In this document: piece after piece, positions 1-64,000 of the stretch | How positions within the stretch are numbered: position 1 is the stretch's first letter | Layout of the letters: every line of letters starts with the position of its first letter | Assembly (NCBI RefSeq): GCF_001021555.1 | Contig: NZ_LDCP01000003.1 | Span: 124,001 to 188,000, forward strand | Direction: 5' to 3' | Length of the DNA: 64,000 nucleotides | From: Aurantiacibacter marinus | Lineage (GTDB): Bacteria > Pseudomonadota > Alphaproteobacteria > Sphingomonadales > Sphingomonadaceae | The notes under the pieces: generated by a model | Told to the model about the DNA's origin: nothing | The model's input: the letters and a program-made list of their open reading frames with translations, nothing else | Databases searched by the model: none | Program-made: the position numbers and the translations under genes

Positions 1-540
1 TATGACGCGGGCCGCCCGGATGTGATGTTCGTTATCCAGCGCGTGCTGGAACAGGCTGGTAAACTCACCCTGCTCGATCAGAACCGCGTTATCCGCCCCG
101 ACCCGAACTTCCGCCTGTTCGCCACCGCCAATACTGTTGGCCTTGGCGATACCAGCGGATTGTATCATGGCACGCAGGCAATCAACCAGGGCCAGATGGA
201 CCGCTGGAACATCGTCGTGGGCCTGAATTATCTGCCTGCCGAAACCGAACGCAAGATCGTCGGCGCGAAGACCACTTTGGGCGATGATCTGGTGGCGGAT
301 ATGATCCGCGTGGCGGACCTGACGCGCCAAGGCTTCATGAACGGCGATATCTCGACCGTGATGAGCCCGCGTACAGTCATTACATGGGCGCAGAACACCG
401 AGATTTTCGGCGATGCAGGCTTCGCCTTCCGCCTCAGCTTCCTCAACAAATGTGACGAGGCAGAGCGGATGCTGGTGGCCGAATATTACCAGCGGGTGTT
501 CAACAAGGAACTTCCTGAAAGCGTTGTGGCGAAAGCCTGA
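1..540 (+). CDS. cobS: Cobaltochelatase subunit CobS, 3' part
   Basis: This is the C-terminal 179 residues of the AAA+ ATPase subunit of the aerobic ATP-dependent cobaltochelatase, which with CobN and CobT inserts cobalt into hydrogenobyrinic acid diamide in B12 synthesis. The frame is open from base 1, so the gene runs in from the left. The AAA+ sensor-1 region ([11 protein letters not shown], about residue 40) and the following [12 protein letters not shown] stretch are typical of CobS; the end ([19 protein letters not shown]) matches the usual C-terminus. The Walker motifs lie outside the window. cobT would be expected next but is not there; instead an unrelated peptidase follows. Confidence 0.9.
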
Positions 541-616
541 GGCCAAGTTTGCAGCAGTGCCCGGGGGGAGGGCTGCGGATATAGTACAGGCCTCTGAGCC
601 TGCAGGAGCTTCCCGT

Positions 617-2224
617 ATGAAATTCGCCCCCGCCTCGCTCTTTGCTCCGCTTGCTCTGCTGGCATCACCAGCCACCGCGCAGGTCGTTGTCGATAACGAC
701 CTGCTGGAACGCGATCTCACCATCCTGGCCGCCGACGACATGGAAGGCCGTGAAGCCGGAACACGCGGGCATGAACGCGCGGCAGGATATGTTGCGGGCC
801 GCATGGCGGCGCTCGGGCTGGAACCTGCAGGCGATAATGGCACCTACTTTCAGCATGTTCCCCTGCGGACCTATAGCGCAGCCGAAAGCGGCAATACGAT
901 TTCCATCGAAGGCATGGACGCGCTCGTTCCCGAGGTGGATTTCGTCGTGCGGGGCGGGCCGCAGGTGCAAAGCGGCACGGTAACCGCGCCGCTCGTGTTT
1001 GTCGGTTATGCCCTCGACATGCCCGGTTACGATAGTTTTGAAGGCGTCGATCTGGAAGGCGCCATCGCCGTGCGTGTCAGAGGCGGCCCGGTCAGCTTGA
1101 ACAGCGAAGAGGCCGCGCATTTCCAGTCCAGCACCAATCAGCGCCTGTCCGATCGCGGCGCCATTGGTGTATTGACGCTGTTCACTCCAAGCATGGCTGA
1201 GACATTCGGCTGGGATTGGTTGGTTGGCTACTTGTCGCACAGTTCCTCAATGACGTGGATCGGGCCGGATGGAATGGCCTTTTCGCAGGGGCCAAACATC
1301 GCCGGATCAGGCTATCTTTCGGAAGATATCAGCCGTGCGCTGCTGGACGGGCAGCAATTCGATTTTGATGATCTTGCTGCTGCCGAAGAATCTGACGTCG
1401 CATCGCTGCCCAGCTTTGCGCTTGATCGCAGCGCCACGATCACCTTTGCCAGTGAATTTGACGATATCGACAGCCCCAATGTGATCGGCATGATCCCCGG
1501 CAGCGATCCTGCTTTGGCGGATGAATATGTCGTGCTGACCGCGCATCTCGACCATGTCGGAATTCAGCCGACCGAGGAAGTGGGTGACGACGAGATATTT
1601 AACGGCGCACTCGACAATGCGGTCGGCGTTGCCTCCATGCTCGAAGTTTCCCGCCTGCTGATGGAAACGCCTGCTGCGCGCCCGTTCCTTGTCGTGGCTT
1701 TGACGGCGGAGGAAAAGGGGCTGATCGGTTCCAGCTACCATGCGCGCAACCAAGGACTGGCGACGGGCCAGATAATCGCCAACGTCAATCTCGATATGCC
1801 TGTTGTCACCTATGATTTTCAGGATGTGGTGGCCTTCGGGGCGGAGCGTTCGACGCTTTACCCGGCGGTACGTTCAGCTGCGGAGGAATACGGCCTGACC
1901 CTCAGCCCCGATCCGCAGCCGGAGCAGGGCTTCTTCACCCGGTCTGACCAATATTCCTATGTGATTGCGGGTATTCCGGCGGTGTATCTTGACCTTGGTT
2001 TCGCCAATGGCGGTGAAGTGGCGCAGGCCGTTGTCTTTTCGGAACATTACCATCAGCCATCCGATGAAATCGGCCTGATTGATTTTGGCGGTCTGGCCCG
2101 CTTCACTGGCGTCAATTATCTTATCGCCCGCAATGTGGGCAACATGGCGGAGCGCCCCGCATGGCTTCCCGGTGATTTCTTCGGCATGACATTTGGCGGT
2201 GCGCCTGCGGCTCCTGCCGAATAA
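617..2224 (+). CDS. Secreted M28-family zinc aminopeptidase (first of tandem pair)
   Basis: A 535-residue protein with an N-terminal signal peptide ending near SPATAQ, so it is exported. A PA-like inserted domain (about residues 110-240) precedes the peptidase M28 domain. The expected two-zinc ligands are visible: H310 in TAHLDH, D333 in GALDNA, the catalytic/ligand pair E365-E366 in TAEEKG, D393 in VNLDMP and H479 in EHYHQPSD. The family removes N-terminal amino acids from peptides. I chose ATG 617 because AGGAG sits at 604-608 and the signal peptide begins there; a longer open frame upstream overlaps cobS. The next gene is a paralogue in the same orientation. Confidence 0.88.
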   Translation: MKFAPASLFAPLALLASPATAQVVVDNDLLERDLTILAADDMEGREAGTRGHERAAGYVAGRMAALGLEPAGDNGTYFQHVPLRTYSAAESGNTISIEGMDALVPEVDFVVRGGPQVQSGTVTAPLVFVGYALDMPGYDSFEGVDLEGAIAVRVRGGPVSLNSEEAAHFQSSTNQRLSDRGAIGVLTLFTPSMAETFGWDWLVGYLSHSSSMTWIGPDGMAFSQGPNIAGSGYLSEDISRALLDGQQFDFDDLAAAEESDVASLPSFALDRSATITFASEFDDIDSPNVIGMIPGSDPALADEYVVLTAHLDHVGIQPTEEVGDDEIFNGALDNAVGVASMLEVSRLLMETPAARPFLVVALTAEEKGLIGSSYHARNQGLATGQIIANVNLDMPVVTYDFQDVVAFGAERSTLYPAVRSAAEEYGLTLSPDPQPEQGFFTRSDQYSYVIAGIPAVYLDLGFANGGEVAQAVVFSEHYHQPSDEIGLIDFGGLARFTGVNYLIARNVGNMAERPAWLPGDFFGMTFGGAPAAPAE

Positions 2225-2309
2225 GCGCGGCGGGTACTTGCGCAGGCGATAATCCCGTGTAGCTATCGATCCATCGCAAGAAATCTTCTGATGGGCTGAA
2301 GCTAACCAT

Positions 2310-3974
2310 ATGAAAAAACTATCTCTATTCGCTGCCATGGCGACGTGCGTTCTCGCCGCGCCGCTGGCTGCAGAAGCGCCGGATCAAACGCCATCAACGG
2401 AAAATCCGCTGACAGATCGCGCCGCGCTGGAACGCGACGTGCGCATTCTTGCCGATGATGACATGGAAGGCCGCGAAGCGGGTACTCCAGGATATGACAT
2501 GGCTGCCGCGTATGTGTCGGAACGGTTCGCCAGCCTTGGCTTGCAGCCCGGCGGTGATGATGGCGGCTGGGAACAGCACTTCTCCCTCGTGCGTCATTCA
2601 CAGGCTGGCGATGCACGCCTTGCAATCGTTGGCGCTGATGGAAGCCGGGTGAAAGCCAGCTTCGGCAACGATTTCGTCGGCGGCGGACTTGCCAGCGCGG
2701 GCGGAGAAGACGGACGCGGCCGGGTTAGTGCGCCAATGGTCTTTGTCGGTTACGGCCTTGATGCACCGGACCTCGGGCATGATAGCTTTGCCGATGTCGA
2801 TCTGCAGGGAAAAATCGCCGTTTGGGTGTTCGGCATGCCCGAAGGTATGGACCCGCTGCTCGCCATGCACATGCAGCAGGCCGGTGCAGACCGCTTCGGG
2901 GCTCGTGGAGCGGTTGGTTCCATACTGCTTTTCACGCCAACTCTGGAACGGCGCGTGTCTTGGGAACGTGGTCGCAGTTTTGTCGGCAATACCGGAGGTA
3001 CGACGTGGGTCGGCCCTGATGGCGTCGCCTTCGACCGTGCGGGCGATATGGAATTTCAGCTGGTGGCCTCACCAGAATTGTCACGCGCAATCATGGCCGG
3101 GCAAGCCCTGGATTTTGACGCAATTGCGGTAGCGCAAGCGGGCGGAATGGCGCCGATGCGCAGCTTTGAACTGACCGGGGAGGCGCGGGTCAGCTATGCC
3201 AACAGCCATGAACATCTGCTCGACACCAGCAATGTTATCGCGATCCAGCCGGGCACCGACCCATCGCTGGCGGATCAATATGTAGTCGTAACGGCGCACC
3301 TTGACCATGTCGGCATCCAGGCCGGACACAGCGCAGAGAATGACCGGTTGTTCAACGGCGCGATGGACAATGCCTCCGGCGTGGCAACCCTGCTTGAAAT
3401 GGCGCGGCTGATCGCGGCGGAACCAGCGCGTCGTCCGGTCATGTTCGTGGCGCTTGGCGCGGAAGAAATGGGCCTTTTGGGATCTTCTTACCACGCCGCC
3501 AACCCCGGCATTGAAACAGGCGAACTGGCCGTGAACGTCAATGTCGATATGCCAATCCTGACATGGCCGTTCGACGATGTGGTCGCGTTCGGTGCAGATC
3601 GGTCCAACATCTTCCCCTATGTCGGCGCGGCAGTGGGCCAATACGGCCTGAAGCTTGTGCCCGATCCAAATCCGGGTGAAGGTTTCTTCTTCCGGTCTGA
3701 CCAATATTCCTACGTGCAGGCGGGCATTCCGGCAGTTTATGTCGATCTTGGTTTCGGCAATGGCGGAGAAGAGGCGCAGAACGAATTTCTGGCCGAGCAT
3801 TACCACCAGCCATCGGATGAGGCATTCCGCATCGATTACGAACAGCTGGGCCGCTTTGCCGACATTGGCTATCTGGTTGCCCGTAATGTTGCTGACATGA
3901 ATGAGCGGCCGGCGTGGCTTGCGGGGGATTTCTTCGGTGACACATTCGGCGGACCAGTTGTCGGCGAAGAATAA
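2310..3974 (+). CDS. Secreted M28-family zinc aminopeptidase (second of tandem pair)
   Basis: A 554-residue exported peptidase, clearly a tandem paralogue of the gene just upstream. Both share the opening DDMEGREAGT, the zinc-ligand blocks (TAHLDHVGIQ, GAMDNASGV, GAEEMGLLGSS, VNVDMPI, EHYHQPSDE) and the stretch FFRSDQYSYV. The signal peptide is MKKLSLFAAMATCVLAAPLAA. All M28 metal ligands are kept, so both copies are predicted active. The 85-bp gap between them has no obvious terminator, so co-transcription is likely. Divergence in the region between about residues 90 and 250 (the inserted domain) suggests different substrate preference; that is inference. Confidence 0.88.
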   Translation: MKKLSLFAAMATCVLAAPLAAEAPDQTPSTENPLTDRAALERDVRILADDDMEGREAGTPGYDMAAAYVSERFASLGLQPGGDDGGWEQHFSLVRHSQAGDARLAIVGADGSRVKASFGNDFVGGGLASAGGEDGRGRVSAPMVFVGYGLDAPDLGHDSFADVDLQGKIAVWVFGMPEGMDPLLAMHMQQAGADRFGARGAVGSILLFTPTLERRVSWERGRSFVGNTGGTTWVGPDGVAFDRAGDMEFQLVASPELSRAIMAGQALDFDAIAVAQAGGMAPMRSFELTGEARVSYANSHEHLLDTSNVIAIQPGTDPSLADQYVVVTAHLDHVGIQAGHSAENDRLFNGAMDNASGVATLLEMARLIAAEPARRPVMFVALGAEEMGLLGSSYHAANPGIETGELAVNVNVDMPILTWPFDDVVAFGADRSNIFPYVGAAVGQYGLKLVPDPNPGEGFFFRSDQYSYVQAGIPAVYVDLGFGNGGEEAQNEFLAEHYHQPSDEAFRIDYEQLGRFADIGYLVARNVADMNERPAWLAGDFFGDTFGGPVVGEE

Positions 3975-4181
3975 GGCAGGCCGGTTGCGTCGCCAGAGGG
4001 GGGCCACTTTCAGGCGCGCGCGGCAATCGCGATTCCGTTCGCAATCGTTGGAGGTGCCGGGACTAAGCTGTTATTCAGCATGTGGCGCACATCGACTGGG
4101 CGCTATGTTGCGAAATGGTGGAGCCGGCCAGATGCCAATTACCTACTCGCCTTTACTGTATTGCTCTGTTAATACAGCGGT

Positions 4182-6380
4182 GTGAGAACGATGTGGCGCA
4201 ATCCCTTTTCCCGGCGCAAGCGGGATGACCGGGCGGACGATTGGTCCGAGCGCGATCTCGCGCTGGAAAACTCGCCTTGGTCTCCGCTTTACGATTTGGA
4301 CGATGACGATGATGGACTGGCGGGGGCTTTCCCGTCCGGTCACTACGCTCCTGGCCATTATCCTGCGCCCCTGCCGCCGCGCAAAGGTTTACGCCGCTTC
4401 CTGCCGGAGCGGCTTCGCGGACGATCATGGCTGTGGTGGATCAGCCGCTGGACTGCAGCGATCCTGATGCTGTTCTTCGTGCTGGTAGCTTATCTGGCTA
4501 TCACCGCGCCGCTGAATAAATCACTGCAGCCCATTGTTCCGCCGCAAATTACGTTGCTGGCCGCAGACGGCACGCCCATTGCCCGCAATGGGGCCATGGT
4601 CGATGAGCCGGTGTTCGTGGCAGATTTGCCAGCACATGTGATAGAGCCGTTTCTGGCCATCGAGGATCGCCGGTTCTACAACCATTGGGGCGTTGATCCG
4701 CGCGGCGTGGCGCGGGCTGCGTTCACTGGCGTTGGAGGCGGCTCCACGATTACGCAGCAGCTGGCCAAGTTTACTTTCCTCAGTCCGGAACAGACGCTGA
4801 CCCGAAAGGCGCGAGAGGCACTGATTGCGTTCTGGCTGGAAGCGTGGCTGACCAAGGATGAGATACTCGAACGATATCTCTCAAACGCCTATTTCGGTGA
4901 TAATATGTACGGCATTCGCGCGGCGAGCCTGCATTATTTTTACCGCCAGCCAGAAAATTTGCGGCCTGAACAGGCTGCGATGCTGGCGGGTTTGTTGCAG
5001 GCCCCCAGTCGGCTTGCCCCGACGCGAAACCCCGAACTTGCTGCAGCACGGTACGATCTGGTGAAGGGCGCGCTGGTAGCAGCAGGCTATGTGACGCAAG
5101 CTGAAGCTGACGCGATGGGCTTCCCCGCGCTCGACGTTCGCACCAGGAATGACCTGCCGACGGGTACCTATTTCGCGGATTGGGCATTGCCGCAGGCGCG
5201 CCAGTTAAGCGATGTTTCCTATTCCCGCCAAACGCTGACAACCACGCTGGATTCGCGCATTCAGAACATCGCCCGCCAGGTGATCGACCGCGCGCCGCTG
5301 GGCGATGCGCAGGTGGCTTTGGTGGCAATGCGTACCAACGGCGAAGTTGTCGCCATGATCGGTGGGCGCGATTATGCGGCCAGTCCTTTCAACCGCGCAA
5401 CGCAGGCCCGCCGTCAGCCCGGTTCGACCTTCAAGCTGTTCGTTTATCTCGCCGCTTTGCGCGCCGGATGGGAGCCGGGTGATACGATCCCGAACACGCA
5501 GTTCACGCAAGGCAGCTATCGGCCCGGCAATTCCAATGACCGTTATTCAGATACGATCACCTTGCGCGAAGCCTTTGCCCAATCCTCCAATGTCGCGGCG
5601 GTGCGTCTATTCAATGAAGTCGGCAGTGAAGCGGTCATCGAAACCGCGCGCGAACTGGGCGTAACGTCTGCCCTGGCCGATGGTGACCCGAGCTTGGCGC
5701 TTGGCACATCGACCATGAGCCTGCTGGAATTGACAGCCGCCTATGCCGGAGTTGCTGCCAACTCCTTCCCGCTGGAGCCGCGCGCCTTCCCTCAGGAAGA
5801 GGCCGGGTGGTTTGACTGGATGTGGAACGGGCGCGGCAGTCTGAACAGCAGCGATCATGCCGATATCGAAGAAATGTTGCGCGCTGCGATTAACGGCGGA
5901 ACCGGGCGCGCTGCGACGCTTAACATAGCGAATTTCGGCAAGACCGGCACCACACAGGACAACCGCGATGCGCTGTTTGTCGGGTATGCCGGGGATCTGG
6001 TGGTCGGGATATGGATAGGCAATGACGACAATTCGCCGTTGAACGGCATATCGGGCGGCGGACTGCCTGCGCGTATCTGGAGCCAGTTCATGCGCGGTGC
6101 CTTGGGTGCAGAGGCATCACCGCCGCGGCCCACGCCTTCACCCGATCCCAGCGGTCCGGTGGAACCAATGGATGTACCCGATCTGCAAGATATTCCGCTT
6201 GGCGACGGTCGCCGCCTGATAATCCGTGACGGGGAAGCGGTGATTGTCAGCGATATCGACGGTGTACCGGTGGAAATTGGCGTGCGCGACGGCGACTTCT
6301 CGTTCGAATTCGACGAGGAAGCCGCCGCGCGAAGGCTGGAAGAAGAATTGCGGCGCGAGGGCATCGAGGTCGAACCCTGA
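4182..6380 (+). CDS. Class A penicillin-binding protein 1A family (bifunctional)
   Basis: A 732-residue peptidoglycan synthase. A cytoplasmic charged head (about 80 residues) is followed by one membrane anchor (about 83-107), a GT51 transglycosylase domain with the catalytic glutamate in AIEDRRFYNHWG (E161) and GGSTITQQLAK, then the transpeptidase domain with all three motifs: STFK (S415), SSN (about 468) and KTGT (K587). It polymerises and cross-links glycan strands on the periplasmic side. The tail (about 660-732) is rich in Asp/Glu and Pro and has no known fold. GTG 4182 and ATG 4191 are both possible starts; neither has a strong ribosome site. Confidence 0.9.
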   Translation: MRTMWRNPFSRRKRDDRADDWSERDLALENSPWSPLYDLDDDDDGLAGAFPSGHYAPGHYPAPLPPRKGLRRFLPERLRGRSWLWWISRWTAAILMLFFVLVAYLAITAPLNKSLQPIVPPQITLLAADGTPIARNGAMVDEPVFVADLPAHVIEPFLAIEDRRFYNHWGVDPRGVARAAFTGVGGGSTITQQLAKFTFLSPEQTLTRKAREALIAFWLEAWLTKDEILERYLSNAYFGDNMYGIRAASLHYFYRQPENLRPEQAAMLAGLLQAPSRLAPTRNPELAAARYDLVKGALVAAGYVTQAEADAMGFPALDVRTRNDLPTGTYFADWALPQARQLSDVSYSRQTLTTTLDSRIQNIARQVIDRAPLGDAQVALVAMRTNGEVVAMIGGRDYAASPFNRATQARRQPGSTFKLFVYLAALRAGWEPGDTIPNTQFTQGSYRPGNSNDRYSDTITLREAFAQSSNVAAVRLFNEVGSEAVIETARELGVTSALADGDPSLALGTSTMSLLELTAAYAGVAANSFPLEPRAFPQEEAGWFDWMWNGRGSLNSSDHADIEEMLRAAINGGTGRAATLNIANFGKTGTTQDNRDALFVGYAGDLVVGIWIGNDDNSPLNGISGGGLPARIWSQFMRGALGAEASPPRPTPSPDPSGPVEPMDVPDLQDIPLGDGRRLIIRDGEAVIVSDIDGVPVEIGVRDGDFSFEFDEEAAARRLEEELRREGIEVEP

Positions 6381-6395
6381 CGCGCCGCCGCATGA

Positions 6396-7508
6396 TCAGC
6401 CGTGCGGCGTGACCAGATATTTCTCGCCAGTTTTCATCTTGGCGTAATCCATGATGGCATCCTTCGTCAGCATTTCTTCAAGCCCCACACGGGCTTTGTA
6501 GGAACTGGCAAAGGTAGTGGTCAGGCCGTTCACCACGCGTTGGCGCAGACCCATCATCGTTGGCATGTCGCAGCTGGCAAGGAACGGCATCAGCAGCCAT
6601 CCCGAAACCGTCCAGCCAAATCCGTAACTTGGCGTCAGGATCGTGGGCGACATGTCCAGCCTGCCGTAAATGTACATCTTTTTCGCCTGGTCTGAACCGT
6701 AACGGCTGAATTCGGTCATTTGTGCGGCAGCAACGCGCTCCATGGCGCGCAGGCAGATGTCGCTGGTGGTCCCGCCGCCGATGGGATCGAAGCCGAGAAA
6801 CGCCTGCGTCTCTCCAATTGCTGCGGCAAGCGATTTCTCGAAACCGTCAGCCGAGGAGTTCACCACATGGCTTGCGCCCTGGTCGGTCAAGGTAGCTGCC
6901 TGCTCCTCGCGCCGGACAATGTTGACGAGGCCGATGCCGTCTTCCTGACAAATGCGGTTAAGCATCTGGCCTAGGTTCGATGCAGCGGCAGCGTGAATAA
7001 TGGCCTTGTTGCCCTCGCGCTTGGCAGTTTCCACAAAACCCAGCGCGGTCATCGGATTAACGAAGGAACTTGCGCCTTGTTCTGACGTGTGATCGCCCAG
7101 CGGAATGCACATCATCGCCTCCGCCAGTGCATATTCGCCAAAGGCATTGCCCGGAACACAGGCGACGCGCGCGCCCACCAGTTTCTGCGCCATTTCGCCA
7201 TCGCCCGCTGCAATGACTGTGCCTGCGCCTTCATTGCCAACTGTTTGCGGCTTGCCGTGGCGGGAAGACTGCGCTGCGGCGACTTGCGGGTGCAATTGCA
7301 TCACGATGGAGCCGGGCGTGTATTGCGCATTTTCCAGATCCGCGCCCGTTGTCATCAGGAACAGGTCAGACGGATTGATCGGCGCGGCTTCCATTTTTAC
7401 CAGCACTTGATTGCCGGTGGGGGCTGGGAAGGTCTTTTCTTCCAGCGCAAGGGTCAGCTTGCCGTCGGCAGTGAGGGTCGAAACAAGTTGGCGGCCAGTC
7501 GTGGTCAT
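6396..7508 (-). CDS. MDR-superfamily zinc-type alcohol dehydrogenase / quinone oxidoreductase
   Basis: A 370-residue medium-chain dehydrogenase/reductase. The GroES-like N-terminal half carries PINPSDLF and GNEGAGTV; the Rossmann half carries IIHAAAASNLGQML in place of the usual GxGxxG-like loop. No cluster of structural-zinc cysteines is seen, which fits the zinc-free quinone-reductase side of the family. The substrate cannot be read from sequence. It is the last gene of fmt-truA-this on the minus strand, 2 bp after truA; its AGGAGA ribosome site lies at the truA stop, so translational coupling is likely. It converges on the PBP gene with a 15-bp gap. Confidence 0.8.
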   Translation of the reverse strand: MTTTGRQLVSTLTADGKLTLALEEKTFPAPTGNQVLVKMEAAPINPSDLFLMTTGADLENAQYTPGSIVMQLHPQVAAAQSSRHGKPQTVGNEGAGTVIAAGDGEMAQKLVGARVACVPGNAFGEYALAEAMMCIPLGDHTSEQGASSFVNPMTALGFVETAKREGNKAIIHAAAASNLGQMLNRICQEDGIGLVNIVRREEQAATLTDQGASHVVNSSADGFEKSLAAAIGETQAFLGFDPIGGGTTSDICLRAMERVAAAQMTEFSRYGSDQAKKMYIYGRLDMSPTILTPSYGFGWTVSGWLLMPFLASCDMPTMMGLRQRVVNGLTTTFASSYKARVGLEEMLTKDAIMDYAKMKTGEKYLVTPHG

Positions 7509-7510
7509 GT

Positions 7511-8269
7511 CTAATTCTCCTGAATGTCATCTGGGTAACGCGCGGCGACGAAATATAGGCCCTGCGGCGGGGCATTAAGCCCAAGAGCGGCCCGGTCCCG
7601 CGCTTCCAGTGCTTTTGCCACCTGCTCCACAGGCCATTGTCCATGCCCTACCATAGCCAGCGTGCCGACCATGGATCGAACCTGATGGTGCAGGAAACTG
7701 CGCGCAGCGGCCCGGATGATGACCAGATCGCCTTCACGGCTCACGTTCAACGTGTCGAGCGTTTTGACCGGATCATTGGACTGGCAATGGGCAGAGCGGA
7801 AAGTGGTAAAATCATGCTGCCCGACCAGCGATTGCGCCGCTTCGTGCATGGCATCTGCATCCAGCGGACGTGCGACATGCCAGGCGCGGTTCTTTTCCAG
7901 CGTCAGCGGAGCGCGGCGGTTGCGGATGCGGTATTCGTAAGATCGGCCAATGCAGGAAAAGCGCGCGTGCCAATCGTCCGGCTTGATTTCGCAGTGGGTG
8001 ATCGCGACCGGATCGGGCCGCAGATGTGCGTTGATTGCCTGGCTGAGCCGGAATGGCTCGATGTCTTTCTCTATATCGAGATGGCACCGCATTGCCAGCG
8101 CGTGGACCCCGCTATCGGTGCGCCCGGCGCTGTGCAGCGTGACCTCCTCTCCCGTCACCGCATGGGCTGCATCCTCAATGCTCTGCTGCACGCTGGGGCC
8201 TTTTTTCTGGCGCTGGAGGCCGAAGAAAGGCGTGCCGTCGAATTCCACGGTGAGAGCGAAGCGCGTCAT
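7511..8269 (-). CDS. truA: tRNA pseudouridine(38-40) synthase TruA
   Basis: A 252-residue protein of normal TruA length. It isomerises U38-U40 in the anticodon stem of tRNAs. The catalytic aspartate is in the [10 protein letters not shown] motif (about residue 52). Other family blocks are [12 protein letters not shown] near the N-terminus, SRHDFTTF-like [12 protein letters not shown] and [11 protein letters not shown] towards the C-terminus. Its ATG overlaps the fmt stop by 4 bp (ATGA), so the two are coupled. Confidence 0.96.
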
Positions 8270-9171
8270 CCGGCGATCATGCCTGCGGTGATTGCATTGC
8301 CGCGCAGGAAGTCTTCCGCGCTCATCACCGGCTTTCCGGCACGTTGCAACCTTAGCGGGCGTAACGCTCCTTCGCCGCAGGATATGGTGAGCCGATCATC
8401 CAGGATGGTTCCGGGCGGACCCTTTCCATCGGCAAGTTCCGCCAGAAGCAATTTCACCCGTTCGCCGCCAAGCATGAACCAGCTGCCGGGGAAAGGCGCG
8501 AATGCCCGGACCTCGCGCTCCAGAACATCGGCGAGCTTGGTGAAATCGAGCTTCGCCTCGGCCTTGTCGATCTTGGGCGCATAGGTGGCGAGGGCATCGT
8601 CCTGCGTTTCCGCTTCCAACGTATCGAAGCGCGCCAGAGCTTCCACCATCAACGAAGCGCCCATTGCGGCCAATTCATCATGCAATTCACCGGTGGTCTT
8701 GCCGGCGATCGGCGTAGAACCCTTCAGCAACATCGGCCCGGTGTCGAGGCCCAGCTCCATACGCATGATCGTGATGCCGGTCTCCGCGTCGCCTGCCTGC
8801 ACAGCGCGGTGGATCGGCGCGGCACCACGCCAGCGCGGCAGCAGCGAACCGTGGACGTTCAGGCATCCGTGCTTCGGCGCGTCCAGAATGGCCTGCGGCA
8901 ACAGCAGGCCGTAGGCGGCAACGACTGCAATATCGGCATCGAGCGCGGCAAAGGCAGCCTGTTCGCCGGCACCTTTCAGGCTGACAGGATGCCGCACCTC
9001 GATTCCCAACGCCTCGGCGCGGGCGTGGACAGGGGAGGGCCGTTCCTGCTTGCCCCGGCCAGACCGGCTGGGCGGCTGGGTATACACAGCCGCCACCTCA
9101 TGCCCGGCTTCCACCAGTGCATTCAGTGTCGGCACCGCGAAATCCGGCGTTCCCATGAAAATTATGCGCAT
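8266..9171 (-). CDS. fmt: Methionyl-tRNA formyltransferase
   Basis: A 301-residue enzyme that formylates initiator Met-tRNA using 10-formyl-THF. The N-terminal Rossmann formyltransferase domain starts [14 protein letters not shown]; the catalytic block is visible as [16 protein letters not shown] (Asn, His) with the downstream LDTGPML aspartate. The C-terminal domain (from about residue 205) binds tRNA. It heads the minus-strand operon fmt-truA-dehydrogenase and is divergent from recR-def with a 53-bp gap, so formylation (fmt) and deformylation (def) genes sit close together but on opposite strands. Confidence 0.97.
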
Positions 9172-9224
9172 GACATGATGCTCCGGCCTTTCTCGAAGTC
9201 CCGCCAGCCCCTATCTGTCCCCCA

Positions 9225-9821
9225 ATGGCATCGCAAGAGATCGAAGATCTGGCCTCCGCATTGGCGCGGCTTCCCGGCCTTGGGCCGCGTTCTGCGCGGC
9301 GGGCTGTGCTGTGGCTGGTGAAGCACCGTGAGACCGCCCTCGATCAAGTGATAGCGGCATTGAGCGCCGTCCGGGACAAGCTGGTCGAATGCGAGTCCTG
9401 TGGCAATGTCGATACGCAAAACCCGTGCAGCATCTGCGCCGATCCGCGCCGCGACGTGAAAAGCATTTGCGTGGTGGAGGATGTAGCGGACCTGTGGGCG
9501 CTGGATCGCGCACGCCTGTATACCGGGCGCTATCATGTGCTGGGCGGAAAATTGTCTGCGCTGGATGGTGTCAGGCCGGAAGACCTCTCGATCGACCAGC
9601 TTCTTGGCCGGGTCGAGGCAGGCGGAATAGACGAAGTCGTGCTCGCCATGAATGCGACGCTGGAGGGGCAAACAACGGCGCACTATATTGCCGAACGGCT
9701 GGAGGATTTTCCAATCCGCATCACGCAACTCGCGCACGGTCTGCCGGTTGGCGGAGAACTGGATTACCTCGACGAAGGCACGCTGGCGCAGGCTTTGCGT
9801 GCGCGAAGGCCACTCTCCTGA
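9225..9821 (+). CDS. recR: Recombination mediator RecR
   Basis: A 198-residue protein of the usual size. RecR with RecF and RecO loads RecA at gapped DNA. The N-terminal helix-hairpin-helix ([13 protein letters not shown]), the four-cysteine zinc finger (CESCGN followed by [10 protein letters not shown], about residues 57-72) and the Toprim domain ([14 protein letters not shown] onward) with the C-terminal [12 protein letters not shown] stretch are all visible. Upstream dnaX/ybaB neighbours seen in many bacteria are absent; def follows after 35 bp on the same strand. Confidence 0.97.
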
Positions 9822-9856
9822 TTGAAACCGGCGGCGATCCGCACTAAATTGCCGAC

Positions 9857-10423
9857 ATGGCTATCCGTGAAATCCTTGAAGCGCCGGACCCCCGGCTTAA
9901 AATTATCTCTTCGCCCGTCGAAAAATTCGACGATGGCTTGAAGACGCTTGTCGATGACATGTTCGAGACGATGTATGACGCGCACGGCATCGGCCTTGCC
10001 GCGATCCAGGTTGGCGAGCCGCTGCGTTTGCTGGTGATCGACTTGCAGGAAGAGGACCCGGATGCGGAGCCTGAGGCATGCGAGCATGACGGGACGAAGC
10101 ATACCCATCAGCCGGTCATCAACGACAAGCGGGTATTCGTGAACCCGGAAATCCTCGACCCGAGTGAAGACACCGGTACTTATCAGGAAGGCTGCCTGTC
10201 GGTTCCCGATATCTACGCCGATGTAGAACGCCCCGCGCGCTGCCGCGTGCGCTGGCAGGACCTTGATGGCAAAACCCACGAAGAAGAAATGACCGGCATG
10301 CTGGCCGTGTGCATCCAGCACGAGATGGATCACCTGAACGGCATCCTGTTTATCGACCATCTCAGCCGCCTGAAGCGCGGCATGGCTTTGAAAAAGCTCG
10401 CCAAGGCCAGACAGGCCGCGTGA
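9857..10423 (+). CDS. def: Peptide deformylase
   Basis: A 188-residue metalloenzyme that removes the N-formyl group from nascent proteins. All three motifs are present: [10 protein letters not shown] (motif 1, about residue 44), EGCLSVP (motif 2, Cys ligand, about 112) and QHEMDH (motif 3, two His ligands and catalytic Glu, about 155). An Asp/Glu/His-rich insert of roughly 20 residues ([20 protein letters not shown] region, about 58-78) sits between motifs 1 and 2 and is longer than in the E. coli enzyme. A perfect 12-bp hairpin follows 20 bp after the stop. Confidence 0.97.
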
Positions 10424-10443
10424 GTTTTATTCTGTGAACACAA

Positions 10444-10472
10444 AAAGGGCCGCTCCATCAGAGCGGCCCTTT
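10444..10472. terminator. Intrinsic terminator between def and the spermidine-synthase-like gene
   Basis: A perfect 12-bp stem (AAAGGGCCGCTC and its complement) with the 5-nt loop CATCA. On the minus strand the stem is followed by a run of T from the AAAAA at 10442-10446; on the plus strand it ends in TTT. It lies between two convergent genes and can serve both. Confidence 0.85.
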
Positions 10473-10499
10473 CTGGTTCGGGTATAGAAGAGTTCAGTT

Positions 10500-12572
10500 T
10501 CAGCCAGCAGCGGCCACCTGCGGGCGGACCTTCGGGATCAGCACGAAGGCCAGCAAATACAGCGCGCCCACTACAATCAGCAGATTGTTGTAGCCGGTGA
10601 ACAGCGAAGCATATTCCAGGCAGCCGCCCAGAATGGTGCCGAGCAGGTTCACCGCAAAGGCGGAACGTGTGTCACCGCTTTCACGGAAACGCTTGGAGAA
10701 GGCCACGTTGGCGATGAAGATCGGCACGAAGGCGATCAGTGTCGCTGCCACCAGACGCGGGCCGAAAGACATGGCCAGCAACCATTCTTCAGGGATGAAG
10801 AACGCGGCCACCAGTGATGCCAGCATCGCAGCATAGCACCAGCCAATCGGCGGGGTCTTGAACTTGCGGGTATATTCCACCGCGCACAGCACCACGATCA
10901 GCACGCCGCCAAACACCAGCGCATTCACGAACCACGTGGTGCCGAACAGCAGCGCAAAGGTCGCAATGTTCTTCGTTTCCAGCAGCATGAAGGCTGCGCC
11001 CATGAAGAACAGATCGGCATAGGGGCGCATTTCGCTCAGCGGACCACCCAGTGTGCGAACCGTGATCAGTGAGGCCAGCAAAATCAGTCCCAGCGTTACG
11101 ATATAAAGCGGGGGGAAGTTGTCGCCTTTGAAGTAGATGAAAGGCGAATTGTCATTGGCAGGCGCCATGTCGGCTTCGCTGCTGACAGGCTGCCAAATGC
11201 CCTCGCAAACCTGATCGGCAGGCGTCAGTCCCACGGTGATCACAGCCTGCGCGCCATCGAAAGTGTCGACGCATGGCGTGTGGCCGAAGGCAGTTGCGGC
11301 AGTATTGGCCAAGCGGTCAATCAGCCAGTCTTCGCGGTAGTAATTGTACATGGCGAAAGAACCGCCTTCATTCAGCCGCGAACGCACGGAGCGCAGTGCC
11401 TCTTCGGTGAAAAGGAAACTTTCCAGACGAATCTGCGAAGCACCGTTCACCAGCGTCAGGCTGTCTGGCAAAGCGAACAGGATGAAGTCGTATTTCTTTT
11501 CCGTGCCTTGCAGGAAGGCGCGGCCGTCATTGATATGGCGGGTAACGCGCGGGTCCTGATAAGGCCGGTCGATATTGTTCTCGACGCCGATTTCCATGAT
11601 GCGCGGATCAATATCCACGGCATCCACACTGCGGGCACCGTTCTGAAGCGCAACGGCAACGTCTGAGCCGGAGCCAGCGCCGATAATCAGCACATCGCCC
11701 AATTCGCCCGGAGCGCGGCGTTCATACGGCGTGAAATAGATGGAGTAACCCATGTCGCGGCGCAGGCTGTTTGGCGCCATCACCTGATGCGGCACGCCGT
11801 TGGCGCGGATTTTGAGCACGCCATCGATTGGCGGATCGCTCTCCAGCGTCTGGATCTTGTAATAGGGTGACCAGCTGATGTTTTCGTCCACGCTTTCGTT
11901 GAACAGGATGACGAGCAGCGGAACCGTCCAGGCGATCATCGCGATACGGCGCTTCTTGTCCGACAGGCCGATGTAAAGAACGGCGGCGAGCAGACCCCAG
12001 ATGATGCTGGGAGCGTGCAGGAAACTGAGCGCAGAGAATGCAACGATACCGGCCAGCGAACCGATCAGGTCCCAGCGATAAGCCTTCAATGCTGGCAGTT
12101 TTGCGAAGCAGCGGCCAACCAGCTCTGCCGGGCCAGCAAGAATCACGGCGACAAGACAGAAAATCAGCGGAAGCGCGAGCCAGGCGGGCGGCCCGGCCAG
12201 TTCAAGCGCGGTGAAATAGATGATGTCCCCGCCTTCGCGCTGAATACTCATCGGGTAGCGGATAACGCCGATCGTCAGCAATGTGAGAAGCGGCAGCGAC
12301 CACGGCCACACAGACCAGCTCTTGCGGCTGATCAGGAAGCCGGCGCCAATGCCTAGGAAACTCCCGAGCAGCACAAAATTGGAAAAATAGGACAGGTGGA
12401 CCACGTTGGAACCAAGCCAGCGGATCAGCGCCAGCTCCACAAACAGCATCAGGCCAGCTGACAGGACAAGGCGGGTGGCAATGCCGGTCTCGCTCTCGCC
12501 CGTCTGCGTTTCGGATGCGCTGGTTTCGGAATTTCCGGCAAGCGCAGCCGGGTTGGTTTGTGCAATATCCAC
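10500..12572 (-). CDS. Membrane-embedded spermidine/spermine-synthase-like protein
   Basis: A 690-residue protein in three parts: several membrane helices (about 30-225), a soluble aminopropyltransferase-like Rossmann domain (about 235-480) with the SAM-type loop VLIIGAGSGSDV and acidic strand end VDAVDIDPR, and a second set of about six to seven helices (about 500-685). Known spermidine synthases are soluble and about 290 residues, so the flanking membrane domains make this a different class, and the true acceptor or donor is unknown. The Rossmann region keeps DGR (INDGRAFL) and an aspartate at ALPDSL. Start is GTG 12572 with AGGGGA upstream. It stands alone between terminators. Confidence 0.75.
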   Translation of the reverse strand: MDIAQTNPAALAGNSETSASETQTGESETGIATRLVLSAGLMLFVELALIRWLGSNVVHLSYFSNFVLLGSFLGIGAGFLISRKSWSVWPWSLPLLTLLTIGVIRYPMSIQREGGDIIYFTALELAGPPAWLALPLIFCLVAVILAGPAELVGRCFAKLPALKAYRWDLIGSLAGIVAFSALSFLHAPSIIWGLLAAVLYIGLSDKKRRIAMIAWTVPLLVILFNESVDENISWSPYYKIQTLESDPPIDGVLKIRANGVPHQVMAPNSLRRDMGYSIYFTPYERRAPGELGDVLIIGAGSGSDVAVALQNGARSVDAVDIDPRIMEIGVENNIDRPYQDPRVTRHINDGRAFLQGTEKKYDFILFALPDSLTLVNGASQIRLESFLFTEEALRSVRSRLNEGGSFAMYNYYREDWLIDRLANTAATAFGHTPCVDTFDGAQAVITVGLTPADQVCEGIWQPVSSEADMAPANDNSPFIYFKGDNFPPLYIVTLGLILLASLITVRTLGGPLSEMRPYADLFFMGAAFMLLETKNIATFALLFGTTWFVNALVFGGVLIVVLCAVEYTRKFKTPPIGWCYAAMLASLVAAFFIPEEWLLAMSFGPRLVAATLIAFVPIFIANVAFSKRFRESGDTRSAFAVNLLGTILGGCLEYASLFTGYNNLLIVVGALYLLAFVLIPKVRPQVAAAG

Positions 12573-12640
12573 GAAAGAATCCCCTGAGAAACGTCAGGGT
12601 TGCACTACGGCGCTTATGGTTAAGAACATCCTAAGATCGC

Positions 12641-12670
12641 CCGCCGCCAGCAACTGGGTGCAGGCGGCGG
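12641..12670 (-). terminator. Hairpin after the Cys-rich protein gene
   Basis: CCGCCGCC (12641-12648) pairs perfectly with GGCGGCGG (12663-12670); a few inner pairs extend it past a mismatch. It begins 17 bp beyond the stop of the minus-strand DUF326 gene. No T-run follows, so whether it terminates on its own is uncertain. Confidence 0.45.
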
Positions 12671-12686
12671 AGCAACCGATATTTCC

Positions 12687-13091
12687 TTAGGCAGTGGCCG
12701 CGTCGACCATGCCCTCCAGCGCCTTGACGCAATCTTCCATAGTTTCGCGGCACATCCGCTCACACCGGCGGCAATGGGCGTTGTCGTGCTTCGCGCATTC
12801 TTCCGCACACACCTTGCACGCGATAATGCATGCTTCCAGCAACGATTTGATGACCACGGTGTTGCCGTGTGTGCGGCGCGCGGCGACCGTGCTGACGGCC
12901 TGACAGATGTCCGATGCGTCGGAGCATTTGCGGATGCATTCGGACATATCACCGGGTTCTGCATTGCAGGCATCGACACACGAATTGGCTATCGCGGCGC
13001 AATACATCGCGTGCTTGACGGTTTCGCCCAATTGTTCGTTGTAATCAGCCCCGACTTGCGGGTGGTCTTGGATCATTTCCTTGATCGACAT
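12687..13091 (-). CDS. Cys-rich four-helix-bundle copper-binding protein (DUF326)
   Basis: A 134-residue protein with Cys repeated along amphipathic helices: CAAIANSCVDAC, CIRKC, CIIACKVCAEEC, CRRCERMC, with His at HDNAHC. This spacing matches DUF326 four-helix-bundle proteins, some of which store or buffer Cu(I) inside the bundle. No signal peptide is present, so it would be cytosolic. I start it at ATG 13091 (MSIKEMIQDHP) because AGGAGA lies at 13098-13103 on the coding strand; the open frame extends 36 codons upstream without family-like sequence. It is divergent from rmuC with a 92-bp gap. Metal specificity is inferred from the family. Confidence 0.82.
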   Translation of the reverse strand: MSIKEMIQDHPQVGADYNEQLGETVKHAMYCAAIANSCVDACNAEPGDMSECIRKCSDASDICQAVSTVAARRTHGNTVVIKSLLEACIIACKVCAEECAKHDNAHCRRCERMCRETMEDCVKALEGMVDAATA

Positions 13092-13183
13092 GAATTTTCT
13101 CCTTCCGATATGGAGCGAACGGGGCGGGGGATTTGTTCCGAATTGCGCTTTGCGATTTTTCGCGTTCCAGCTATGTTCCGGAC

Positions 13184-14599
13184 ATGGAAACAACTGCAAT
13201 TCTTCTCATTCTTGCCGCGCTTGTGCTGGGTGCGGTCGCTGGCTGGTTCTTCGGATCCCGTCCTGTCGCTGATTTGCGGGAGCGGCTTGCGGCGAGGGAA
13301 GGCGACGCGCGGGAGCTGGACGACAAATTTCGCAAGGCGATTGTCGAATTGGAAGGCGCAAGCGTGCGGGCGGAAAAGGCCGATGTTTTGGCGGAGCAGC
13401 TGGAAACCGTGCGGGTTGACCGGGAAGGGCTGCGCGCAGATCTCGCAACGCTGAAGGCCGATGCGGCCAATCACGACAAGCAGATCACCTTGATGAAAGA
13501 AGCGCGCGAGGAATTGCTCATCCAGTTCCGCGCTGCGGGCAGTGAAGTGCTGGGCAAGGCGCAGGAAAAATTCATCGCCGATGCTGCCGAACGTTTTGGA
13601 AATTCAGAGCGGGCAAACAAGGAAGCGGTCGCCAATCTGCTGAAACCCGTCAACGACCGTCTGCTCAAATATGAAGAGCAGGTTGGTTCCTTGGAGCGGC
13701 AGCGCACCGATGCCTTTGCCAAGCTGAACCAGCAGATCGAAACAATGCGGCTGGGGCAGGAAGAGGTGCGGCGCGAAGCGCAGCGGCTCGGTAATTCGCT
13801 CACCAATGCGCCCAAGGCGCGCGGGCGCTGGGGAGAGCGGGCGCTGCAAAACCTGCTCGAACAGTGCGGGCTGGCAGAGCATACCGATTTCCACCTTGAG
13901 CAATCGATGGACACCGATGAAGGCCGGATGCGGCCCGATGCGATTGTGAATGTGCCGGGTCAGAAGAAGCTGGTGATTGATTCCAAGGTGTCATTGAACG
14001 CCTATCAGGCCGCGTTCGAGGCCGATGACGATGACGAGCGGGCGCGGCACATGGCGCTGCATGCCAAGAGCATGCGTAACCACGTGCAGACGCTAGGTGC
14101 GAAAAGTTACCAGAGCCAATTTGAAGAAGCGCCCGATTACGTCGTGATGTTCGTGCCGGGAGAGCACTTCGTTGCCGCCGCATTGGAAGCGGACCCGACG
14201 CTGTGGGATTACGCCTTCGACAACCGCGTGCTGCTGGCCACACCGACCAACCTCGTCGCCATTGCCCGCACTGTGGCGCAGGTCTGGCGGCAGGATGCGC
14301 TGGCTTCCGAAGCACAGGAAATCGGGCGGATGGGGGCAGAGCTGTATTCGCGGCTGGAAACCGCAGCTTCGCACCTGAAACGGGTCGGCGGCGGTTTGGA
14401 AACGGCGGTAAACAATTACAACAAGTTCGTCGGCAGCTTTGAACGCAACGTCCTCTCCTCCGCGCGGCGGATGCAGGAAAAGGGCATCGAGATCGGCAAG
14501 AAGGAAATCGACGAGGTTCCGCTGGTCGAAAGCGCGCCGCGTTATACCAGCGCGGATGTGTCCGGTGATGAGAAAACTCTGCTGTCTTCGGGCGACTAG
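13184..14599 (+). CDS. rmuC: DNA recombination protein RmuC
   Basis: A 471-residue protein: an N-terminal membrane helix (METTAILLILAALVLGAVAGWFF), a long coiled coil (about 30-170), then the RmuC nuclease-like domain with APKARGRWGE, MRPDAIVNVPG, KLVIDSKVSL and the FVPGEHFVAAAL block. RmuC limits inversion at short inverted repeats; the DSK-containing core resembles restriction-endonuclease folds. I chose ATG 13184 because the hydrophobic anchor begins there. Its last 4 bases overlap the end of the convergent SpoU methyltransferase gene. Confidence 0.92.
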   Translation: METTAILLILAALVLGAVAGWFFGSRPVADLRERLAAREGDARELDDKFRKAIVELEGASVRAEKADVLAEQLETVRVDREGLRADLATLKADAANHDKQITLMKEAREELLIQFRAAGSEVLGKAQEKFIADAAERFGNSERANKEAVANLLKPVNDRLLKYEEQVGSLERQRTDAFAKLNQQIETMRLGQEEVRREAQRLGNSLTNAPKARGRWGERALQNLLEQCGLAEHTDFHLEQSMDTDEGRMRPDAIVNVPGQKKLVIDSKVSLNAYQAAFEADDDDERARHMALHAKSMRNHVQTLGAKSYQSQFEEAPDYVVMFVPGEHFVAAALEADPTLWDYAFDNRVLLATPTNLVAIARTVAQVWRQDALASEAQEIGRMGAELYSRLETAASHLKRVGGGLETAVNNYNKFVGSFERNVLSSARRMQEKGIEIGKKEIDEVPLVESAPRYTSADVSGDEKTLLSSGD

Positions 14600-15396
14600 C
14601 TTTCCAGCGAGGCGAGCACTTCATACCCCAGCACGGCGGCGGCAACGGCGGCGTTCAGACTGTCCGCCCGCCCGCGCATCGGCATGGTCACGCGCAGATC
14701 GCAGGCGGCCTCATATTCCTCTGGCAGGCCGCGCGATTCGTTGCCGACCAGCACAAAACACGGCGCAGAGTAGGGCGCGCCGCGATAGGGTACTGCATCG
14801 CGCAGGCTTGCGGCGACAAGCTGTCCTTCTGCTTGACGAAGCCATGCGATAAATTCGTCCCACGGCGCGCGGGCGATAGCTTGCGTGAAAACGGCGCCCA
14901 TGCTGGCGCGCACCGCCTCTACGCTGAACGGATCGGCGCAATCGTCGATCAGGATCAGCCCGCCAGCGCCCAGCGCATCCCCGGTGCGCAGCATGGTGCC
15001 CAGATTGCCCGGATCGCGCAGTGCCTGTGCCACCAGCCAGATCGGCGCGGCGGACCGGTTCAGCGCGCCAAGCGAGGTGTCAAATTCTGCGAAAACGCCG
15101 GTGACGCTTTGCGGGTTATCCTTGCCGGTGATTTTTGAAAGAATGTCTGGCGAGGTCTCGATCACTTCGCCGCCCGCAGCATCCACTGCGTCTTCCAGCG
15201 CATCAAGCAAGGGGTGCGGATCGCGCGCTTCGGCCATCACCAGCATTTCAGGTACGCGTCCGCTTTCCAGCGCGTCGGTCAACAAGCGCAGGCCTTCGGC
15301 GAGGAACTTGCCTTCGCGCTTGCGGTGTTTCTTATCGCGCAGGCTGCGCAGATATTTGACCGTGGGATTGGAATAGCCGGTTATTGTGCGGCGCAT
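14596..15396 (-). CDS. SpoU/TrmH-family rRNA or tRNA 2'-O-methyltransferase
   Basis: A 266-residue protein with an N-terminal substrate-binding L30e-like domain (starting SNPTVKYLRSLRDKKHR) and a C-terminal SPOUT knot domain. The three SPOUT motifs are visible: ALRDPGNLGTMLRTGDALG (motif 1), FVLVGNESRGLPEE (motif 2) and MPMRGRADSLNAAVAAA (motif 3). The family uses SAM to methylate ribose 2'-OH of RNA; which RNA is hit cannot be told. It lies just downstream of ptsH on the same strand (12-bp gap) and may be read with the PTS block. Confidence 0.9.
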   Translation of the reverse strand: MRRTITGYSNPTVKYLRSLRDKKHRKREGKFLAEGLRLLTDALESGRVPEMLVMAEARDPHPLLDALEDAVDAAGGEVIETSPDILSKITGKDNPQSVTGVFAEFDTSLGALNRSAAPIWLVAQALRDPGNLGTMLRTGDALGAGGLILIDDCADPFSVEAVRASMGAVFTQAIARAPWDEFIAWLRQAEGQLVAASLRDAVPYRGAPYSAPCFVLVGNESRGLPEEYEAACDLRVTMPMRGRADSLNAAVAAAVLGYEVLASLES

Positions 15397-15408
15397 GGCG
15401 CAAATTGC

Positions 15409-15684
15409 CTAGTCTTCGCCGAAGCCGGTTTCGACCAGCATCGCCAGTTCAACCAGGCGCGCTGCGGCGGCTTCGCCTTCGACTGTCAGCGTGATGGTAT
15501 CACCCTTTGCCGCGCCCAACATCATCAGGCCGAGGATCGAACCGCCCAGCGCAGAATTGCTGTCTTTGGTGACCGTAACCGTGGTGCCGTCCATGGCAGC
15601 GGCAGCGGCTACGAATTTGGCGCTGGCGCGGGCGTGCAGGCCGCGCTTGTTGACGATCAGGATTTGTTTGCTGTGCCCGTTCAA
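15409..15684 (-). CDS. ptsH: Phosphocarrier protein HPr
   Basis: A 91-residue HPr. The phosphohistidine is in NKRGLHARAS (about H17) and the regulatory serine in SALGGSILGLMMLG (about 46), the residue that HprK phosphorylates. Initiation is at TTG 15684, with GGGGAG seven bases upstream; no ATG exists near this position in frame. It is the last gene of the run chvI-chvG-hprK-rapZ-EIIA-ptsH. No enzyme I or sugar-specific IIB/IIC is in the window, so this HPr belongs to a regulatory phosphorelay rather than a transport system here. Confidence 0.95.
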   Translation of the reverse strand: MNGHSKQILIVNKRGLHARASAKFVAAAAAMDGTTVTVTKDSNSALGGSILGLMMLGAAKGDTITLTVEGEAAAARLVELAMLVETGFGED

Positions 15685-15709
15685 ACGAAAGCTCCCCTCG
15701 GCCCGGAAT

Positions 15710-16114
15710 TCATGCGTGCTGACCGAGAAACTCGGACGCCACGGTGATATATGTACGGCCAGCCTCGCGCGCGGCTTCTGCCGCCTTGGTCAGAGGCATG
15801 TCCTTGCGCGCGCCCGCCAACCGGATCAGCATGGGCAAGTTGATGCCAGCGATCACTTCGGTCTTGCCCGGCTGCAGCAAGGATATGGCCAGATTGGAAG
15901 GCGTGCCCCCGAACAGATCGGTCAGCATGATTGCGCCAGATCCGCTATCGACCCGCGCGATGGCATCGGCGATATCGGCCCGGCGTTGTTCCATATCGTC
16001 ATGCGGACCGATGCAGATCGTTGCTACATCTTCCTGCGTGCCGACGACATGCTCCATCGCGGCAACGAATTCTTCGGCCAGGCGGCCGTGGGTAACCAGG
16101 ATTATACCGATCAT
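15710..16114 (-). CDS. Mannose-family PTS IIA component (EIIA-Man type)
   Basis: A 134-residue stand-alone IIA domain. The phosphorylatable histidine is in ILVTHGRLAEEF (H9), and the AIMLTDLFGGTPSN block is diagnostic of the mannose family. It takes phosphate from HPr. In alphaproteobacteria this protein is often called PtsM and works without a cognate permease, as an output of the regulatory PTS, for example through ChvG or HprK interactions; that role is inferred from context. It lies 25 bp before ptsH and 67 bp after rapZ. Confidence 0.93.
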   Translation of the reverse strand: MIGIILVTHGRLAEEFVAAMEHVVGTQEDVATICIGPHDDMEQRRADIADAIARVDSGSGAIMLTDLFGGTPSNLAISLLQPGKTEVIAGINLPMLIRLAGARKDMPLTKAAEAAREAGRTYITVASEFLGQHA

Positions 16115-16181
16115 CAGGAATGCATGCTCTTGCGGCGCGACTGTTTTGGTTCATGCGCAGTAGGGGAAGTGCGATAGCCGG

Positions 16182-17090
16182 TCACGGGTGCTGTGTGCCT
16201 TCCACGAGTTCCGCTGCGCGCGATCCAAGATTGCGATGGAGGACCGTGGGCGAAAAGCCTGCGTCGCGCAAGACCTGCGCCATCTTCTCCGCCGTGTAGA
16301 CAGAGCGGTGTCTCCCGCCGGTACAACCGAACGCAATGTTTACATAGGCCTTGCCTTGCTCTGCGTAGTGCGGAAGCAGTTCCAGCAGCAATGAACGAAT
16401 CTTTTCGAAAGAGGACGCAAAAACCGCGTTTCGCTCGATAAATTCACCCACCGGCGCATCCAGCCCGGTCTGCTCACGCAGGCCTTCCTGCCAATGCGGA
16501 TTGTCGAGGAAACGCATGTCGAAGACCAGATCGGCAGTGGGCGGCGTTCCGCGCGAAAAACCGAAGCTGGAAACGGTAACCGTCATCTGCTGCGGCGCGG
16601 ATTGTGAAAATTGCTCACGGATCGTCTGTTTCAGATCGTTCACGGTAAAATCGGTCGTGTCGATCAGCACATCGGCCCAGCGCCGCAGCGGGGCCAGCAA
16701 TTCGCGCTCTGCCGCTATTCCCGATGCGACAGGAAGATCCTGCGCCAGGAAATGCCGCCGGCGTGTTTCATTGAAGCGCCGCTCCAGCTCGTTGCCGGTG
16801 CAATCGAGGAACAGCGTGGTGATCGGAATATTTTCTTCCTCCACCCAGTGTTTGACCTGATCGATCACATCGGATGGCACAAACCCGCGGGTGCGGCAGT
16901 CAAATCCGATGGCCAGGGAGAATGCATCACTGTCCTGGCCCACCAGCCTATCCAGCAGGCGGATCGGAAAATTGTCGATGGATTCCCATCCCAGATCTTC
17001 AAGTTCCCGTAGCGCGGTGGATTTTCCCGCGCCGAGCATTCCTGTGACCAGCAGTATGCGCTGAGGCGTTACTTGAGGCTTCTCTCCCAT
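16182..17090 (-). CDS. rapZ: RNase adapter / nucleotide-binding protein RapZ (YvcJ family)
   Basis: A 302-residue P-loop protein. Walker A is GMLGAGKST (about residue 20), followed by the family block ESIDNFP; the C-terminal domain has SFGFSRGTPPTADLVFDMRFL, RNPHW-like DNPHWQEGLR and GCTGGRHRSVYTAEK. In E. coli the homologue binds the small RNAs GlmY/GlmZ and guides RNase E; in most other bacteria it is an NTPase/phosphatase whose target is not settled. Its place between hprK and the PTS IIA gene is conserved across alphaproteobacteria. Confidence 0.93.
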   Translation of the reverse strand: MGEKPQVTPQRILLVTGMLGAGKSTALRELEDLGWESIDNFPIRLLDRLVGQDSDAFSLAIGFDCRTRGFVPSDVIDQVKHWVEEENIPITTLFLDCTGNELERRFNETRRRHFLAQDLPVASGIAAERELLAPLRRWADVLIDTTDFTVNDLKQTIREQFSQSAPQQMTVTVSSFGFSRGTPPTADLVFDMRFLDNPHWQEGLREQTGLDAPVGEFIERNAVFASSFEKIRSLLLELLPHYAEQGKAYVNIAFGCTGGRHRSVYTAEKMAQVLRDAGFSPTVLHRNLGSRAAELVEGTQHP

Positions 17091-17135
17091 AAAACGTGAT
17101 GTGGGCGCAGATTGAACAAAAGTGAAGTCCCGACC

Positions 17136-17555
17136 TTAGGGCAGGCCGTGGATTTCCAACGCAGCTTCGGCCCGCATCGCCAGAACATAGGTGTCAGGAT
17201 AAAGATCGACCTGCGGTATTTCCCGCCCGATCAACAAGGCTTGGCCGTGGCCTAACGGCAATCGATCAGCATCCGGTGCAAGATTGATCACGATCGAAAC
17301 AGGCGCGCTGGTTGCGGGCACTTCAAGCAGGCCGACATTGCGGATTTCGATCAACCCTTCGGTGTTCGGCGGGGGCGAGGCAAGGATGCGTGTGCCGTCC
17401 CATTCCAGGGATACGCCGTCATCGCCCACCAGTACGCCGCCCCGATCAAGCAAGGCAAGCGCCAAGCTGGACTTCCCGCTGCCGGGTTCTCCGCAAATCA
17501 GGACTCCCCGTCCGCGCATGGATACGCAGCTGACATTTGCCATAACGTCGGTCAT
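17136..17555 (-). CDS. hprK: HPr kinase/phosphorylase, short alphaproteobacterial form
   Basis: A 139-residue protein with only the catalytic domain. The P-loop GEPGSGKSSLAL (about residue 22) and the HPr-kinase block VLVGDDGVSL are present, while the N-terminal domain of the roughly 310-residue Firmicute enzyme is absent. This short form is normal in alphaproteobacteria. It phosphorylates the regulatory serine of HPr. The ATG at 17555 is preceded by AAGGGA. It follows chvG by 10 bp and precedes rapZ by 45 bp, in the chvI-chvG-hprK-rapZ-EIIA-ptsH order. Confidence 0.92.
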   Translation of the reverse strand: MTDVMANVSCVSMRGRGVLICGEPGSGKSSLALALLDRGGVLVGDDGVSLEWDGTRILASPPPNTEGLIEIRNVGLLEVPATSAPVSIVINLAPDADRLPLGHGQALLIGREIPQVDLYPDTYVLAMRAEAALEIHGLP

Positions 17556-17565
17556 TTTTGTCCCT

Positions 17566-19137
17566 TCAAACGCCTGGTGTCCGCGCGGCAGGCAATTCCA
17601 GTGTCAGGCATGCACCGCCCAATTCGGCCGGCGCATCCTCCACCCGCAGCGTACCATCGTGCGCTTCTGCAATTGTGCGCCCGATGGCAAGGCCAAGACC
17701 GCTGTGATTGCCGAAACTTTCCTCATCCGGCCGATGCGAGTGGAAGCGGCGGAATACCTTCTCGCGTGCGTCTTCGGGGATGCCCGGGCCTTCATCGCAA
17801 ACGCTGGCTGCCACGCGGCCATCGGCCTGGGTGATGCTTACCAGTATCCGGCCCCCCTCAGGCGAGAAGGAGATGGCATTGTCGAGCAGGTTTTCAGCGA
17901 CACGTTCCAGCCGGATCGGCACGCCCATGACACGCGCCGGTGTTTGCTGGCGTTGTACTTCGATCTGGCAGCCGCGCGTTTCGCCGCGATCCTGCTTGCG
18001 CGCGACAACATTGGCGAACAGCAGGCACAGGTCGACAGGTTCGAACTTGGCACGGCTAAGTTCTGCATCGATGCGGCTGGCTTCGGAAATCTCCGAAACA
18101 AGCCGGTCGATCCGCTGCACATCATGGGCTGCGACATCGACCAATTGCGCCAGCAGATCAGGATCTGTCACCTTCGGCATCGATTCCGTCGCGCTGCGCA
18201 GCGATGCGAGCGGGTTCTTGATTTCATGCGCGACATCGGCAGCGAAGCTTTCCACCGCATCAATCCGGTGGCGCAGGGTGGCCGTCATGTCCGATACTGC
18301 ACGGGCGAGCATCCCGATTTCATCGCCCCGTTCCTGCATTCGCGGGACTTCGATGTCGCGCTCCCGGCCGAGCCGTACACGCTGCGTTGCCCGGACGAGC
18401 CGCCGCAAAGGATCGATGATCGTGGACGCCAGATAGAGCGACAGCACTGTCGACACCAACAATGTCAGCAGAATAATCGTCATCAGACTGCTACGCGCGC
18501 TGCGCACAGCCTGCGTGATATCCACTGCGTTGCGCGTGGTCAGCAGGCTTGCACCATTACTGCCGACGGGCGCGGCGGCATTGATTACAGGCGTACCATC
18601 GGGCGCGCGGCGCAATTCGATCTGGCTGAGACCCTGTTGGCGCACGCGGGCAAGCTCCGGCCAGGCATCGGCATCGGTGCTTTCCGGTTCGATATAGGCC
18701 GGGGCCACTGGCGCGCCGACCACGACGTTCACGGCATCATCTGTCCACCGGGCAACATCTTCCAGCAGCGGCTCTGCCACCGGATCGTCAAATGCAAAAC
18801 TGGGATCATCCAGCAAAAAGCTGTCCGCGATCAGCTTGCCGTCGCCATCATACATGCGCAGCCGCATGCTCTGTTCTCGGCCGATCTGGCTGAGCAGGGC
18901 TTCTTGCCGCGCGACGTTGGCACCGGCCAGCGCCTCGGCTGTGATCTGCGCTTCGATACGGGCCAATTTGAAGCGTTCGTCCAGCAATTGCCGGCGGTAG
19001 GAATCGAGGAAAAACAAGCTGCCCGCCAGCACCAGCAACGGGATGAGATTGACAGCAAGTATCCGCTTGGTGAGCGATGTCCCAATGGGAAAGGCGAGCC
19101 GTTCAAGGCGGCTGGCTTCCTCTGTCTCTTCAGCCAT
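17566..19137 (-). CDS. chvG: Sensor histidine kinase ChvG
   Basis: A 523-residue inner-membrane sensor: first helix at about 30-50, a periplasmic domain (about 51-245), second helix ending near SLYLAS, HAMP linker, a HisKA domain with the phosphohistidine in [13 protein letters not shown], and an HATPase domain with [19 protein letters not shown] and SGLGLAIG. Relatives (ChvG/ExoS) respond to acid and cell-envelope stress and are held off by the periplasmic protein ExoR; no ExoR gene is in the window. The start chosen is ATG 19137, which overlaps the end of chvI by 8 bp; an ATG 45 bp upstream is also in frame. Confidence 0.94.
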
Positions 19138-19948
19138 CTGAGAAGCTGTATCCCGCCCCGTAAAGCGTTTCGATCGCACCAAAACCCGGGTCGACGGCGC
19201 GGAATTTGCGGCGCAAGCGCTTGATATGCGAATCTACTGTGCGGTCATCGACGAAGATGTCGTCAGGATAGGCTGCGTCCATCAGCTGATTGCGGCTTTT
19301 GATAACGCCGGGGCGCTGGGCAAGGGCTTCCAATATTAGGAATTCGGTGACCGTCAGGCTGACATTGTCACCGTCCCAAGTCACCTGATGACGTGCAGGA
19401 TCCATCGATAAGCGGCCGCGAACAATCAGACCGTTCGCGGCGGTTGGTGCGCCGGGGGCGGGGTCGTGGCCTTCCTCTACCGGAGCGGCGCGGCGCAAGA
19501 TTGCACGGATACGGGCGAGCAGCAGTCGCTGGCTGAATGGTTTGGCGATATAATCGTCTGCGCCCATCGCAAGGCCGGCTTCCTCGTCTTCTTCCTGGTC
19601 CTTGCTGGTCAGGAAGATCACCGGAAGATCTGAATCAGCGCGAAGCCGCTGCAACAGTTCCATCCCGTCCATACGCGGCATCTTGATGTCGAACACGGCA
19701 AGATCGGGCGGATTGGATTGCAGCGCGGCCAGCGCGGCCTCTCCATCGGAATAGACCCGGGTGGCATAACCTTCGGCCTGCAGCGCGATAGACAAGGTGG
19801 TCAGAATGTTGCGATCATCATCGACCAGCGCGATGACGCGTTGGCTGTCATTCGCAGCAGAATCGTCTTCCGCGCCGCGGTTCTGCGCGGTTTCGGGCAG
19901 ATCATGTGTCTGCTTTTCACTGGTATGTTGATCGTTTGCCTGAGTCAT
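19130..19948 (-). CDS. chvI: Response regulator ChvI
   Basis: A 272-residue OmpR-family regulator. A low-complexity head of about 35 residues precedes the receiver domain (VDDDRNIL, phosphoacceptor in [12 protein letters not shown], switch lysine in YIAKPFS) and a winged-helix DNA-binding domain ([34 protein letters not shown]). It pairs with ChvG, with which it overlaps by 8 bp. I start it at ATG 19948, preceded by AAGGCAGG; the open frame runs further up but lacks family sequence. In Agrobacterium and Sinorhizobium ChvI controls envelope genes, and pckA is a known neighbour and suspected target. Confidence 0.93.
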
Positions 19949-20196
19949 TGCCTGCCTTGCCTGCAGCGGGACTAACTTTTCGCGGCCCTTTGCACAACTT
20001 TGCTGCACGTTGCCCCGGAGGAAAACCATTTTATCGGATTGTGAACGGTAACATCGGGAAAAGCGTAAGAATCCACCATTTGGCAAATTGACGCAGCATT
20101 TTCGCGCCCCTATGCGCAGCTCAACTTTCTCGCGCATACGAATGCACCAGCAATGCATGTGCATCATACCATTTGCGCTTTTTTAGGAGCATCATC
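19949..20196. promoter_or_regulatory. Divergent promoter region chvI / pckA
   Basis: A 248-bp AT-richer gap between two divergent genes. It must hold the promoters of the chvI operon (leftward) and pckA (rightward). The only element I can place firmly is the pckA ribosome site TAGGAG at 20184-20189. I could not identify convincing -35/-10 pairs or a ChvI box. Confidence 0.55.
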
Positions 20197-21804
20197 TTGT
20201 CCGCTTCGCTTTCTGTCCCGCTTTCCGCCCAGGGTTTCGCAACATCTGCAACCATCCACGCGAACCTTAACCGGCCAGAACTGGTTGAAAGAGCCGTTGC
20301 CAATGGAGAGGGCCTGCTGGCGCAAGGCGGACCTCTGGTTGTAGAAACCGGCAAACACACCGGGCGCAGCGCGAAAGACAAGTTTATCGTCCGCGATGCC
20401 GAGACGGAAAATACCGTGTGGTGGGACAACAATGCCTCAATGACGCCGGAACATTTCGCCGCGCTCAAGACAGATTTCCTCGCCGCACTGGGTAAAAAAG
20501 ATACGCTATACGTCGCGGATCTGTTCGGCGGCTCCCAGCCTGAACACCGGGTAAAAGTGCGGGTGGTAAACGAATTGGCATGGCACAATCTGTTTATCCG
20601 CACTTTGCTGTGCCGCCCAACTGTCGAAGAGCTGGACGGCTTCGATCCTGAATACACAATCATCGATTTGCCCAGTTTTCGGGCAGATCCGGCGCGCCAC
20701 GGGACCCGCAGCGAAACTGTGGTCGCGGTAAATCTTTCTGAAAAGCTGATTCTGATTGGCGGCACGCGGTATGCCGGCGAAATGAAGAAGAGCGTGTTCG
20801 GTGTGCTGAATTACCTGCTGCCGACCAAGGGCGTGATGCCGATGCATTGCAGCGCGAATACTGGCGCGGATGGCAAGACAGCCGTATTTTTCGGCCTGTC
20901 GGGAACCGGCAAGACTACGCTTTCCGCCGATGCCAGCCGCACTCTGATTGGCGATGACGAACATGGCTGGTCCGACCAGTCCGTCTTCAATTTCGAAGGT
21001 GGTTGCTATGCCAAGATGATCCGTCTTTCCGAAGAGGCAGAGCCGGAGATTTATGCCACAACCCGCATGTTCGGCACGGTGCTGGAAAACGTCGTGATGG
21101 ACCCGCAAACCCGCGAACTGGACTTCGACGATAACAGCCTCGCGGAAAATTCGCGCGGGGCGTATCCGATTGAATATATTCCCAATACGTCTGCAGAAAA
21201 CCTTGGCCCCGTGCCATCGAATGTGATCATGCTGACCGCCGATGCGTTTGGCGTTCTGCCTCCGATTGCGCGGCTGACACCCGATCAGGCCATGTATCAC
21301 TTTCTGTCCGGCTACACTGCCAAGGTTGCCGGAACCGAAATCGGTGTGACTGAGCCAGAGGCGACCTTCAGCACCTGTTTCGGTGCGCCCTTCATGCCGC
21401 GCCACCCGTCAGTTTACGGCAATCTGCTGAAAGAGCGGATTGCCAGGGGCGGGGTGCAGTGCTGGCTGATCAACACCGGCTGGACCGGCGGCAAATACGG
21501 CACCGGCAACCGTATGCCGATCAAGGCCACCCGGGCACTGCTCAATGCCGCGCTTGATGGCAAGATGGACACGGTGGAATACCGTAAGGACGCGAACTTC
21601 GGCTTTGAAGTCCCTGTCAGCGTGCCAGCTCTGGCAGAGGCCGGGATCGACCAGACAATCCTCGATCCGCGCAGCACATGGGCGGACAAGGACGCGTACG
21701 ACCGCACGGCAGAAAAGCTGGTGCAGTTGTTTGTGGACAATTTCCAGCCCTTCGCCGCCCATGTCGATGAAGGCGTAAGGAAGGCTGCGCCCCAGCTCGC
21801 ATAA
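20197..21804 (+). CDS. pckA: Phosphoenolpyruvate carboxykinase (ATP)
   Basis: A 535-residue ATP-dependent PEPCK, making PEP from oxaloacetate in gluconeogenesis. Kinase-1a P-loop [13 protein letters not shown], kinase-2 block IGDDEHGW, substrate arginine region TGRSAKDKF and metal-binding stretch are present, with NTGWTGG near the C-terminal third. I start it at TTG 20197: AGGAG sits 7 bases upstream and the sequence then begins [12 protein letters not shown] like other sphingomonad enzymes. An ATG at 20173 would lie upstream of this ribosome site. Divergent from chvI, as in many alphaproteobacteria. Confidence 0.95.
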
Positions 21805-21840
21805 CAGCCCGCCTGACACTTTTTTACAATTGGAGGGGAT

Positions 21841-21883
21841 GGCCCCGCACGGAACAGACGATAGTCTGGGCCGGAGCGGGGCC
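21841..21883 (+). terminator. Nested hairpin downstream of pckA
   Basis: GGCCCCGC (21841-21848) pairs perfectly with GCGGGGCC (21876-21883); inside lies a smaller hairpin, CAGAC (21855-21859) with GTCTG (21864-21868) and loop GATA. It starts 36 bp after the pckA stop. No T-run follows, so it may be a Rho-assisted end or a 3'-end stabiliser. Confidence 0.5.
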
Positions 21884-21929
21884 ACGCACTTCACCACGCA
21901 CTTCACCACGCACTTCACCACGCACTTCA
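21882..21929. repeat. Four perfect copies of a 12-bp tandem repeat
   Basis: CCACGCACTTCA is repeated four times without a change at 21882-21893, 21894-21905, 21906-21917 and 21918-21929, with the partial start of a fifth unit. The first copy overlaps the right arm of the hairpin after pckA. It lies between pckA and the DUF937-like pair. The unit length is a multiple of three but no likely gene crosses it. Confidence 0.95.
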
Positions 21930-21987
21930 CAGGGCACGAATCATGGTCTCGTTCGTTTCAAAATCATAACCAACAGGAGAACGACCC

Positions 21988-22308
21988 ATGAGCATTTTCG
22001 ATCAAATCAGCAGCGCGGTGCACAATCACCCTACGGTGAAAAACATGGCGGACAAGCTTGGTATCGATCAGGAAACCGCAGAAAAGGCGATCGCTTCACT
22101 GACAGAAGGCCATCAGGCCGATGGTGACACATTGCAAGTCGCAGCCGACAAGAGCGGCATCGACAAGGGCGTGCTGTCAAAGGTGATGGAGCAAGTTGGC
22201 GGCGAAGGCTCGCTCACCGGTTTCATGCAGATGCTGGACAAGGATCACGACGGAAATCCTTTGAACGATATCGCTGGCATGGCCAGCGGCCTGTTCGGGA
22301 AAAAGTAG
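21988..22308 (+). CDS. Small DUF937-like protein with a calcium-loop-like motif
   Basis: A 106-residue soluble, helical protein. It resembles YidB/DUF937-type proteins in its repeated short helices (VKNMADKLGIDQETAEKAIA, ADKSGIDKGVLSKVMEQ) and in the loop DKDHDGNPLND, which has the DxDxDG spacing of EF-hand calcium loops. No signal peptide. AGGAGA lies just upstream of the ATG. The next gene begins immediately after the stop and shares the start pattern (VIESMARELDIDEQTAR), so the two form an operon and probably a related pair. Function unknown. Confidence 0.75.
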   Translation: MSIFDQISSAVHNHPTVKNMADKLGIDQETAEKAIASLTEGHQADGDTLQVAADKSGIDKGVLSKVMEQVGGEGSLTGFMQMLDKDHDGNPLNDIAGMASGLFGKK

Positions 22309-22833
22309 ATGAGCCTTGCACAGATATTGCAGCAAACGGGCGTCATCGAAAGCATGGCGCGCGAACTTGATATTGACGAGCAGACGGCCCGCACCGGTGC
22401 CGGCGCATTGCTGCCAGCCATCGTGGCCGGAATGGGACGCAGCTCCACCGCAGGCGGCGGTTCGGACCCGCTGGGCGGACTGGGCGGCCTTGCCGGTGCC
22501 CTGCTTGGCGGCGGCGCTGGAGGAGGCCTGCTTGATGCGGTGCTCGGCAAGCAGCCGACCCCGGTCCAGCAAGGCAACGATATCCTTGGCAACATCTTCG
22601 GTAACAAGGATGTCAGCCGTTCGGTCGCGGGCGAAGTCGCGGCGGTTACCGGCCTGGACGAATCGCTGCTGAAGCGGATGCTGCCGATCCTCGCCATGGC
22701 TGTGGTTGGATACATGACCCGTCAGGCAACCCAGGGAAGTGCAGGGCAAGCCAGTGCAGCCTCCGGCACTGCCGGAGGCGGTGCCTTGGGCGGTATTCTT
22801 GGTTCGATTATCGGCAGCATGGCTAAAAGGTAA
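22309..22833 (+). CDS. DUF937-family protein
   Basis: A 174-residue protein starting directly after the stop of the gene before it. The N-terminal helix block (QILQQTGVIESMARELDIDEQ), the very Gly/Ala/Leu-rich middle (about 45-80, GGLGGLAGALLGGGAGGG) and the ending LGGILGSIIGSMAK are typical of DUF937. A possible single hydrophobic stretch (MLPILAMAVVGYM) lies near residue 125. No function is established for the family. Confidence 0.75.
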   Translation: MSLAQILQQTGVIESMARELDIDEQTARTGAGALLPAIVAGMGRSSTAGGGSDPLGGLGGLAGALLGGGAGGGLLDAVLGKQPTPVQQGNDILGNIFGNKDVSRSVAGEVAAVTGLDESLLKRMLPILAMAVVGYMTRQATQGSAGQASAASGTAGGGALGGILGSIIGSMAKR

Positions 22834-22873
22834 TTGGTCCACGCGGTAATTGCAGGCCGGTTACGCCAACCGG

Positions 22874-23032
22874 CTAAAGCGTTAGCGCCGCATGGACACT
22901 GCCGAAAAGACCGAGCCCGATAAGCATGGCAGCGCCTCCGCGAGAGCCGAGGCGCTGCCAGCGCACGTCAGGGCGCGGCACCAGCATCAGCAGCATTACG
23001 CCCATCGCGGCAATCACGAGAAATGTCATCAT
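22874..23032 (-). CDS. Small two-helix membrane protein (52 aa)
   Basis: An open frame of 52 codons plus stop. It begins at ATG 23032 (a second ATG follows directly) behind a strong GAGGAGG site about 10 bases upstream. The product has a hydrophobic N-terminal helix (MMTFLVIAAMGVMLLMLV), a charged loop (PRPDVRWQRLGSRGG) and a second hydrophobic helix (AMLIGLGLFGSVHAAL). It is convergent with the DUF937 gene. The strong ribosome site and the clean hydrophobic/charged/hydrophobic pattern support a real gene; I do not recognise a family. Confidence 0.65.
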   Translation of the reverse strand: MMTFLVIAAMGVMLLMLVPRPDVRWQRLGSRGGAAMLIGLGLFGSVHAALTL

Positions 23033-23122
23033 TGGTGGACTCCTCCTCGCGTCCAGCAGCGAGGGTCGGCCAGCAATGGTTAAATTCGCCGTACCAAAGA
23101 TGGCTAACGCCAGCTTTGCAGG

Positions 23123-24970
23123 TCAGCTGCCTAAATAGCGCGTGATATTCCCGGCGAGCACATCGAGCGGAGCATTCCCGCCCTCGACCACCGCAAGATT
23201 GAAGTCGCGCAGATCGTAAGCGCTGCCCAAGGCTTGCATAGCGCGCTCTCGCTGGCGCAGGATTTCAAGCTTGCCGACCATGTAACCGCAGGCCTGGCCG
23301 GGCCAGCTGCAATAGCGGTCGATCTCATTGGTCGTTTCTGCAACGCCGACACCGCTATTGCTGTGGAAGAAGTCGATGGCTTGCTGCCGGCCCCATCCTT
23401 GCGCGTGCAGGCCGGTATCCACCACCAGGCGAATGGCGCGGTATGCCATCGCCTGCAGGTAGCCGAGCCGCCATGCGGGATTGTCGTCATAAGCGCCCAT
23501 TTCGTCTCCCAATTGCTCGGCATAAAGCGCCCAGCCTTCACTGAAGGCATTGAAAGCAAGAATAGCGCGGATCAGCGGCAGCTGGTTGGAATATTCGCCT
23601 TCCCATACATGGCCGGGAATCGCTTCGTGATGAGTGAGTGTCGGCAAATCATATTTCCGGTGCAAATCGGTATCGCGCAGATTGATCCAGAACGTACCGG
23701 GGCGTGATCCATCTACTGCCGGGGCACCGCCATAGGCAGTAGGCGCACCCAGTTCTTCGTTCTGGGGTATGCGGCGTACTGCGACCTCCGGATTAATCAC
23801 GCGCCTGAATGCGCGCGGCATTTCGCCTCGGATCCAGTCAATCCGCTCTTCCAGAAAGCGCATGATTTCCGCGCGTCCCGCGTCACCTTCGGCAAATTTG
23901 AAGCGGTCATCCTGTGAAAGCTGGATCATCCTCTGGCCGGGATTGCCTTCGGTATAACCAAGGCTGCGCAATATCGGGTCCATCTGGCCGTGGATATCGG
24001 CCAGCGTATCGATGCCAAGTTGATGGATTTCGGTGGGTGACATGGTGGTTGTCGTGCTGGATTTGAGGCTCCAGCGGTACCATTCGTCACCTTCCGGCTG
24101 CGCGCTCATGCCGGGTGCGCTACCGGCGATGCCGCGCTGTACACGCAATTCCGCGAATTGGCGCTCGAGCGCAGGGGCGATCTGGCCGGTCACGATGGAA
24201 TTCGCGCGCGACTGCCAGTTACCGGCAATGCCTTCCTCGTTCGTGCGCCTGACGACCGATTCCACAAGTGCGCCGCCTTCCATGGAATCGCGCAACTGGC
24301 GCTCCATCTGGTCAAGCGCTCGGTCGAGCAGGAAATCGGGCGGGATAACGCCCATATTGCGCGCCGATTGCATCCGCTCCAGCTCTCCGGCAAGTACACC
24401 GGGGACCTCTTCCAGACGCGCAATATAGGCTTCGGCATCGGCCTCGTCGCGCACCGGATGATCGGAATCGAGGAAGCGCGGCAAATCTACATAAGCGCCA
24501 ACATTCTGGATGACCGGATAAGGCGCAGTGCGCCAGCTGCCGACAGGAATATCGCCATAGGGCAAGGCAAGGCCTTCAACCGCCGTCGCATAGGCGCTTT
24601 CGACAACTTCGAAACTTGTCCGCATCGCCGGATCAAGGCCGATTTTCGGGAACTGCCGTGCGCGTTCAAGATCGGCGGAAAGTGTTGCGGCCTTGGCGTT
24701 CTGCCCGGCCTGCGTCGCATCGCCCAGCTGGCTTCGCAAATACGCATGTTCGCCCGTGTCCACGCCAAGACTGCTGGCGCGGGTCGGCTCATGGCGGAGC
24801 AGGTTCCATGCAATATCGTCCAGCAGCGCTTGCCCGGCAGATTGCCCGGCATTCGCGATCCCGGATACAGGAATAGTTGCGCATCCCGGCAGCACAGTGA
24901 GAGCGGTAGTGGTCCCAAGCGCGCCGATGAAAGTGCGGCGGGACAGCGGAGCGTTGATCAGTTTTTGCAT
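23123..24970 (-). CDS. DUF885-family lipoprotein (metallopeptidase-like)
   Basis: A 615-residue exported protein. The N-terminus has a twin-arginine-like motif (LSRRTFIGALG) and a lipobox (VLPGC), so it is predicted to be a Tat-exported lipoprotein. The body is DUF885, with TLTHHEAIPGHVWEGEY (an HExxxGH-like stretch that suggests a metallohydrolase), AFSEGWALYAEQLGDEMG and the C-terminal PGQACGYMVGKLEILRQR. Start ATG 24970 is preferred to 25006 because the Tat signal begins there. Standing alone on the minus strand; substrate unknown. Confidence 0.85.
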   Translation of the reverse strand: MQKLINAPLSRRTFIGALGTTTALTVLPGCATIPVSGIANAGQSAGQALLDDIAWNLLRHEPTRASSLGVDTGEHAYLRSQLGDATQAGQNAKAATLSADLERARQFPKIGLDPAMRTSFEVVESAYATAVEGLALPYGDIPVGSWRTAPYPVIQNVGAYVDLPRFLDSDHPVRDEADAEAYIARLEEVPGVLAGELERMQSARNMGVIPPDFLLDRALDQMERQLRDSMEGGALVESVVRRTNEEGIAGNWQSRANSIVTGQIAPALERQFAELRVQRGIAGSAPGMSAQPEGDEWYRWSLKSSTTTTMSPTEIHQLGIDTLADIHGQMDPILRSLGYTEGNPGQRMIQLSQDDRFKFAEGDAGRAEIMRFLEERIDWIRGEMPRAFRRVINPEVAVRRIPQNEELGAPTAYGGAPAVDGSRPGTFWINLRDTDLHRKYDLPTLTHHEAIPGHVWEGEYSNQLPLIRAILAFNAFSEGWALYAEQLGDEMGAYDDNPAWRLGYLQAMAYRAIRLVVDTGLHAQGWGRQQAIDFFHSNSGVGVAETTNEIDRYCSWPGQACGYMVGKLEILRQRERAMQALGSAYDLRDFNLAVVEGGNAPLDVLAGNITRYLGS

Positions 24971-25054
24971 GGCAGCGGTGGTCGCCCAAGACGCCGCCCT
25001 CGTCAAGCGGGCAGGCTCTGGCGCAGGTCGCCGCAGGCCGCTATTGGCTGCACT

Positions 25055-25261
25055 ATGTTCGACTTTATCGTTTCTATCGTGATCCTTGCTGCATTCGCTC
25101 TGCTGGCGGGCGCCTTCTTCCTTTACCGGCGCGGCAACACAAAACAGGCGGTGCTGATGGCGGTGCTGGCCGCAGTCATGATCGTCAATGTCGCGATCTG
25201 GCTAATCCCCACAGCTGACGGCGGATCCTTGTCGGATGTCGCCGCCAGCGGGGAAAACTAG
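25055..25261 (+). CDS. Small two-helix inner-membrane protein (68 aa)
   Basis: A 68-residue protein with two hydrophobic helices (FIVSIVILAAFALLAGAFFLY and VLMAVLAAVMIVNVAIWLI) joined by RRGNTKQA, and a short polar tail. ATG 25055 starts directly at the first helix; the open frame extends far upstream, antisense to the DUF885 gene, and that part is not coding-like. Similar small proteins occur in sphingomonads; no function is known. It converges on the TonB-like gene with a 19-bp gap. Confidence 0.7.
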   Translation: MFDFIVSIVILAAFALLAGAFFLYRRGNTKQAVLMAVLAAVMIVNVAIWLIPTADGGSLSDVAASGEN

Positions 25262-25280
25262 CCTATTAGGTAGTGCGCTC

Positions 25281-25976
25281 CTATTCCGGAATTCTCCAGG
25301 TGACGCTGCCGCTATAGGTGCCCACAACCCGCGCACCGCGGTTGTCAGTCGCCGCATTGAACCGTGCGCGGCGCTCGATCAGGCGGCAGGTTGTGCGATC
25401 AAGGCTGGCATGGCCCGTGCCGGACGTGATTTCACAGGCATCCACACGGCCATCACTGCCAACGACAAGCCGGTAGCTAGCGGTACCCTCACGCCCGCGC
25501 GTCAGATCGCTGCGCGAATAATCATTGTTCGTGATCCAGCCGGTCGGGCCGTTATTCGGCGTCGCGCTGACCGGCGCGATTATTGGCTCAGGACTGGGCG
25601 TTGGAACCGGCCCGGGGTTGGTGCCGGGCATCGGGATTGGCGAAGGCGTAGGAACGCGCACCACAAACGGTTCGCTGTCGGTTACCGGTGCCACGGTGAT
25701 ATCGGTGGGGGTGGTGAAGACGAATGGACTGTCCGGCACCTGCGGTGTGCTTGTTGGCGGAACGGGTGTTTCCGGCACGGGTTCAATCGGATCGACAGGC
25801 GGTGGCACATCATAAATCACTTCGGTTCCGATAATGTCGGGTTCCGGTTCGACAATGATGGATTTCACCGCGAGGCCGGCAACCAGTCCGAACCCCAGAA
25901 GGGCATGGATCCCTATAACTGTAACAGCCGCTTTGCCGCGGATAGCGGGGTCTGATCCTGCATCTGTATAGGCCAT
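25281..25976 (-). CDS. TonB-family energy transducer
   Basis: A 231-residue protein: cytoplasmic head, one membrane helix (about 17-42, VTVIGIHALLGFGLVAGLAV), a long Pro/Thr/Val-rich periplasmic spacer (about 50-135) and a TonB C-terminal domain with ASYRLVVGSDGRVDACEITSG and FNAATDNRGARVVGTYSGSV. TonB passes proton-motive energy from ExbBD to outer-membrane receptors. No exbB, exbD or receptor lies next to it. AGAGGAA precedes the ATG, and a 17-bp palindrome lies 22 bp upstream of the start. Confidence 0.85.
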   Translation of the reverse strand: MAYTDAGSDPAIRGKAAVTVIGIHALLGFGLVAGLAVKSIIVEPEPDIIGTEVIYDVPPPVDPIEPVPETPVPPTSTPQVPDSPFVFTTPTDITVAPVTDSEPFVVRVPTPSPIPMPGTNPGPVPTPSPEPIIAPVSATPNNGPTGWITNNDYSRSDLTRGREGTASYRLVVGSDGRVDACEITSGTGHASLDRTTCRLIERRARFNAATDNRGARVVGTYSGSVTWRIPE

Positions 25977-25997
25977 GGTAAGTTCCTCTCATTAGTA

Positions 25998-26014
25998 ATG
26001 TTATACTGTAACAT
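25998..26014. promoter_or_regulatory. Palindrome upstream of the TonB-like gene
   Basis: ATGTTA and TAACAT form perfect 6-bp arms around a 5-bp spacer, 22 bp in front of the tonB-like ATG. Its place between promoter and start suits a repressor site. It does not look like a Fur box and its spacing differs from the GTTACA-type element elsewhere in the window. Confidence 0.4.
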
Positions 26015-26048
26015 ACACATAAAGGATCGTTGTTGGCAAGCGCGCACG

Positions 26049-26085
26049 AAAAACCGGCCCGCTGCAAGGGCAGGGGCCGGCTTTT
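26049..26085 (-). terminator. Intrinsic terminator of the alpha/beta hydrolase gene
   Basis: CCGGCCC pairs with GGGCCGG, with an inner CTGC/GCAG stem after a one-base bulge and a 4-nt loop. On the minus strand it is followed by a T-run (complement of AAAAAA at 26048-26053). It lies about 55 bp beyond the stop of the minus-strand hydrolase. Confidence 0.75.
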
Positions 26086-26137
26086 GAATTCAGGCATTTG
26101 AGGCCGAAAACCCCGCCGCAGCGCAGGTTTCAGCGCA

Positions 26138-26794
26138 TCAGGTAATCGGGCAGCTCGGGTCGAGTCGGAAGTCGAGATAATTGTCGACTGACTTCATCAA
26201 TTCCTCCTGCTCGTTCTCGAAGAAGTGATTGGCCCGCGGAATTTCATCGTGATGGATGGTGATGTGCTTCTGCGTGCGCAGCTTTTCCACCAGCTTCACG
26301 ACAGAGTTCGGCTGAACCACGGTATCTGCCGCGCCCTGCACAAAAATGCCGGAGGCGGGGCAGGGGGCGAGGAAGCTGAAATCATACATGTTTGCAGGCG
26401 GTGCAACCGAGATGAAGCCGCGAATTTCCGGGCGGCGCATCAGCAATTGCATGCCGATCAGCGCGCCAAAGCTGACGCCTGCAACCCAGGTTACCTGCGC
26501 TTCAGGGTGGATTTGCTGCACCCAATCGAGCGCGCTCGCCGCATCGGAAAGCTCACCGATACCGTTGTCGAAGCTGCCCTGGCTGCGCCCGACACCGCGA
26601 AAGTTGAACCGCAATGTGGCAAAACCGCGATTGACGAAAGTCTTGTACAGCGACTGGACGATCCGGTCGTTCATGGTGCCGCCGCCCTGCGAATGCGGGT
26701 GCAGGATCATGGCAACGGGAGCGCGCGGACGCGGACCGGGGGAGAAGCGACCTTCGAGACGGCCTTCGGGGCCGGGAAAAATGACGTGCGGCAT
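26138..26794 (-). CDS. Alpha/beta hydrolase
   Basis: A 218-residue single-domain alpha/beta hydrolase. The nucleophile elbow is GVSFGALIG (Ser about 109); an acid and a histidine are expected in GAADTVVQP (about 155) and PRANHFFEN (about 190). HPHSQGGGTMND after the first strand supplies the oxyanion region. This belongs to the small YpfH/dienelactone-like group of unknown substrate. It is divergent from the first cysteine desulfurase gene, a neighbourhood I have seen described for sphingomonads. Confidence 0.85.
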   Translation of the reverse strand: MPHVIFPGPEGRLEGRFSPGPRPRAPVAMILHPHSQGGGTMNDRIVQSLYKTFVNRGFATLRFNFRGVGRSQGSFDNGIGELSDAASALDWVQQIHPEAQVTWVAGVSFGALIGMQLLMRRPEIRGFISVAPPANMYDFSFLAPCPASGIFVQGAADTVVQPNSVVKLVEKLRTQKHITIHHDEIPRANHFFENEQEELMKSVDNYLDFRLDPSCPIT

Positions 26795-26898
26795 GGGCGT
26801 GTTTGGCCTTGGCTGATGTGGTTGTCCCCGCGCACCACTGGCGCGGGCGAAGTTGGCGGCTATATAGGCATTATGCTGCGTTTCGCAATCAATCTGAC

Positions 26899-27924
26899 AT
26901 GACCCGTGTTTATCTGGACCACGCCGCGACCACGCCGCTGCGCCCGCAGGCGCGTGCCGCGATGGAGGAAGGCTTTGCGATCTGGGCCAATCCCAGCTCT
27001 CCCCATGCAGAAGGGCGCAAGGCCAAAGCCGCGCTGGAAGATGCGCGGGAGCGCTGCAAGAACGCGCTCGGCTGGGAGGGAGAGCTGATCTTCACCAGCG
27101 GCGCGAGCGAGGCGGCGGCGCTTGCTCTTGTCCACGCAAACGCAGGGGCACGGTTGGTAAGTCTGGTGGAGCATGACTGTATTCTTGGCACGGTGCCCGA
27201 TGCGGAAAATTTGCCAATGGGCCGCAATGGCGCGCCTGATCTGGAAATTCTGGCGGAAGCTGTGGACCGGGAGCGCCCGCTTGTCGCCGTGCAGCACGTG
27301 AATTCGGAGACCGGCACCATTCAGGATTATGCGCAAATTGCGCCGATAGTCGCCGGAGCAAGCGGACTGTCACTGGCCGACTGCGCGCAAAGTGCTGGCA
27401 AGCTTGCAATCCCGTTGCTGGCCGACATGGCCATCCTGTCCGCGCACAAATTCGGCGGTCCTATCGGAGTTGGCGCCCTGCTGGTGAAGGATTTCGCGAT
27501 GCTGAAGCCATCCGGCGGGCATGAGCGCGGCTATCGGCGCGGGACCGAAAATTTGCCCGATGTGATGGGCATGGCCGCTGCGCTGGAGAACAGTGATTGG
27601 GCGACCTTGCCGGACGAACGCGCCGCTTTTCTAGGCAAGTTTGATGGCATGCGTCAGGTCATTGGCGAGCAGGTCGATTATATCCTGCCGCTCATGCATC
27701 CTACGATGAGCGCGCAGGCGCTGCTCATCAGGCTGGATGCGATGGGCTTTGCGGTATCGGCGGGCAGCGCGTGTTCCTCCGGCTCCATGAAGCCAAGCCG
27801 CGTGTTGCAGGCATTCGGGCTGGACGCAGATACGGCGCGCCGCACAATTCGCGTGTCGCTGGGGTGGAACACTACTTCAGAGGAATTGGATGCGTTTGCA
27901 GCGGCGTGGTCCTCTTTGGGCTGA
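26899..27924 (+). CDS. Cysteine desulfurase, NifS/IscS-like (first copy)
   Basis: A 341-residue PLP enzyme that takes sulfur from cysteine. The opening VYLDHAATTPLRPQARAAM, the PLP lysine in ILSAHKFGGP (about 178), His in LVEHDC and the sulfur-carrying cysteine in SAGSACSSGS (about 293) are in place. It is about 50 residues shorter than E. coli IscS, so parts of the middle and C-terminal tail are trimmed. The ATG at 26899 starts on the family N-terminus. A second, different desulfurase and a ferredoxin follow, but scaffold genes (iscU, sufB) are not here. Confidence 0.9.
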   Translation: MTRVYLDHAATTPLRPQARAAMEEGFAIWANPSSPHAEGRKAKAALEDARERCKNALGWEGELIFTSGASEAAALALVHANAGARLVSLVEHDCILGTVPDAENLPMGRNGAPDLEILAEAVDRERPLVAVQHVNSETGTIQDYAQIAPIVAGASGLSLADCAQSAGKLAIPLLADMAILSAHKFGGPIGVGALLVKDFAMLKPSGGHERGYRRGTENLPDVMGMAAALENSDWATLPDERAAFLGKFDGMRQVIGEQVDYILPLMHPTMSAQALLIRLDAMGFAVSAGSACSSGSMKPSRVLQAFGLDADTARRTIRVSLGWNTTSEELDAFAAAWSSLG

Positions 27925-28072
27925 CCCGTTCGTTCTTTCCTACACTGCTGCGCAAACCCACACGTCACAAATGTCCACCAGCGCTCCCCCCAAAAATCTC
28001 TCAGACACAGTGTCACCCTTGCTCGCACCAGGAAAACTGACAGTTTCCTCCGGGTTTCCGGCACTTTGCGGC

Positions 28073-28100
28073 GGGTTACACCCTGTAACCTTTGTCACCC
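28073..28100 (+). promoter_or_regulatory. 28-bp element, copy A, upstream of the second desulfurase
   Basis: The element reads GGGTTACA, CCC, TGTAACC, then TTTGTCACCC. The left part is a palindrome (GTTACA, 3 bp, TGTAAC) and the right part adds a TGTCAC half-site 9 bp after TGTAAC. It lies 76 nt before ATG 28177. A near-identical copy (26 of 28 bases) is found at 60741-60768 in the same orientation relative to its downstream gene. The surrounding 252-bp gap (27925-28176) holds no gene; it has one more TGTCACCC at 28011-28018. Confidence 0.7.
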
Positions 28101-28176
28101 TACTTCGGTGCGAAAACCCGCTTCGCGCCGGATTCGCCCTTCGACAAACAGGTGGCGAAAGGTTTAGAAGATCACG

Positions 28177-29250
28177 ATGATTTATCTCGATTATCAGGCC
28201 ACCACTCCGCTCGCACCGGAAGCGCGTGATGCCATGCTGAAATGGCTAGACGGGCCGGACGGTATTGGTTTCGGCAATCCGCACAGCTCGCACCGGATGG
28301 GCCGCATGGCGGCGGCCGCGATTGATCTGGCACGCGATCAGGTGGCAGCTTTGTTTCCGCCGGGCGGGCAAGTGATCTTCACCAGCGGCGCGACAGAAGC
28401 GATCAATCTCGCAATACGGGGTTGTCCGGGAGAAGGCGCGATCAGCGTCTCGGCCATCGAGCACGCCGCGGTTCTCGATACCGCCCATGCACTAGGCAAT
28501 TGTCATGAGCTGAACGTAGCGGCAGATGGCCAGTGCAACGCCAGGCAGGATATTCCCGCCAACACCAGGCTTGTCGCGGTGATGCAGGTGAACAACGAAA
28601 TCGGCGTGATCCAGCCGACGGTCGAATTCCACCGCAAGGCCAAGGAGGCGGGCGCGCTGTATCTGATCGACGCGGTGCAGGCTTACGGAAAAATGCCGGT
28701 CGCCAATGCGGATTTGATCGCGGTGAGCGCGCATAAATTGCACGGGCCGAAAGGCGTGGGCGCCTTATGGGTGCGCAACGGCGTGAACCTCACCCCCGTG
28801 CAGACCGGCGGCGGACAGGAAGCGGACCTCCGCTCCGGCACGCTCAGCCCCGCGCTGATCGCCGGGTTCGGCGCGGCGGCGGCTGTTGCGAAAGAGCGGA
28901 TGGCAGCGGATGCCGATCACGTTGCGGCGCTGTGGCACCAGGCGCGCGATATGTTTGACGGGTGGGAGCTGAACGGCAGTGCAGAGGCGCGCTATCTCGG
29001 CAATCTCAACCTGCGTAAGGACGGGCTGGATGTGGCGCGATTGATGAGCGATTGCCGCGATGTGATGTTCTCCGCAGGGTCTGCCTGCGCCAGCGGATCA
29101 GGCCGGGCGAGCCATGTGCTACGCGCGATCGGCTTGTCGGATGCACAAGCGAAAAGCTCCATCCGGCTCGGCTTTGGCCGCTACACCACCATTGAACAAC
29201 TTGAAGAGGCCGCGAAAATCCTTACCAATGCTGCAACGCAGCAAGGATAA
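28177..29250 (+). CDS. Cysteine desulfurase, NifS/IscS-like (second copy)
   Basis: A 357-residue PLP enzyme. It starts MIYLDYQATTPLAPEARDAM; the PLP lysine is in AVSAHKLHGPKGVGAL (about 190), His in AIEHAAVLDTA and the catalytic cysteine in FSAGSACASGSG (about 308). It differs clearly from the first copy, so the pair is not a recent duplication. A conserved 28-bp element sits 76 nt upstream, so it may have its own regulated promoter. The 2Fe-2S ferredoxin frame follows within 5 bp. Confidence 0.9.
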   Translation: MIYLDYQATTPLAPEARDAMLKWLDGPDGIGFGNPHSSHRMGRMAAAAIDLARDQVAALFPPGGQVIFTSGATEAINLAIRGCPGEGAISVSAIEHAAVLDTAHALGNCHELNVAADGQCNARQDIPANTRLVAVMQVNNEIGVIQPTVEFHRKAKEAGALYLIDAVQAYGKMPVANADLIAVSAHKLHGPKGVGALWVRNGVNLTPVQTGGGQEADLRSGTLSPALIAGFGAAAAVAKERMAADADHVAALWHQARDMFDGWELNGSAEARYLGNLNLRKDGLDVARLMSDCRDVMFSAGSACASGSGRASHVLRAIGLSDAQAKSSIRLGFGRYTTIEQLEEAAKILTNAATQQG

Positions 29251-29255
29251 TCGCG

Positions 29256-29585
29256 ATCAAGATCACTTTCATCACCCGCGACGGTGCCAAGGTCGAAGCT
29301 GAGGCGGCGAATGGCGAGAGCCTGCTCGCCACCGCTCAGGCCGCCGGAATGCCCCTGGAAGGTACGTGCGAAGGCCAGATGGCTTGCTCCACCTGCCACG
29401 TGATTGTTGCGCGCGACTGGTTCGGGAAATTGCCCGAAGCGGCGGAGGAGGAGGAAGACATGCTCGATCTCGCCGCCGATGTGCAGGCGACCAGCCGCCT
29501 GTCGTGCCAGATCCTGTTGGACGAGACACTGGACGGCCTGACCGTCAGCATCCCGTCCGACAGTGTGGACGCCCAAGGTTTCTAG
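29256..29585 (+). CDS. 2Fe-2S ferredoxin without a standard start codon
   Basis: An adrenodoxin/Isc-type ferredoxin of about 109 residues. The cluster cysteines are in GTCEGQMACSTCHV (C-x5-C-x2-C) with the fourth in RLSCQI. The conserved N-terminal strands (KITFITRDGAKVEAEAANG, LLATAQAAG) are open in frame, but the frame contains no ATG, GTG or TTG before M31; it is closed by TGA at 29202. The best candidate start is ATC 29256, eight bases after AGGA (29244-29247). A start at ATG 29349 would cut off the first third of the fold. The gene follows the desulfurase and would serve Fe-S assembly. An error in one base (ATC for ATG) is equally possible. Confidence 0.8.
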   Translation: MKITFITRDGAKVEAEAANGESLLATAQAAGMPLEGTCEGQMACSTCHVIVARDWFGKLPEAAEEEEDMLDLAADVQATSRLSCQILLDETLDGLTVSIPSDSVDAQGF

Positions 29586-29594
29586 AGAGCGATT

Positions 29595-30491
29595 TCAGGC
29601 CTCCGCGGGGTTTCCTACAAGCTTCGCTTTCGCCCAACGCACGCCGTAAACGCCTGCTGTGACGGGAATAGCGATGGCGCCAAGCACAATCATGATCGCC
29701 AGCAGATAGCCAAGGATACTGCCAAGCGATGACACCGCTGTACTCACCGGACCAAGGAAGTCATTCGCCGGGGCGGCCGCTGTCGAGTAATCGATATTGA
29801 TGCGGGTGAAGGCAACCCGCTGGCGCATTTCGTCTAGCCAGCTGCGTGCGCCGTCGATCTCTTCATTGATGCGGGCGACGCTGCGTTCCGCCTCCACCAG
29901 TTCCTGCACAGTTCCCTGCCGGGTGCGCAGGACTTCCATCATCCGGTCGCGCAGGGCAATGCGGCTGCGCAGGCGGGCTTCGGTATCGACCATGTTCTTG
30001 GTCAGATCTTCGCCCGTGATGGCGGTGTTGATCTGTTCTCCGCCAGCGCTTTCAGCCGCGGAGCCAAGCCGGGTGCCAAAGGCGCGGGCCTGGTCTGCGA
30101 CAACAGCAAGTTCGAGCCGTCCGCTGGCGTAGCCATCATCGACGCGGCCGGAGTGGCTTTGCGTCACGATCTGGCAGACGTAGGGGCCGGCCGCCTGACA
30201 CATATCGGCATGACGTTCCTGCAGATCGGAAATTTGCTCTGCCTCCAGCCGGAAGCCGTAATCGTAGATATACGCCATGCGCGGGATACTGATGGCAACG
30301 TCCGGGCGAGATCGGATTGCTGCGTTTTCGTCGGCGGAAAGCTCCCCTCCGCCAGCCGCAGTGTCGCTGAGTTCTGCATCGACCTGCACTGCCTCACTCA
30401 TGTCCGCTGTTTCGCTAAATTCGGCCTCGCTGCACGCCGTAAGCGCCATACAAGTCGTTGCCACACCAACCAAAAAAGTTCTCTGCCTCAT
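29595..30491 (-). CDS. DUF4349 lipoprotein
   Basis: A 298-residue protein with a lipoprotein signal (MRQRTFLVGVATTCMALTAC), a periplasmic domain with a coiled-coil stretch (RDRMMEVLRTRQGTVQELVEAERSVARINEEID region, about 185-225), and a C-terminal membrane helix (LLAIMIVLGAIAIPVTAGVYG). The central block VTQSHSGRVDDGYASGRLELAV fits DUF4349. The family is of unknown function. ATG 30491 is preceded by AGGAGG. Convergent with the ferredoxin gene (9-bp gap). Confidence 0.82.
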   Translation of the reverse strand: MRQRTFLVGVATTCMALTACSEAEFSETADMSEAVQVDAELSDTAAGGGELSADENAAIRSRPDVAISIPRMAYIYDYGFRLEAEQISDLQERHADMCQAAGPYVCQIVTQSHSGRVDDGYASGRLELAVVADQARAFGTRLGSAAESAGGEQINTAITGEDLTKNMVDTEARLRSRIALRDRMMEVLRTRQGTVQELVEAERSVARINEEIDGARSWLDEMRQRVAFTRINIDYSTAAAPANDFLGPVSTAVSSLGSILGYLLAIMIVLGAIAIPVTAGVYGVRWAKAKLVGNPAEA

Positions 30492-30564
30492 TCCGGCCTC
30501 CTTTTTGCCATGATTTAGCCACAATTGCCTTAATTGTGTTTAATTGGCAAGCGGAGACGCAAAA

Positions 30565-30594
30565 GGCCCCGCCGCGCTGATGCGTGGCGGGGCC
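30565..30594 (-). terminator. Intrinsic terminator of the PfpI-family gene
   Basis: GGCCCCGCC pairs perfectly with GGCGGGGCC and the stem is extended inward by one G-T and three Watson-Crick pairs around the loop TGAT, making 13 pairs. On the minus strand it runs into TTTT. It is 28 bp past the stop of the PfpI-family gene. Confidence 0.8.
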
Positions 30595-30622
30595 AATGTA
30601 AGGACCTGAAAATCGTTTAAAT

Positions 30623-31183
30623 TCAGGCGGTTTGCAGCTTCCGCTCGCTCTTCTCAGCTTGCTTCTTGAGCTGCGCAATAAGCGCCGCGTTGAAAGCTGG
30701 AAGATCGTCCGGGTTGCGGCTTGTGATCAAATTTCCATCCTCCGCGACTTCCGAGTCGACCACGTTTCCGCCGGCATTCTTCAAATCGGTTCGAACAGAA
30801 GGCCAGCTGGTAACAGTCCGACCCTTCACAATACCAGCTTCGACGAGCATCCACGGGGCATGGCAGACGGCTGCAATGGGCTTGCCGGCTGCGTTAAAGT
30901 CACGGACCAGTTGCACCGCTTTGTCATTCATACGAAGAATGTCCGGGTTGATCTGGCCACCTGGCAGCATCAAAGCGTCGAAGTCCGCGGCGTTGGCTTT
31001 GTCTACAGTCATATCCACGTTCACCGGGTCGCCCCACTCTTTATCAGAAAATCCGCGTATCTGGCCGTCTTCCAGACTGACCACTACAGTCTCGTATCCG
31101 GCATCGTCGAGGGCTGCCTTCGGGCTTTCCAGTTCAGACTGTTCGAAACCGTCGGTGGAGAGGATCATAATACGCTGTGTCAT
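30623..31183 (-). CDS. DJ-1/PfpI-family protein (type 1 glutamine amidotransferase-like)
   Basis: A 186-residue cytosolic protein of the PfpI branch. The nucleophile cysteine sits in IAAVCHAPWML (about 106) with the neighbouring His, and the conserved acid in TDGFEQSELE (about 15). Relatives are described as stress-related peptidases, glyoxalase-like or deglycase enzymes; the exact activity here is open. I start it at ATG 31183, preceded by AAGGAA, rather than 33 bp upstream. Monocistronic, with its own terminator. Confidence 0.88.
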   Translation of the reverse strand: MTQRIMILSTDGFEQSELESPKAALDDAGYETVVVSLEDGQIRGFSDKEWGDPVNVDMTVDKANAADFDALMLPGGQINPDILRMNDKAVQLVRDFNAAGKPIAAVCHAPWMLVEAGIVKGRTVTSWPSVRTDLKNAGGNVVDSEVAEDGNLITSRNPDDLPAFNAALIAQLKKQAEKSERKLQTA

Positions 31184-31328
31184 AGGTAATTCCTTGTAAT
31201 TGCTTTGATAGCACAACGGGTGGCGCGCCGCTTTCGTTCCGGCCTGTCCGACAGGGCGTTGGCGTGATAGGGCGAGCCGAAATATGCCGCTGCGGCGGCT
31301 CTTTACTTATCGACTTGAGGGTATTTTG

Positions 31329-32108
31329 ATGCGTGCAAAGGTCGAACTGATCGTATCAGCACAATGGTTTGATTACGTCATAACTGCGGTAATTGTTATC
31401 AATGCAATCGGGCTTGGTCTCGAAACCTCGTCTGGCATCATGGCCAATTATGGCGGCGTTATCGTTGCTCTCGACACATTGGCGCTCACCATCTTTGTGG
31501 TTGAGCTGGCGATGAAATTGTTCGCTTATCGAATGAACTTTTTCCGCAACGGCTGGAATGTCTTCGATCTTGTCATCGTAAGCGTCGCGCTTATTCCTGC
31601 ATCGCAGCAGTTTTCCGTCTTGCGCGCCTTGCGCATTTTGCGCGCGCTGCGGCTGGTTTCGGTCGTGCCGAGTATGCGCAAGGTCATCCACGGCCTGTTC
31701 AGTGCGATACCCAGTATCGGCACTGTTATCGTGATGTTGCTGCTGCTGTTCTACATCAGCTCTGTCATGGCGACAAAGCTGTTTGGCCAGGCATTTCCCG
31801 ATTGGTTCGGCACAATTGGCGCATCGCTGTATTCGTTGTTCCAGATCATGACTTTGGAAAGCTGGTCCATGGGGATCGTGCGGCCGGTGATGGAAGTGTA
31901 TCCTTATTCTTGGGCCTTCTTTGTCCCTTTTATCCTGCTCACCAGCTTTATCGTCCTCAACCTGTTCATCGGTGTGATCGTGAACGCCATGGCCGAGGCA
32001 ACGGACGAAGAGGCCCATGATGAACGCGAAACGATTATCAACGAATTGCGGCTCCTGCGCGCGGAAATCACGGCCATGCGGGAGAGCCAGCCGCCGAGCG
32101 GACCCTGA
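31329..32108 (+). CDS. Bacterial voltage-gated sodium channel (NaChBac family)
   Basis: A 259-residue six-helix channel subunit that would assemble as a tetramer in the inner membrane. S1-S3 are seen before residue 100; S4 shows regularly spaced arginines (LRALRILRALRLVSVVPSMRK, about 105-125). The pore helix and selectivity filter read FQIMTLESWS, the TLESW signature of sodium-selective bacterial channels. S6 (FVPFILLTSFIVLNLFIGVIVNAM) leads into a C-terminal coiled coil (ETIINELRLLRAEITAM) used for tetramer assembly. ATG 31329 is chosen with GAGGG upstream. Confidence 0.92.
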   Translation: MRAKVELIVSAQWFDYVITAVIVINAIGLGLETSSGIMANYGGVIVALDTLALTIFVVELAMKLFAYRMNFFRNGWNVFDLVIVSVALIPASQQFSVLRALRILRALRLVSVVPSMRKVIHGLFSAIPSIGTVIVMLLLLFYISSVMATKLFGQAFPDWFGTIGASLYSLFQIMTLESWSMGIVRPVMEVYPYSWAFFVPFILLTSFIVLNLFIGVIVNAMAEATDEEAHDERETIINELRLLRAEITAMRESQPPSGP

Positions 32109-32184
32109 ACTGCCAAGAATGGGCGCAATAGCTGTGGAAAGCGCCCTCCCACCATACTCCGCTGATTGCTAAGGCTACGCATCA

Positions 32185-34497
32185 ATGGCCGATATTCCCG
32201 AAGACCCAAACGCCGTGCCCGACGATTCCGAACAGGGCATCATCCGTGAACCGTTCGAAAGTGCGCTTTCGGAACGCTATCTTGTATATGCGCTGTCCAC
32301 GATCACCGCGCGCTCTTTGCCCGATTTGCGGGACGGGCTGAAACCCGTTCACCGGCGTTTGCTGTGGACGATGCGGCAATTGAAGCTGTCGCCGGACAAT
32401 GCCTTCAAGAAATCCGCGCGCGTTGTTGGTGATGTGATCGGTAAATACCACCCGCATGGCGATGTGGCGGTTTATGACGCGATGGTGCGCCTCGCCCAGC
32501 CGTTTACTCTGCGTTACCCGCTTGTTGAAGGGCAGGGGAACTTCGGCAATATCGACGGAGATAATGCGGCTGCGTACCGGTATACCGAAGCGCGCCTGAC
32601 CAAGACGGCGATGCATCTGATGTCCGGGCTTGATGAAGGCACGGTCGACTTCATCCCGACGTACAATGGCGAGGAAGAAGAGCCGGAGCTGATGCCCGGC
32701 ATGTTCCCCAATCTGCTGGCCAATGGGGCGAGCGGGATTGCGGTGGGCATGGCCACCAGCATCCCCAGCCATAATGTCTCAGAAGTTCTCGATGCGGCTG
32801 AGCTGGTCCTGTTCAACAAGGACGTCACCCACGAAGAGCTGATGGAAGTCTTCCACGGGCCAGACTTCGCTACTGGCGGACTGGTGGTCGACAGCGCCGA
32901 GGCGATCTCCAAGGCATATGAAACAGGGCGCGGCTCTTTTCGCGTGCGTGGCCGCTTTTACTCCGCTGAGGCCGAGGATGAGGCGGATCAGCTGGCCGGT
33001 ATCGAACGCCAGAAGGGCGGCGGATACCAGCTTGTTATCTCCGAAATTCCGTATCAAGTGCCCAAGGGCAAACTGATAGAACAGATTGCGCAGGCGATTT
33101 CGGACAAGAAGCTGCCGATCCTTGAGGACGTGCGCGACGAAAGCGACGAGCAGGTGCGCATCGTGCTCGTCCCGCGCAGCCGCAATGTCGATCCGGAATT
33201 GCTGAAGGAAAGCGTCTATAAGCTCACCGATCTGGAAACACGCTTCGGCCTGAACCTTAACGTGCTCGATCACACGCGCACGCCGATGGTTATGGGCCTG
33301 AAGGAACTGCTGACCAACTGGACGGTCCACCAGATCGAGATTCTCCAGCGCCGCACGCAGCACAGGCTGGCGAAAATTGCTGACCGGCTGGAACTGCTTG
33401 AAGGCTATATCATTGCCTTCCTCAATCTCGACCGGGTGATCGAGATCATCCGTTACGAGGATGAGCCCAAGGCCGTGCTGATGGCCGAGTTCAGTCTGAC
33501 TGACCGGCAGACCGAAGCCATCCTCAACATGCGGCTGCGGTCATTGCGCAAGCTTGAGGAAATGCAGTTGCGCACCGAGAAGGACGCGCTGCTGAAGGAG
33601 AAGGACGAGCTCGAAAAGCTGCTCGAATCCCCCGCCCGTCAGAAAACGCGGATCAAGAAGGACATGGCCGCGCTGCGCAAGGAATACGGCCCGGAAACCG
33701 CGCTGGGTGCGCGCCGGACAACCATTGCAGAGGCTGACTCAAGCGTCGAATTCAATCCCGACGCTATGATCGAGAAAGAGCCGGTCACTGTTGTGCTTAG
33801 CCAAAAGGGCTGGGTGCGCGGGGCGAAGGGTCATGTCGATATGGGTGCCGATGGTTGCGGCGATTTCAAGTACAAGGAAGGCGACGGACCTGCTTTTGCT
33901 GTCCATTGCCAAACGACCGACAAGATATTGCTGGCATGCGATGACGGACGCTTCTTCACACTTGGCGCAGACAAATTGCCCGGCGCGCGCGGCTTTGGTG
34001 AACCGGTGCGCAACACGCTGGACATAGACGCCTCGGCCACGATTATCGCTGTAGTCGTGCACGCGAAGGACAAGCAGGTGCTGCTCGCTTCGACGCTGGG
34101 CAAGGGTTTTGTCGCCGTGACTGACGAACTGTTGGCTGAAACCCGCAAAGGGCGCCAGGTCGTCAATCTGAAGGCCGGCTTAAAACTGACCGTTGTCCAG
34201 CCTATCGCGCCTGAACATGATCATGTCGCTGTGGTGGGCGAAAACCGCAAGTTGGTGGTCTTCGCCTTGGAAGAAATGCCTGTGATGACACGCGGGCAGG
34301 GCGTAACTTTACAACGGTACCGCGATGGCGGGCTATCGGATGCAACCACTTTTACACTCGGGGAAGGCCTAAGCTGGACCATGGGCGGAAAGGGTGACCG
34401 GACGCGGACCGAAAGCGAGATTGGCATGTGGAAGGTCGCGCGTGGTGCGGCCGGACGTCTGCCGCCCCAGGGCTTCCCGAAGGACAACCGGTTCTAA
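32185..34497 (+). CDS. parC: DNA topoisomerase IV subunit A
   Basis: A 770-residue type IIA topoisomerase subunit that decatenates chromosomes with ParE. The start region [33 protein letters not shown] is canonical; the active tyrosine is in [11 protein letters not shown] (about 130). The quinolone-resistance region reads [17 protein letters not shown]. The C-terminal beta-pinwheel has degenerate blades ([24 protein letters not shown]) and lacks a GyrA-type box, so ParC rather than GyrA. parE is not adjacent. It follows the sodium channel by 76 bp. Confidence 0.95.
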
Positions 34498-34509
34498 GGC
34501 GCATACAAT

Positions 34510-34537
34510 AGGGCCGGCGGATCGCTCCACCGGCCCT
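34510..34537 (+). terminator. Hairpin after parC
   Basis: AGGGCCGG (34510-34517) pairs perfectly with CCGGCCCT (34530-34537). The 12-nt loop CGGATCGCTCCA can form three more pairs (GGA with TCC). It lies 13 bp past the parC stop; only a weak T-stretch follows. The same 12-nt loop recurs in the hairpin at 54467-54490. Confidence 0.6.
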
Positions 34538-34559
34538 CTGTTAAAGGCAGTGAGTGCAA

Positions 34560-35057
34560 TCAGCTGGCGCTGTTGAGTGCGGCCATGATCGAGGCCATGT
34601 CGGCAAGCACAATCAGCGCGCCGCTCTCGCTCACTGAGAACAGGTTCAGTGGCAGTTCCATTGGCTGATCGGCATGCGTCAGAACCACCCCGGTTTCGGT
34701 AATTTCTTCTACCGTCCCCAAAGCTTGCGCATCGGATGTCATGATATCGGCACCTACGACAAGCGCGGCGGCGAGCGCTGCTTCCTGGTCGGCAACGATT
34801 TGCGCCCAGGCGGTGTCGAGTTCGGCCTGCGTGGTATTCAATGTCCACACGCCTTCACGCTCAGCAAAAGCATCGGAGCCCAGCGGAACCTGATGGCTGC
34901 CAGTGTCGACGACGATGGTGGTTCCGTCATTCGAAAGCACGGCGCCGACCGCAGCGTCGTCATTGCCCATGATTGTGGCACCGGCATCCTGAGCCAGCGC
35001 AGGCGCGGCGAGGGCGGTGGTCGCGGCGGCGACAGCGGCGAATGCGAAACGGTACAT
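34560..35057 (-). CDS. Exported protein of unknown function
   Basis: A 165-residue protein with a signal peptide (MYRFAFAAVAAATTALAAPALAQ), so periplasmic. The rest is acidic with repeated Val/Thr-rich strands: AVGAVLSNDGTTIVVDTGSHQVPLGSDAF and ALGTVEEITETGVVLTHADQPMELPLNLF look like two similar units of a PRC-barrel-like or RNA-of-unknown fold. I recognise no named family. The ATG at 35057 is preceded by GGAAGA. It converges on parC. Confidence 0.7.
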   Translation of the reverse strand: MYRFAFAAVAAATTALAAPALAQDAGATIMGNDDAAVGAVLSNDGTTIVVDTGSHQVPLGSDAFAEREGVWTLNTTQAELDTAWAQIVADQEAALAAALVVGADIMTSDAQALGTVEEITETGVVLTHADQPMELPLNLFSVSESGALIVLADMASIMAALNSAS

Positions 35058-35290
35058 GAAAATCTTCCCATTGGTCGGGCGCTGCATAGCGTTGCCCGAG
35101 TTTAAAAGTACCCGACATCTGTCGGAAATTGGTTCGGCGGGCGGCACACCATGCAAATGGCAGACACGATCGGACCTCCACAGACGTCCGCACCCGTTGC
35201 CAGCGGTTATATCAACCCTAGCTGAATGTGCACTGCACCATCGCAGTACGGTGTTTCAACCCGCCTTTTCGCAGGTATACGCTGCTGGCT

Positions 35291-36460
35291 TTACTGCGAA
35301 AGACATTCTTCGAGCAGTTCTGCAACGCGTGACGCAGGGGGAAACCCTTCCGAAATCCAACGCGCTTCCACAGCTTGCAGAATGCGTGCCACTTCCGGCC
35401 CTGCACCGATTCCGCGCGCAACAATTTGGCCTCCTTTCAATGGAAAATCAGGCACTTGCCATCCCTGTATCGTATCGATTGGAAGCCCCGCCAGAAGCAG
35501 CAAATCACGCGCGATATCTGCACCTTCGCGGTACGCAAGCGCGCGCGGACCTTCTGGAAGATCGCTGCGCTGCGCCAGACGTGAGAGAAGTTTTCGTTGT
35601 GCGTTGGACAGACGCAAACGTGCGGCGATCTGTTCTGCGGTTTTGCGATCCGGCGGCACCAAAGCGGCCAGGCGGCGGATGGCAGACGGCGGCGTTTCTT
35701 GCCCCCGTTCCATCTCAACGAGTGCGGCCAAGCGTTTCAATCCGGCAATACCTGCTTCAGGCAGGACCACCGGCAACACGCCGTGGTCTTGCATGCGGGC
35801 GAGTGTCGGGTGCGGGTCTGGCAAGGCAAGGATCGCCAGCATTTCCATCGCTACACGCTCCCGGCTAATGCCCTTCAGCGTTGATGCCAGTTCAGCACAA
35901 GCGGTCTCTGCCGCGGGGTCCAAAGCGGCACCAAAGCGGGCCTGAAAGCGGTAGTAACGCAGGATGCGCAGGTGATCTTCGCGGATCCGGTCATGGGCAT
36001 CCCCGATGAAACGCACGCGCCGCGCTTCGAGATCTTCCAGCCCGCTGAAATAATCGGATATCTCCAGAGTTTCGGGATGGGCATACAGCGCATTGATCGT
36101 GAAATCGCGCCGCGCTGCATCGTCCCGCCAATTTTCTGCAAAGGCCACGGTGGCGCGGCGGCCATCGGTGGCGACATCCTTGCGCAGCGTGGTAATTTCC
36201 ACATTCCCGCCGGCTACCACGGCCGTAACAGTGCCATGATCAATGCCGGTGGGAATTGACTTGATGCCGGCTTCCCCAAGCTTGGCCATCACAGTTTCGG
36301 GATGCAGTACGGTCGCCGCATCCACATCGTTCACAGGCACATCAAGCAAGGTGTCCCGCACCGCGCCGCCAACCCAGCGCATGTTTTCAGGGCCTAACGC
36401 CGCAACCAGCGGGACAAGATCCTTGCGCCGGGTCCATTCTGCGTGCGGAAGCTTAGCCAT
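35291..36460 (-). CDS. CCA tRNA nucleotidyltransferase / poly(A) polymerase family
   Basis: A 389-residue class II nucleotidyltransferase. The signature RWVGGAVRDTLL with the metal-binding VNDVDAAT (DxD) lies near residues 28-46, followed by ATDGRRATVAFAENWRDDAARRDFTINAL and SGLEDLEARRVRFIGDAHDRIREDHLRILR, all standard. The protein adds CCA to tRNA 3' ends or poly(A) to RNA; in alphaproteobacteria this form is usually the CCA enzyme. I start it at ATG 36460, overlapping the Nudix stop by 8 bp. The 233-bp gap to its right neighbour (35058-35290) contains nothing I can name. Confidence 0.9.
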   Translation of the reverse strand: MAKLPHAEWTRRKDLVPLVAALGPENMRWVGGAVRDTLLDVPVNDVDAATVLHPETVMAKLGEAGIKSIPTGIDHGTVTAVVAGGNVEITTLRKDVATDGRRATVAFAENWRDDAARRDFTINALYAHPETLEISDYFSGLEDLEARRVRFIGDAHDRIREDHLRILRYYRFQARFGAALDPAAETACAELASTLKGISRERVAMEMLAILALPDPHPTLARMQDHGVLPVVLPEAGIAGLKRLAALVEMERGQETPPSAIRRLAALVPPDRKTAEQIAARLRLSNAQRKLLSRLAQRSDLPEGPRALAYREGADIARDLLLLAGLPIDTIQGWQVPDFPLKGGQIVARGIGAGPEVARILQAVEARWISEGFPPASRVAELLEECLSQ

Positions 36461-37055
36461 CGAGCAGTTCCTCCCATGCCAATCTGTGCGAGAGATTGGC
36501 GATAATTCCTGCAGTAATGCCCCAGATGCGGTGTCCTTCCCAGACGATCTCCGTGTAGGGCAATTGATGCCCGCCGAAATCACCCATCTTGGCGACATGA
36601 TTGCGCTGATCGAGCACAAAGCGCAGCGGGGCTTCGAACCAGTCTTCGACCTCGCGCGGATCGGGCGTGATCGTCAGGTCCGCCGGAACAAGACCCAGTA
36701 CGGGAGTTAGATTGAATCCCGTCCCGGTCACAAAGCTTCGAGCGCTGCCAACAATGCGGACCTGCGCAGGCGGAATGGCGAGTTCCTCCTCAGCTTCGCG
36801 CAAGGCGGCGGCCACAGGATCTTCTCCTGCTTCCAGTTTCCCGCCGGGAAAAGAAACCTGCCCCGGATGCGCTGCCATTGATTGTGGCCGGTGCGTGAGC
36901 AGCAGGCCGGGTTCCGCACTGTCTGTCACAGCCATCAATACGGCGGCATCACGCAATGCGCCGCCCGCCCATGCGCTATCATCGCGAATGCCTTCGATCC
37001 CGATGTGGTGGCTCGCATCGAACAGGCGGGAGACGCGGTCGAACAGCGCGCTCAT
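36453..37055 (-). CDS. Nudix hydrolase, CoA pyrophosphatase-like (NudL group)
   Basis: A 200-residue Nudix protein. The Nudix box is complete (GGKLEAGEDPVAAALREAEEE, about 72-92, starting with the G and ending in the REAEEEL catalytic glutamates). The leading LLTHRPQSMAAHPGQVSFPGG matches the CoA-pyrophosphatase UPF0035 pattern. It would hydrolyse CoA or related dinucleotides. It is coupled to its neighbours: its ATG overlaps the DUF1285 stop by 4 bp and its stop overlaps the start of the tRNA nucleotidyltransferase by 8 bp. Confidence 0.9.
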   Translation of the reverse strand: MSALFDRVSRLFDASHHIGIEGIRDDSAWAGGALRDAAVLMAVTDSAEPGLLLTHRPQSMAAHPGQVSFPGGKLEAGEDPVAAALREAEEELAIPPAQVRIVGSARSFVTGTGFNLTPVLGLVPADLTITPDPREVEDWFEAPLRFVLDQRNHVAKMGDFGGHQLPYTEIVWEGHRIWGITAGIIANLSHRLAWEELLDG

Positions 37056-37615
37056 GCAGGCGCCAGCTCAAATTCTGTACCCATGCTGGAGACCACCAGC
37101 GAGCCACCCTCTGCCAAACCATTTTCAGATAGGCCATGCTCGGCCAATTGCAGCCATGTCGACCGGTCAAGCCGCGCCTCGCAGCCATTGCGCACGGCAA
37201 GATAGATAGCGGGGCTTTCCGGCGTGCCCTCTGCGCGCAAGGGATTTTCCGTCCCCGCAATTACCAGTTCGTCGATGTTGAGGCGGAACGTCAGCGCGCC
37301 GTCCGCCGCCCGGAGATCGACCGCGATGAATGCCGCGTCCTCTACTTCGACAGATTGCTTGTAGTGCGGGGTGACCAACCAATAGCTGCCGTCACCCTCC
37401 CGCCGCAGAAGGCTGGCAAAGGCGCGCACCATGGCGGGGCGGGTTATCCGCCCACCATCGTGAAACCATTCACCATTCGCCGCGATGCGCATCTTGCTGT
37501 CGCCGTCTGCGGGCGGATCCCAAGATGCAATCGGTGGCAATTTGCGCGAGCCAACAAGCTCGGCCACTTCGGCAAGCGATAATCCGGCAAGTTCAGGAGG
37601 GGCTTCGTAAGGCAT
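37052..37615 (-). CDS. DUF1285 protein
   Basis: A 187-residue cytosolic protein. The block WDPPADGDSKMRIAANGEWFHDGGRITRPAMVRAFASLL and the later YWLVTPHYKQSVEVEDAAFIAVDL are the DUF1285 signature. Family function is unknown. It is the first of three coupled genes (DUF1285, Nudix, tRNA nucleotidyltransferase), an order common in sphingomonads, which hints at a role in nucleotide or RNA turnover. The gap to the GNAT gene is 26 bp. Confidence 0.85.
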   Translation of the reverse strand: MPYEAPPELAGLSLAEVAELVGSRKLPPIASWDPPADGDSKMRIAANGEWFHDGGRITRPAMVRAFASLLRREGDGSYWLVTPHYKQSVEVEDAAFIAVDLRAADGALTFRLNIDELVIAGTENPLRAEGTPESPAIYLAVRNGCEARLDRSTWLQLAEHGLSENGLAEGGSLVVSSMGTEFELAPA

Positions 37616-37641
37616 TGTCGTGCCTCAGATGCCAGAGCGCG

Positions 37642-38163
37642 TCAGCCAATCCAAGGGCCAAGCGTTCCTTCGCTGGGGAGCACGGCAGGATTGGCCGTGC
37701 AGACCAGCAGGCGATGCTGTTCAAATGGCCCGGGCATTGACCACCCCCCCGTTGGTGCGGCGGTAAATCCGAAGCGTCCGTAATATTCGGGATCCCCGAT
37801 AAGCACCTGCGGTAGCGGGGCCTTGGGATCAAGCGCTGCAGCCATGCCTGCCATCAGCGCATGGCCAAACCCTTCGGATTGGCGTTCCGGCAGAACGGCC
37901 ACCGGGCCAACCATAAGCAGAGGATGCCGGCGCCCGTCTGCATCTGTCAGTGCGACAGGCCATATCTGGATCGTGCCGACGAGCATATCATCCTCATCCA
38001 GCGCGGCGAAGCTGAGTGCCGGAAGCCAGTCGGTCCCCTCGCGCACCTTATATGCGGTGCGATCATGGCGGTCCGGGCCGAACGCACGGTCGAGAAGTTC
38101 TTCGATCATCGCAGGCTCGACTTGGGCAAGCGGGATCAGCGTGGCTGTTGCAACATTATTCAT
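37642..38163 (-). CDS. GNAT-family N-acetyltransferase
   Basis: A 173-residue acetyltransferase of the YhbS-like group. The acetyl-CoA loop is PVAVLPERQSEGFGHALM (the Q/RxxGxG/A pattern), with the earlier LVGTIQIWPVAL strand and the later DPEYYGRFGF typical of this group. The substrate cannot be told. The ATG at 38163 begins the clean domain; an upstream ATG 38232 would add 23 residues that look non-conserved. It probably begins the transcript that continues into the DUF1285 run. Confidence 0.82.
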   Translation of the reverse strand: MNNVATATLIPLAQVEPAMIEELLDRAFGPDRHDRTAYKVREGTDWLPALSFAALDEDDMLVGTIQIWPVALTDADGRRHPLLMVGPVAVLPERQSEGFGHALMAGMAAALDPKAPLPQVLIGDPEYYGRFGFTAAPTGGWSMPGPFEQHRLLVCTANPAVLPSEGTLGPWIG

Positions 38164-38244
38164 GGCAGCGCGCCGGTAGGGCGCGCTGCCATGATGCGCA
38201 AATGTTTCCTTAGATACCTTGCTGGTTATCAATCAGCAGGCGCA

Positions 38245-39447
38245 TCAATCAGCCGGGGTCAGGCGCAGCAGCCGTCCGCTTTCACCGTCCTCGATCACCC
38301 ATATTGCGCCGTCGGGTGCCTGCGCAATCCCGCGCAAGCGGTTCGGGAACTCATACCGCGCTGCTTCGTCAGCGCTGTTGGCTGCAGCATTGGTTGTGAT
38401 GCGCGAAATTGAGGTCGTGCGCAGATTGGCGACGAGGAGCTGGCCTCGCCAATCGGCGAACATCCCGCCGGTATAGAAGATCATGCCTCCCGGAGCGATT
38501 ACCGGCGTCCATCCGATGGCGGGTTTGGCAAAGCCATCGTCCGCCGTGTGATCCGGGATGTCATCGCCATTGTAATTGTCCCCGTTTGAACGAACCGGCC
38601 AACCGTAATTGGATCCGCGATCGACGCGGTTCAGCTCATCGCCGCCAGCCGGACCATGCTCAATTTCCCACAACACGCCCTGCGGATCGAACGCAATACC
38701 GAGCAAGTTGCGATGGCCGTAGGACCATATCTGATTGGTTGGGGAGGCGCGGTCGGCAAACGGATTGCCTGCGGCCGGCGTGCCATCAAGATTAAGCCGG
38801 ACAACGGTACCAAAATTGTTCGTCAAATCCTGCGCCGGGTCCTGTTCCTGCCGGTCACCGCTAGTCACGAACATATGTTGCCCGTCTGGCGAGAATGCAA
38901 TGCGGTGTGAATAATGGCCCTTGCGTTCACCACCGCGGCTCTGTTGCCAGATGTCGGTCAAACCATCGACGCGGCAGGCATCGGCCTGATCGCAAACCAA
39001 ATTCCCGCGGCTGACTGCGGCGACTGTTGTATCGTTTCCGGCATCCTTGGCCCAGCTGAGATAGATCGTCCCACTGTCGGAGTAATCAGGGGCGAAAGCA
39101 ATCTCGCCCAGGCCACCTTGCCCGCCGTAAACTACATCCGGCATCCCGCTGACGGTGCCTGTCTGGCCCGTGGAGGGATTGTAAAACTTCATCGTTCCCG
39201 CTTTTTCGGTAATGAAGGCGACGCCGGTGCCCGGTTCAAAAGCAATGGCCCAAGGCTCTGCAAAAGTGCCATGACTCGTGGCGGCAAAGGGCGAAGTCGC
39301 TTGCAGCTCGACCGGCTCTCCGGAGACAGCAGCGCCGGACGCTGCAGGAGTAGAGGTCGGGCTGGTATCCCCCGTTTGCGATCCGGTGCAGCTTGCGAGC
39401 GCGAGCGAGGCAGAGAATAGGGCGGAACTGAGGATTATTTTACGCAT
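38245..39447 (-). CDS. PQQ-dependent aldose sugar dehydrogenase-like lipoprotein
   Basis: A 400-residue exported protein with a lipoprotein signal (MRKIILSSALFSASLALASC). It is a six-bladed propeller of the soluble glucose/aldose dehydrogenase family: PWAIAFEPG near the start, QGGLGEIAFAPDY, SHRIAFSPDGQHMFVTSGDR, GHRNLLGIAFDPQG, WEIEHGPAGGDELNRVDRGSNYGWP and a C-terminal RLRGIAQAPDGAIWVIED. The family oxidises sugars in the periplasm using PQQ. No pqq biosynthesis genes are near. It is divergent from rnhB and the two ATG codons overlap by two bases. Confidence 0.88.
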   Translation of the reverse strand: MRKIILSSALFSASLALASCTGSQTGDTSPTSTPAASGAAVSGEPVELQATSPFAATSHGTFAEPWAIAFEPGTGVAFITEKAGTMKFYNPSTGQTGTVSGMPDVVYGGQGGLGEIAFAPDYSDSGTIYLSWAKDAGNDTTVAAVSRGNLVCDQADACRVDGLTDIWQQSRGGERKGHYSHRIAFSPDGQHMFVTSGDRQEQDPAQDLTNNFGTVVRLNLDGTPAAGNPFADRASPTNQIWSYGHRNLLGIAFDPQGVLWEIEHGPAGGDELNRVDRGSNYGWPVRSNGDNYNGDDIPDHTADDGFAKPAIGWTPVIAPGGMIFYTGGMFADWRGQLLVANLRTTSISRITTNAAANSADEAARYEFPNRLRGIAQAPDGAIWVIEDGESGRLLRLTPAD

Positions 39448-40084
39448 GTTATCGGGAACGCCTTCACCTGAATTTTGTGCCGAGCATGGCCCGCATTCGC
39501 TCGTCGCCGGAGTGGACGAGGCGGGGCGCGGGCCACTTGCGGGGCCTGTTGTGGCGGCTGCGGTGCTGCTGTGCAAGCCTGTCCCAAAGGGCGTGGACGA
39601 TTCCAAGAAATTGAGCGCCAAGGCCCGCGAAACTGCGGAACGCGAAATTCGGGCCAGTTGCGCCTTTGGCATCGGCATTGTCGATGTGGAAGACATCGAC
39701 AGGCTCAACATTTTCGGCGCGACCATGCTCGCGATGAGCATCGCGATGGAACGGCTTTGCACGGTAACGCGGCGGGATGATTTCCGAACGTTGATCGATG
39801 GCAATCTTACCCCGCATGGCCGCTGCGATCGCTGGCTCTGGCCTGCCGAAGCCATCGTTGGCGGCGACGGGCGTGAACCTGCGATCGGTGCCGCCAGTAT
39901 CCTCGCCAAGACGTGGCGAGACCGGCTGATGGTGGCAGCTGCGCAGGATCATCCGCATTACGGGTGGGAACGCAACAAGGGCTACGGTTCAAAGGAACAT
40001 ATGGAGGCCTTGCGGCAACACGGGGCAACGCCTTTGCACAGAAGGTCTTTCGCCCCAGTAGCGCAGCTTGAAATGTCGCTGTAA
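39446..40084 (+). CDS. rnhB: Ribonuclease HII
   Basis: A 212-residue RNase HII that cuts RNA in RNA-DNA hybrids. The catalytic acid set is visible: AGVDEAGRGPLAGPV (D, E), VEDIDRLN, the DGNL aspartate and a late ASILAKTWRD. The start is ATG 39446, only two bases offset from the ATG of the divergent PQQ-dehydrogenase gene; GAGGA lies about 12 bases upstream. The antiporter gene follows 10 bp later. About 20 residues precede the catalytic motif, which is normal. Confidence 0.93.
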   Translation: MLSGTPSPEFCAEHGPHSLVAGVDEAGRGPLAGPVVAAAVLLCKPVPKGVDDSKKLSAKARETAEREIRASCAFGIGIVDVEDIDRLNIFGATMLAMSIAMERLCTVTRRDDFRTLIDGNLTPHGRCDRWLWPAEAIVGGDGREPAIGAASILAKTWRDRLMVAAAQDHPHYGWERNKGYGSKEHMEALRQHGATPLHRRSFAPVAQLEMSL

Positions 40085-40094
40085 GGCCCGCGCC

Positions 40095-41021
40095 ATGTTG
40101 ACCCTTATCGCATTGATTGTCGCAGGACTTGTGGGCCTTACTATTGGCGGAGAATTGCTGGTGCGCGGCGCGGTGGCAATCGCTCACCGGCTGGGTATTT
40201 CCAACCTTGTGACGGGCGTCGTGATCATGGGCGCAGCCACTTCCATGCCGGAAATGGTCGCCAGTATCGAAGCCGCGTTGATTGGCTCCCCCGGCATTGC
40301 ATGGGGTAATGTCGTGGGATCGAATATTGCCAACTCCCTGCTGATCCTGGGGGCCACTGCCATGATCGCGCCAATCGTGATGCACGGCGTTGGCAAGCGT
40401 GATGCCGTTGTCGCCCTGATTGCCACAGTGGCCCTGTGGGCACTGACCTATTCCCAAATGGCCAACGTATGGATCGGCGTGTTCGTTCTGGCATTGCTCG
40501 TCGCGTACATCATCTGGCGCGTCAATCATCCGAGAGTGGACGATGCAGAGGTAGAGGATGACGAAAGCAAGGAGCCGACGCTTCCCCTCGCTATCGGATT
40601 GTTCGTGGGCGGCCTGGCCGTATTGATCGGCGGCGGGCAATTGCTGGTCACTGGCGCGATTGACCTTGCCGGGCAACTCGGCGTGTCCGATGCGGTTATC
40701 GGTCTGACGGTCGTTGCCGTTGGAACATCATTGCCAGAACTTGCAGCTTCGGTTGCTGCCGCCTTGCGGGGACGATCCGATCTGGCGGTAGGTAACGTGG
40801 TTGGATCCAATATCTACAACATCCTGCTGATCGGCGGCGCAACGATGACTATCGCTCCGCTACCGGTCTCAGCTGAAATGCTTGATCTGGAACTGCCCGT
40901 GCTGGCCGCCTCTGCACTGCTGCTGCTCGGCCTTTGCCGTTATGCAAGACGCATCGGGCGGGGGCTGGGCTTCCTGTTGCTGGCCGCTTTTGTCGTCAAC
41001 ACAGTGCTGTTGTTCGTCTGA
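40095..41021 (+). CDS. Calcium/sodium antiporter, CaCA family
   Basis: A 308-residue membrane protein of about ten helices, made of two inverted repeats. Each repeat contains an alpha motif: ATSMPEMVASIEAALIGSP with GNVVGSNIANSLLILG, and GTSLPELAASVAAALRGRSD with GNVVGSNIYNILLIGG. This is the YrbG/CaCA hallmark for K/Na-dependent or Ca/Na or Ca/H exchange. An acidic loop (DDAEVEDDESKE, about 155) lies between the two halves. ATG 40095 is used. It follows rnhB on the same strand. Confidence 0.92.
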   Translation: MLTLIALIVAGLVGLTIGGELLVRGAVAIAHRLGISNLVTGVVIMGAATSMPEMVASIEAALIGSPGIAWGNVVGSNIANSLLILGATAMIAPIVMHGVGKRDAVVALIATVALWALTYSQMANVWIGVFVLALLVAYIIWRVNHPRVDDAEVEDDESKEPTLPLAIGLFVGGLAVLIGGGQLLVTGAIDLAGQLGVSDAVIGLTVVAVGTSLPELAASVAAALRGRSDLAVGNVVGSNIYNILLIGGATMTIAPLPVSAEMLDLELPVLAASALLLLGLCRYARRIGRGLGFLLLAAFVVNTVLLFV

Positions 41022-41081
41022 CGGGGAACAGGCGAACGCTTCGGCGCATTGGTTGGGCAAACCTATTCAACGGAGCCTGCC

Positions 41082-41987
41082 ATGCAAGAATTCGCCTTTG
41101 CCGATATCCCCGAACAGACCGGCAAGACCGCCATCGTAACCGGATCGAACACCGGTATCGGATATGAAATCGCCCGCCATCTGGCGCGAAAGGGCGCACG
41201 GGTGGTGCTGGCATGCCGCGATGGGGACAAGGCTGCCCAGGCGGCGAATGAGTTGAAAAGCGGGCCAGAGCGGCTCGATATCGATACGCTCCATCTCGAT
41301 CTGGAAAACATCGCCACCGTGCGCGAATCCGCGGTAAAGGCGAGCAAGGAAGACCGGATCGATATTCTGATCAACAATGCAGGCGTAATGATGCCGCCGC
41401 TGTCGCACGCAACGGCGGGGACCGAATTGCAGTTTGCAGTCAATCATCTAGGCCATTTTGCCTTCACCGCGTTGCTGTTTGATAAGCTGGCGGAAAACGG
41501 CGGCGCGCGCATCGTCACGCAGTCAAGCATCGCACACAAAAGCGGCGATATCGATTTCGGCAATCTCGATGCGGCGCAAGGGTATGACAAAGGCCGCTTT
41601 TATTCGCAGAGCAAGCTGGCAAACCTGTTGTTCGCAATCGAACTGGACCGCAGACTGCGCGCAGCCAATTCCGGCGTCGCGTCCATCGCCTGCCATCCGG
41701 GGGTGGCAGCGTCCGAATTGACGCGGCACATCAAATGGTCAGGCATCGTCCAGCCGGTCATGAAAACGATCCTCAACACATCGGAACAAGGCGCATTGCC
41801 TGCGTTGCAGGCGGCTACCGATCCAGCGGCGCAGGGCGGCGATTATTTCGGTCCGCGCGGATTGCTGGAGGCGCGCGGGAACACGTCGGGCCGCGCGTTC
41901 AAGAGCAAGCGCGCCCGTGACGAAAAACTGGCAGACCGGTTGTGGGCCAAGTCAGAAGAACTGACCGGCGTAGCCTTCACCGTTTAA
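41082..41987 (+). CDS. Short-chain dehydrogenase/reductase
   Basis: A 301-residue classical-type SDR. The cofactor loop is IVTGSNTGIGYEIA (about 28-40), the NNAG block is LINNAGVMMPPL, the active site Ser is in VTQSSIAH and the Tyr-Lys pair in FYSQSKLANLLF. It resembles retinol-dehydrogenase/WW-oxidoreductase-like SDRs. The substrate is unknown. The ATG at 41082 is preceded by GGAG. A strong hairpin follows at 42003-42035. Confidence 0.88.
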   Translation: MQEFAFADIPEQTGKTAIVTGSNTGIGYEIARHLARKGARVVLACRDGDKAAQAANELKSGPERLDIDTLHLDLENIATVRESAVKASKEDRIDILINNAGVMMPPLSHATAGTELQFAVNHLGHFAFTALLFDKLAENGGARIVTQSSIAHKSGDIDFGNLDAAQGYDKGRFYSQSKLANLLFAIELDRRLRAANSGVASIACHPGVAASELTRHIKWSGIVQPVMKTILNTSEQGALPALQAATDPAAQGGDYFGPRGLLEARGNTSGRAFKSKRARDEKLADRLWAKSEELTGVAFTV

Positions 41988-42002
41988 CGCACATCGCATA
42001 TC

Positions 42003-42035
42003 GGCAGACCCAGCCCGGATTGGGCCGGGTCTGCC
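42003..42035. terminator. Bidirectional hairpin between SDR and sulfotransferase genes
   Basis: A 14-bp stem with one A-C mismatch: GGCAGACCC (42003-42011) pairs with GGGTCTGCC (42027-42035), continued inward by GCCC with GGGC around a 5-nt loop. It lies between two convergent genes (stops at 41987 and 42042) and fits a shared terminator, though the T-runs are weak. Confidence 0.65.
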
Positions 42036-42041
42036 GGCTGC

Positions 42042-42737
42042 TCAAGCGGCAAAGGCCTTTGCGCGCAGCATTTCGATATAGCCGCCCGCGAAGCCTTCCA
42101 GCTCTTCCGGATCGGAAGGCAGGCCGCCTTGCTCGTCAGAAGCATCGCCCAATTCGTCACGGCTATTGACCCGCGGAAACGGCTCGGCCGGGACTGGCAC
42201 TTCGAGGAATTCACACAAAGGCCCCCAGCCTTCTTTCGGGTGGAAAACCAGCAGACGCTCTGCCGGGATCGTGTCGATAATTTCCTGATTATAGGCGCGG
42301 TACCAATCGGCCATCCACTGCGGATCGTTGATGTGTTCACCGAATGATTTGAGATACGTGCCTTTGAACATTCGGTCCAGATCGCTGCCTTCCAGGGACG
42401 CGAGCATCCGCGGCGAATTGATCGTGGCGTTGCATGATTCCACCCAGCTATCCGCATCGCGCACCGTCAGCAGAACCTTTGCCTGTGGGTAATGCTCGGC
42501 CAGTTGGCGCCAGTAGATCGCTGCGGGATAATCGACGGTCGAAGCATATCCGTCAAAGATTGTATCCCAGTCGGGCTTCCCGTCGGCAACATCTTGCCAC
42601 AGCGCGATGTTGCGGCGCGCCCGCCGAAAGACCTCGACCATATGATAGCAAGGCCCAAATCCGACGTGCTCCAGCGCGAATTTGGTCGAGAACGTCGCAG
42701 TGCGTCCCGGCCCGGCGCCGATTACCTTCAATGTCAT
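42042..42737 (-). CDS. Sulfotransferase-family protein
   Basis: A 231-residue protein. The PAPS-binding 5'-phosphosulfate loop is GAGPGRTATFSTKFALE near the start; the 3'-phosphate region appears in TVRDADSWVESCNATI. The ending is of the Gram-negative short sulfotransferase type. These enzymes move sulfate from PAPS to hydroxyl or amino groups; the acceptor cannot be told. I start it at ATG 42737; GGGGGG upstream can act as a weak ribosome site. It is divergent from ccrM over 208 bp that holds the GANTC cluster. Confidence 0.82.
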   Translation of the reverse strand: MTLKVIGAGPGRTATFSTKFALEHVGFGPCYHMVEVFRRARRNIALWQDVADGKPDWDTIFDGYASTVDYPAAIYWRQLAEHYPQAKVLLTVRDADSWVESCNATINSPRMLASLEGSDLDRMFKGTYLKSFGEHINDPQWMADWYRAYNQEIIDTIPAERLLVFHPKEGWGPLCEFLEVPVPAEPFPRVNSRDELGDASDEQGGLPSDPEELEGFAGGYIEMLRAKAFAA

Positions 42738-42772
42738 CAAAAATCCCCCCATTTGCCCGAAACACGCCGGGC

Positions 42773-42915
42773 GAGTCCTTGTGGCCACACCCCAGCATAT
42801 CGAGTCTTAGCCCTGATGAAAGACTCAACATCTTGTGCCGGACTCGTTTCGTTCTCGTTCAAGGTCACAAGCGCTGCGACATTATTGCACCTTGACCGCG
42901 GGACTCCGAGGACTC
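42773..42915 (+). promoter_or_regulatory. Cluster of six GANTC methylation sites upstream of ccrM
   Basis: GANTC sites occur at 42773-42777, 42802-42806, 42822-42826, 42841-42845, 42902-42906 and 42911-42915. About 0.6 would be expected by chance in 143 bp. CcrM methylates GANTC, and in Caulobacter GANTC sites in the ccrM promoter/leader affect its transcription, so autoregulation is likely. The last two sites sit 31-44 bp before the GTG start. Confidence 0.8.
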
Positions 42916-42930
42916 ACACCCTGTGGATAA

Positions 42931-44100
<1,170 letters not shown>

Positions 44101-44112
44101 GCGCTTCAGGCA

Positions 44113-45225
44113 ATGACAGACAGGCTTTATGTCTATCCGATCAGCACTGTATCCGGACCGCAGGCTGTCGAAGGCGATGCAGTGCGGTTGGCTGGCGGCA
44201 TGGTCTATGCACGCGAGTTTGCTGTTATTGTGCGGCGTGAAGGGCAGACCGTTTCGCGCGAAGTAACCAACGCATCAGGAATCGCAGATGCCTTCGCGAA
44301 GCTGCCAGCGGATCTTGGCCCCGAGGCAGAGGCCCAGTGGTCCGCACTGCGCATGGCCCACCCTGCGATGGAACTGGGCGACCGCACAATCCGGCTCGAC
44401 CAGCCGCAGGTCATGGGCATCCTCAATGTCACACCGGACAGCTTTTCCGATGGCGGCAAGTTCATGGATGATCCCGAAGAAATGCAGGCGCACGCTGCCG
44501 CCATGCACGAAGCGGGCGCGGCCATTATCGATATTGGCGGGGAAAGCACGCGCCCCGGCGCGAAGGCAATATGGGAAGGCGAGGAGATCGAGCGGGTTCG
44601 ACCCGCGGTGGCGCATTGTGCAGGCATGGGTGCGGTAGTCAGCATCGACACGCGCCGCCCAGCCGTGATGGAAGCGTCGATCGAAGCGGGGGCGCGCATT
44701 ATCAATGATGTATCAGCCCTGCGGTACGATCCGCGCAGCCTGGAATTCGCTGCATCGTCCGGTGCGCCTGTCATACTGATGCATGCGCCGGGTTCGGGTG
44801 AGGATCTGCATGCAGCGCCGGATTACACAGCAGTCGCGTTTGATGTGTTCGATTTCCTGAAGGAAGCGCGCGACCGGGCATTGGCGGGAGGAATTTCGCA
44901 AGATCGCATGATTCTTGATCCCGGCATCGGATTTGGCAAGACACTTGCCGACAACCTCTCAGTTCTCAACCATTTGCCAATGTATCATGCGCTTGGTTGC
45001 CCGCTTTTGCTGGGTGCAAGTCGCAAGCGGATGATCGGCGCGTTGAGCAATGAAGCGCCTGCGCATCAGCGCGCTGGCGGTTCGCTGGCGTTAGCGCAGC
45101 TCGGCATGGATGCAGGTGTTCAGCTGCTTCGCGTACATGATGTGTTCGAAACGGTGCAGGCGCGCAATGTATGGCGCGGATTGCGTGATGCGGCGCTGAC
45201 AGACTTTGGCGGACTGCCGGATTAG
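44113..45225 (+). CDS. folP: Dihydropteroate synthase
   Basis: A 370-residue folate enzyme joining p-aminobenzoate to a pterin. The TIM-barrel domain starts near residue 95 (PQVMGILNVTPDSFSDGG); the pterin loop is DIGGESTRPGA, then SIDTRRPAVM, INDVSALRYD, LDPGIGFGKT, GASRKRMIG and the end RVHDVFE. About 95 residues precede the barrel (AREFAVIVRREG), more than in E. coli; this N-terminal extension is common in alphaproteobacteria and has no assigned role. It probably shares the ccrM promoter. Confidence 0.94.
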   Translation: MTDRLYVYPISTVSGPQAVEGDAVRLAGGMVYAREFAVIVRREGQTVSREVTNASGIADAFAKLPADLGPEAEAQWSALRMAHPAMELGDRTIRLDQPQVMGILNVTPDSFSDGGKFMDDPEEMQAHAAAMHEAGAAIIDIGGESTRPGAKAIWEGEEIERVRPAVAHCAGMGAVVSIDTRRPAVMEASIEAGARIINDVSALRYDPRSLEFAASSGAPVILMHAPGSGEDLHAAPDYTAVAFDVFDFLKEARDRALAGGISQDRMILDPGIGFGKTLADNLSVLNHLPMYHALGCPLLLGASRKRMIGALSNEAPAHQRAGGSLALAQLGMDAGVQLLRVHDVFETVQARNVWRGLRDAALTDFGGLPD

Positions 45226-45240
45226 AGCGGGAAACCGCGC

Positions 45241-45840
45241 CTAAAGGTCGATACTGCGACGCACTTGATCCAACGCCTCCGTCCCGGCATCAATGCCACC
45301 GTCGGTATAGCGGTCGACCAGAAGCAGCGTGCGCCCACCCGATGGAAGATAGGTGTACCGTGTATGCGCAAATTCGGAATCTAATACGAAAGACATCCCT
45401 TCCTGACCATCGACCATGACAGGTTCAAGCGTCGCGATGGAAGGCGAAGCCTGGGCAAGGGCGGTTGTGTAATCTGCGATTGGACGCTCCAGAAGCGCTA
45501 TTGCAAACCCGATTTCGGATCTGGCAGTGCATTCCTGCCCCTGTGCAACTCTTCCGAACGAACAATATGCGCCCCCCAATCGTGATGCGAGCGGTGCAGG
45601 GATGAACTTGATCGCAAACACAGTTTGTTCAAAATCCGGCGGCAAGACCAGATCGACTTCGGCACGCGTCAATGCTGCAGGATCATACTTATAGCGGACT
45701 GTGCCCAGGGCACCGTTGCTCAGGTTTGTCGAACTCTGGACGCCTGCCGGCGTGCCCGGCTGATCTGCCACAGGATCGCTGCCACAGGCTGCAAGGATCA
45801 GCACGAGTAGGGGCGCTGCAAATGCACGAAACTTACACAT
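45241..45840 (-). CDS. Lipoprotein of unknown function
   Basis: A 199-residue protein with a clear lipobox signal (MCKFRAFAAPLLVLILAAC). The mature part has two Cys (YCSFGRVAQGQECTA) that could form a disulfide, and strand-like blocks. I recognise no domain. ATG 45840 starts directly at the signal peptide. It converges on folP with a 15-bp gap, and lies 96 bp from the regulator gene on the same strand. Confidence 0.7.
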   Translation of the reverse strand: MCKFRAFAAPLLVLILAACGSDPVADQPGTPAGVQSSTNLSNGALGTVRYKYDPAALTRAEVDLVLPPDFEQTVFAIKFIPAPLASRLGGAYCSFGRVAQGQECTARSEIGFAIALLERPIADYTTALAQASPSIATLEPVMVDGQEGMSFVLDSEFAHTRYTYLPSGGRTLLLVDRYTDGGIDAGTEALDQVRRSIDL

Positions 45841-45935
45841 GTTAATATAGCGCACGGGCGTAGGGTTTCGTTCCACAACTTATCGCATTGCCTGTGCGAT
45901 TAGGCCGAGCCCCAGGAGTTTGACCGGCATCCGGT

Positions 45936-47354
45936 TCAGGCGGCGTTATCGATGCCCAGATCGGAAAGCTTGCGATACAGGGTCGAGCGCCCGATCCCGA
46001 GGCGTCGGGCGACTTCCGTCATGCGGCCGCGATAATGGCCGATGGCAAGACGGATCACGTCAGCCTCTATGTCCTCGAGCGGCCGCAAGTTCCCATCGCT
46101 GGCATATAGCTGGACGCCGGAGCTTTCGCGAACGGGCACTTCGGGCGGATCGAAATCGCCAACCAGCTCGCGCAATTGCGGGAAGTCATCCGCGGTCAGC
46201 GCATCTCCATCGCAGAACACGGCAGCGCGGAAAAGAACGGCCTGCAATTGGCGGACATTGCCCGGCCATTCAAAAGCGGACAGCAATTGCAGTGCGTCGG
46301 ATGTAATGCCGAGTGGTCGCAGACCGGGCTGCTCGCCAATGCGGTCAAGGAAATGGCGGGTCAGTGCCGCAACATCACCAATGCGATCGCGCAGCGGCGG
46401 AAGTTCGATTGCTGTCCGGGAAAGCGCTGCCAGCAGGTTTTCCCGGAAATGGCCGGTTGCCACCAGATCGGCCAGCGGCAGATTGCTGGCGGCGATGATA
46501 CGAACATCGACTTTGAAACTGTATTGCGCACCGATGGGTTTGACCTGGCCGCTTTCGATTACATCGGCGAGGCGATCCTGCAAGTCCATCGACAGCCGAT
46601 CAATCTCGTCCAGCACCAGCGTGCCGCCATCACAGTTTTGCAGTGCGCCGACTTGTTGCTCGAAAGCACCGGGAAACGCGCCTTTTTCGTGTCCGAACAG
46701 CACCGATTCAAGGCTGCTTGCCGGAACGCCTGAGATGTTGAGCAAACGAAACGCCGTTTTCGCGCGCGGGCTGGCAGCCTGCATCGCGTGGATCAGCATT
46801 TCCTTGCCGGTACCGCTTTCGCCTTCGATCAGCACATGTCCGTGACCGCGTGCGGCCTTGGCAGCCTTTGCCAAGGCATCGCGAAAGGGCGGGGCCGTGC
46901 CAACCATCGCGTCGAAATCGAGGTTGGCGGGCATTTTTTCTGTCAGCGGAGTAAGTTCGTCATGCGGAGTTTCGCGCGTTGTCGCATTGAGAAGCGCATG
47001 CATCAGTCGATCCGGAGCAATCGGCTTGACCAGATAATCTGTTGCGCCCGCCCGCATCGCTTCGACGGCAAGCTGCGGGCTGGTGCTGGTGGTCAGCATG
47101 AAAATCGGCAATGCAGGCCGACGTTCTTTCAGCTCTGCAATCAATTCGCAGGCACGGTCTCCCGGCACCCATTGATCCAGGACAATTGCGGACAGTTGCA
47201 TCCCTTGCCGCGTGCCCAAGGTGGCAATTGCAGTCTCTGAATCGCTTACCACTAACGTCCGCCAGCCCTCACGCCCGGCGAGCGCTGAGATAAGCCGGCT
47301 TTGCGCCGGTTCATCATCGATAAGCATCAAAAGCCGCTGTTCGGGCTCTGCCAT
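45936..47354 (-). CDS. Sigma-54-dependent response regulator with altered GAFTGA motif
   Basis: A 472-residue NtrC-type protein. A receiver domain (IDDEPAQSRL; phosphoacceptor in AIVLDQWVPG; lysine in YLVKPI) is followed by an AAA+ domain (about 145-385) with Walker A GESGTGKEML and Walker B GGTLVLDEID, and a Fis-type helix-turn-helix (RMTEVARRLGIGRSTLYRKL). The sigma-54 contact loop reads GAFPGAFEQ instead of GAFTGA, which may weaken or change the contact with sigma-54. No histidine kinase lies next to it. ATG 47354 is the chosen start. Confidence 0.86.
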   Translation of the reverse strand: MAEPEQRLLMLIDDEPAQSRLISALAGREGWRTLVVSDSETAIATLGTRQGMQLSAIVLDQWVPGDRACELIAELKERRPALPIFMLTTSTSPQLAVEAMRAGATDYLVKPIAPDRLMHALLNATTRETPHDELTPLTEKMPANLDFDAMVGTAPPFRDALAKAAKAARGHGHVLIEGESGTGKEMLIHAMQAASPRAKTAFRLLNISGVPASSLESVLFGHEKGAFPGAFEQQVGALQNCDGGTLVLDEIDRLSMDLQDRLADVIESGQVKPIGAQYSFKVDVRIIAASNLPLADLVATGHFRENLLAALSRTAIELPPLRDRIGDVAALTRHFLDRIGEQPGLRPLGITSDALQLLSAFEWPGNVRQLQAVLFRAAVFCDGDALTADDFPQLRELVGDFDPPEVPVRESSGVQLYASDGNLRPLEDIEADVIRLAIGHYRGRMTEVARRLGIGRSTLYRKLSDLGIDNAA

Positions 47355-47591
47355 GCGTGTTCACCATAAGGGCCCAGGACATCCGGGCGGGGAAGAATGG
47401 CCTAGCAGACGCTGGTAAAAGGCCGATTAAGGCCGGCTTCGTTCGCTGTTAACCATGATCGCGCAGCGAATATCGATGCCGGCACATAAAGAGCATACAA
47501 ATGCACCGCGCGTGGGGCTTGAGCGATCCGCATTCGGGCGATAGAGCATACGCAATCAAAATTCTGCTAATCGAGGGACATTGGACAGCAC

Positions 47592-47714
47592 ATGGGCAAA
47601 CCGGATAATATGAAGGCCGCAGAGGGCATGTACGCGAGCTTCATCAGCACGCTGAAATGGAGCGTACCGCTGCTCGCAGTCATTACGCTCTTTGTCGTCA
47701 TCCTGATCTCCTGA
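47592..47714 (+). CDS. aa3-type cytochrome c oxidase subunit IV-like peptide (40 aa)
   Basis: A 40-residue peptide: polar head (MGKPDNMKAAEGMYASFIST) and one membrane helix (LKWSVPLLAVITLFVVILI). The pattern, including the Tyr-x-x-Phe before the helix, matches the small aa3-type oxidase subunit IV (COX4 pro-2) of alphaproteobacteria. The oxidase genes themselves are not in the window. Its stop lies 4 bp before pntA, so it is the likely first gene of the transhydrogenase operon. The 237-bp stretch before it (47355-47591) shows no other gene. Confidence 0.75.
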   Translation: MGKPDNMKAAEGMYASFISTLKWSVPLLAVITLFVVILIS

Positions 47715-47718
47715 CCGG

Positions 47719-48840
47719 ATGCGCATAGCGGTTCTGAAAGAGCGCGCATCGGGCGAAAGCCGCGTTGCCGCCACACCCGAAACAGTCAAGAAGCTGATCG
47801 CGCTGGGCGCGACGCTTGCGGTGGAAGATGGCGCAGGTAGCGCAGCCTCCATCACTGACGAGGCGTATCGCGAAGCCGGGGCCGAGGTCGGCCAGGCTGC
47901 TGCAGTGGTCAAGGACGCCGATATCGTCATGGGCGTGCAGGCCCCCGATGTGGCTGCGCTGAACGGCGCGAAGCCCGGCGCATGGGTGGCCGCGACTTTC
48001 GATCCGTTCGTGCAGAAAGACCGCGTGGAGGCCTACGCCAAAGCGGGCTTCGAAGCGCTGTCCATGGAATTCATGCCGCGCATTACCCGCGCGCAAAGCA
48101 TGGACGTGCTCTCCAGCCAGTCCAATCTGGCGGGTTACAAGGCGGTGCTTGCGTGCGCCAATACATATGGCCGCGCATTTCCGATGATGATGACCGCAGC
48201 GGGCACGGTCAGTGCCGCCAAAGTCTTCGTTATGGGTGTGGGTGTTGCTGGCCTTCAGGCGATTGCTACGGCCAAACGCCTTGGCGCGCAGGTGTCCGCT
48301 ACTGATGTCCGCTCCGCCACGAAGGAACAGATCCAGTCGCTCGGCGCGAAACCAGTGTTCGTCGAAAGCGTCGAAGGTATCGAAGGCGAAGGTTCGGGCG
48401 GCTATGCCACCGAAATGAGCGAGGAATACCAGAAAGCGCAGGCCGAACTGGTGAGCAGCCACATCGCAAAGCAGGATATCGTCATCACGACCGCGCTGAT
48501 TCCGGGACGGGCAGCGCCTCGCCTGATCTCTGACGCGCAGATAGCGACAATGCGCGAAGGCAGCGTAATTTTCGATCTCGCGGTAGCGCAAGGCGGCAAT
48601 GTCGAAGGCAGCGTGCCGGACCAGGTGGTTGAAAAGCACGGCGTGAAAATCATCGGCTATTCCAACACGGCCGCGCATCTGGCAGCAGACGCGAGCGCGT
48701 TGTTCAGCCGCAATTTGTTCAACTTCCTCAATGCCTTCTGGGATGCCGAAGCAGGCAAGCCTGTGCTGGATGAGGAAATTGGCGATGCCGTGCGACTGAC
48801 GCAGGGCGGTGAAATCGTGAACGAGAGGCTGAAGGGGTGA
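47719..48840 (+). CDS. pntA: NAD(P) transhydrogenase subunit alpha, part 1 (NAD-binding)
   Basis: A 373-residue protein equal to the soluble NAD-binding domain I. It starts MRIAVLKERASGESRVAATPE; the Rossmann core reads VMGVGVAGLQAIATAKRLGA, and TALIPGRAAPRLI and IIGYSN are typical. Together with the membrane subunit (split alpha-2 at 48968) and PntB it uses the proton gradient to drive hydride transfer from NADH to NADP. In alphaproteobacteria alpha is split into two genes, as here. Its stop overlaps the GTG of a 43-codon frame (GTGA). Confidence 0.94.
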   Translation: MRIAVLKERASGESRVAATPETVKKLIALGATLAVEDGAGSAASITDEAYREAGAEVGQAAAVVKDADIVMGVQAPDVAALNGAKPGAWVAATFDPFVQKDRVEAYAKAGFEALSMEFMPRITRAQSMDVLSSQSNLAGYKAVLACANTYGRAFPMMMTAAGTVSAAKVFVMGVGVAGLQAIATAKRLGAQVSATDVRSATKEQIQSLGAKPVFVESVEGIEGEGSGGYATEMSEEYQKAQAELVSSHIAKQDIVITTALIPGRAAPRLISDAQIATMREGSVIFDLAVAQGGNVEGSVPDQVVEKHGVKIIGYSNTAAHLAADASALFSRNLFNFLNAFWDAEAGKPVLDEEIGDAVRLTQGGEIVNERLKG

Positions 48841-48968
48841 AGGGTTCTACGTGGCTTGTCCTTGCGGCGGTGATCCTCATTGGTGTCATCGTGCTAGCCT
48901 ACTCCTCAGGTTACCAAATTGGTGCAGATATCGCCAAGAATGAAAATGCGGCTTCGGAGAAGCAATAA
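48837..48968 (+). CDS. 43-residue single-helix membrane peptide in the pnt operon
   Basis: A short open frame starting at GTG 48837, which overlaps the pntA stop as GTGA; a GAGAGG site lies about 8 bases upstream. The product is one membrane helix (TWLVLAAVILIGVIVLAYSSGY) and a polar, Lys/Glu-rich tail (DIAKNENAASEKQ). Its TAA overlaps the ATG of the next pnt gene by one base (TAATG). The strict coupling on both sides argues for a real, translated gene, perhaps a small subunit of the transhydrogenase complex; that role is inference. I recognise no family. Confidence 0.65.
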   Translation: MKGSTWLVLAAVILIGVIVLAYSSGYQIGADIAKNENAASEKQ

Positions 48969-49249
48969 TGGACTTCATTTCAATTCTCTCGATATTCGTG
49001 CTGGCGTGTTTCGTCGGCTATTATGTCGTGTGGTCGGTTACCCCGGCGCTGCACACGCCGCTGATGGCTGTAACCAATGCGATTTCATCTGTGATTATCG
49101 TCGGCGGCCTGATCGCTGCGGCGGAAGCAGGTAGCGATGTGGCGAAGTGGCTGGGGCTGCTTGCTGTCGTGCTCGCCAGCGTCAACATCTTCGGCGGTTT
49201 CGCCGTGACCGAGCGGATGCTCGCAATGTACAAGAAGAAGGATAAGTAG
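48968..49249 (+). CDS. NAD(P) transhydrogenase subunit alpha, part 2 (membrane)
   Basis: A 93-residue membrane protein equal to the first part of the transhydrogenase membrane domain, with three helices (FISILSIFVLACFVGYYVVW, AISSVIIVGGLIAA, LLAVVLASVNIFGGF). The block TPALHTPLMAVTNAISSVIIVG is diagnostic. It is usually called PntAB or PntA2. Coupled to both neighbours: TAATG at its start and an ATG immediately after its stop for pntB. Confidence 0.93.
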   Translation: MDFISILSIFVLACFVGYYVVWSVTPALHTPLMAVTNAISSVIIVGGLIAAAEAGSDVAKWLGLLAVVLASVNIFGGFAVTERMLAMYKKKDK

Positions 49250-50704
49250 ATGAACCTGTCCTTCCTTGCCGCAGGTGCCGAAGGCGGCGCCGCAACCCCC
49301 GCCTGGGCGATGCTGGCCTACCTCGTCGCTGGCATCTTTTTCATTCTGGCCCTGCGCGGGCTTTCCAGCCCCGCCACCAGCCGCACGGGTAATCGCTTCG
49401 GCATGGCCGGTATGGCGATTGCCGTCATCACCACGCTGGTGACGCATTCCATCGCGAATATCGCAGAAATCGGCATCGCTATTTTCATCGGCGCCATCAT
49501 CGGCGTCACCATGGCGCGGCGCATTGCAATGACCTCCATGCCCGAACTGGTGGCAGGATTTCACTCGCTGGTCGGCCTTGCCGCTGTTCTGGTGGGCTGG
49601 GCGGCTTACCTTAATCCGGGTGCGTTTGGCCTTCTGACCGATGGCGGAGCTATCGGGCCGGTCAGCAAGATAGAAATGGGCCTCGGCATCGCGATCGGTG
49701 CCATCACTTTCTCGGGCTCTGTCATCGCGTTCCTCAAACTGTCAGGCAAGATGAGCGGGTCGCCGATCATGTTGCCGGGCCGTCATATCATCAACCTTGG
49801 CACATTGGCCGCGATCCTCGTGCTTACGGCCATGTTCGCGCATACACCCGGCGCGGACGCGAACCTGCCATTCATCGTGGCGCTGACTATTGCAGCCTTC
49901 ATTATCGGTTTCCTGCTGATCATCCCGATTGGCGGAGCGGATATGCCAGTCGTCGTCTCCATGCTGAACAGCTATTCCGGCTGGGCGGCTGCGGCGATGG
50001 GCTTTACGCTGGGCAATTCGGCGATGATCATCACCGGCGCGCTGGTGGGTTCATCTGGCGCAATTCTCAGCTACATCATGTGCAAGGCCATGAACCGCAG
50101 CTTCATCAGTGTGATCGCGGGCGGCTTTGGCGCGGATTCCAGTGGTGGCGGCAATGGCGAAGTGCGTGAGCAACGCCCGTACAAGCAAGGCAGCGCAGCC
50201 GATGCGGCCTTTATGTTGGAGCAAGCCGAAAAGGTCATCGTGATCCCCGGTTACGGCATGGCCGTGGCGCAGGCGCAGCACGCCTTGCGCGAAATGACCG
50301 ATGTTCTGGAAGAGAAGGGCGTGGAGGTGAAATTCGCCATCCACCCTGTTGCCGGACGTATGCCCGGCCATATGAACGTGCTGCTGGCCGAGGCGAATGT
50401 CTCTTACGACAAGGTCTTCGAGCTGGAAGACATCAACAGCGAATTCGCGCAGGCTGACGTTGCCTTCATTATCGGTGCGAACGATGTTGTGAACCCGGCT
50501 GCAAAAACGGACAAATCCAGCCCGATTTACGGCATGCCGGTGTTTGACGTGGACAAGGCCAAGCAGGTCTTTTTCATCAAGCGCAGCATGGGCGGTGTGG
50601 GCTATGCCGGCGTAGACAATGATGTGTTCTATATGGATCAGACCATGATGCTGCTGTCCGATGCAAAGAAGATGGTTGAGGAAATCGTCAAGGCGATGGA
50701 TTAA
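49250..50704 (+). CDS. pntB: NAD(P) transhydrogenase subunit beta
   Basis: A 484-residue protein. The N-terminal half has eight to nine membrane helices (including GAIIGVTMARRIAMTSMPELVAGFHSLVGLAAVLVG); the C-terminal NADP domain III starts near 305 with VIVIPGYGMAVAQAQHA and contains HPVAGRMPGHMNVLLAEA, IGANDVVNPAA, GMPVFDVDKA. It begins one base after the stop of the preceding gene and completes the operon cox4-pntA-orf43-pntA2-pntB. Confidence 0.95.
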   Translation: MNLSFLAAGAEGGAATPAWAMLAYLVAGIFFILALRGLSSPATSRTGNRFGMAGMAIAVITTLVTHSIANIAEIGIAIFIGAIIGVTMARRIAMTSMPELVAGFHSLVGLAAVLVGWAAYLNPGAFGLLTDGGAIGPVSKIEMGLGIAIGAITFSGSVIAFLKLSGKMSGSPIMLPGRHIINLGTLAAILVLTAMFAHTPGADANLPFIVALTIAAFIIGFLLIIPIGGADMPVVVSMLNSYSGWAAAAMGFTLGNSAMIITGALVGSSGAILSYIMCKAMNRSFISVIAGGFGADSSGGGNGEVREQRPYKQGSAADAAFMLEQAEKVIVIPGYGMAVAQAQHALREMTDVLEEKGVEVKFAIHPVAGRMPGHMNVLLAEANVSYDKVFELEDINSEFAQADVAFIIGANDVVNPAAKTDKSSPIYGMPVFDVDKAKQVFFIKRSMGGVGYAGVDNDVFYMDQTMMLLSDAKKMVEEIVKAMD

Positions 50705-50752
50705 AGGCGCTTTCGTCGCACGCTTGCGCAACACGCATACAGGGGTAAGATT

Positions 50753-51445
50753 TTGCGCAAGCTCGGCTTGATTGGCGGAATGAGCTGGGTTTCCACCCAC
50801 CGCTATTACGAACGGATCAACAAGCGTGTCCAGCGAGAGGTTGGGCCGCGCGCTTCCGCCCCGATGCTTATCGAGAGCCTCGACTTTTCGCAGATTTATC
50901 AGTTGCAGACTCCGGAGGAATGGGAGCGCGGCGCGCAGGTCATCGCCAAAGCTGCGCAGAGGCTGGCCGATGCTGGCGCGGAAATGCTGATGATCGGTGC
51001 CAATTCGATGCACAAGGTCTATCGCGAAGTGCAGGCGCAGGTCGATGTGCCTATCCTTCATATAGCCGAATGCGTGGGCGAAAGGATGAAGCAAGACGGC
51101 ATCAAACGGGCCGCCCTGATAGGCAGCCGGAATGTGATGATCGAAAGCTTCTACCGCCGCCGATTGGTGGCGCATGATGTGGATCTGCTTCCTCCTGAAA
51201 TGGATCATGTCGAGCAGCTCGACCGGATCATTTATGAAGAGCTGATGGTGGGCAAGGCGCGCAAGGATTCCGAGCGCACATTGCGATCCATGTTCACCCG
51301 CTATCAGACCGAAGGGGCGCAAGCGGTCATTCTGGCTTGCACGGAATTGGAGCTGGTGGTGGACATCGATGCCAATGCTGTGCCCATCTATGACTGCATG
51401 CGCATTCACGCCGATGCCGCGGCAGAATGGATCATCGGCGGATAA
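50753..51445 (+). CDS. Aspartate/glutamate racemase-family protein, altered active site
   Basis: A 230-residue protein of the Asp/Glu/hydantoin racemase superfamily (YgeA-like). It starts KLGLIGGMSWVSTHRYYERIN. The C-terminal catalytic cysteine is present in ILACTELELV (about 198). The N-terminal partner position, Cys or Thr in relatives (CNTxH or TNTMH), reads GANSMHKV here, so it is Ala. This may be a racemase with changed chemistry or a different enzyme. Start is TTG 50753, with AGGGG seven bases upstream. Single gene between pntB and dgt. Confidence 0.82.
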   Translation: MRKLGLIGGMSWVSTHRYYERINKRVQREVGPRASAPMLIESLDFSQIYQLQTPEEWERGAQVIAKAAQRLADAGAEMLMIGANSMHKVYREVQAQVDVPILHIAECVGERMKQDGIKRAALIGSRNVMIESFYRRRLVAHDVDLLPPEMDHVEQLDRIIYEELMVGKARKDSERTLRSMFTRYQTEGAQAVILACTELELVVDIDANAVPIYDCMRIHADAAAEWIIGG

Positions 51446-51550
51446 TCAGCCGGGAAATCGCAGATCTTTCGCGATAGGCGGGGCATTTCACGCGGCGTTC
51501 CCTCGCTGTTCCCGTTGTCACATGGCGGGCGCTCTCGTAGCGAGTGATCC

Positions 51551-52711
51551 ATGTCGCGCGCGCCCTTTGCAGCTGATCCCTCATTTAGCCGGGGGCGTGA
51601 ATTCACTCCGCCAGGCCATACCGTGCGCGGCCCGCGCAGTGCCTTCCAGCGCGACCGCGACCGGATCATCCATTCGATTGCTTTTCGAAGACTGGCGGGC
51701 AAGACGCAGGTTTTTATCGCACCGGATGGTGACCATTACCGCGTTCGCCTGACGCACAGCCTTGAAGTGGCGCAGATCGGCAGAGTGATCGCCCGCGATC
51801 TGGGGCTGGATGAGGACCTTACAGAAGCTCTGTGTCTGGCACATGATCTGGGCCATCCCCCTTTCGGCCATTCGGGAGAGGATGCGCTTGACGCCGCATT
51901 GCAGCCACGCGGCGGATTTGACCACAACGGGCATACTTTGCGCACAGTCATGCGGCTGGACAGTCCTTACTGCGGAATACCGGGCCTCAACCTCAGCTGG
52001 GAAGTGCTGGAAGGGCTTGCAAAACACAACGGGCCGGTGCTCGATCCGCAATGGGCGCTGGCACAGTGCGATGCAGAATTCCCGCTCGATCTGGCCAGAC
52101 ACGCCACGTTGGAAGCGCAGGTCGCGGCGTTGGCGGACGATATTGCCTACGACAATCACGACATTGACGATGGCCTGCGGGCGGGGTTCCTGCAGCTTGA
52201 TGATCTCCTGACACTCGATTTTATTGCGGACCAGTGGCGCGAGGTGGAAAAACGTTTTCCCGGTGGCGGGCGGCAGGAATTGCTGCGCGAACTGGTGCGC
52301 TCGCAAATCGGCGTGATGGTGAACGACTTGCTGGAAACGACTAAGGCCAATCTACACGCAATTGGCAATGTGGATGACGTGCGCAACGCGGGCCGCGCGC
52401 TTGCCAGCTTTTCTCCTGCGATGGCCGTTCAGGAACGCCAGTTGAAGCGTTTCATGTATGACAGACTGTATCACCACGAGGAACAATTGCGCACAGCGGG
52501 CAGAGCGAAAGACGTGATCGCTCGGCTGTATGCCGCCTATGATCAGGACCCGTCCCTGATGCCGCAGGAATGGGCCGAGCAATTGCCAGGTGACGAGCCT
52601 GCCAGGGGGCGCCATATCGCTGACTTCATCGCCGGCATGACGGATCATTTTGCAATCCGGCAATACGGCCGCATTTTCGGTAATGTGCCGGAGGGATTGT
52701 CGAATGTCTGA
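51551..52711 (+). CDS. dgt: dGTP triphosphohydrolase-like protein
   Basis: A 386-residue HD-domain protein of the short dGTPase type. HD metal ligands are in RLTHSLEVAQIGR, CLAHDLGHPPFGHSGEDAL and, later, LADDIAYDNHDIDDGL; the arginine-rich FQRDRDRIIHSIAFRRLAGKTQVF opens the domain. It hydrolyses dNTPs to nucleoside and triphosphate. The next gene begins 8 bp before its stop, so they are coupled; the run continues through DUF4281 and DUF938. Confidence 0.94.
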   Translation: MSRAPFAADPSFSRGREFTPPGHTVRGPRSAFQRDRDRIIHSIAFRRLAGKTQVFIAPDGDHYRVRLTHSLEVAQIGRVIARDLGLDEDLTEALCLAHDLGHPPFGHSGEDALDAALQPRGGFDHNGHTLRTVMRLDSPYCGIPGLNLSWEVLEGLAKHNGPVLDPQWALAQCDAEFPLDLARHATLEAQVAALADDIAYDNHDIDDGLRAGFLQLDDLLTLDFIADQWREVEKRFPGGGRQELLRELVRSQIGVMVNDLLETTKANLHAIGNVDDVRNAGRALASFSPAMAVQERQLKRFMYDRLYHHEEQLRTAGRAKDVIARLYAAYDQDPSLMPQEWAEQLPGDEPARGRHIADFIAGMTDHFAIRQYGRIFGNVPEGLSNV

Positions 52712-53405
52712 TGCTGAAACGGGCAAACGCCGGGTCCTGTTGGTTGGCGCAACCGGATTGATCGGGCGCAGCATTATCGCGCGTACCGCCGGTCTGACCC
52801 ATATTGCCTTGCAAGGTCTCGCCCGGCGAGAAATGACCTTCCCCGAAGGTGCGCGCATGGAACTGGTACTGGCAGATACGCCCGACTGGGGCGGTGTCGT
52901 GGAAGCGCTTAAGCCCGATGCGGTTATCTGTGCGCTGGGAACCACACGCGCCAAGGCGGGCAGTGTGGAAGCCATGCGGGCCGTGGATTACGAATTGGTC
53001 ATGCAGGTCGCACGCGCTGCAAAGGATGCCGGTGCCCGCAGCTTCGTGCATGTGTCCTCTGTCGGAGCGGATACCGCCTCGCGCAGTCTGTATCTGCGCA
53101 CCAAGGGAGAAGTGGAGCGGGACCTGAAATCACTGCGCTTCAAACGGCTGGATATCCTGAGACCGGGCCTGCTGCTGGGTAAACGCGAGGCAGATTTGCG
53201 GTTTCTTGAAGGGATCGGACGCATGCTGGCACCGCTGACAGATATTTTCCTGCAGGGCGATGTCGCCAGATACCGGTCCATCAAGGCAAGCATAGTCGCC
53301 GCTGCTGCCTTGCAATGTACCGGTGAAAAGGCAGGAGGTCAGTTTGTCCATGAACATGACGGGTTGAACCGCTTGGCCGGGCGTTTTGAAGGGGTCACAA
53401 CATGA
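52704..53405 (+). CDS. NAD(P)-binding Rossmann protein (atypical SDR)
   Basis: A 233-residue protein with a Rossmann loop LLVGATGLIGRSII (about 11-24), and the central blocks VICALGTTRAKAG, FVHVSSVGAD and RLDILRPGLLLG. It resembles nucleoside-diphosphate-sugar epimerase-like or HTATIP2-like atypical SDRs. The substrate is unknown. Its ATG (52704) overlaps dgt by 8 bp and its stop overlaps the DUF4281 gene by 4 bp. Confidence 0.85.
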   Translation: MSDAETGKRRVLLVGATGLIGRSIIARTAGLTHIALQGLARREMTFPEGARMELVLADTPDWGGVVEALKPDAVICALGTTRAKAGSVEAMRAVDYELVMQVARAAKDAGARSFVHVSSVGADTASRSLYLRTKGEVERDLKSLRFKRLDILRPGLLLGKREADLRFLEGIGRMLAPLTDIFLQGDVARYRSIKASIVAAAALQCTGEKAGGQFVHEHDGLNRLAGRFEGVTT

Positions 53406-53872
53406 ATTGGGATTTCGCATTTCAGGCGGCCAACATCTGGGCGCTCATCATGTGGGCCATGCTGATTCTGTTGCCACGCAATGCGTTGGCTGGCGCTGCG
53501 GTCTTCTATGGCGGTGTGGGGATGCTGTGCTTTGCCTATACGCTGTTCATGGGACTGGTCGTCGGAGGCGCTGTCGATCCGGTCTCGCAAAGCGAAGGTG
53601 CCGGCGCGTCCTTCACTACGATAGCAGGGGTGAGGGGCCTGTTTTCGACTGATGGCGGGGTCACGATCGGCTGGATTCATTATCTGGCCTTTGACCTGTT
53701 TGCAGGTCTGTGGATTTCCAAGGATGCCGATACGAAAGGCTTTTCGCGGCTGGTACAATCACCTGTGCTGCTGCTGACGTTCATCGCCGGGCCTGCGGGA
53801 CTGCTGGTTTGGTTCATCGTCCGTGAAAAGCGCGCTCGCGCCGCTGCCGGACCACGGCGGCGCTTCACTTGA
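53402..53872 (+). CDS. ABA4-like membrane protein (DUF4281)
   Basis: A 156-residue membrane protein with about four helices. It matches DUF4281, the family of plant ABA4 (neoxanthin formation): NIWALIMWAMLILLPRN, FTTIAGVRGLFSTDGGVTIGWIHYLAFDLFAGLWISKDA and LTFIAGPAGLLVWFIVR are the family blocks. In bacteria the role is unknown; a link to carotenoids would fit a yellow-orange sphingomonad but is inference. Overlapped by both neighbours (4 bp each), including the TTGA start of DUF938. Confidence 0.85.
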   Translation: MNWDFAFQAANIWALIMWAMLILLPRNALAGAAVFYGGVGMLCFAYTLFMGLVVGGAVDPVSQSEGAGASFTTIAGVRGLFSTDGGVTIGWIHYLAFDLFAGLWISKDADTKGFSRLVQSPVLLLTFIAGPAGLLVWFIVREKRARAAAGPRRRFT

Positions 53873-54462
53873 AACGCTTTGCTCCTGCAACAGAGCGCAA
53901 CCGTGATGCTATCGCTGCAGTACTGGCAGATGAGCTGCCCGCACTTGGAAAGGTACTTGAAGTAGCGAGCGGATCTGGCGAGCATGCGGTGCATTTTGCG
54001 GGCCGGTTTCCTGCGCTGGAATGGCAGCCGAGTGATCCTGACCCCGAGGCTGTTGCTTCCATCGCTGCCTGGCGCGCAGAGGCTGGACTTGCCAATTTGC
54101 GCAAGCCCTTCATGCTTGACGCGGCTGCTGCAAATTGGCCGGTAATGGGCGCCGATGCGCTGCTTTGCGTGAACATGGTTCATATCAGTCCGCCCGCTGC
54201 AAGCGAGGGACTGTTCGCCGGGGCAGGGCGCATTCTGCCTGTTGGCGCGCCATTGCTGCTGTATGGCCCGTATCTGGAAGAAGGAGTGGAAACTGCGGCA
54301 TCAAATCTGACATTCGATGCCAGCCTGAAGGCGCGTGATCCGCGCTGGGGTCTGCGCGATACAGCTTGGGTCGATAAACTCGCCACAACAAACTTTTTTG
54401 ACCGCGTGCGCAGGGTAGCGATGCCTGCCAACAATATCATGCTGATCTACCGCCACAAATAG
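53869..54462 (+). CDS. DUF938 methyltransferase-like protein
   Basis: A 197-residue protein with a SAM-type Rossmann start: LEVASGSGEHAVHFAGRFP (about 30-48), preceded by the DUF938 signature KRFAPATERNRDAI. The blocks WQPSDPDPEAVASI and VNMVHISPP are standard. It is a predicted SAM-dependent methyltransferase with no known substrate. The start is TTG 53869, overlapping the DUF4281 stop as TTGA. Last gene of the coupled dgt run. Confidence 0.85.
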   Translation: MKRFAPATERNRDAIAAVLADELPALGKVLEVASGSGEHAVHFAGRFPALEWQPSDPDPEAVASIAAWRAEAGLANLRKPFMLDAAAANWPVMGADALLCVNMVHISPPAASEGLFAGAGRILPVGAPLLLYGPYLEEGVETAASNLTFDASLKARDPRWGLRDTAWVDKLATTNFFDRVRRVAMPANNIMLIYRHK

Positions 54463-54466
54463 AAGC

Positions 54467-54490
54467 GCCCGCCGGATCGCTCCAGCGGGC
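54467..54490. terminator. Hairpin between DUF938 and the entericidin-like gene
   Basis: GCCCGC (54467-54472) pairs with GCGGGC (54485-54490). The 12-nt loop CGGATCGCTCCA is identical to the loop of the hairpin after parC (34518-34529) and can itself pair GGA with TCC. It starts 5 bp past the DUF938 stop and lies 31 bp past the stop of the convergent small lipoprotein. Confidence 0.6.
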
Positions 54491-54520
54491 ACCTTGCGAC
54501 TCTGTGTTAAGCGGTTTGGA

Positions 54521-54649
54521 TCAGACTGCGGCGTCTACGTCGTCGGCGACAGATTCCAGATCTTGTCCGACACCGCGCACGGTGTTGCAGGCAGATGCGC
54601 TGAATACGAGCACCCCGGCGGTAACGGCGATAATAATCTTGCGAGCCAT
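54521..54649 (-). CDS. Entericidin-like small lipoprotein (42 aa)
   Basis: A 42-residue lipoprotein: signal peptide MARKIIIAVTAGVLVFSASA followed by the lipidated cysteine and the entericidin core CNTVRGVGQDLESVADDV. Entericidins are short, abundant outer-membrane lipoproteins; EcnA/EcnB form an antidote/toxin pair in E. coli, but only one gene is here. AAGGA lies about 9 bases before the ATG. Too short for usual gene callers. Confidence 0.85.
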   Translation of the reverse strand: MARKIIIAVTAGVLVFSASACNTVRGVGQDLESVADDVDAAV

Positions 54650-54712
54650 CGATATGGTCCTTTCCAATTGCCCAAGGTTCGAGCGGATACAAAGGAAACT
54701 GCCAGCCGGCCG

Positions 54713-55666
54713 TCAGGTTCCTGCGGCCTGCACCTGCGCGGCGAAACGTTGCTTTCTAAGGACACGCTCGCGCCATGTGATAATGATCCCCGCAGCGATA
54801 ACCAGAGGCGCGCCGAACCATGTCGCTGTGGTCGGAAGGGTGGAGAAGATCAACCAACCCAGCAAGGTTGCCCAGATCAGACTGGAATAATCCATGACAA
54901 TCACGCTGGACACCTCGCCAAAGCGCAGTGCCATTGTGATGAGCACTTGCCCCCATGTACCGGCAAGCCCGATGCCAAGTAGCAGCAGCCATTGATGGCT
55001 GGATAGCGGTTCATGCACAAAAGGCATGATCGGCAGGGTCAGCAGAACCGTTGCCATGCTGAACCAGAAGACAATCGTCGTCGGCCTGTCCGTGCGCGAA
55101 AGGTCGCGGATCTGGATCGAAATGAGTGCAATCATGAAGGCACCGCCCAAGGCTACGCCTGCGCCGAAAAGAGGAATATTTCCGCCGCCGGGTTGGGCAA
55201 TGATCACTACCCCTGCGAAACCGGCCAGCACTGCCGACCAGCGCCAGACACCCACGGTTTCACGCAGGATGACAACGGAAAGAATTGTCGCGAATAGCGG
55301 GCCGGTAAAGCCGAACGTTGTCGCCTCCGCCAATGGTAGCAGGATAACCCCGCCAAAATTCAGGATCATCCCCACAATGCCATATCCGGCGCGCATGGCA
55401 TGGGCGCCTGGGCGCTGGGTTTTCAGCGTGCCAAGTCCGCCTGCGAGCATCGCCCAGACAAGCAGGATCGGCAGAGAGGTGAATTGCCGCCAGAAAATCA
55501 GTTCTGCCAGATGGATGCCGCTGTCAGACGCCAGCTTAATGAACGCGGCCATCACAGCGAAACCGGCAATTCCTGCAAGCCGCATCAGCAAGGCCAGCAT
55601 GGGCCGATCTGTCGTTGTGGTGGTCACACCAAAGGCCATAGGCGCACGGCATTTGCGATCAAGCAT
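54713..55666 (-). CDS. EamA/DMT-family transporter (first)
   Basis: A 317-residue inner-membrane transporter with about ten helices in two EamA repeats (GIAGFAVMAAFIKLASDSG onward; VGVWRWSAVLAGFAGVVIIAQPGG; GVALGGAFMIALISIQIRDLSR). The substrate is not known; families include metabolite and amino-acid exporters. Upstream ATG choices at 55666, 55639 and 55600 are all possible; the helices begin near the last one. Transcribed toward the entericidin gene. Confidence 0.85.
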   Translation of the reverse strand: MLDRKCRAPMAFGVTTTTTDRPMLALLMRLAGIAGFAVMAAFIKLASDSGIHLAELIFWRQFTSLPILLVWAMLAGGLGTLKTQRPGAHAMRAGYGIVGMILNFGGVILLPLAEATTFGFTGPLFATILSVVILRETVGVWRWSAVLAGFAGVVIIAQPGGGNIPLFGAGVALGGAFMIALISIQIRDLSRTDRPTTIVFWFSMATVLLTLPIMPFVHEPLSSHQWLLLLGIGLAGTWGQVLITMALRFGEVSSVIVMDYSSLIWATLLGWLIFSTLPTTATWFGAPLVIAAGIIITWRERVLRKQRFAAQVQAAGT

Positions 55667-55701
55667 TGTCGTAAACGTGCGCGCTATCCATATGGCGCGC
55701 G

Positions 55702-55932
55702 ATGCACTGGCCCGAATTCATCCTCTTTGCGAGCGACGCGCTGCGCTACACCATCGCCGGCGCGGCCTTGTTGTGCCTGTCGGCGCTGTCCGTATGGGGT
55801 GAGAAGCGGCGCGCGCGGCGCAAACATCCGGACGCGGTGGGGCTTATGCCGTGGCGCGATATCGGGGTGGTGAGCACCTTTGCTGGGCTTGCATTGCTGG
55901 CGTTCGGAATCGTGGGGCTGATCAAAGGTTAG
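55702..55932 (+). CDS. Small two-helix membrane protein (76 aa)
   Basis: A 76-residue protein with two hydrophobic helices (YTIAGAALLCLSALSVW and VVSTFAGLALLAFGIVGLI) joined by a basic loop (GEKRRARRKHPDAVGLMPW). I do not recognise a family. It is divergent from the EamA gene (35-bp gap) and convergent with cpaF. Confidence 0.6.
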   Translation: MHWPEFILFASDALRYTIAGAALLCLSALSVWGEKRRARRKHPDAVGLMPWRDIGVVSTFAGLALLAFGIVGLIKG

Positions 55933-56031
55933 GAAGTTGCTGGCGTGGTGCTTGTCGCTTCGACCTTAGGCCAGGACAAAGGGCAGCCGCCCGCCCGCAG
56001 CGGGGCCAGCTTGATGGCAGCCTAGCGAGGC

Positions 56032-56053
56032 CGCTCGCCCGGCTGGGCGAGCG
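56032..56053 (-). terminator. Hairpin after cpaF
   Basis: A perfect 9-bp stem (CGCTCGCCC with GGGCGAGCG) and the loop GGCT, 8 bp past the cpaF stop on the minus strand. No T-run follows on that side. Confidence 0.55.
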
Positions 56054-56061
56054 AAAATCAA

Positions 56062-57591
56062 TTACAAACAGGCTTCCAGATAAGCCTGATCGAACCCGAA
56101 CATGCGGGCCTTTTCCAGGGTATAGGGGCGCAGGCCAGAGCTCCGATATTCGCCGATGATCTTGCCGTCTTCGCCTTCATCAAGATATTCGAAAGCGAAC
56201 AATTCCTGCGTCACGATCACATCGCCTTCCATCCCGATGACTTCGGTAATGTTGGTGGTACGCCGCGAACCATCACGAAGGCGCTTTACCTGCACAATCA
56301 GATCGACCGATTCTGCGATCTGGCGACTGATGGCTTCCTTCGGGATCTTGATGTCGCCCATCAGGATCATGTTTTCCATACGGCCAAGGCACTCACGCGG
56401 AGAGTTGGCGTGGAGCGTACACATGGAACCATCGTGGCCCGTGTTCATCGCGGCGAGAAGGTCGAAACACTCCGCGCCGCGAATTTCGCCCAGGATGATC
56501 CGGTCAGGACGCATACGCAAGGCGTTCTTCACAAGGTCGCCAATGGTAATCGCGCCTTGCCCTTCAAGGTTTGGCGGACGTGTTTCCAGCGGCAGCCAGT
56601 GGGGCTGTTGCAGACGCAATTCGGCCGCATCCTCGATGGTCAGCACACGCTCACCCGGGTCGATCATTTTCGACAGCGAGTTGAGCATTGTTGTCTTGCC
56701 CGAACCCGTACCGCCGGAAATCACCACATTCATGCGGCAGGCACCGGCAATTTTCAGCGCGGTACACATCTTTTCGTCCATCGAGCCCCAACCCTTGAGC
56801 ATATCAAGCGTGATCGGCTTTTCGGAGAATTTACGAATGGAAATCGCGGTACCGCGCAGCGAAAGCGGCGGTACGATGACGTTCACACGTGAACCGTCTT
56901 TCAAACGGGCATCGGCCAGCGGTGTGGTCTGGTCAACGCGGCGGCCGACCTGGTTCACGATACGCTGCGCGATCTGGAAAAGGTGGCTTTCATCGCGGAA
57001 CTTGATCGGCGCGATGACCAGCTTGCCCTTCTTTTCGATGTAGGTCTGGTCGGGGCCGTTGACCATGATGTCTGTAATGTCGGGATCGCCAAGCAGCTCT
57101 TCCAGCGGACCGAAACCAAGCAATTCGTCAATCAGCACTTTTTCCAGCGCGAATTGCTCGCGGCGGTTCAGTGTGACTTTCAGTTCGGCCAGCACTTCCA
57201 TGATGATCGGTCGGAATTCTTCGGAAAGCTCTTCCTTGGAAAGCGTGGCTGCGGCTTCTGGATCGACACGTTCCAGCAGGCGCGGCAGCACCTGTTCCTT
57301 TATCTTGTGAACGCTGGCTTCGAAGCCGCCGATTTCCTGCTTTTCATGCACAGCATTGGAACGCTCGGCCAAACGGCTCATCGCGTCGCCGTGTTGTCCG
57401 CCATCGACAGCGGCGCCTGCAGGTGGAACAGGCGGGAACTGGTCACCGCCGGCAGGAGAAAGTTCGTCCGCTTCTTCCGATGCAGCCGAACCGGAGGAAC
57501 CGCCGCCACGCATGGGTTTCGCCACGCCAAAGCTTGGGCGTGCCCCCTTGCCCATTCCGCCAGTTCCATTCTTTCTACCGAAAGCGCTCAT
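56062..57591 (-). CDS. cpaF: CpaF/TadA-type secretion ATPase
   Basis: A 509-residue hexameric ATPase of Flp/Tad pilus assembly. An unstructured Gly/Pro/Ser head (about 1-75) precedes the N-terminal domain and the RecA-like core with Walker A ISGGTGSGKTTMLN (about 293), Asp box DAAELRLQQPHWLP, Walker B ILGEIRGAECFD and the His box MNTGHDGSMCTLHANS. GAGGA precedes the ATG. It powers pilus polymerisation together with TadB/TadC, but neither these nor cpaB/C/E are next to it, so this is a solitary copy. Confidence 0.93.
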   Translation of the reverse strand: MSAFGRKNGTGGMGKGARPSFGVAKPMRGGGSSGSAASEEADELSPAGGDQFPPVPPAGAAVDGGQHGDAMSRLAERSNAVHEKQEIGGFEASVHKIKEQVLPRLLERVDPEAAATLSKEELSEEFRPIIMEVLAELKVTLNRREQFALEKVLIDELLGFGPLEELLGDPDITDIMVNGPDQTYIEKKGKLVIAPIKFRDESHLFQIAQRIVNQVGRRVDQTTPLADARLKDGSRVNVIVPPLSLRGTAISIRKFSEKPITLDMLKGWGSMDEKMCTALKIAGACRMNVVISGGTGSGKTTMLNSLSKMIDPGERVLTIEDAAELRLQQPHWLPLETRPPNLEGQGAITIGDLVKNALRMRPDRIILGEIRGAECFDLLAAMNTGHDGSMCTLHANSPRECLGRMENMILMGDIKIPKEAISRQIAESVDLIVQVKRLRDGSRRTTNITEVIGMEGDVIVTQELFAFEYLDEGEDGKIIGEYRSSGLRPYTLEKARMFGFDQAYLEACL

Positions 57592-58265
57592 TCGATGGTC
57601 CTCGATTTACCCACGATGCAGCCCTCCGACAGGGAGAACCAGCTATTCGAGGACCGGTGTCGCTGAACTTGGTAAACATTTCGCAAACCTTTTGCCGTTT
57701 GCGGGGAATAATTGGGTGATAATAGCAATGCGGGCGCGCTTGGCACCGCTCGCTGCGTGCCACATTGCGTCCCGGCTGATCGCGCGAAAAACGCTCACAG
57801 CATCGTTCACCTGCGTAGATGCAAGGCCTTGTGCCACGCCGCTTCCGACGCGTTGCATAAGCCAATTCAGCGGGGAGAGATGCGCATTTTCCGCAACGCC
57901 GCGATCGGCGATTACAATATCTGCGCGGCCTTCCATGATGAGTGCAACCAGCGCAGTGCCCTCGGTGCTGGCATCCTAGACTGCCAGACATTCTACCGTG
58001 TCCAAGCAGTCCACACGGCGCGGCAATGCGGCTAGCGTTGCGGGCAGGTTACCAGTTCCGTGCAGACATGGAATTTGGATGATGAGCTTTGTCTTGCATT
58101 CGCCAATCGCGGCTCGTGCGTAGGGGAGCCGATGTAGGGATCTAACAAGGTTGGCTGTTCAAAGTGCGGCAAAGGGTGTGACAAAGCGATTGAACGGGAT
58201 TGCTCCGGGCTCTAAGCCGCCGCGAACCATGGCCGCGCAGGCCCTGGGCGGAAGGGCGCCATTTC
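57592..58265. other. 674-bp stretch without a confident gene
   Basis: Between divergent cpaF and an EamA gene. The minus strand carries a 97-codon frame (57643-57936) whose open reading extends upstream to a TAG at about 57980. It includes VALIMEGRADIVIADRG and looks weakly coding, but I recognise no family and its end drifts in codon use, so it may be a decayed gene. A GTGACAAAG sequence at 58178-58186 resembles part of the 28-bp element but lacks the palindrome. The promoters of both flanking genes must lie here. Confidence 0.5.
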
Positions 58266-59171
58266 ATGCAGCAATCAGACAGAGCAGGCCTGCTTTTCGC
58301 GCTCGCCGGGTTCTGCTTGCTTTCGGTTGGCGATGCTGTTGTCAAAAGCATGGCCGATGAATGGACCCCGACCGCGCTTGCCGCATTTCGGTATTCACTT
58401 GGCGCCATTGCACTTTCCACCCTGCTGGTGGTCAAGGAAGGCACCCAGCCTGTGCGGCGGATCCCGCTGCCGTTGATACAGGCATTGCGGGGTTTTGGTG
58501 TCGGGCTGGCAACGGTATCTTTCTTTGGCAGCGTATGGCTGATGCCGCTGGCCGATGCTGTGGCGATCACCTTTACCCAGCCGATGATCACAGCGATCCT
58601 GGCCGCAATATTTCTGGGTGAGCGGCTGCGTCTCACGACCATCCTCGCGACCCTTGTGGCTTTCATTGGCGTGCTGATCATTCTGCGGCCCAACTTTGCG
58701 GAGATCGGTTTTGCCGCGCTTCTTCCGCTGCTCTGCGCCTTGGGAATGGCCATATTGATGACTGCCAACAGAGCGGCACGGGGCGGGGGCAGCGCTCTTG
58801 CCGCTCAGGCCTATGTTGCGGTCGGAGCGGCAGTTTTGTTGGTGCCCGTAGCGGCGCTTGCCCATACGAGCGGGATAGAGGGCATTCGCTTCTTCTGGCC
58901 CGAGTGGCACGTCTTGGCCCGGGCGGCATTTGTCGCACTGTCTGCCAGTACCGCGCATTGGCTGATCTACCTTGGTACGACACGGGCGGGAGCGGCGACG
59001 ATTGCGCCGATGACATACGGCCAACTGCTGATCGCAGTCGCGCTGGCGTGGTTCTTTTTCGGTGAAGCGCCAGACCTTGTGGCAATGCTGGGAGCGGCGC
59101 TGATTGTGGGGTCGGGTTTGTGGCTGTGGCATCTCAGCCAGCAACGCAAAGTCACACTTCCCGCAGCCTGA
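58266..59171 (+). CDS. EamA/DMT-family transporter (second)
   Basis: A 301-residue inner-membrane transporter with ten helices in two EamA halves (LLFALAGFCLLSVGDAVVKSMAD; FRYSLGAIALSTLLVV; PMITAILAAIFLGERLRL; MTYGQLLIAVALAWFFFGEAPD). It is not a close copy of the first EamA protein at 54713-55666. Substrate unknown. ATG 58266 is used. It converges on the glycosyltransferase gene with no gap (stop 59171, neighbour stop 59172). Confidence 0.85.
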   Translation: MQQSDRAGLLFALAGFCLLSVGDAVVKSMADEWTPTALAAFRYSLGAIALSTLLVVKEGTQPVRRIPLPLIQALRGFGVGLATVSFFGSVWLMPLADAVAITFTQPMITAILAAIFLGERLRLTTILATLVAFIGVLIILRPNFAEIGFAALLPLLCALGMAILMTANRAARGGGSALAAQAYVAVGAAVLLVPVAALAHTSGIEGIRFFWPEWHVLARAAFVALSASTAHWLIYLGTTRAGAATIAPMTYGQLLIAVALAWFFFGEAPDLVAMLGAALIVGSGLWLWHLSQQRKVTLPAA

Positions 59172-60662
59172 TCAATTGCGCCTGATCCATGCGGTAATTG
59201 TGCGGCCGTGCATTTCGACGGACAGATCTTTCGCATAATCACTTGCCAAGGCGGCCTCCACCAGCGCGGTCGCTTCGTTATTCTGGATTGTCATCGGGCT
59301 GCTGGCAGTAACGATTGCGCCAGGGCGGGTCGCCAAGACGCGCGCGACTTCCTCCGCCTGATCAACGCCAAGCGCATTCACTTCCAGGGCATTGTTGAGG
59401 TGATCGGGATAGACAAATTTCGTCGGTACACAGCTGTCCGTCATGCGGTAAAGCGCGGTGGGGCCATCGAACAGCCAGAGGCAATCGCTATCCGCGCCCA
59501 CATGCGGAGAAATGGCGGCCGCCAGATCACCGGCTGCCTGGCGTTCCTCAAGCGAATATTCGTAACGATCAGGCAGAGCCAGCAGAGCAAAAAAGCCCGC
59601 CGACAGTACCAACGCCGGGAACACCCGCAATGGTGCGCGCCGGTCCAGCAGCGGCAAAGCGATTAGCGCGGCTGGCGCGGCCATTGCTGCATAATAATAG
59701 AGATAGACTGTCCCCGGCAGCAGCACTGTTGCGAGCGTGGACAACGCCCAGCCGCAGTAAAACAGCCAATCAGAGAACGGTTGAGGGCGCTTCATGCGGA
59801 ACGCAGCATAGACGCCGCCGATGGCGAGAATTGCGAGCGGTGACACTCCTAGCCAGTGGTCAGACGCCCAGCGGCCTTGCGGAGCGGGCATGCGGTCAAA
59901 GAAGCTGAGGACGTTGGCAAACAGAAACGCATCGAACTCGCCAATCGCGGCGTAAAAGGCACCGGCGGCAACGCTGGGTAACAGGCCGAGCGCGACGAAG
60001 GCCGCAGCCAGCGTGGCAAGACGGGGCAGGGCAATGCCACGGCGATGCTCTACCCAAAGTGCATACAGGCCAAAGAATACGCACTGCGGCAGCACCGTGT
60101 ATTTGACCTGCAAGGCCAGCCCGCCCAGCAGCATCGCCCACATGGCACGCCGCGTGAAACTCGGATGATTGGCGTCGACCAGCAATGCGGCCATGCCCAG
60201 CATCAGCGGCAGGAAGAACACCTCGCTCTGCCCGGAATAGCTGGCGTAGGCGCACAGTAGCATGGTCGAAATCGCGCTTGCCACCATGGCAGAAAAACGG
60301 CCAACCAGTCGCCGTGCGAGGTAGTAGGTCAATACTGCTCCGGCCAAAGCGAACGCAAAGGCGAGGAGCTGATAGGCCAGCGGTCCGGGCCCAAACAACG
60401 CGTGTGCGGCGGCATAAATGGCAAACAGGCCGAAGGGCTTGCGGTCCCACCAGTCAACGAAGGGCAATTCGCCTTCCGTCATGCGCCAGCCGATGAAGCT
60501 GTAAAGCTGCTCGTCAAAATCGGCGACCGGATCACCAAACCAGATGGCGCGCGTTGCCAGCACCAGCAGCGCCAGCAGGCCAAGCGCCAGCGCGTCGCCG
60601 CGCAGAAGCGCTGCGAAACCTCCAGGGCTTTCCTTGCGGGGTACTGCTGCCAGAGTATTCAT
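59172..60662 (-). CDS. GT39-like membrane glycosyltransferase
   Basis: A 496-residue protein with about ten membrane helices and a C-terminal soluble tail. The first periplasmic loop holds DFDEQLYSFIGWRMTEGE (the acidic pair expected for the catalytic base) and WWDRKPFGLFAIYAAAHA, the pattern of ArnT/PMT-like enzymes that use a lipid-linked sugar. The acceptor is unknown. ATG 60662 with AGGAGA upstream is chosen; an in-frame GTG-type extension to 60749 would overlap the 28-bp element and is unlikely. It has its own regulated promoter region. Confidence 0.82.
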   Translation of the reverse strand: MNTLAAVPRKESPGGFAALLRGDALALGLLALLVLATRAIWFGDPVADFDEQLYSFIGWRMTEGELPFVDWWDRKPFGLFAIYAAAHALFGPGPLAYQLLAFAFALAGAVLTYYLARRLVGRFSAMVASAISTMLLCAYASYSGQSEVFFLPLMLGMAALLVDANHPSFTRRAMWAMLLGGLALQVKYTVLPQCVFFGLYALWVEHRRGIALPRLATLAAAFVALGLLPSVAAGAFYAAIGEFDAFLFANVLSFFDRMPAPQGRWASDHWLGVSPLAILAIGGVYAAFRMKRPQPFSDWLFYCGWALSTLATVLLPGTVYLYYYAAMAAPAALIALPLLDRRAPLRVFPALVLSAGFFALLALPDRYEYSLEERQAAGDLAAAISPHVGADSDCLWLFDGPTALYRMTDSCVPTKFVYPDHLNNALEVNALGVDQAEEVARVLATRPGAIVTASSPMTIQNNEATALVEAALASDYAKDLSVEMHGRTITAWIRRN

Positions 60663-61016
60663 CGTGAAACGCGTCTCCTGTTGGTGCCGCAATGGCGCAA
60701 ACGTGGTTAAGAATTGCTTATCCTGCGCCCAAATCGGGCCGGGTGACAAAGGTTACACTGTGTAACCCAGCGATTTCAGGTCTATTATTCATTGATAACA
60801 GAGCGTTGCTGATGAAATGCGGCGGGTGACACTCCGGCGTTTGAATACGCAGCGGACATAGCGATCTCCAATACGAAACGACCGTGCAACCTGGTTAACG
60901 ACACGCCTGTAGGACAGGGCATTCGCGCGCTAACGAACAAATCGCCACCAATTTGCGACCTTTCGGCCTGCCCGCGCGTATATATGAAAACACCAATCTG
61001 ACGGAGCTTCAGCGCA
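60663..61016. other. Divergent promoter region, glycosyltransferase / SOUL gene
   Basis: A 354-bp gap with no gene on either strand. It holds copy B of the 28-bp element (60741-60768) for the leftward gene and another GGGTGACA at 60823-60830. The rightward SOUL gene has no obvious promoter that I can name. Confidence 0.55.
60741..60768 (-). promoter_or_regulatory. 28-bp element, copy B, upstream of the GT39-like gene
   Basis: On the minus strand this reads GGGTTACAC, AG, TGTAACC, TTTGTCACCC, identical to copy A (28073-28100) at 26 of 28 bases; both changes fall in the 3-bp centre of the palindrome. It ends 78 nt before ATG 60662, against 76 nt for copy A, and has the same orientation to its gene. 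A repressor or activator site shared by the two genes is likely. Confidence 0.7.
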
Positions 61017-61649
61017 ATGATCAAGAAACTGGCACTCGCAGCCGCAGGCATAGGCGTGATGGCGCTCGGAAGTGCTGCGGCTCTGGCGCAATACGAACAG
61101 CGGACGGAGGAGCCCGATTTCACAGCGATTGTGGAAGACGGCGATTTCGCACTGCGCGAATACCCGTCAATCGTCGTGGCAGAGGTCTGGCACACTGGCA
61201 CCCGCGAACGCGCTTCGAGTGCAGGTTTCCGCCGCCTGGCTGCCTATATTTTCGCGCAAGATCGCGGCGGAGAAGCCATCGCCATGACGGCACCTGTAAT
61301 ACAGGACGCGCCTGAACAGATAGCTATGACCGCGCCGGTTATGCAGGATGAAGGCGAAGCTGGCCGGTGGCGCACGCGCTTTGTCATGCCGGCGGAATAT
61401 ACGCTGGAAACCCTGCCGCCTGCACCGGACGATATCACCCTTACCGAAATCCCCGCACGCCGTATGGCTGTGATCCGCTTTTCCGGTTGGGGCCAGACAT
61501 TGGCATTGACCCAGAAAGAGGCGGAATTGCGCGCCTGGATGGCGGACCGTGACCTGACTGCTGCCGGCAATGCGGAATACGCGTTTTACAATTCGCCGGC
61601 CGTACCGGGGCCAATGCGCCGCAACGAAGTGATGATACCGGTCGGGTAA
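61017..61649 (+). CDS. SOUL-family heme-binding-like exported protein
   Basis: A 210-residue protein with a signal peptide (MIKKLALAAAGIGVMALGSAAALAQ), so periplasmic. The rest is a SOUL/HBP domain: FALREYPSIVVAEV, SSAGFRRLAAYIFAQDRGGEAIAMTAPVIQ, then AMTAPVMQ repeated, RTRFVMPAEYTLETLPPAP, RRMAVIRFSGW and a C-terminal YNSPAVPGPMRRNEVMI. Some relatives bind heme or tetrapyrroles; others do not. It is divergent from the GT39 gene and followed by a strong hairpin. Confidence 0.88.
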   Translation: MIKKLALAAAGIGVMALGSAAALAQYEQRTEEPDFTAIVEDGDFALREYPSIVVAEVWHTGTRERASSAGFRRLAAYIFAQDRGGEAIAMTAPVIQDAPEQIAMTAPVMQDEGEAGRWRTRFVMPAEYTLETLPPAPDDITLTEIPARRMAVIRFSGWGQTLALTQKEAELRAWMADRDLTAAGNAEYAFYNSPAVPGPMRRNEVMIPVG

Positions 61650-61667
61650 TGGCTGCTCAGGATTGGG

Positions 61668-61693
61668 GCGCTCACTCTCGGGGGAGTGAGCGC
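61668..61693. terminator. Hairpin after the SOUL gene
   Basis: A perfect 10-bp stem (GCGCTCACTC with GAGTGAGCGC) and a 6-nt loop TCGGGG, 18 bp past the SOUL stop. GGG/CCC can extend it past a 2-nt bulge. No T-run. A second hairpin, GCGTTTT with AAAACGC (61836-61855), lies 20 bp past the atpC stop on the other strand. Confidence 0.55.
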
Positions 61694-61875
61694 ATCCCCT
61701 TCGTGCGGCTTGTCAGGTGATAGTCGCGGCAAAGTTGGCAGCGATACGGACGCAGGGTTATATCCGCCGCCAACGCTGCCGCGATTGCTTCTTTTTCAGT
61801 GGAGTAGCGCCGTTTGCGGGCGCAAATGCCGGGGCGCGTTTTCACTCCAAAACGCTCCGTACCCCGCCAGTTGTA

Positions 61876-62133
61876 TTACCCGTCGACATGCTCCGCGAGC
61901 ACGGTGAGGCCATTTTCGCCCACTTCGGCAAAGCCGCCGCGCACTTCGATCGTTTCGGGCGTGCTGCCTTCGGTTTTCCACACCTGCACCGCGCCATCGC
62001 GGATGGTGGACATGAAAGGCGCATGGCCTTCCAGCACGCCAAACTCGCCCTCCGCACCGGGGACGACCACCATGTGGACGTCTTCCGAGCGGACGAGCTT
62101 GGACGGAGTTACGAGTTCGAAGTGCAATGCCAT
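61876..62133 (-). CDS. atpC: ATP synthase epsilon subunit
   Basis: An 85-residue epsilon subunit of F1: the beta-sandwich domain only ([39 protein letters not shown], then [19 protein letters not shown]). The C-terminal helical hairpin present in E. coli (about 138 residues) is missing, a short form known in many alphaproteobacteria. It regulates rotation and ATP hydrolysis. It follows atpD by 5 bp and ends the operon. Confidence 0.95.
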
Positions 62134-62138
62134 GGTGA

Positions 62139-63970
<1,832 letters not shown>

Positions 63971-63985
63971 GGTTCGGTGTCCTGC

Positions 63986-64000
63986 CTACAGCGCTTCTGC
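63986..64000 (-). CDS. atpG: ATP synthase gamma subunit, last codons
   Basis: Only four codons and the stop are in the window (A-E-A-L, then TAG). AEAL is the usual end of alphaproteobacterial AtpG, and the position upstream of atpD is where atpG is expected. The call rests on context and this short ending. Confidence 0.5.
   Translation of the reverse strand, partial: AEAL

Follow-up and report, generated by a model that had tools for sequence, protein, structure and literature searches.

The window, the 64,000-nt stretch of DNA analysed here (C3:124001-188000 of the Aurantiacibacter marinus genome G000, 2.84 Mb in 5 contigs), holds two copies, A and B, of a multipart element. Read in its own orientation, each copy runs from a box (motif 1) through a half-site (S1) and a spacer to a 28-nt core:

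27935..27944, + strand: box (motif 1) of copy A, CTTTCCTACA
28011..28018, + strand: half-site S1 of copy A, TGTCACCC
28019..28072, + strand: spacer of copy A, 54 nt from S1 to core, of the class with 10.5-bp A/T phasing
28073..28100, + strand: core of copy A, an inverted half-site GGGTTACA, 3 nt, then direct TGTAACC and TGTCACCC
60741..60768, − strand: core of copy B, GGGTTACA, CAG, TGTAACC, TT, TGTCACCC
60769..60823, − strand: spacer of copy B, 55 nt from S1 to core
60824..60831, − strand: half-site S1 of copy B, TGTCACCC
60908..60915, − strand: box (motif 1) of copy B, GTCCTACA

The cores, GGGTTACACCCTGTAACCTTTGTCACCC in A and GGGTTACACAGTGTAACCTTTGTCACCC in B, are identical at 26 of 28 positions with both mismatches in the palindrome centre, as a sequence-only reading of the window had reported, and none of 100 dinucleotide shuffles of the window contained two matches of that quality. 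The 28-mer that this reading had described as the element is real, but it forms only one end of a site of about 160 bases that includes S1 and the CTTTCCTACA/GTCCTACA box. An ATG at 28177, 76 nt past the end of copy A, opens a gene for an IscS/NifS-type cysteine desulfurase (NCBIfam, under the curated cut-offs). The ATG at 60662 lies 78 nt past the end of copy B, in a frame that begins at TTG 60749 in the list of open reading frames (ORFs); this gene, taken earlier for a GT39-like glycosyltransferase, has no NCBIfam name. A tandem pair of cysteine desulfurase-like genes (26803-29250) flanks copy A, and Rfam gave no match in the whole window.

Across the genome, a search for the 17-mer TGTAACCTTTGTCACCC allowing up to 3 mismatches gives 23 matches. 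Of these, 13 are exact; the reversed pattern gives 3. The 28-mer framework fits 19 of these matches and none in the reversed control. The constraint noted earlier is thus real, and it marks a family of DNA sites of which no description was found. Three of the other matches (L020, L021 and L023) seem to be accidental; L022 is doubtful, its core, TCGTCACGATGTCA, being an element core in other genomes. The copies are distributed over the contigs in both orientations. By our own ORF calls all 19 are intergenic, one of them overlapping a gene end by 6 nt, so the random scatter over genes and intergenic DNA that had been proposed as a refutation is not what the genome holds. In element orientation, the neighboring genes run (−,−) at six copies, (+,+) at five, divergently at four and convergently at three, with one copy flanked on one side only. 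The nearest gene on the 3′ side is −6 to 539 nt away and is oriented towards the element in 9 of the 19 copies. The 76- and 78-nt gene spacing, although true of copies A and B, is therefore a coincidence: copies occur before gene starts, after gene ends and in the gaps where convergent genes meet, and the promoter or regulon role drawn from a fixed distance is not supported. A sigma-70-type promoter at a fixed distance likewise does not agree with the inconstant distance and orientation over the 19 copies. Neighbors with an NCBIfam name, of which dnaA, ssb, ruvA, ung and chpT are examples, were chosen by eye from 37 flanking proteins; chpT and the dnaA piece score under the curated cut-offs.

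In full, the element comprises a CTTTCCTACA-like box, some 75-85 nt, S1 (TGTCACCC), 54-55 nt and the 28-mer core, which contributes three further half-sites, one inverted and then two direct. The consensus is [T/G]TCCTAC[A/T] for the box and TGT[C/A]AC for S1. S1 is present in all 19 own-genome copies, 18 of which have it at −61 to −63 and the remaining one at −75; 15 copies have the box or a near variant and 4 are without it. From 93 matches to a loose pattern, 88 element rows were gathered, and 59 of 87 such rows from 11 genomes carry the box 100-200 nt upstream in the same orientation (58 of 86 elements, as L087 and L117 are one element entered twice). Five control windows of 86-87 rows gave 6, 0, 0, 0 and 0, and the reversed box occurs in 0 of 87. 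The spacer between S1 and core lacks conserved sequence, and its A/T dinucleotides peak every 10.5 bp, with a phasing power of 0.74 over 86 different spacers compared with at most 0.03 in 300 shuffles. Such 10.5-bp A/T phasing typically indicates DNA that bends round a protein. A second motif, GCTCTTTCNCATCGTCC, stands between box and S1 in many genomes, roughly 100-135 nt before the core; the CTCTTT[CG] motif is found in 20 of 87 element rows and in 0-1 rows of control windows.

The box also leads to a gene family. Exact CTTTCCTACA occurs 21 times in the genome (reversed control, 2), six times at elements and seven times before genes. Three of these genes match phrog_4044, and the others GTA_holin_3TM, DUF6456, phage lysozyme and a tail-fibre family; some of the remaining occurrences lie inside genes. 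Element L013 sits directly behind one of the three phrog_4044 terminase genes. The gene that concerns us lies outside the window:

G000:C4:259148-259681: TerS-like gene, encoding a helix-turn-helix (HTH), small-terminase-like protein

Its product matches phrog_4044, terminase small subunit, with E 7e-14, and in Pfam matches HTH_23 only; NCBIfam gave no match. The protein resembles small terminases in PHROGs and BFVD and no regulator family, and it has an N-terminal HTH, a central helical core and a beta or helical stalk. A PDB sequence search gave nothing relevant, the PDB Foldseek match was not significant, and the VIA Z was modest. The phage records and viral contigs searched contained no TerS homolog, and one core flavor sought in those viral contigs was absent.

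The order terS, then element, was found in nine genomes of five genera by a phmmer scan of the gathered loci. Among 40 genomes of the genus, 11 have an ortholog (E<1e-40), and behind all 11 lie same-strand half-sites of the local flavor, the cores being weak in G001 and G032. At least two half-sites follow the gene at 63 of 75 named terS loci, compared with 1 of 19 other TerS-like paralogs of the genus, 14 of which have the box upstream. Element copies other than the one behind terS are not adjacent to it. In one terS clade (L091, L139, L149, L198, L260, L262, L267, L269), S1 is TGTCCGTCC and falls within the 3′ end of the terS frame.

Residue X of the recognition helix (SAY-X-LR) tracks the half-site behind its own gene, R or K accompanying TGTCAC/TGTCGC and other residues TGTCAA. 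At 40 terS loci, R/K went with 25 C-type and 1 A-type half-sites, and A/Q with 1 C-type and 13 A-type (p 1.6e-8, kinship ignored). The rule was then applied to the 57 of the 75 named loci outside those 40, which had not been used to find it: R/K gave 38 C, 0 A and 3 undecided, and A/G/D/E gave 1 C, 12 A and 3 undecided (p 8e-11, kinship ignored). Exceptions are G103 and G191 in the set of 40, the latter a K-A locus with TGTCAA, and L311 among the 57. When the R/K loci of the 75 are sorted by the next variable residue as well, TGTCGC is at least as frequent as TGTCAC/TGTAAC at 13 of 13 K-A loci, whereas it is the less frequent at 18 of 19 R-A loci (one is without any half-site) and at 12 of 12 R-N and K-N loci. 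Genome-wide, the TGTCGC pattern has 8, 5, 5, 3, 3, 1 and 0 matches in seven K-type genomes (the 0 being G191) and 0-1 in eleven others, some matches representing two strands of one site. G095 and G236 each encode two terS genes with one flavor behind each, and both flavors recur across the genome. A tree built with the SAY-X position masked requires 5 changes of residue class and 7 of motif class. Its three contrasts on supported branches largely concur (an average of 2.8 of 3, with none reversed on average; p 0.25) and are too few for significance. Because residue and half-site covary, we predict from sequence that the TerS-like protein very probably binds these elements.

How far the elements extend was examined in relatives. 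A strict pattern matched 8 of 61 genomes, all of the same genus, and 0 of 24 from other families of the order; within the genus, 11 of 40 genomes matched the loose pattern and 14 of 40 a TGTCAAC-type S1/core pattern. A third pattern matched 46 of 298 genomes of the family, a figure that undercounts because it represents a single flavor (G015 has 0 matches, compared with 29 by the loose pattern). The elements are spread through the family, probably Sphingomonadaceae, with species-specific half-sites (TGTCACC, TGTCACTT, TGTCAAC, TGTCGC). On the expectation that relatives would carry the element at orthologous genes, the outcome was split: the cysteine desulfurase site bears one in G026, G020 and G072, each time in the local flavor, but many relatives have none at all. 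G016 holds a possible counterpart of the copy B site, with a longer stretch of intervening DNA (L120), and, when flanks are compared by eye, two to six species share each of several further sites.

With the count per genome taken as the larger of the loose and TGTCAAC-type pattern counts, overlapping matches included, all 11 genus genomes with the ortholog reach at least 3 element matches, as do 7 of the 29 without it (Fisher 1.4e-5). Three of those seven (G005, G006, G008, G020, G023, G062 and G063) are 69-79% complete, while five have 8-15 matches or 99-100% completeness. In the family sample, third-pattern elements are present in 29 of the 46 genomes that have the protein (E<=1e-32) and in 17 of the 252 that do not (6e-17), G231 having 17 element matches and no protein; of the 55 matches in this protein search, about 21 without a locus were left out. 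Since elements also occur in genomes that lack the protein, the terS-element pairing is strong and not strict. Five genomes without an L187-type terS ortholog (G006, G008, G020, G062, G063) carry TGTCAACTT-type elements, many with the core ATCGTCACGATGTCAA; the gene may have been lost, may fall in an assembly gap or may be replaced by a different protein that reads the sites.

The genome also houses a gene transfer agent (GTA). An RcGTA-like cluster at C1:286.6-300 kb encodes a Terminase_6C large terminase (TerL), HK97 portal and capsid, an Rcc01695-type tail and a GTA baseplate hub; the megatron match falls under its cut-off and the others exceed theirs. The Terminase_6C match is the only one in the genome. 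In the ORF list no TerS comes immediately ahead of the TerL of this cluster, that place has no box either, and no element lies within 19.5 kb. We consider it likely, as the simplest account, that the elements are pac-like packaging start sites of this resident GTA; a terS gene with an adjoining site is the gene order of pac phages. Several results speak against it: the elements in genomes that lack the ortholog or the protein, the exceptions to the residue code, the small number of tree contrasts, the non-significant PDB fold match and modest VIA Z, the GTA cluster with neither box before TerL nor element nearby, the 4 own copies without the box, and the phage and viral collections without homolog or element. 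When the GTA is switched on, TerS would bind S1 and core, bending the 54-nt A/T-phased spacer or wrapping it round the TerS ring, and would recruit the GTA large terminase. Headful packaging would then begin at the element and proceed in one direction, making the elements dispersed pac sites, and the roughly 20 oriented intergenic copies would be kept as sites of TerS. Motif 1, judging by its placement before GTA-type genes, may be a promoter element of the GTA regulon. Physical binding, TerL recruitment, cutting and packaging bias are the parts of this scheme that we infer.

The main rival is a regulatory use of the same TerS binding, in which the TerS-like protein has turned transcription factor and the elements are operators or roadblocks that block, end or loop motif-1 transcription once the GTA regulon is switched on. 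In the 59 of 87 rows given above, motif 1 precedes the site and points the same way, which would place the site within the transcript were motif 1 a promoter; the motif also precedes GTA-type genes, and the title of one reference has SPP1 TerS repressing its own synthesis. We nevertheless think this reading unlikely, as there is no constant downstream gene, 9 of 19 next genes face the element and 3 of 19 copies sit between convergent genes, and as PHROGs and BFVD return small terminases and no regulator family. The spread of copies over contigs in both orientations would also suit matS- or parS-like chromosome-organising sites whose motif TerS has borrowed or shares, and the GTGACA...TGTCAC of the elements presumably resembles E. 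coli matS. The covariation, which points to the terS product as reader, and the site behind terS in many genera make such a role improbable.

Two further explanations fare worse. That one copy is joined to terS and that elements persist without the ortholog could mark the remains of a MITE- or satellite-like mobile element that carried terS and spread non-autonomous copies; what the copies have in common, however, is motifs, spacing and phasing and not interior sequence, and same-place sites in different species bear the local flavor, so we give this origin very little credence. A dispersed mobile repeat (MITE/REP) was rejected on the same ground, as its copies would be expected to share interior sequence. 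Small RNA genes or conserved leaders, with motifs kept as RNA, would account for the box and the CTCTTTC motif upstream in the same orientation (the latter in the 20 of 87 rows), yet no Rfam family is found at the elements, the half-sites follow a protein residue, and the phasing of the spacer is that of helical DNA; this appears the least probable account of all.

Among known dispersed palindromic repeats, those of the REP/BIME type are tied to the RAYT transposase. The element resembles them in being short, intergenic, partly palindromic and present in many copies, and differs in its multiple parts, fixed spacing, unconserved interior and tie to a TerS gene. Lambda cosB carries R sites and adjoins a cohesive-end cut site on the phage genome, whereas no such cut site was seen at the elements; the likeness lies in several contacts of the small terminase and the bend that separates them, which a reference title ascribes to IHF. 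In the literature on GTAs, small terminases and pac sites (PMC11150451, PMC6854486, PMC7947584, PMC11841831, PMC12946183, PMC9611059, PMC6316719), the pac phages have their site within or next to the gene for the small terminase (SPP1 pacL-pacC-pacR; P22 pac inside the TerS gene). As described there, two TerS contact regions of SPP1 pac lie on either side of a central segment and promoters overlap the site, much like the element. Unlike pac phages, the system here has about 20 copies over the host genome rather than one on a phage genome, a TerS gene far from TerL and a strong half-site code.

According to the same sources, GTAs package host DNA more or less randomly, and a review leaves open the cause of the peaks seen in some; RcGTA packaging is near random with no packaging sites known, and D. 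shibae particles show discrete peaks. This genome has the same kind of gene cluster as RcGTA, CcGTA and DsGTA. Their small terminases differ from the protein here, which has an HTH and candidate sites. An HTH-bearing GTA TerS would be new, because those sources describe the small terminases of known GTAs as having no DNA-binding domain. Title searches in one open-access library listed none on dispersed GTA packaging sites or on this element. There is perhaps an even chance that the GTA is programmed, with a DNA-binding small terminase and some 20 co-evolving sites choosing the host regions that are packaged and shared, and with two independent terS/site sets in some genomes. The regions chosen, which we hold just as evenly in the balance, would lie beside dnaA, ssb, ruvA, ung, chpT and the cell's own terS, among others. 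If true, GTA transfer would be directed rather than random, and the sites would tell which genes are shared. The covariation would offer a natural residue-to-base code for testing how small terminases read DNA, a mechanism that a 2022 review calls unclear and controversial, and the helically phased spacer bears on the disputed TerS wrapping model.

Several loci depart from the common form. Extra half-sites lie 3′ of the core in L007 and L149, the latter (G192) with a tandem TTTGTCACCCACC behind terS. At the variant L184 (G000:C3 near 294 kb), the core is a 1-nt-spaced palindrome in a long hairpin, with S1 58 nt away. Over the 19 element loci, Rfam placed no family at the elements, and its sole match was a terC RNA (RF03067, 61.9 bits) at L004:1586-1646 (G000:C1, near 693.7 kb), just behind element L004.
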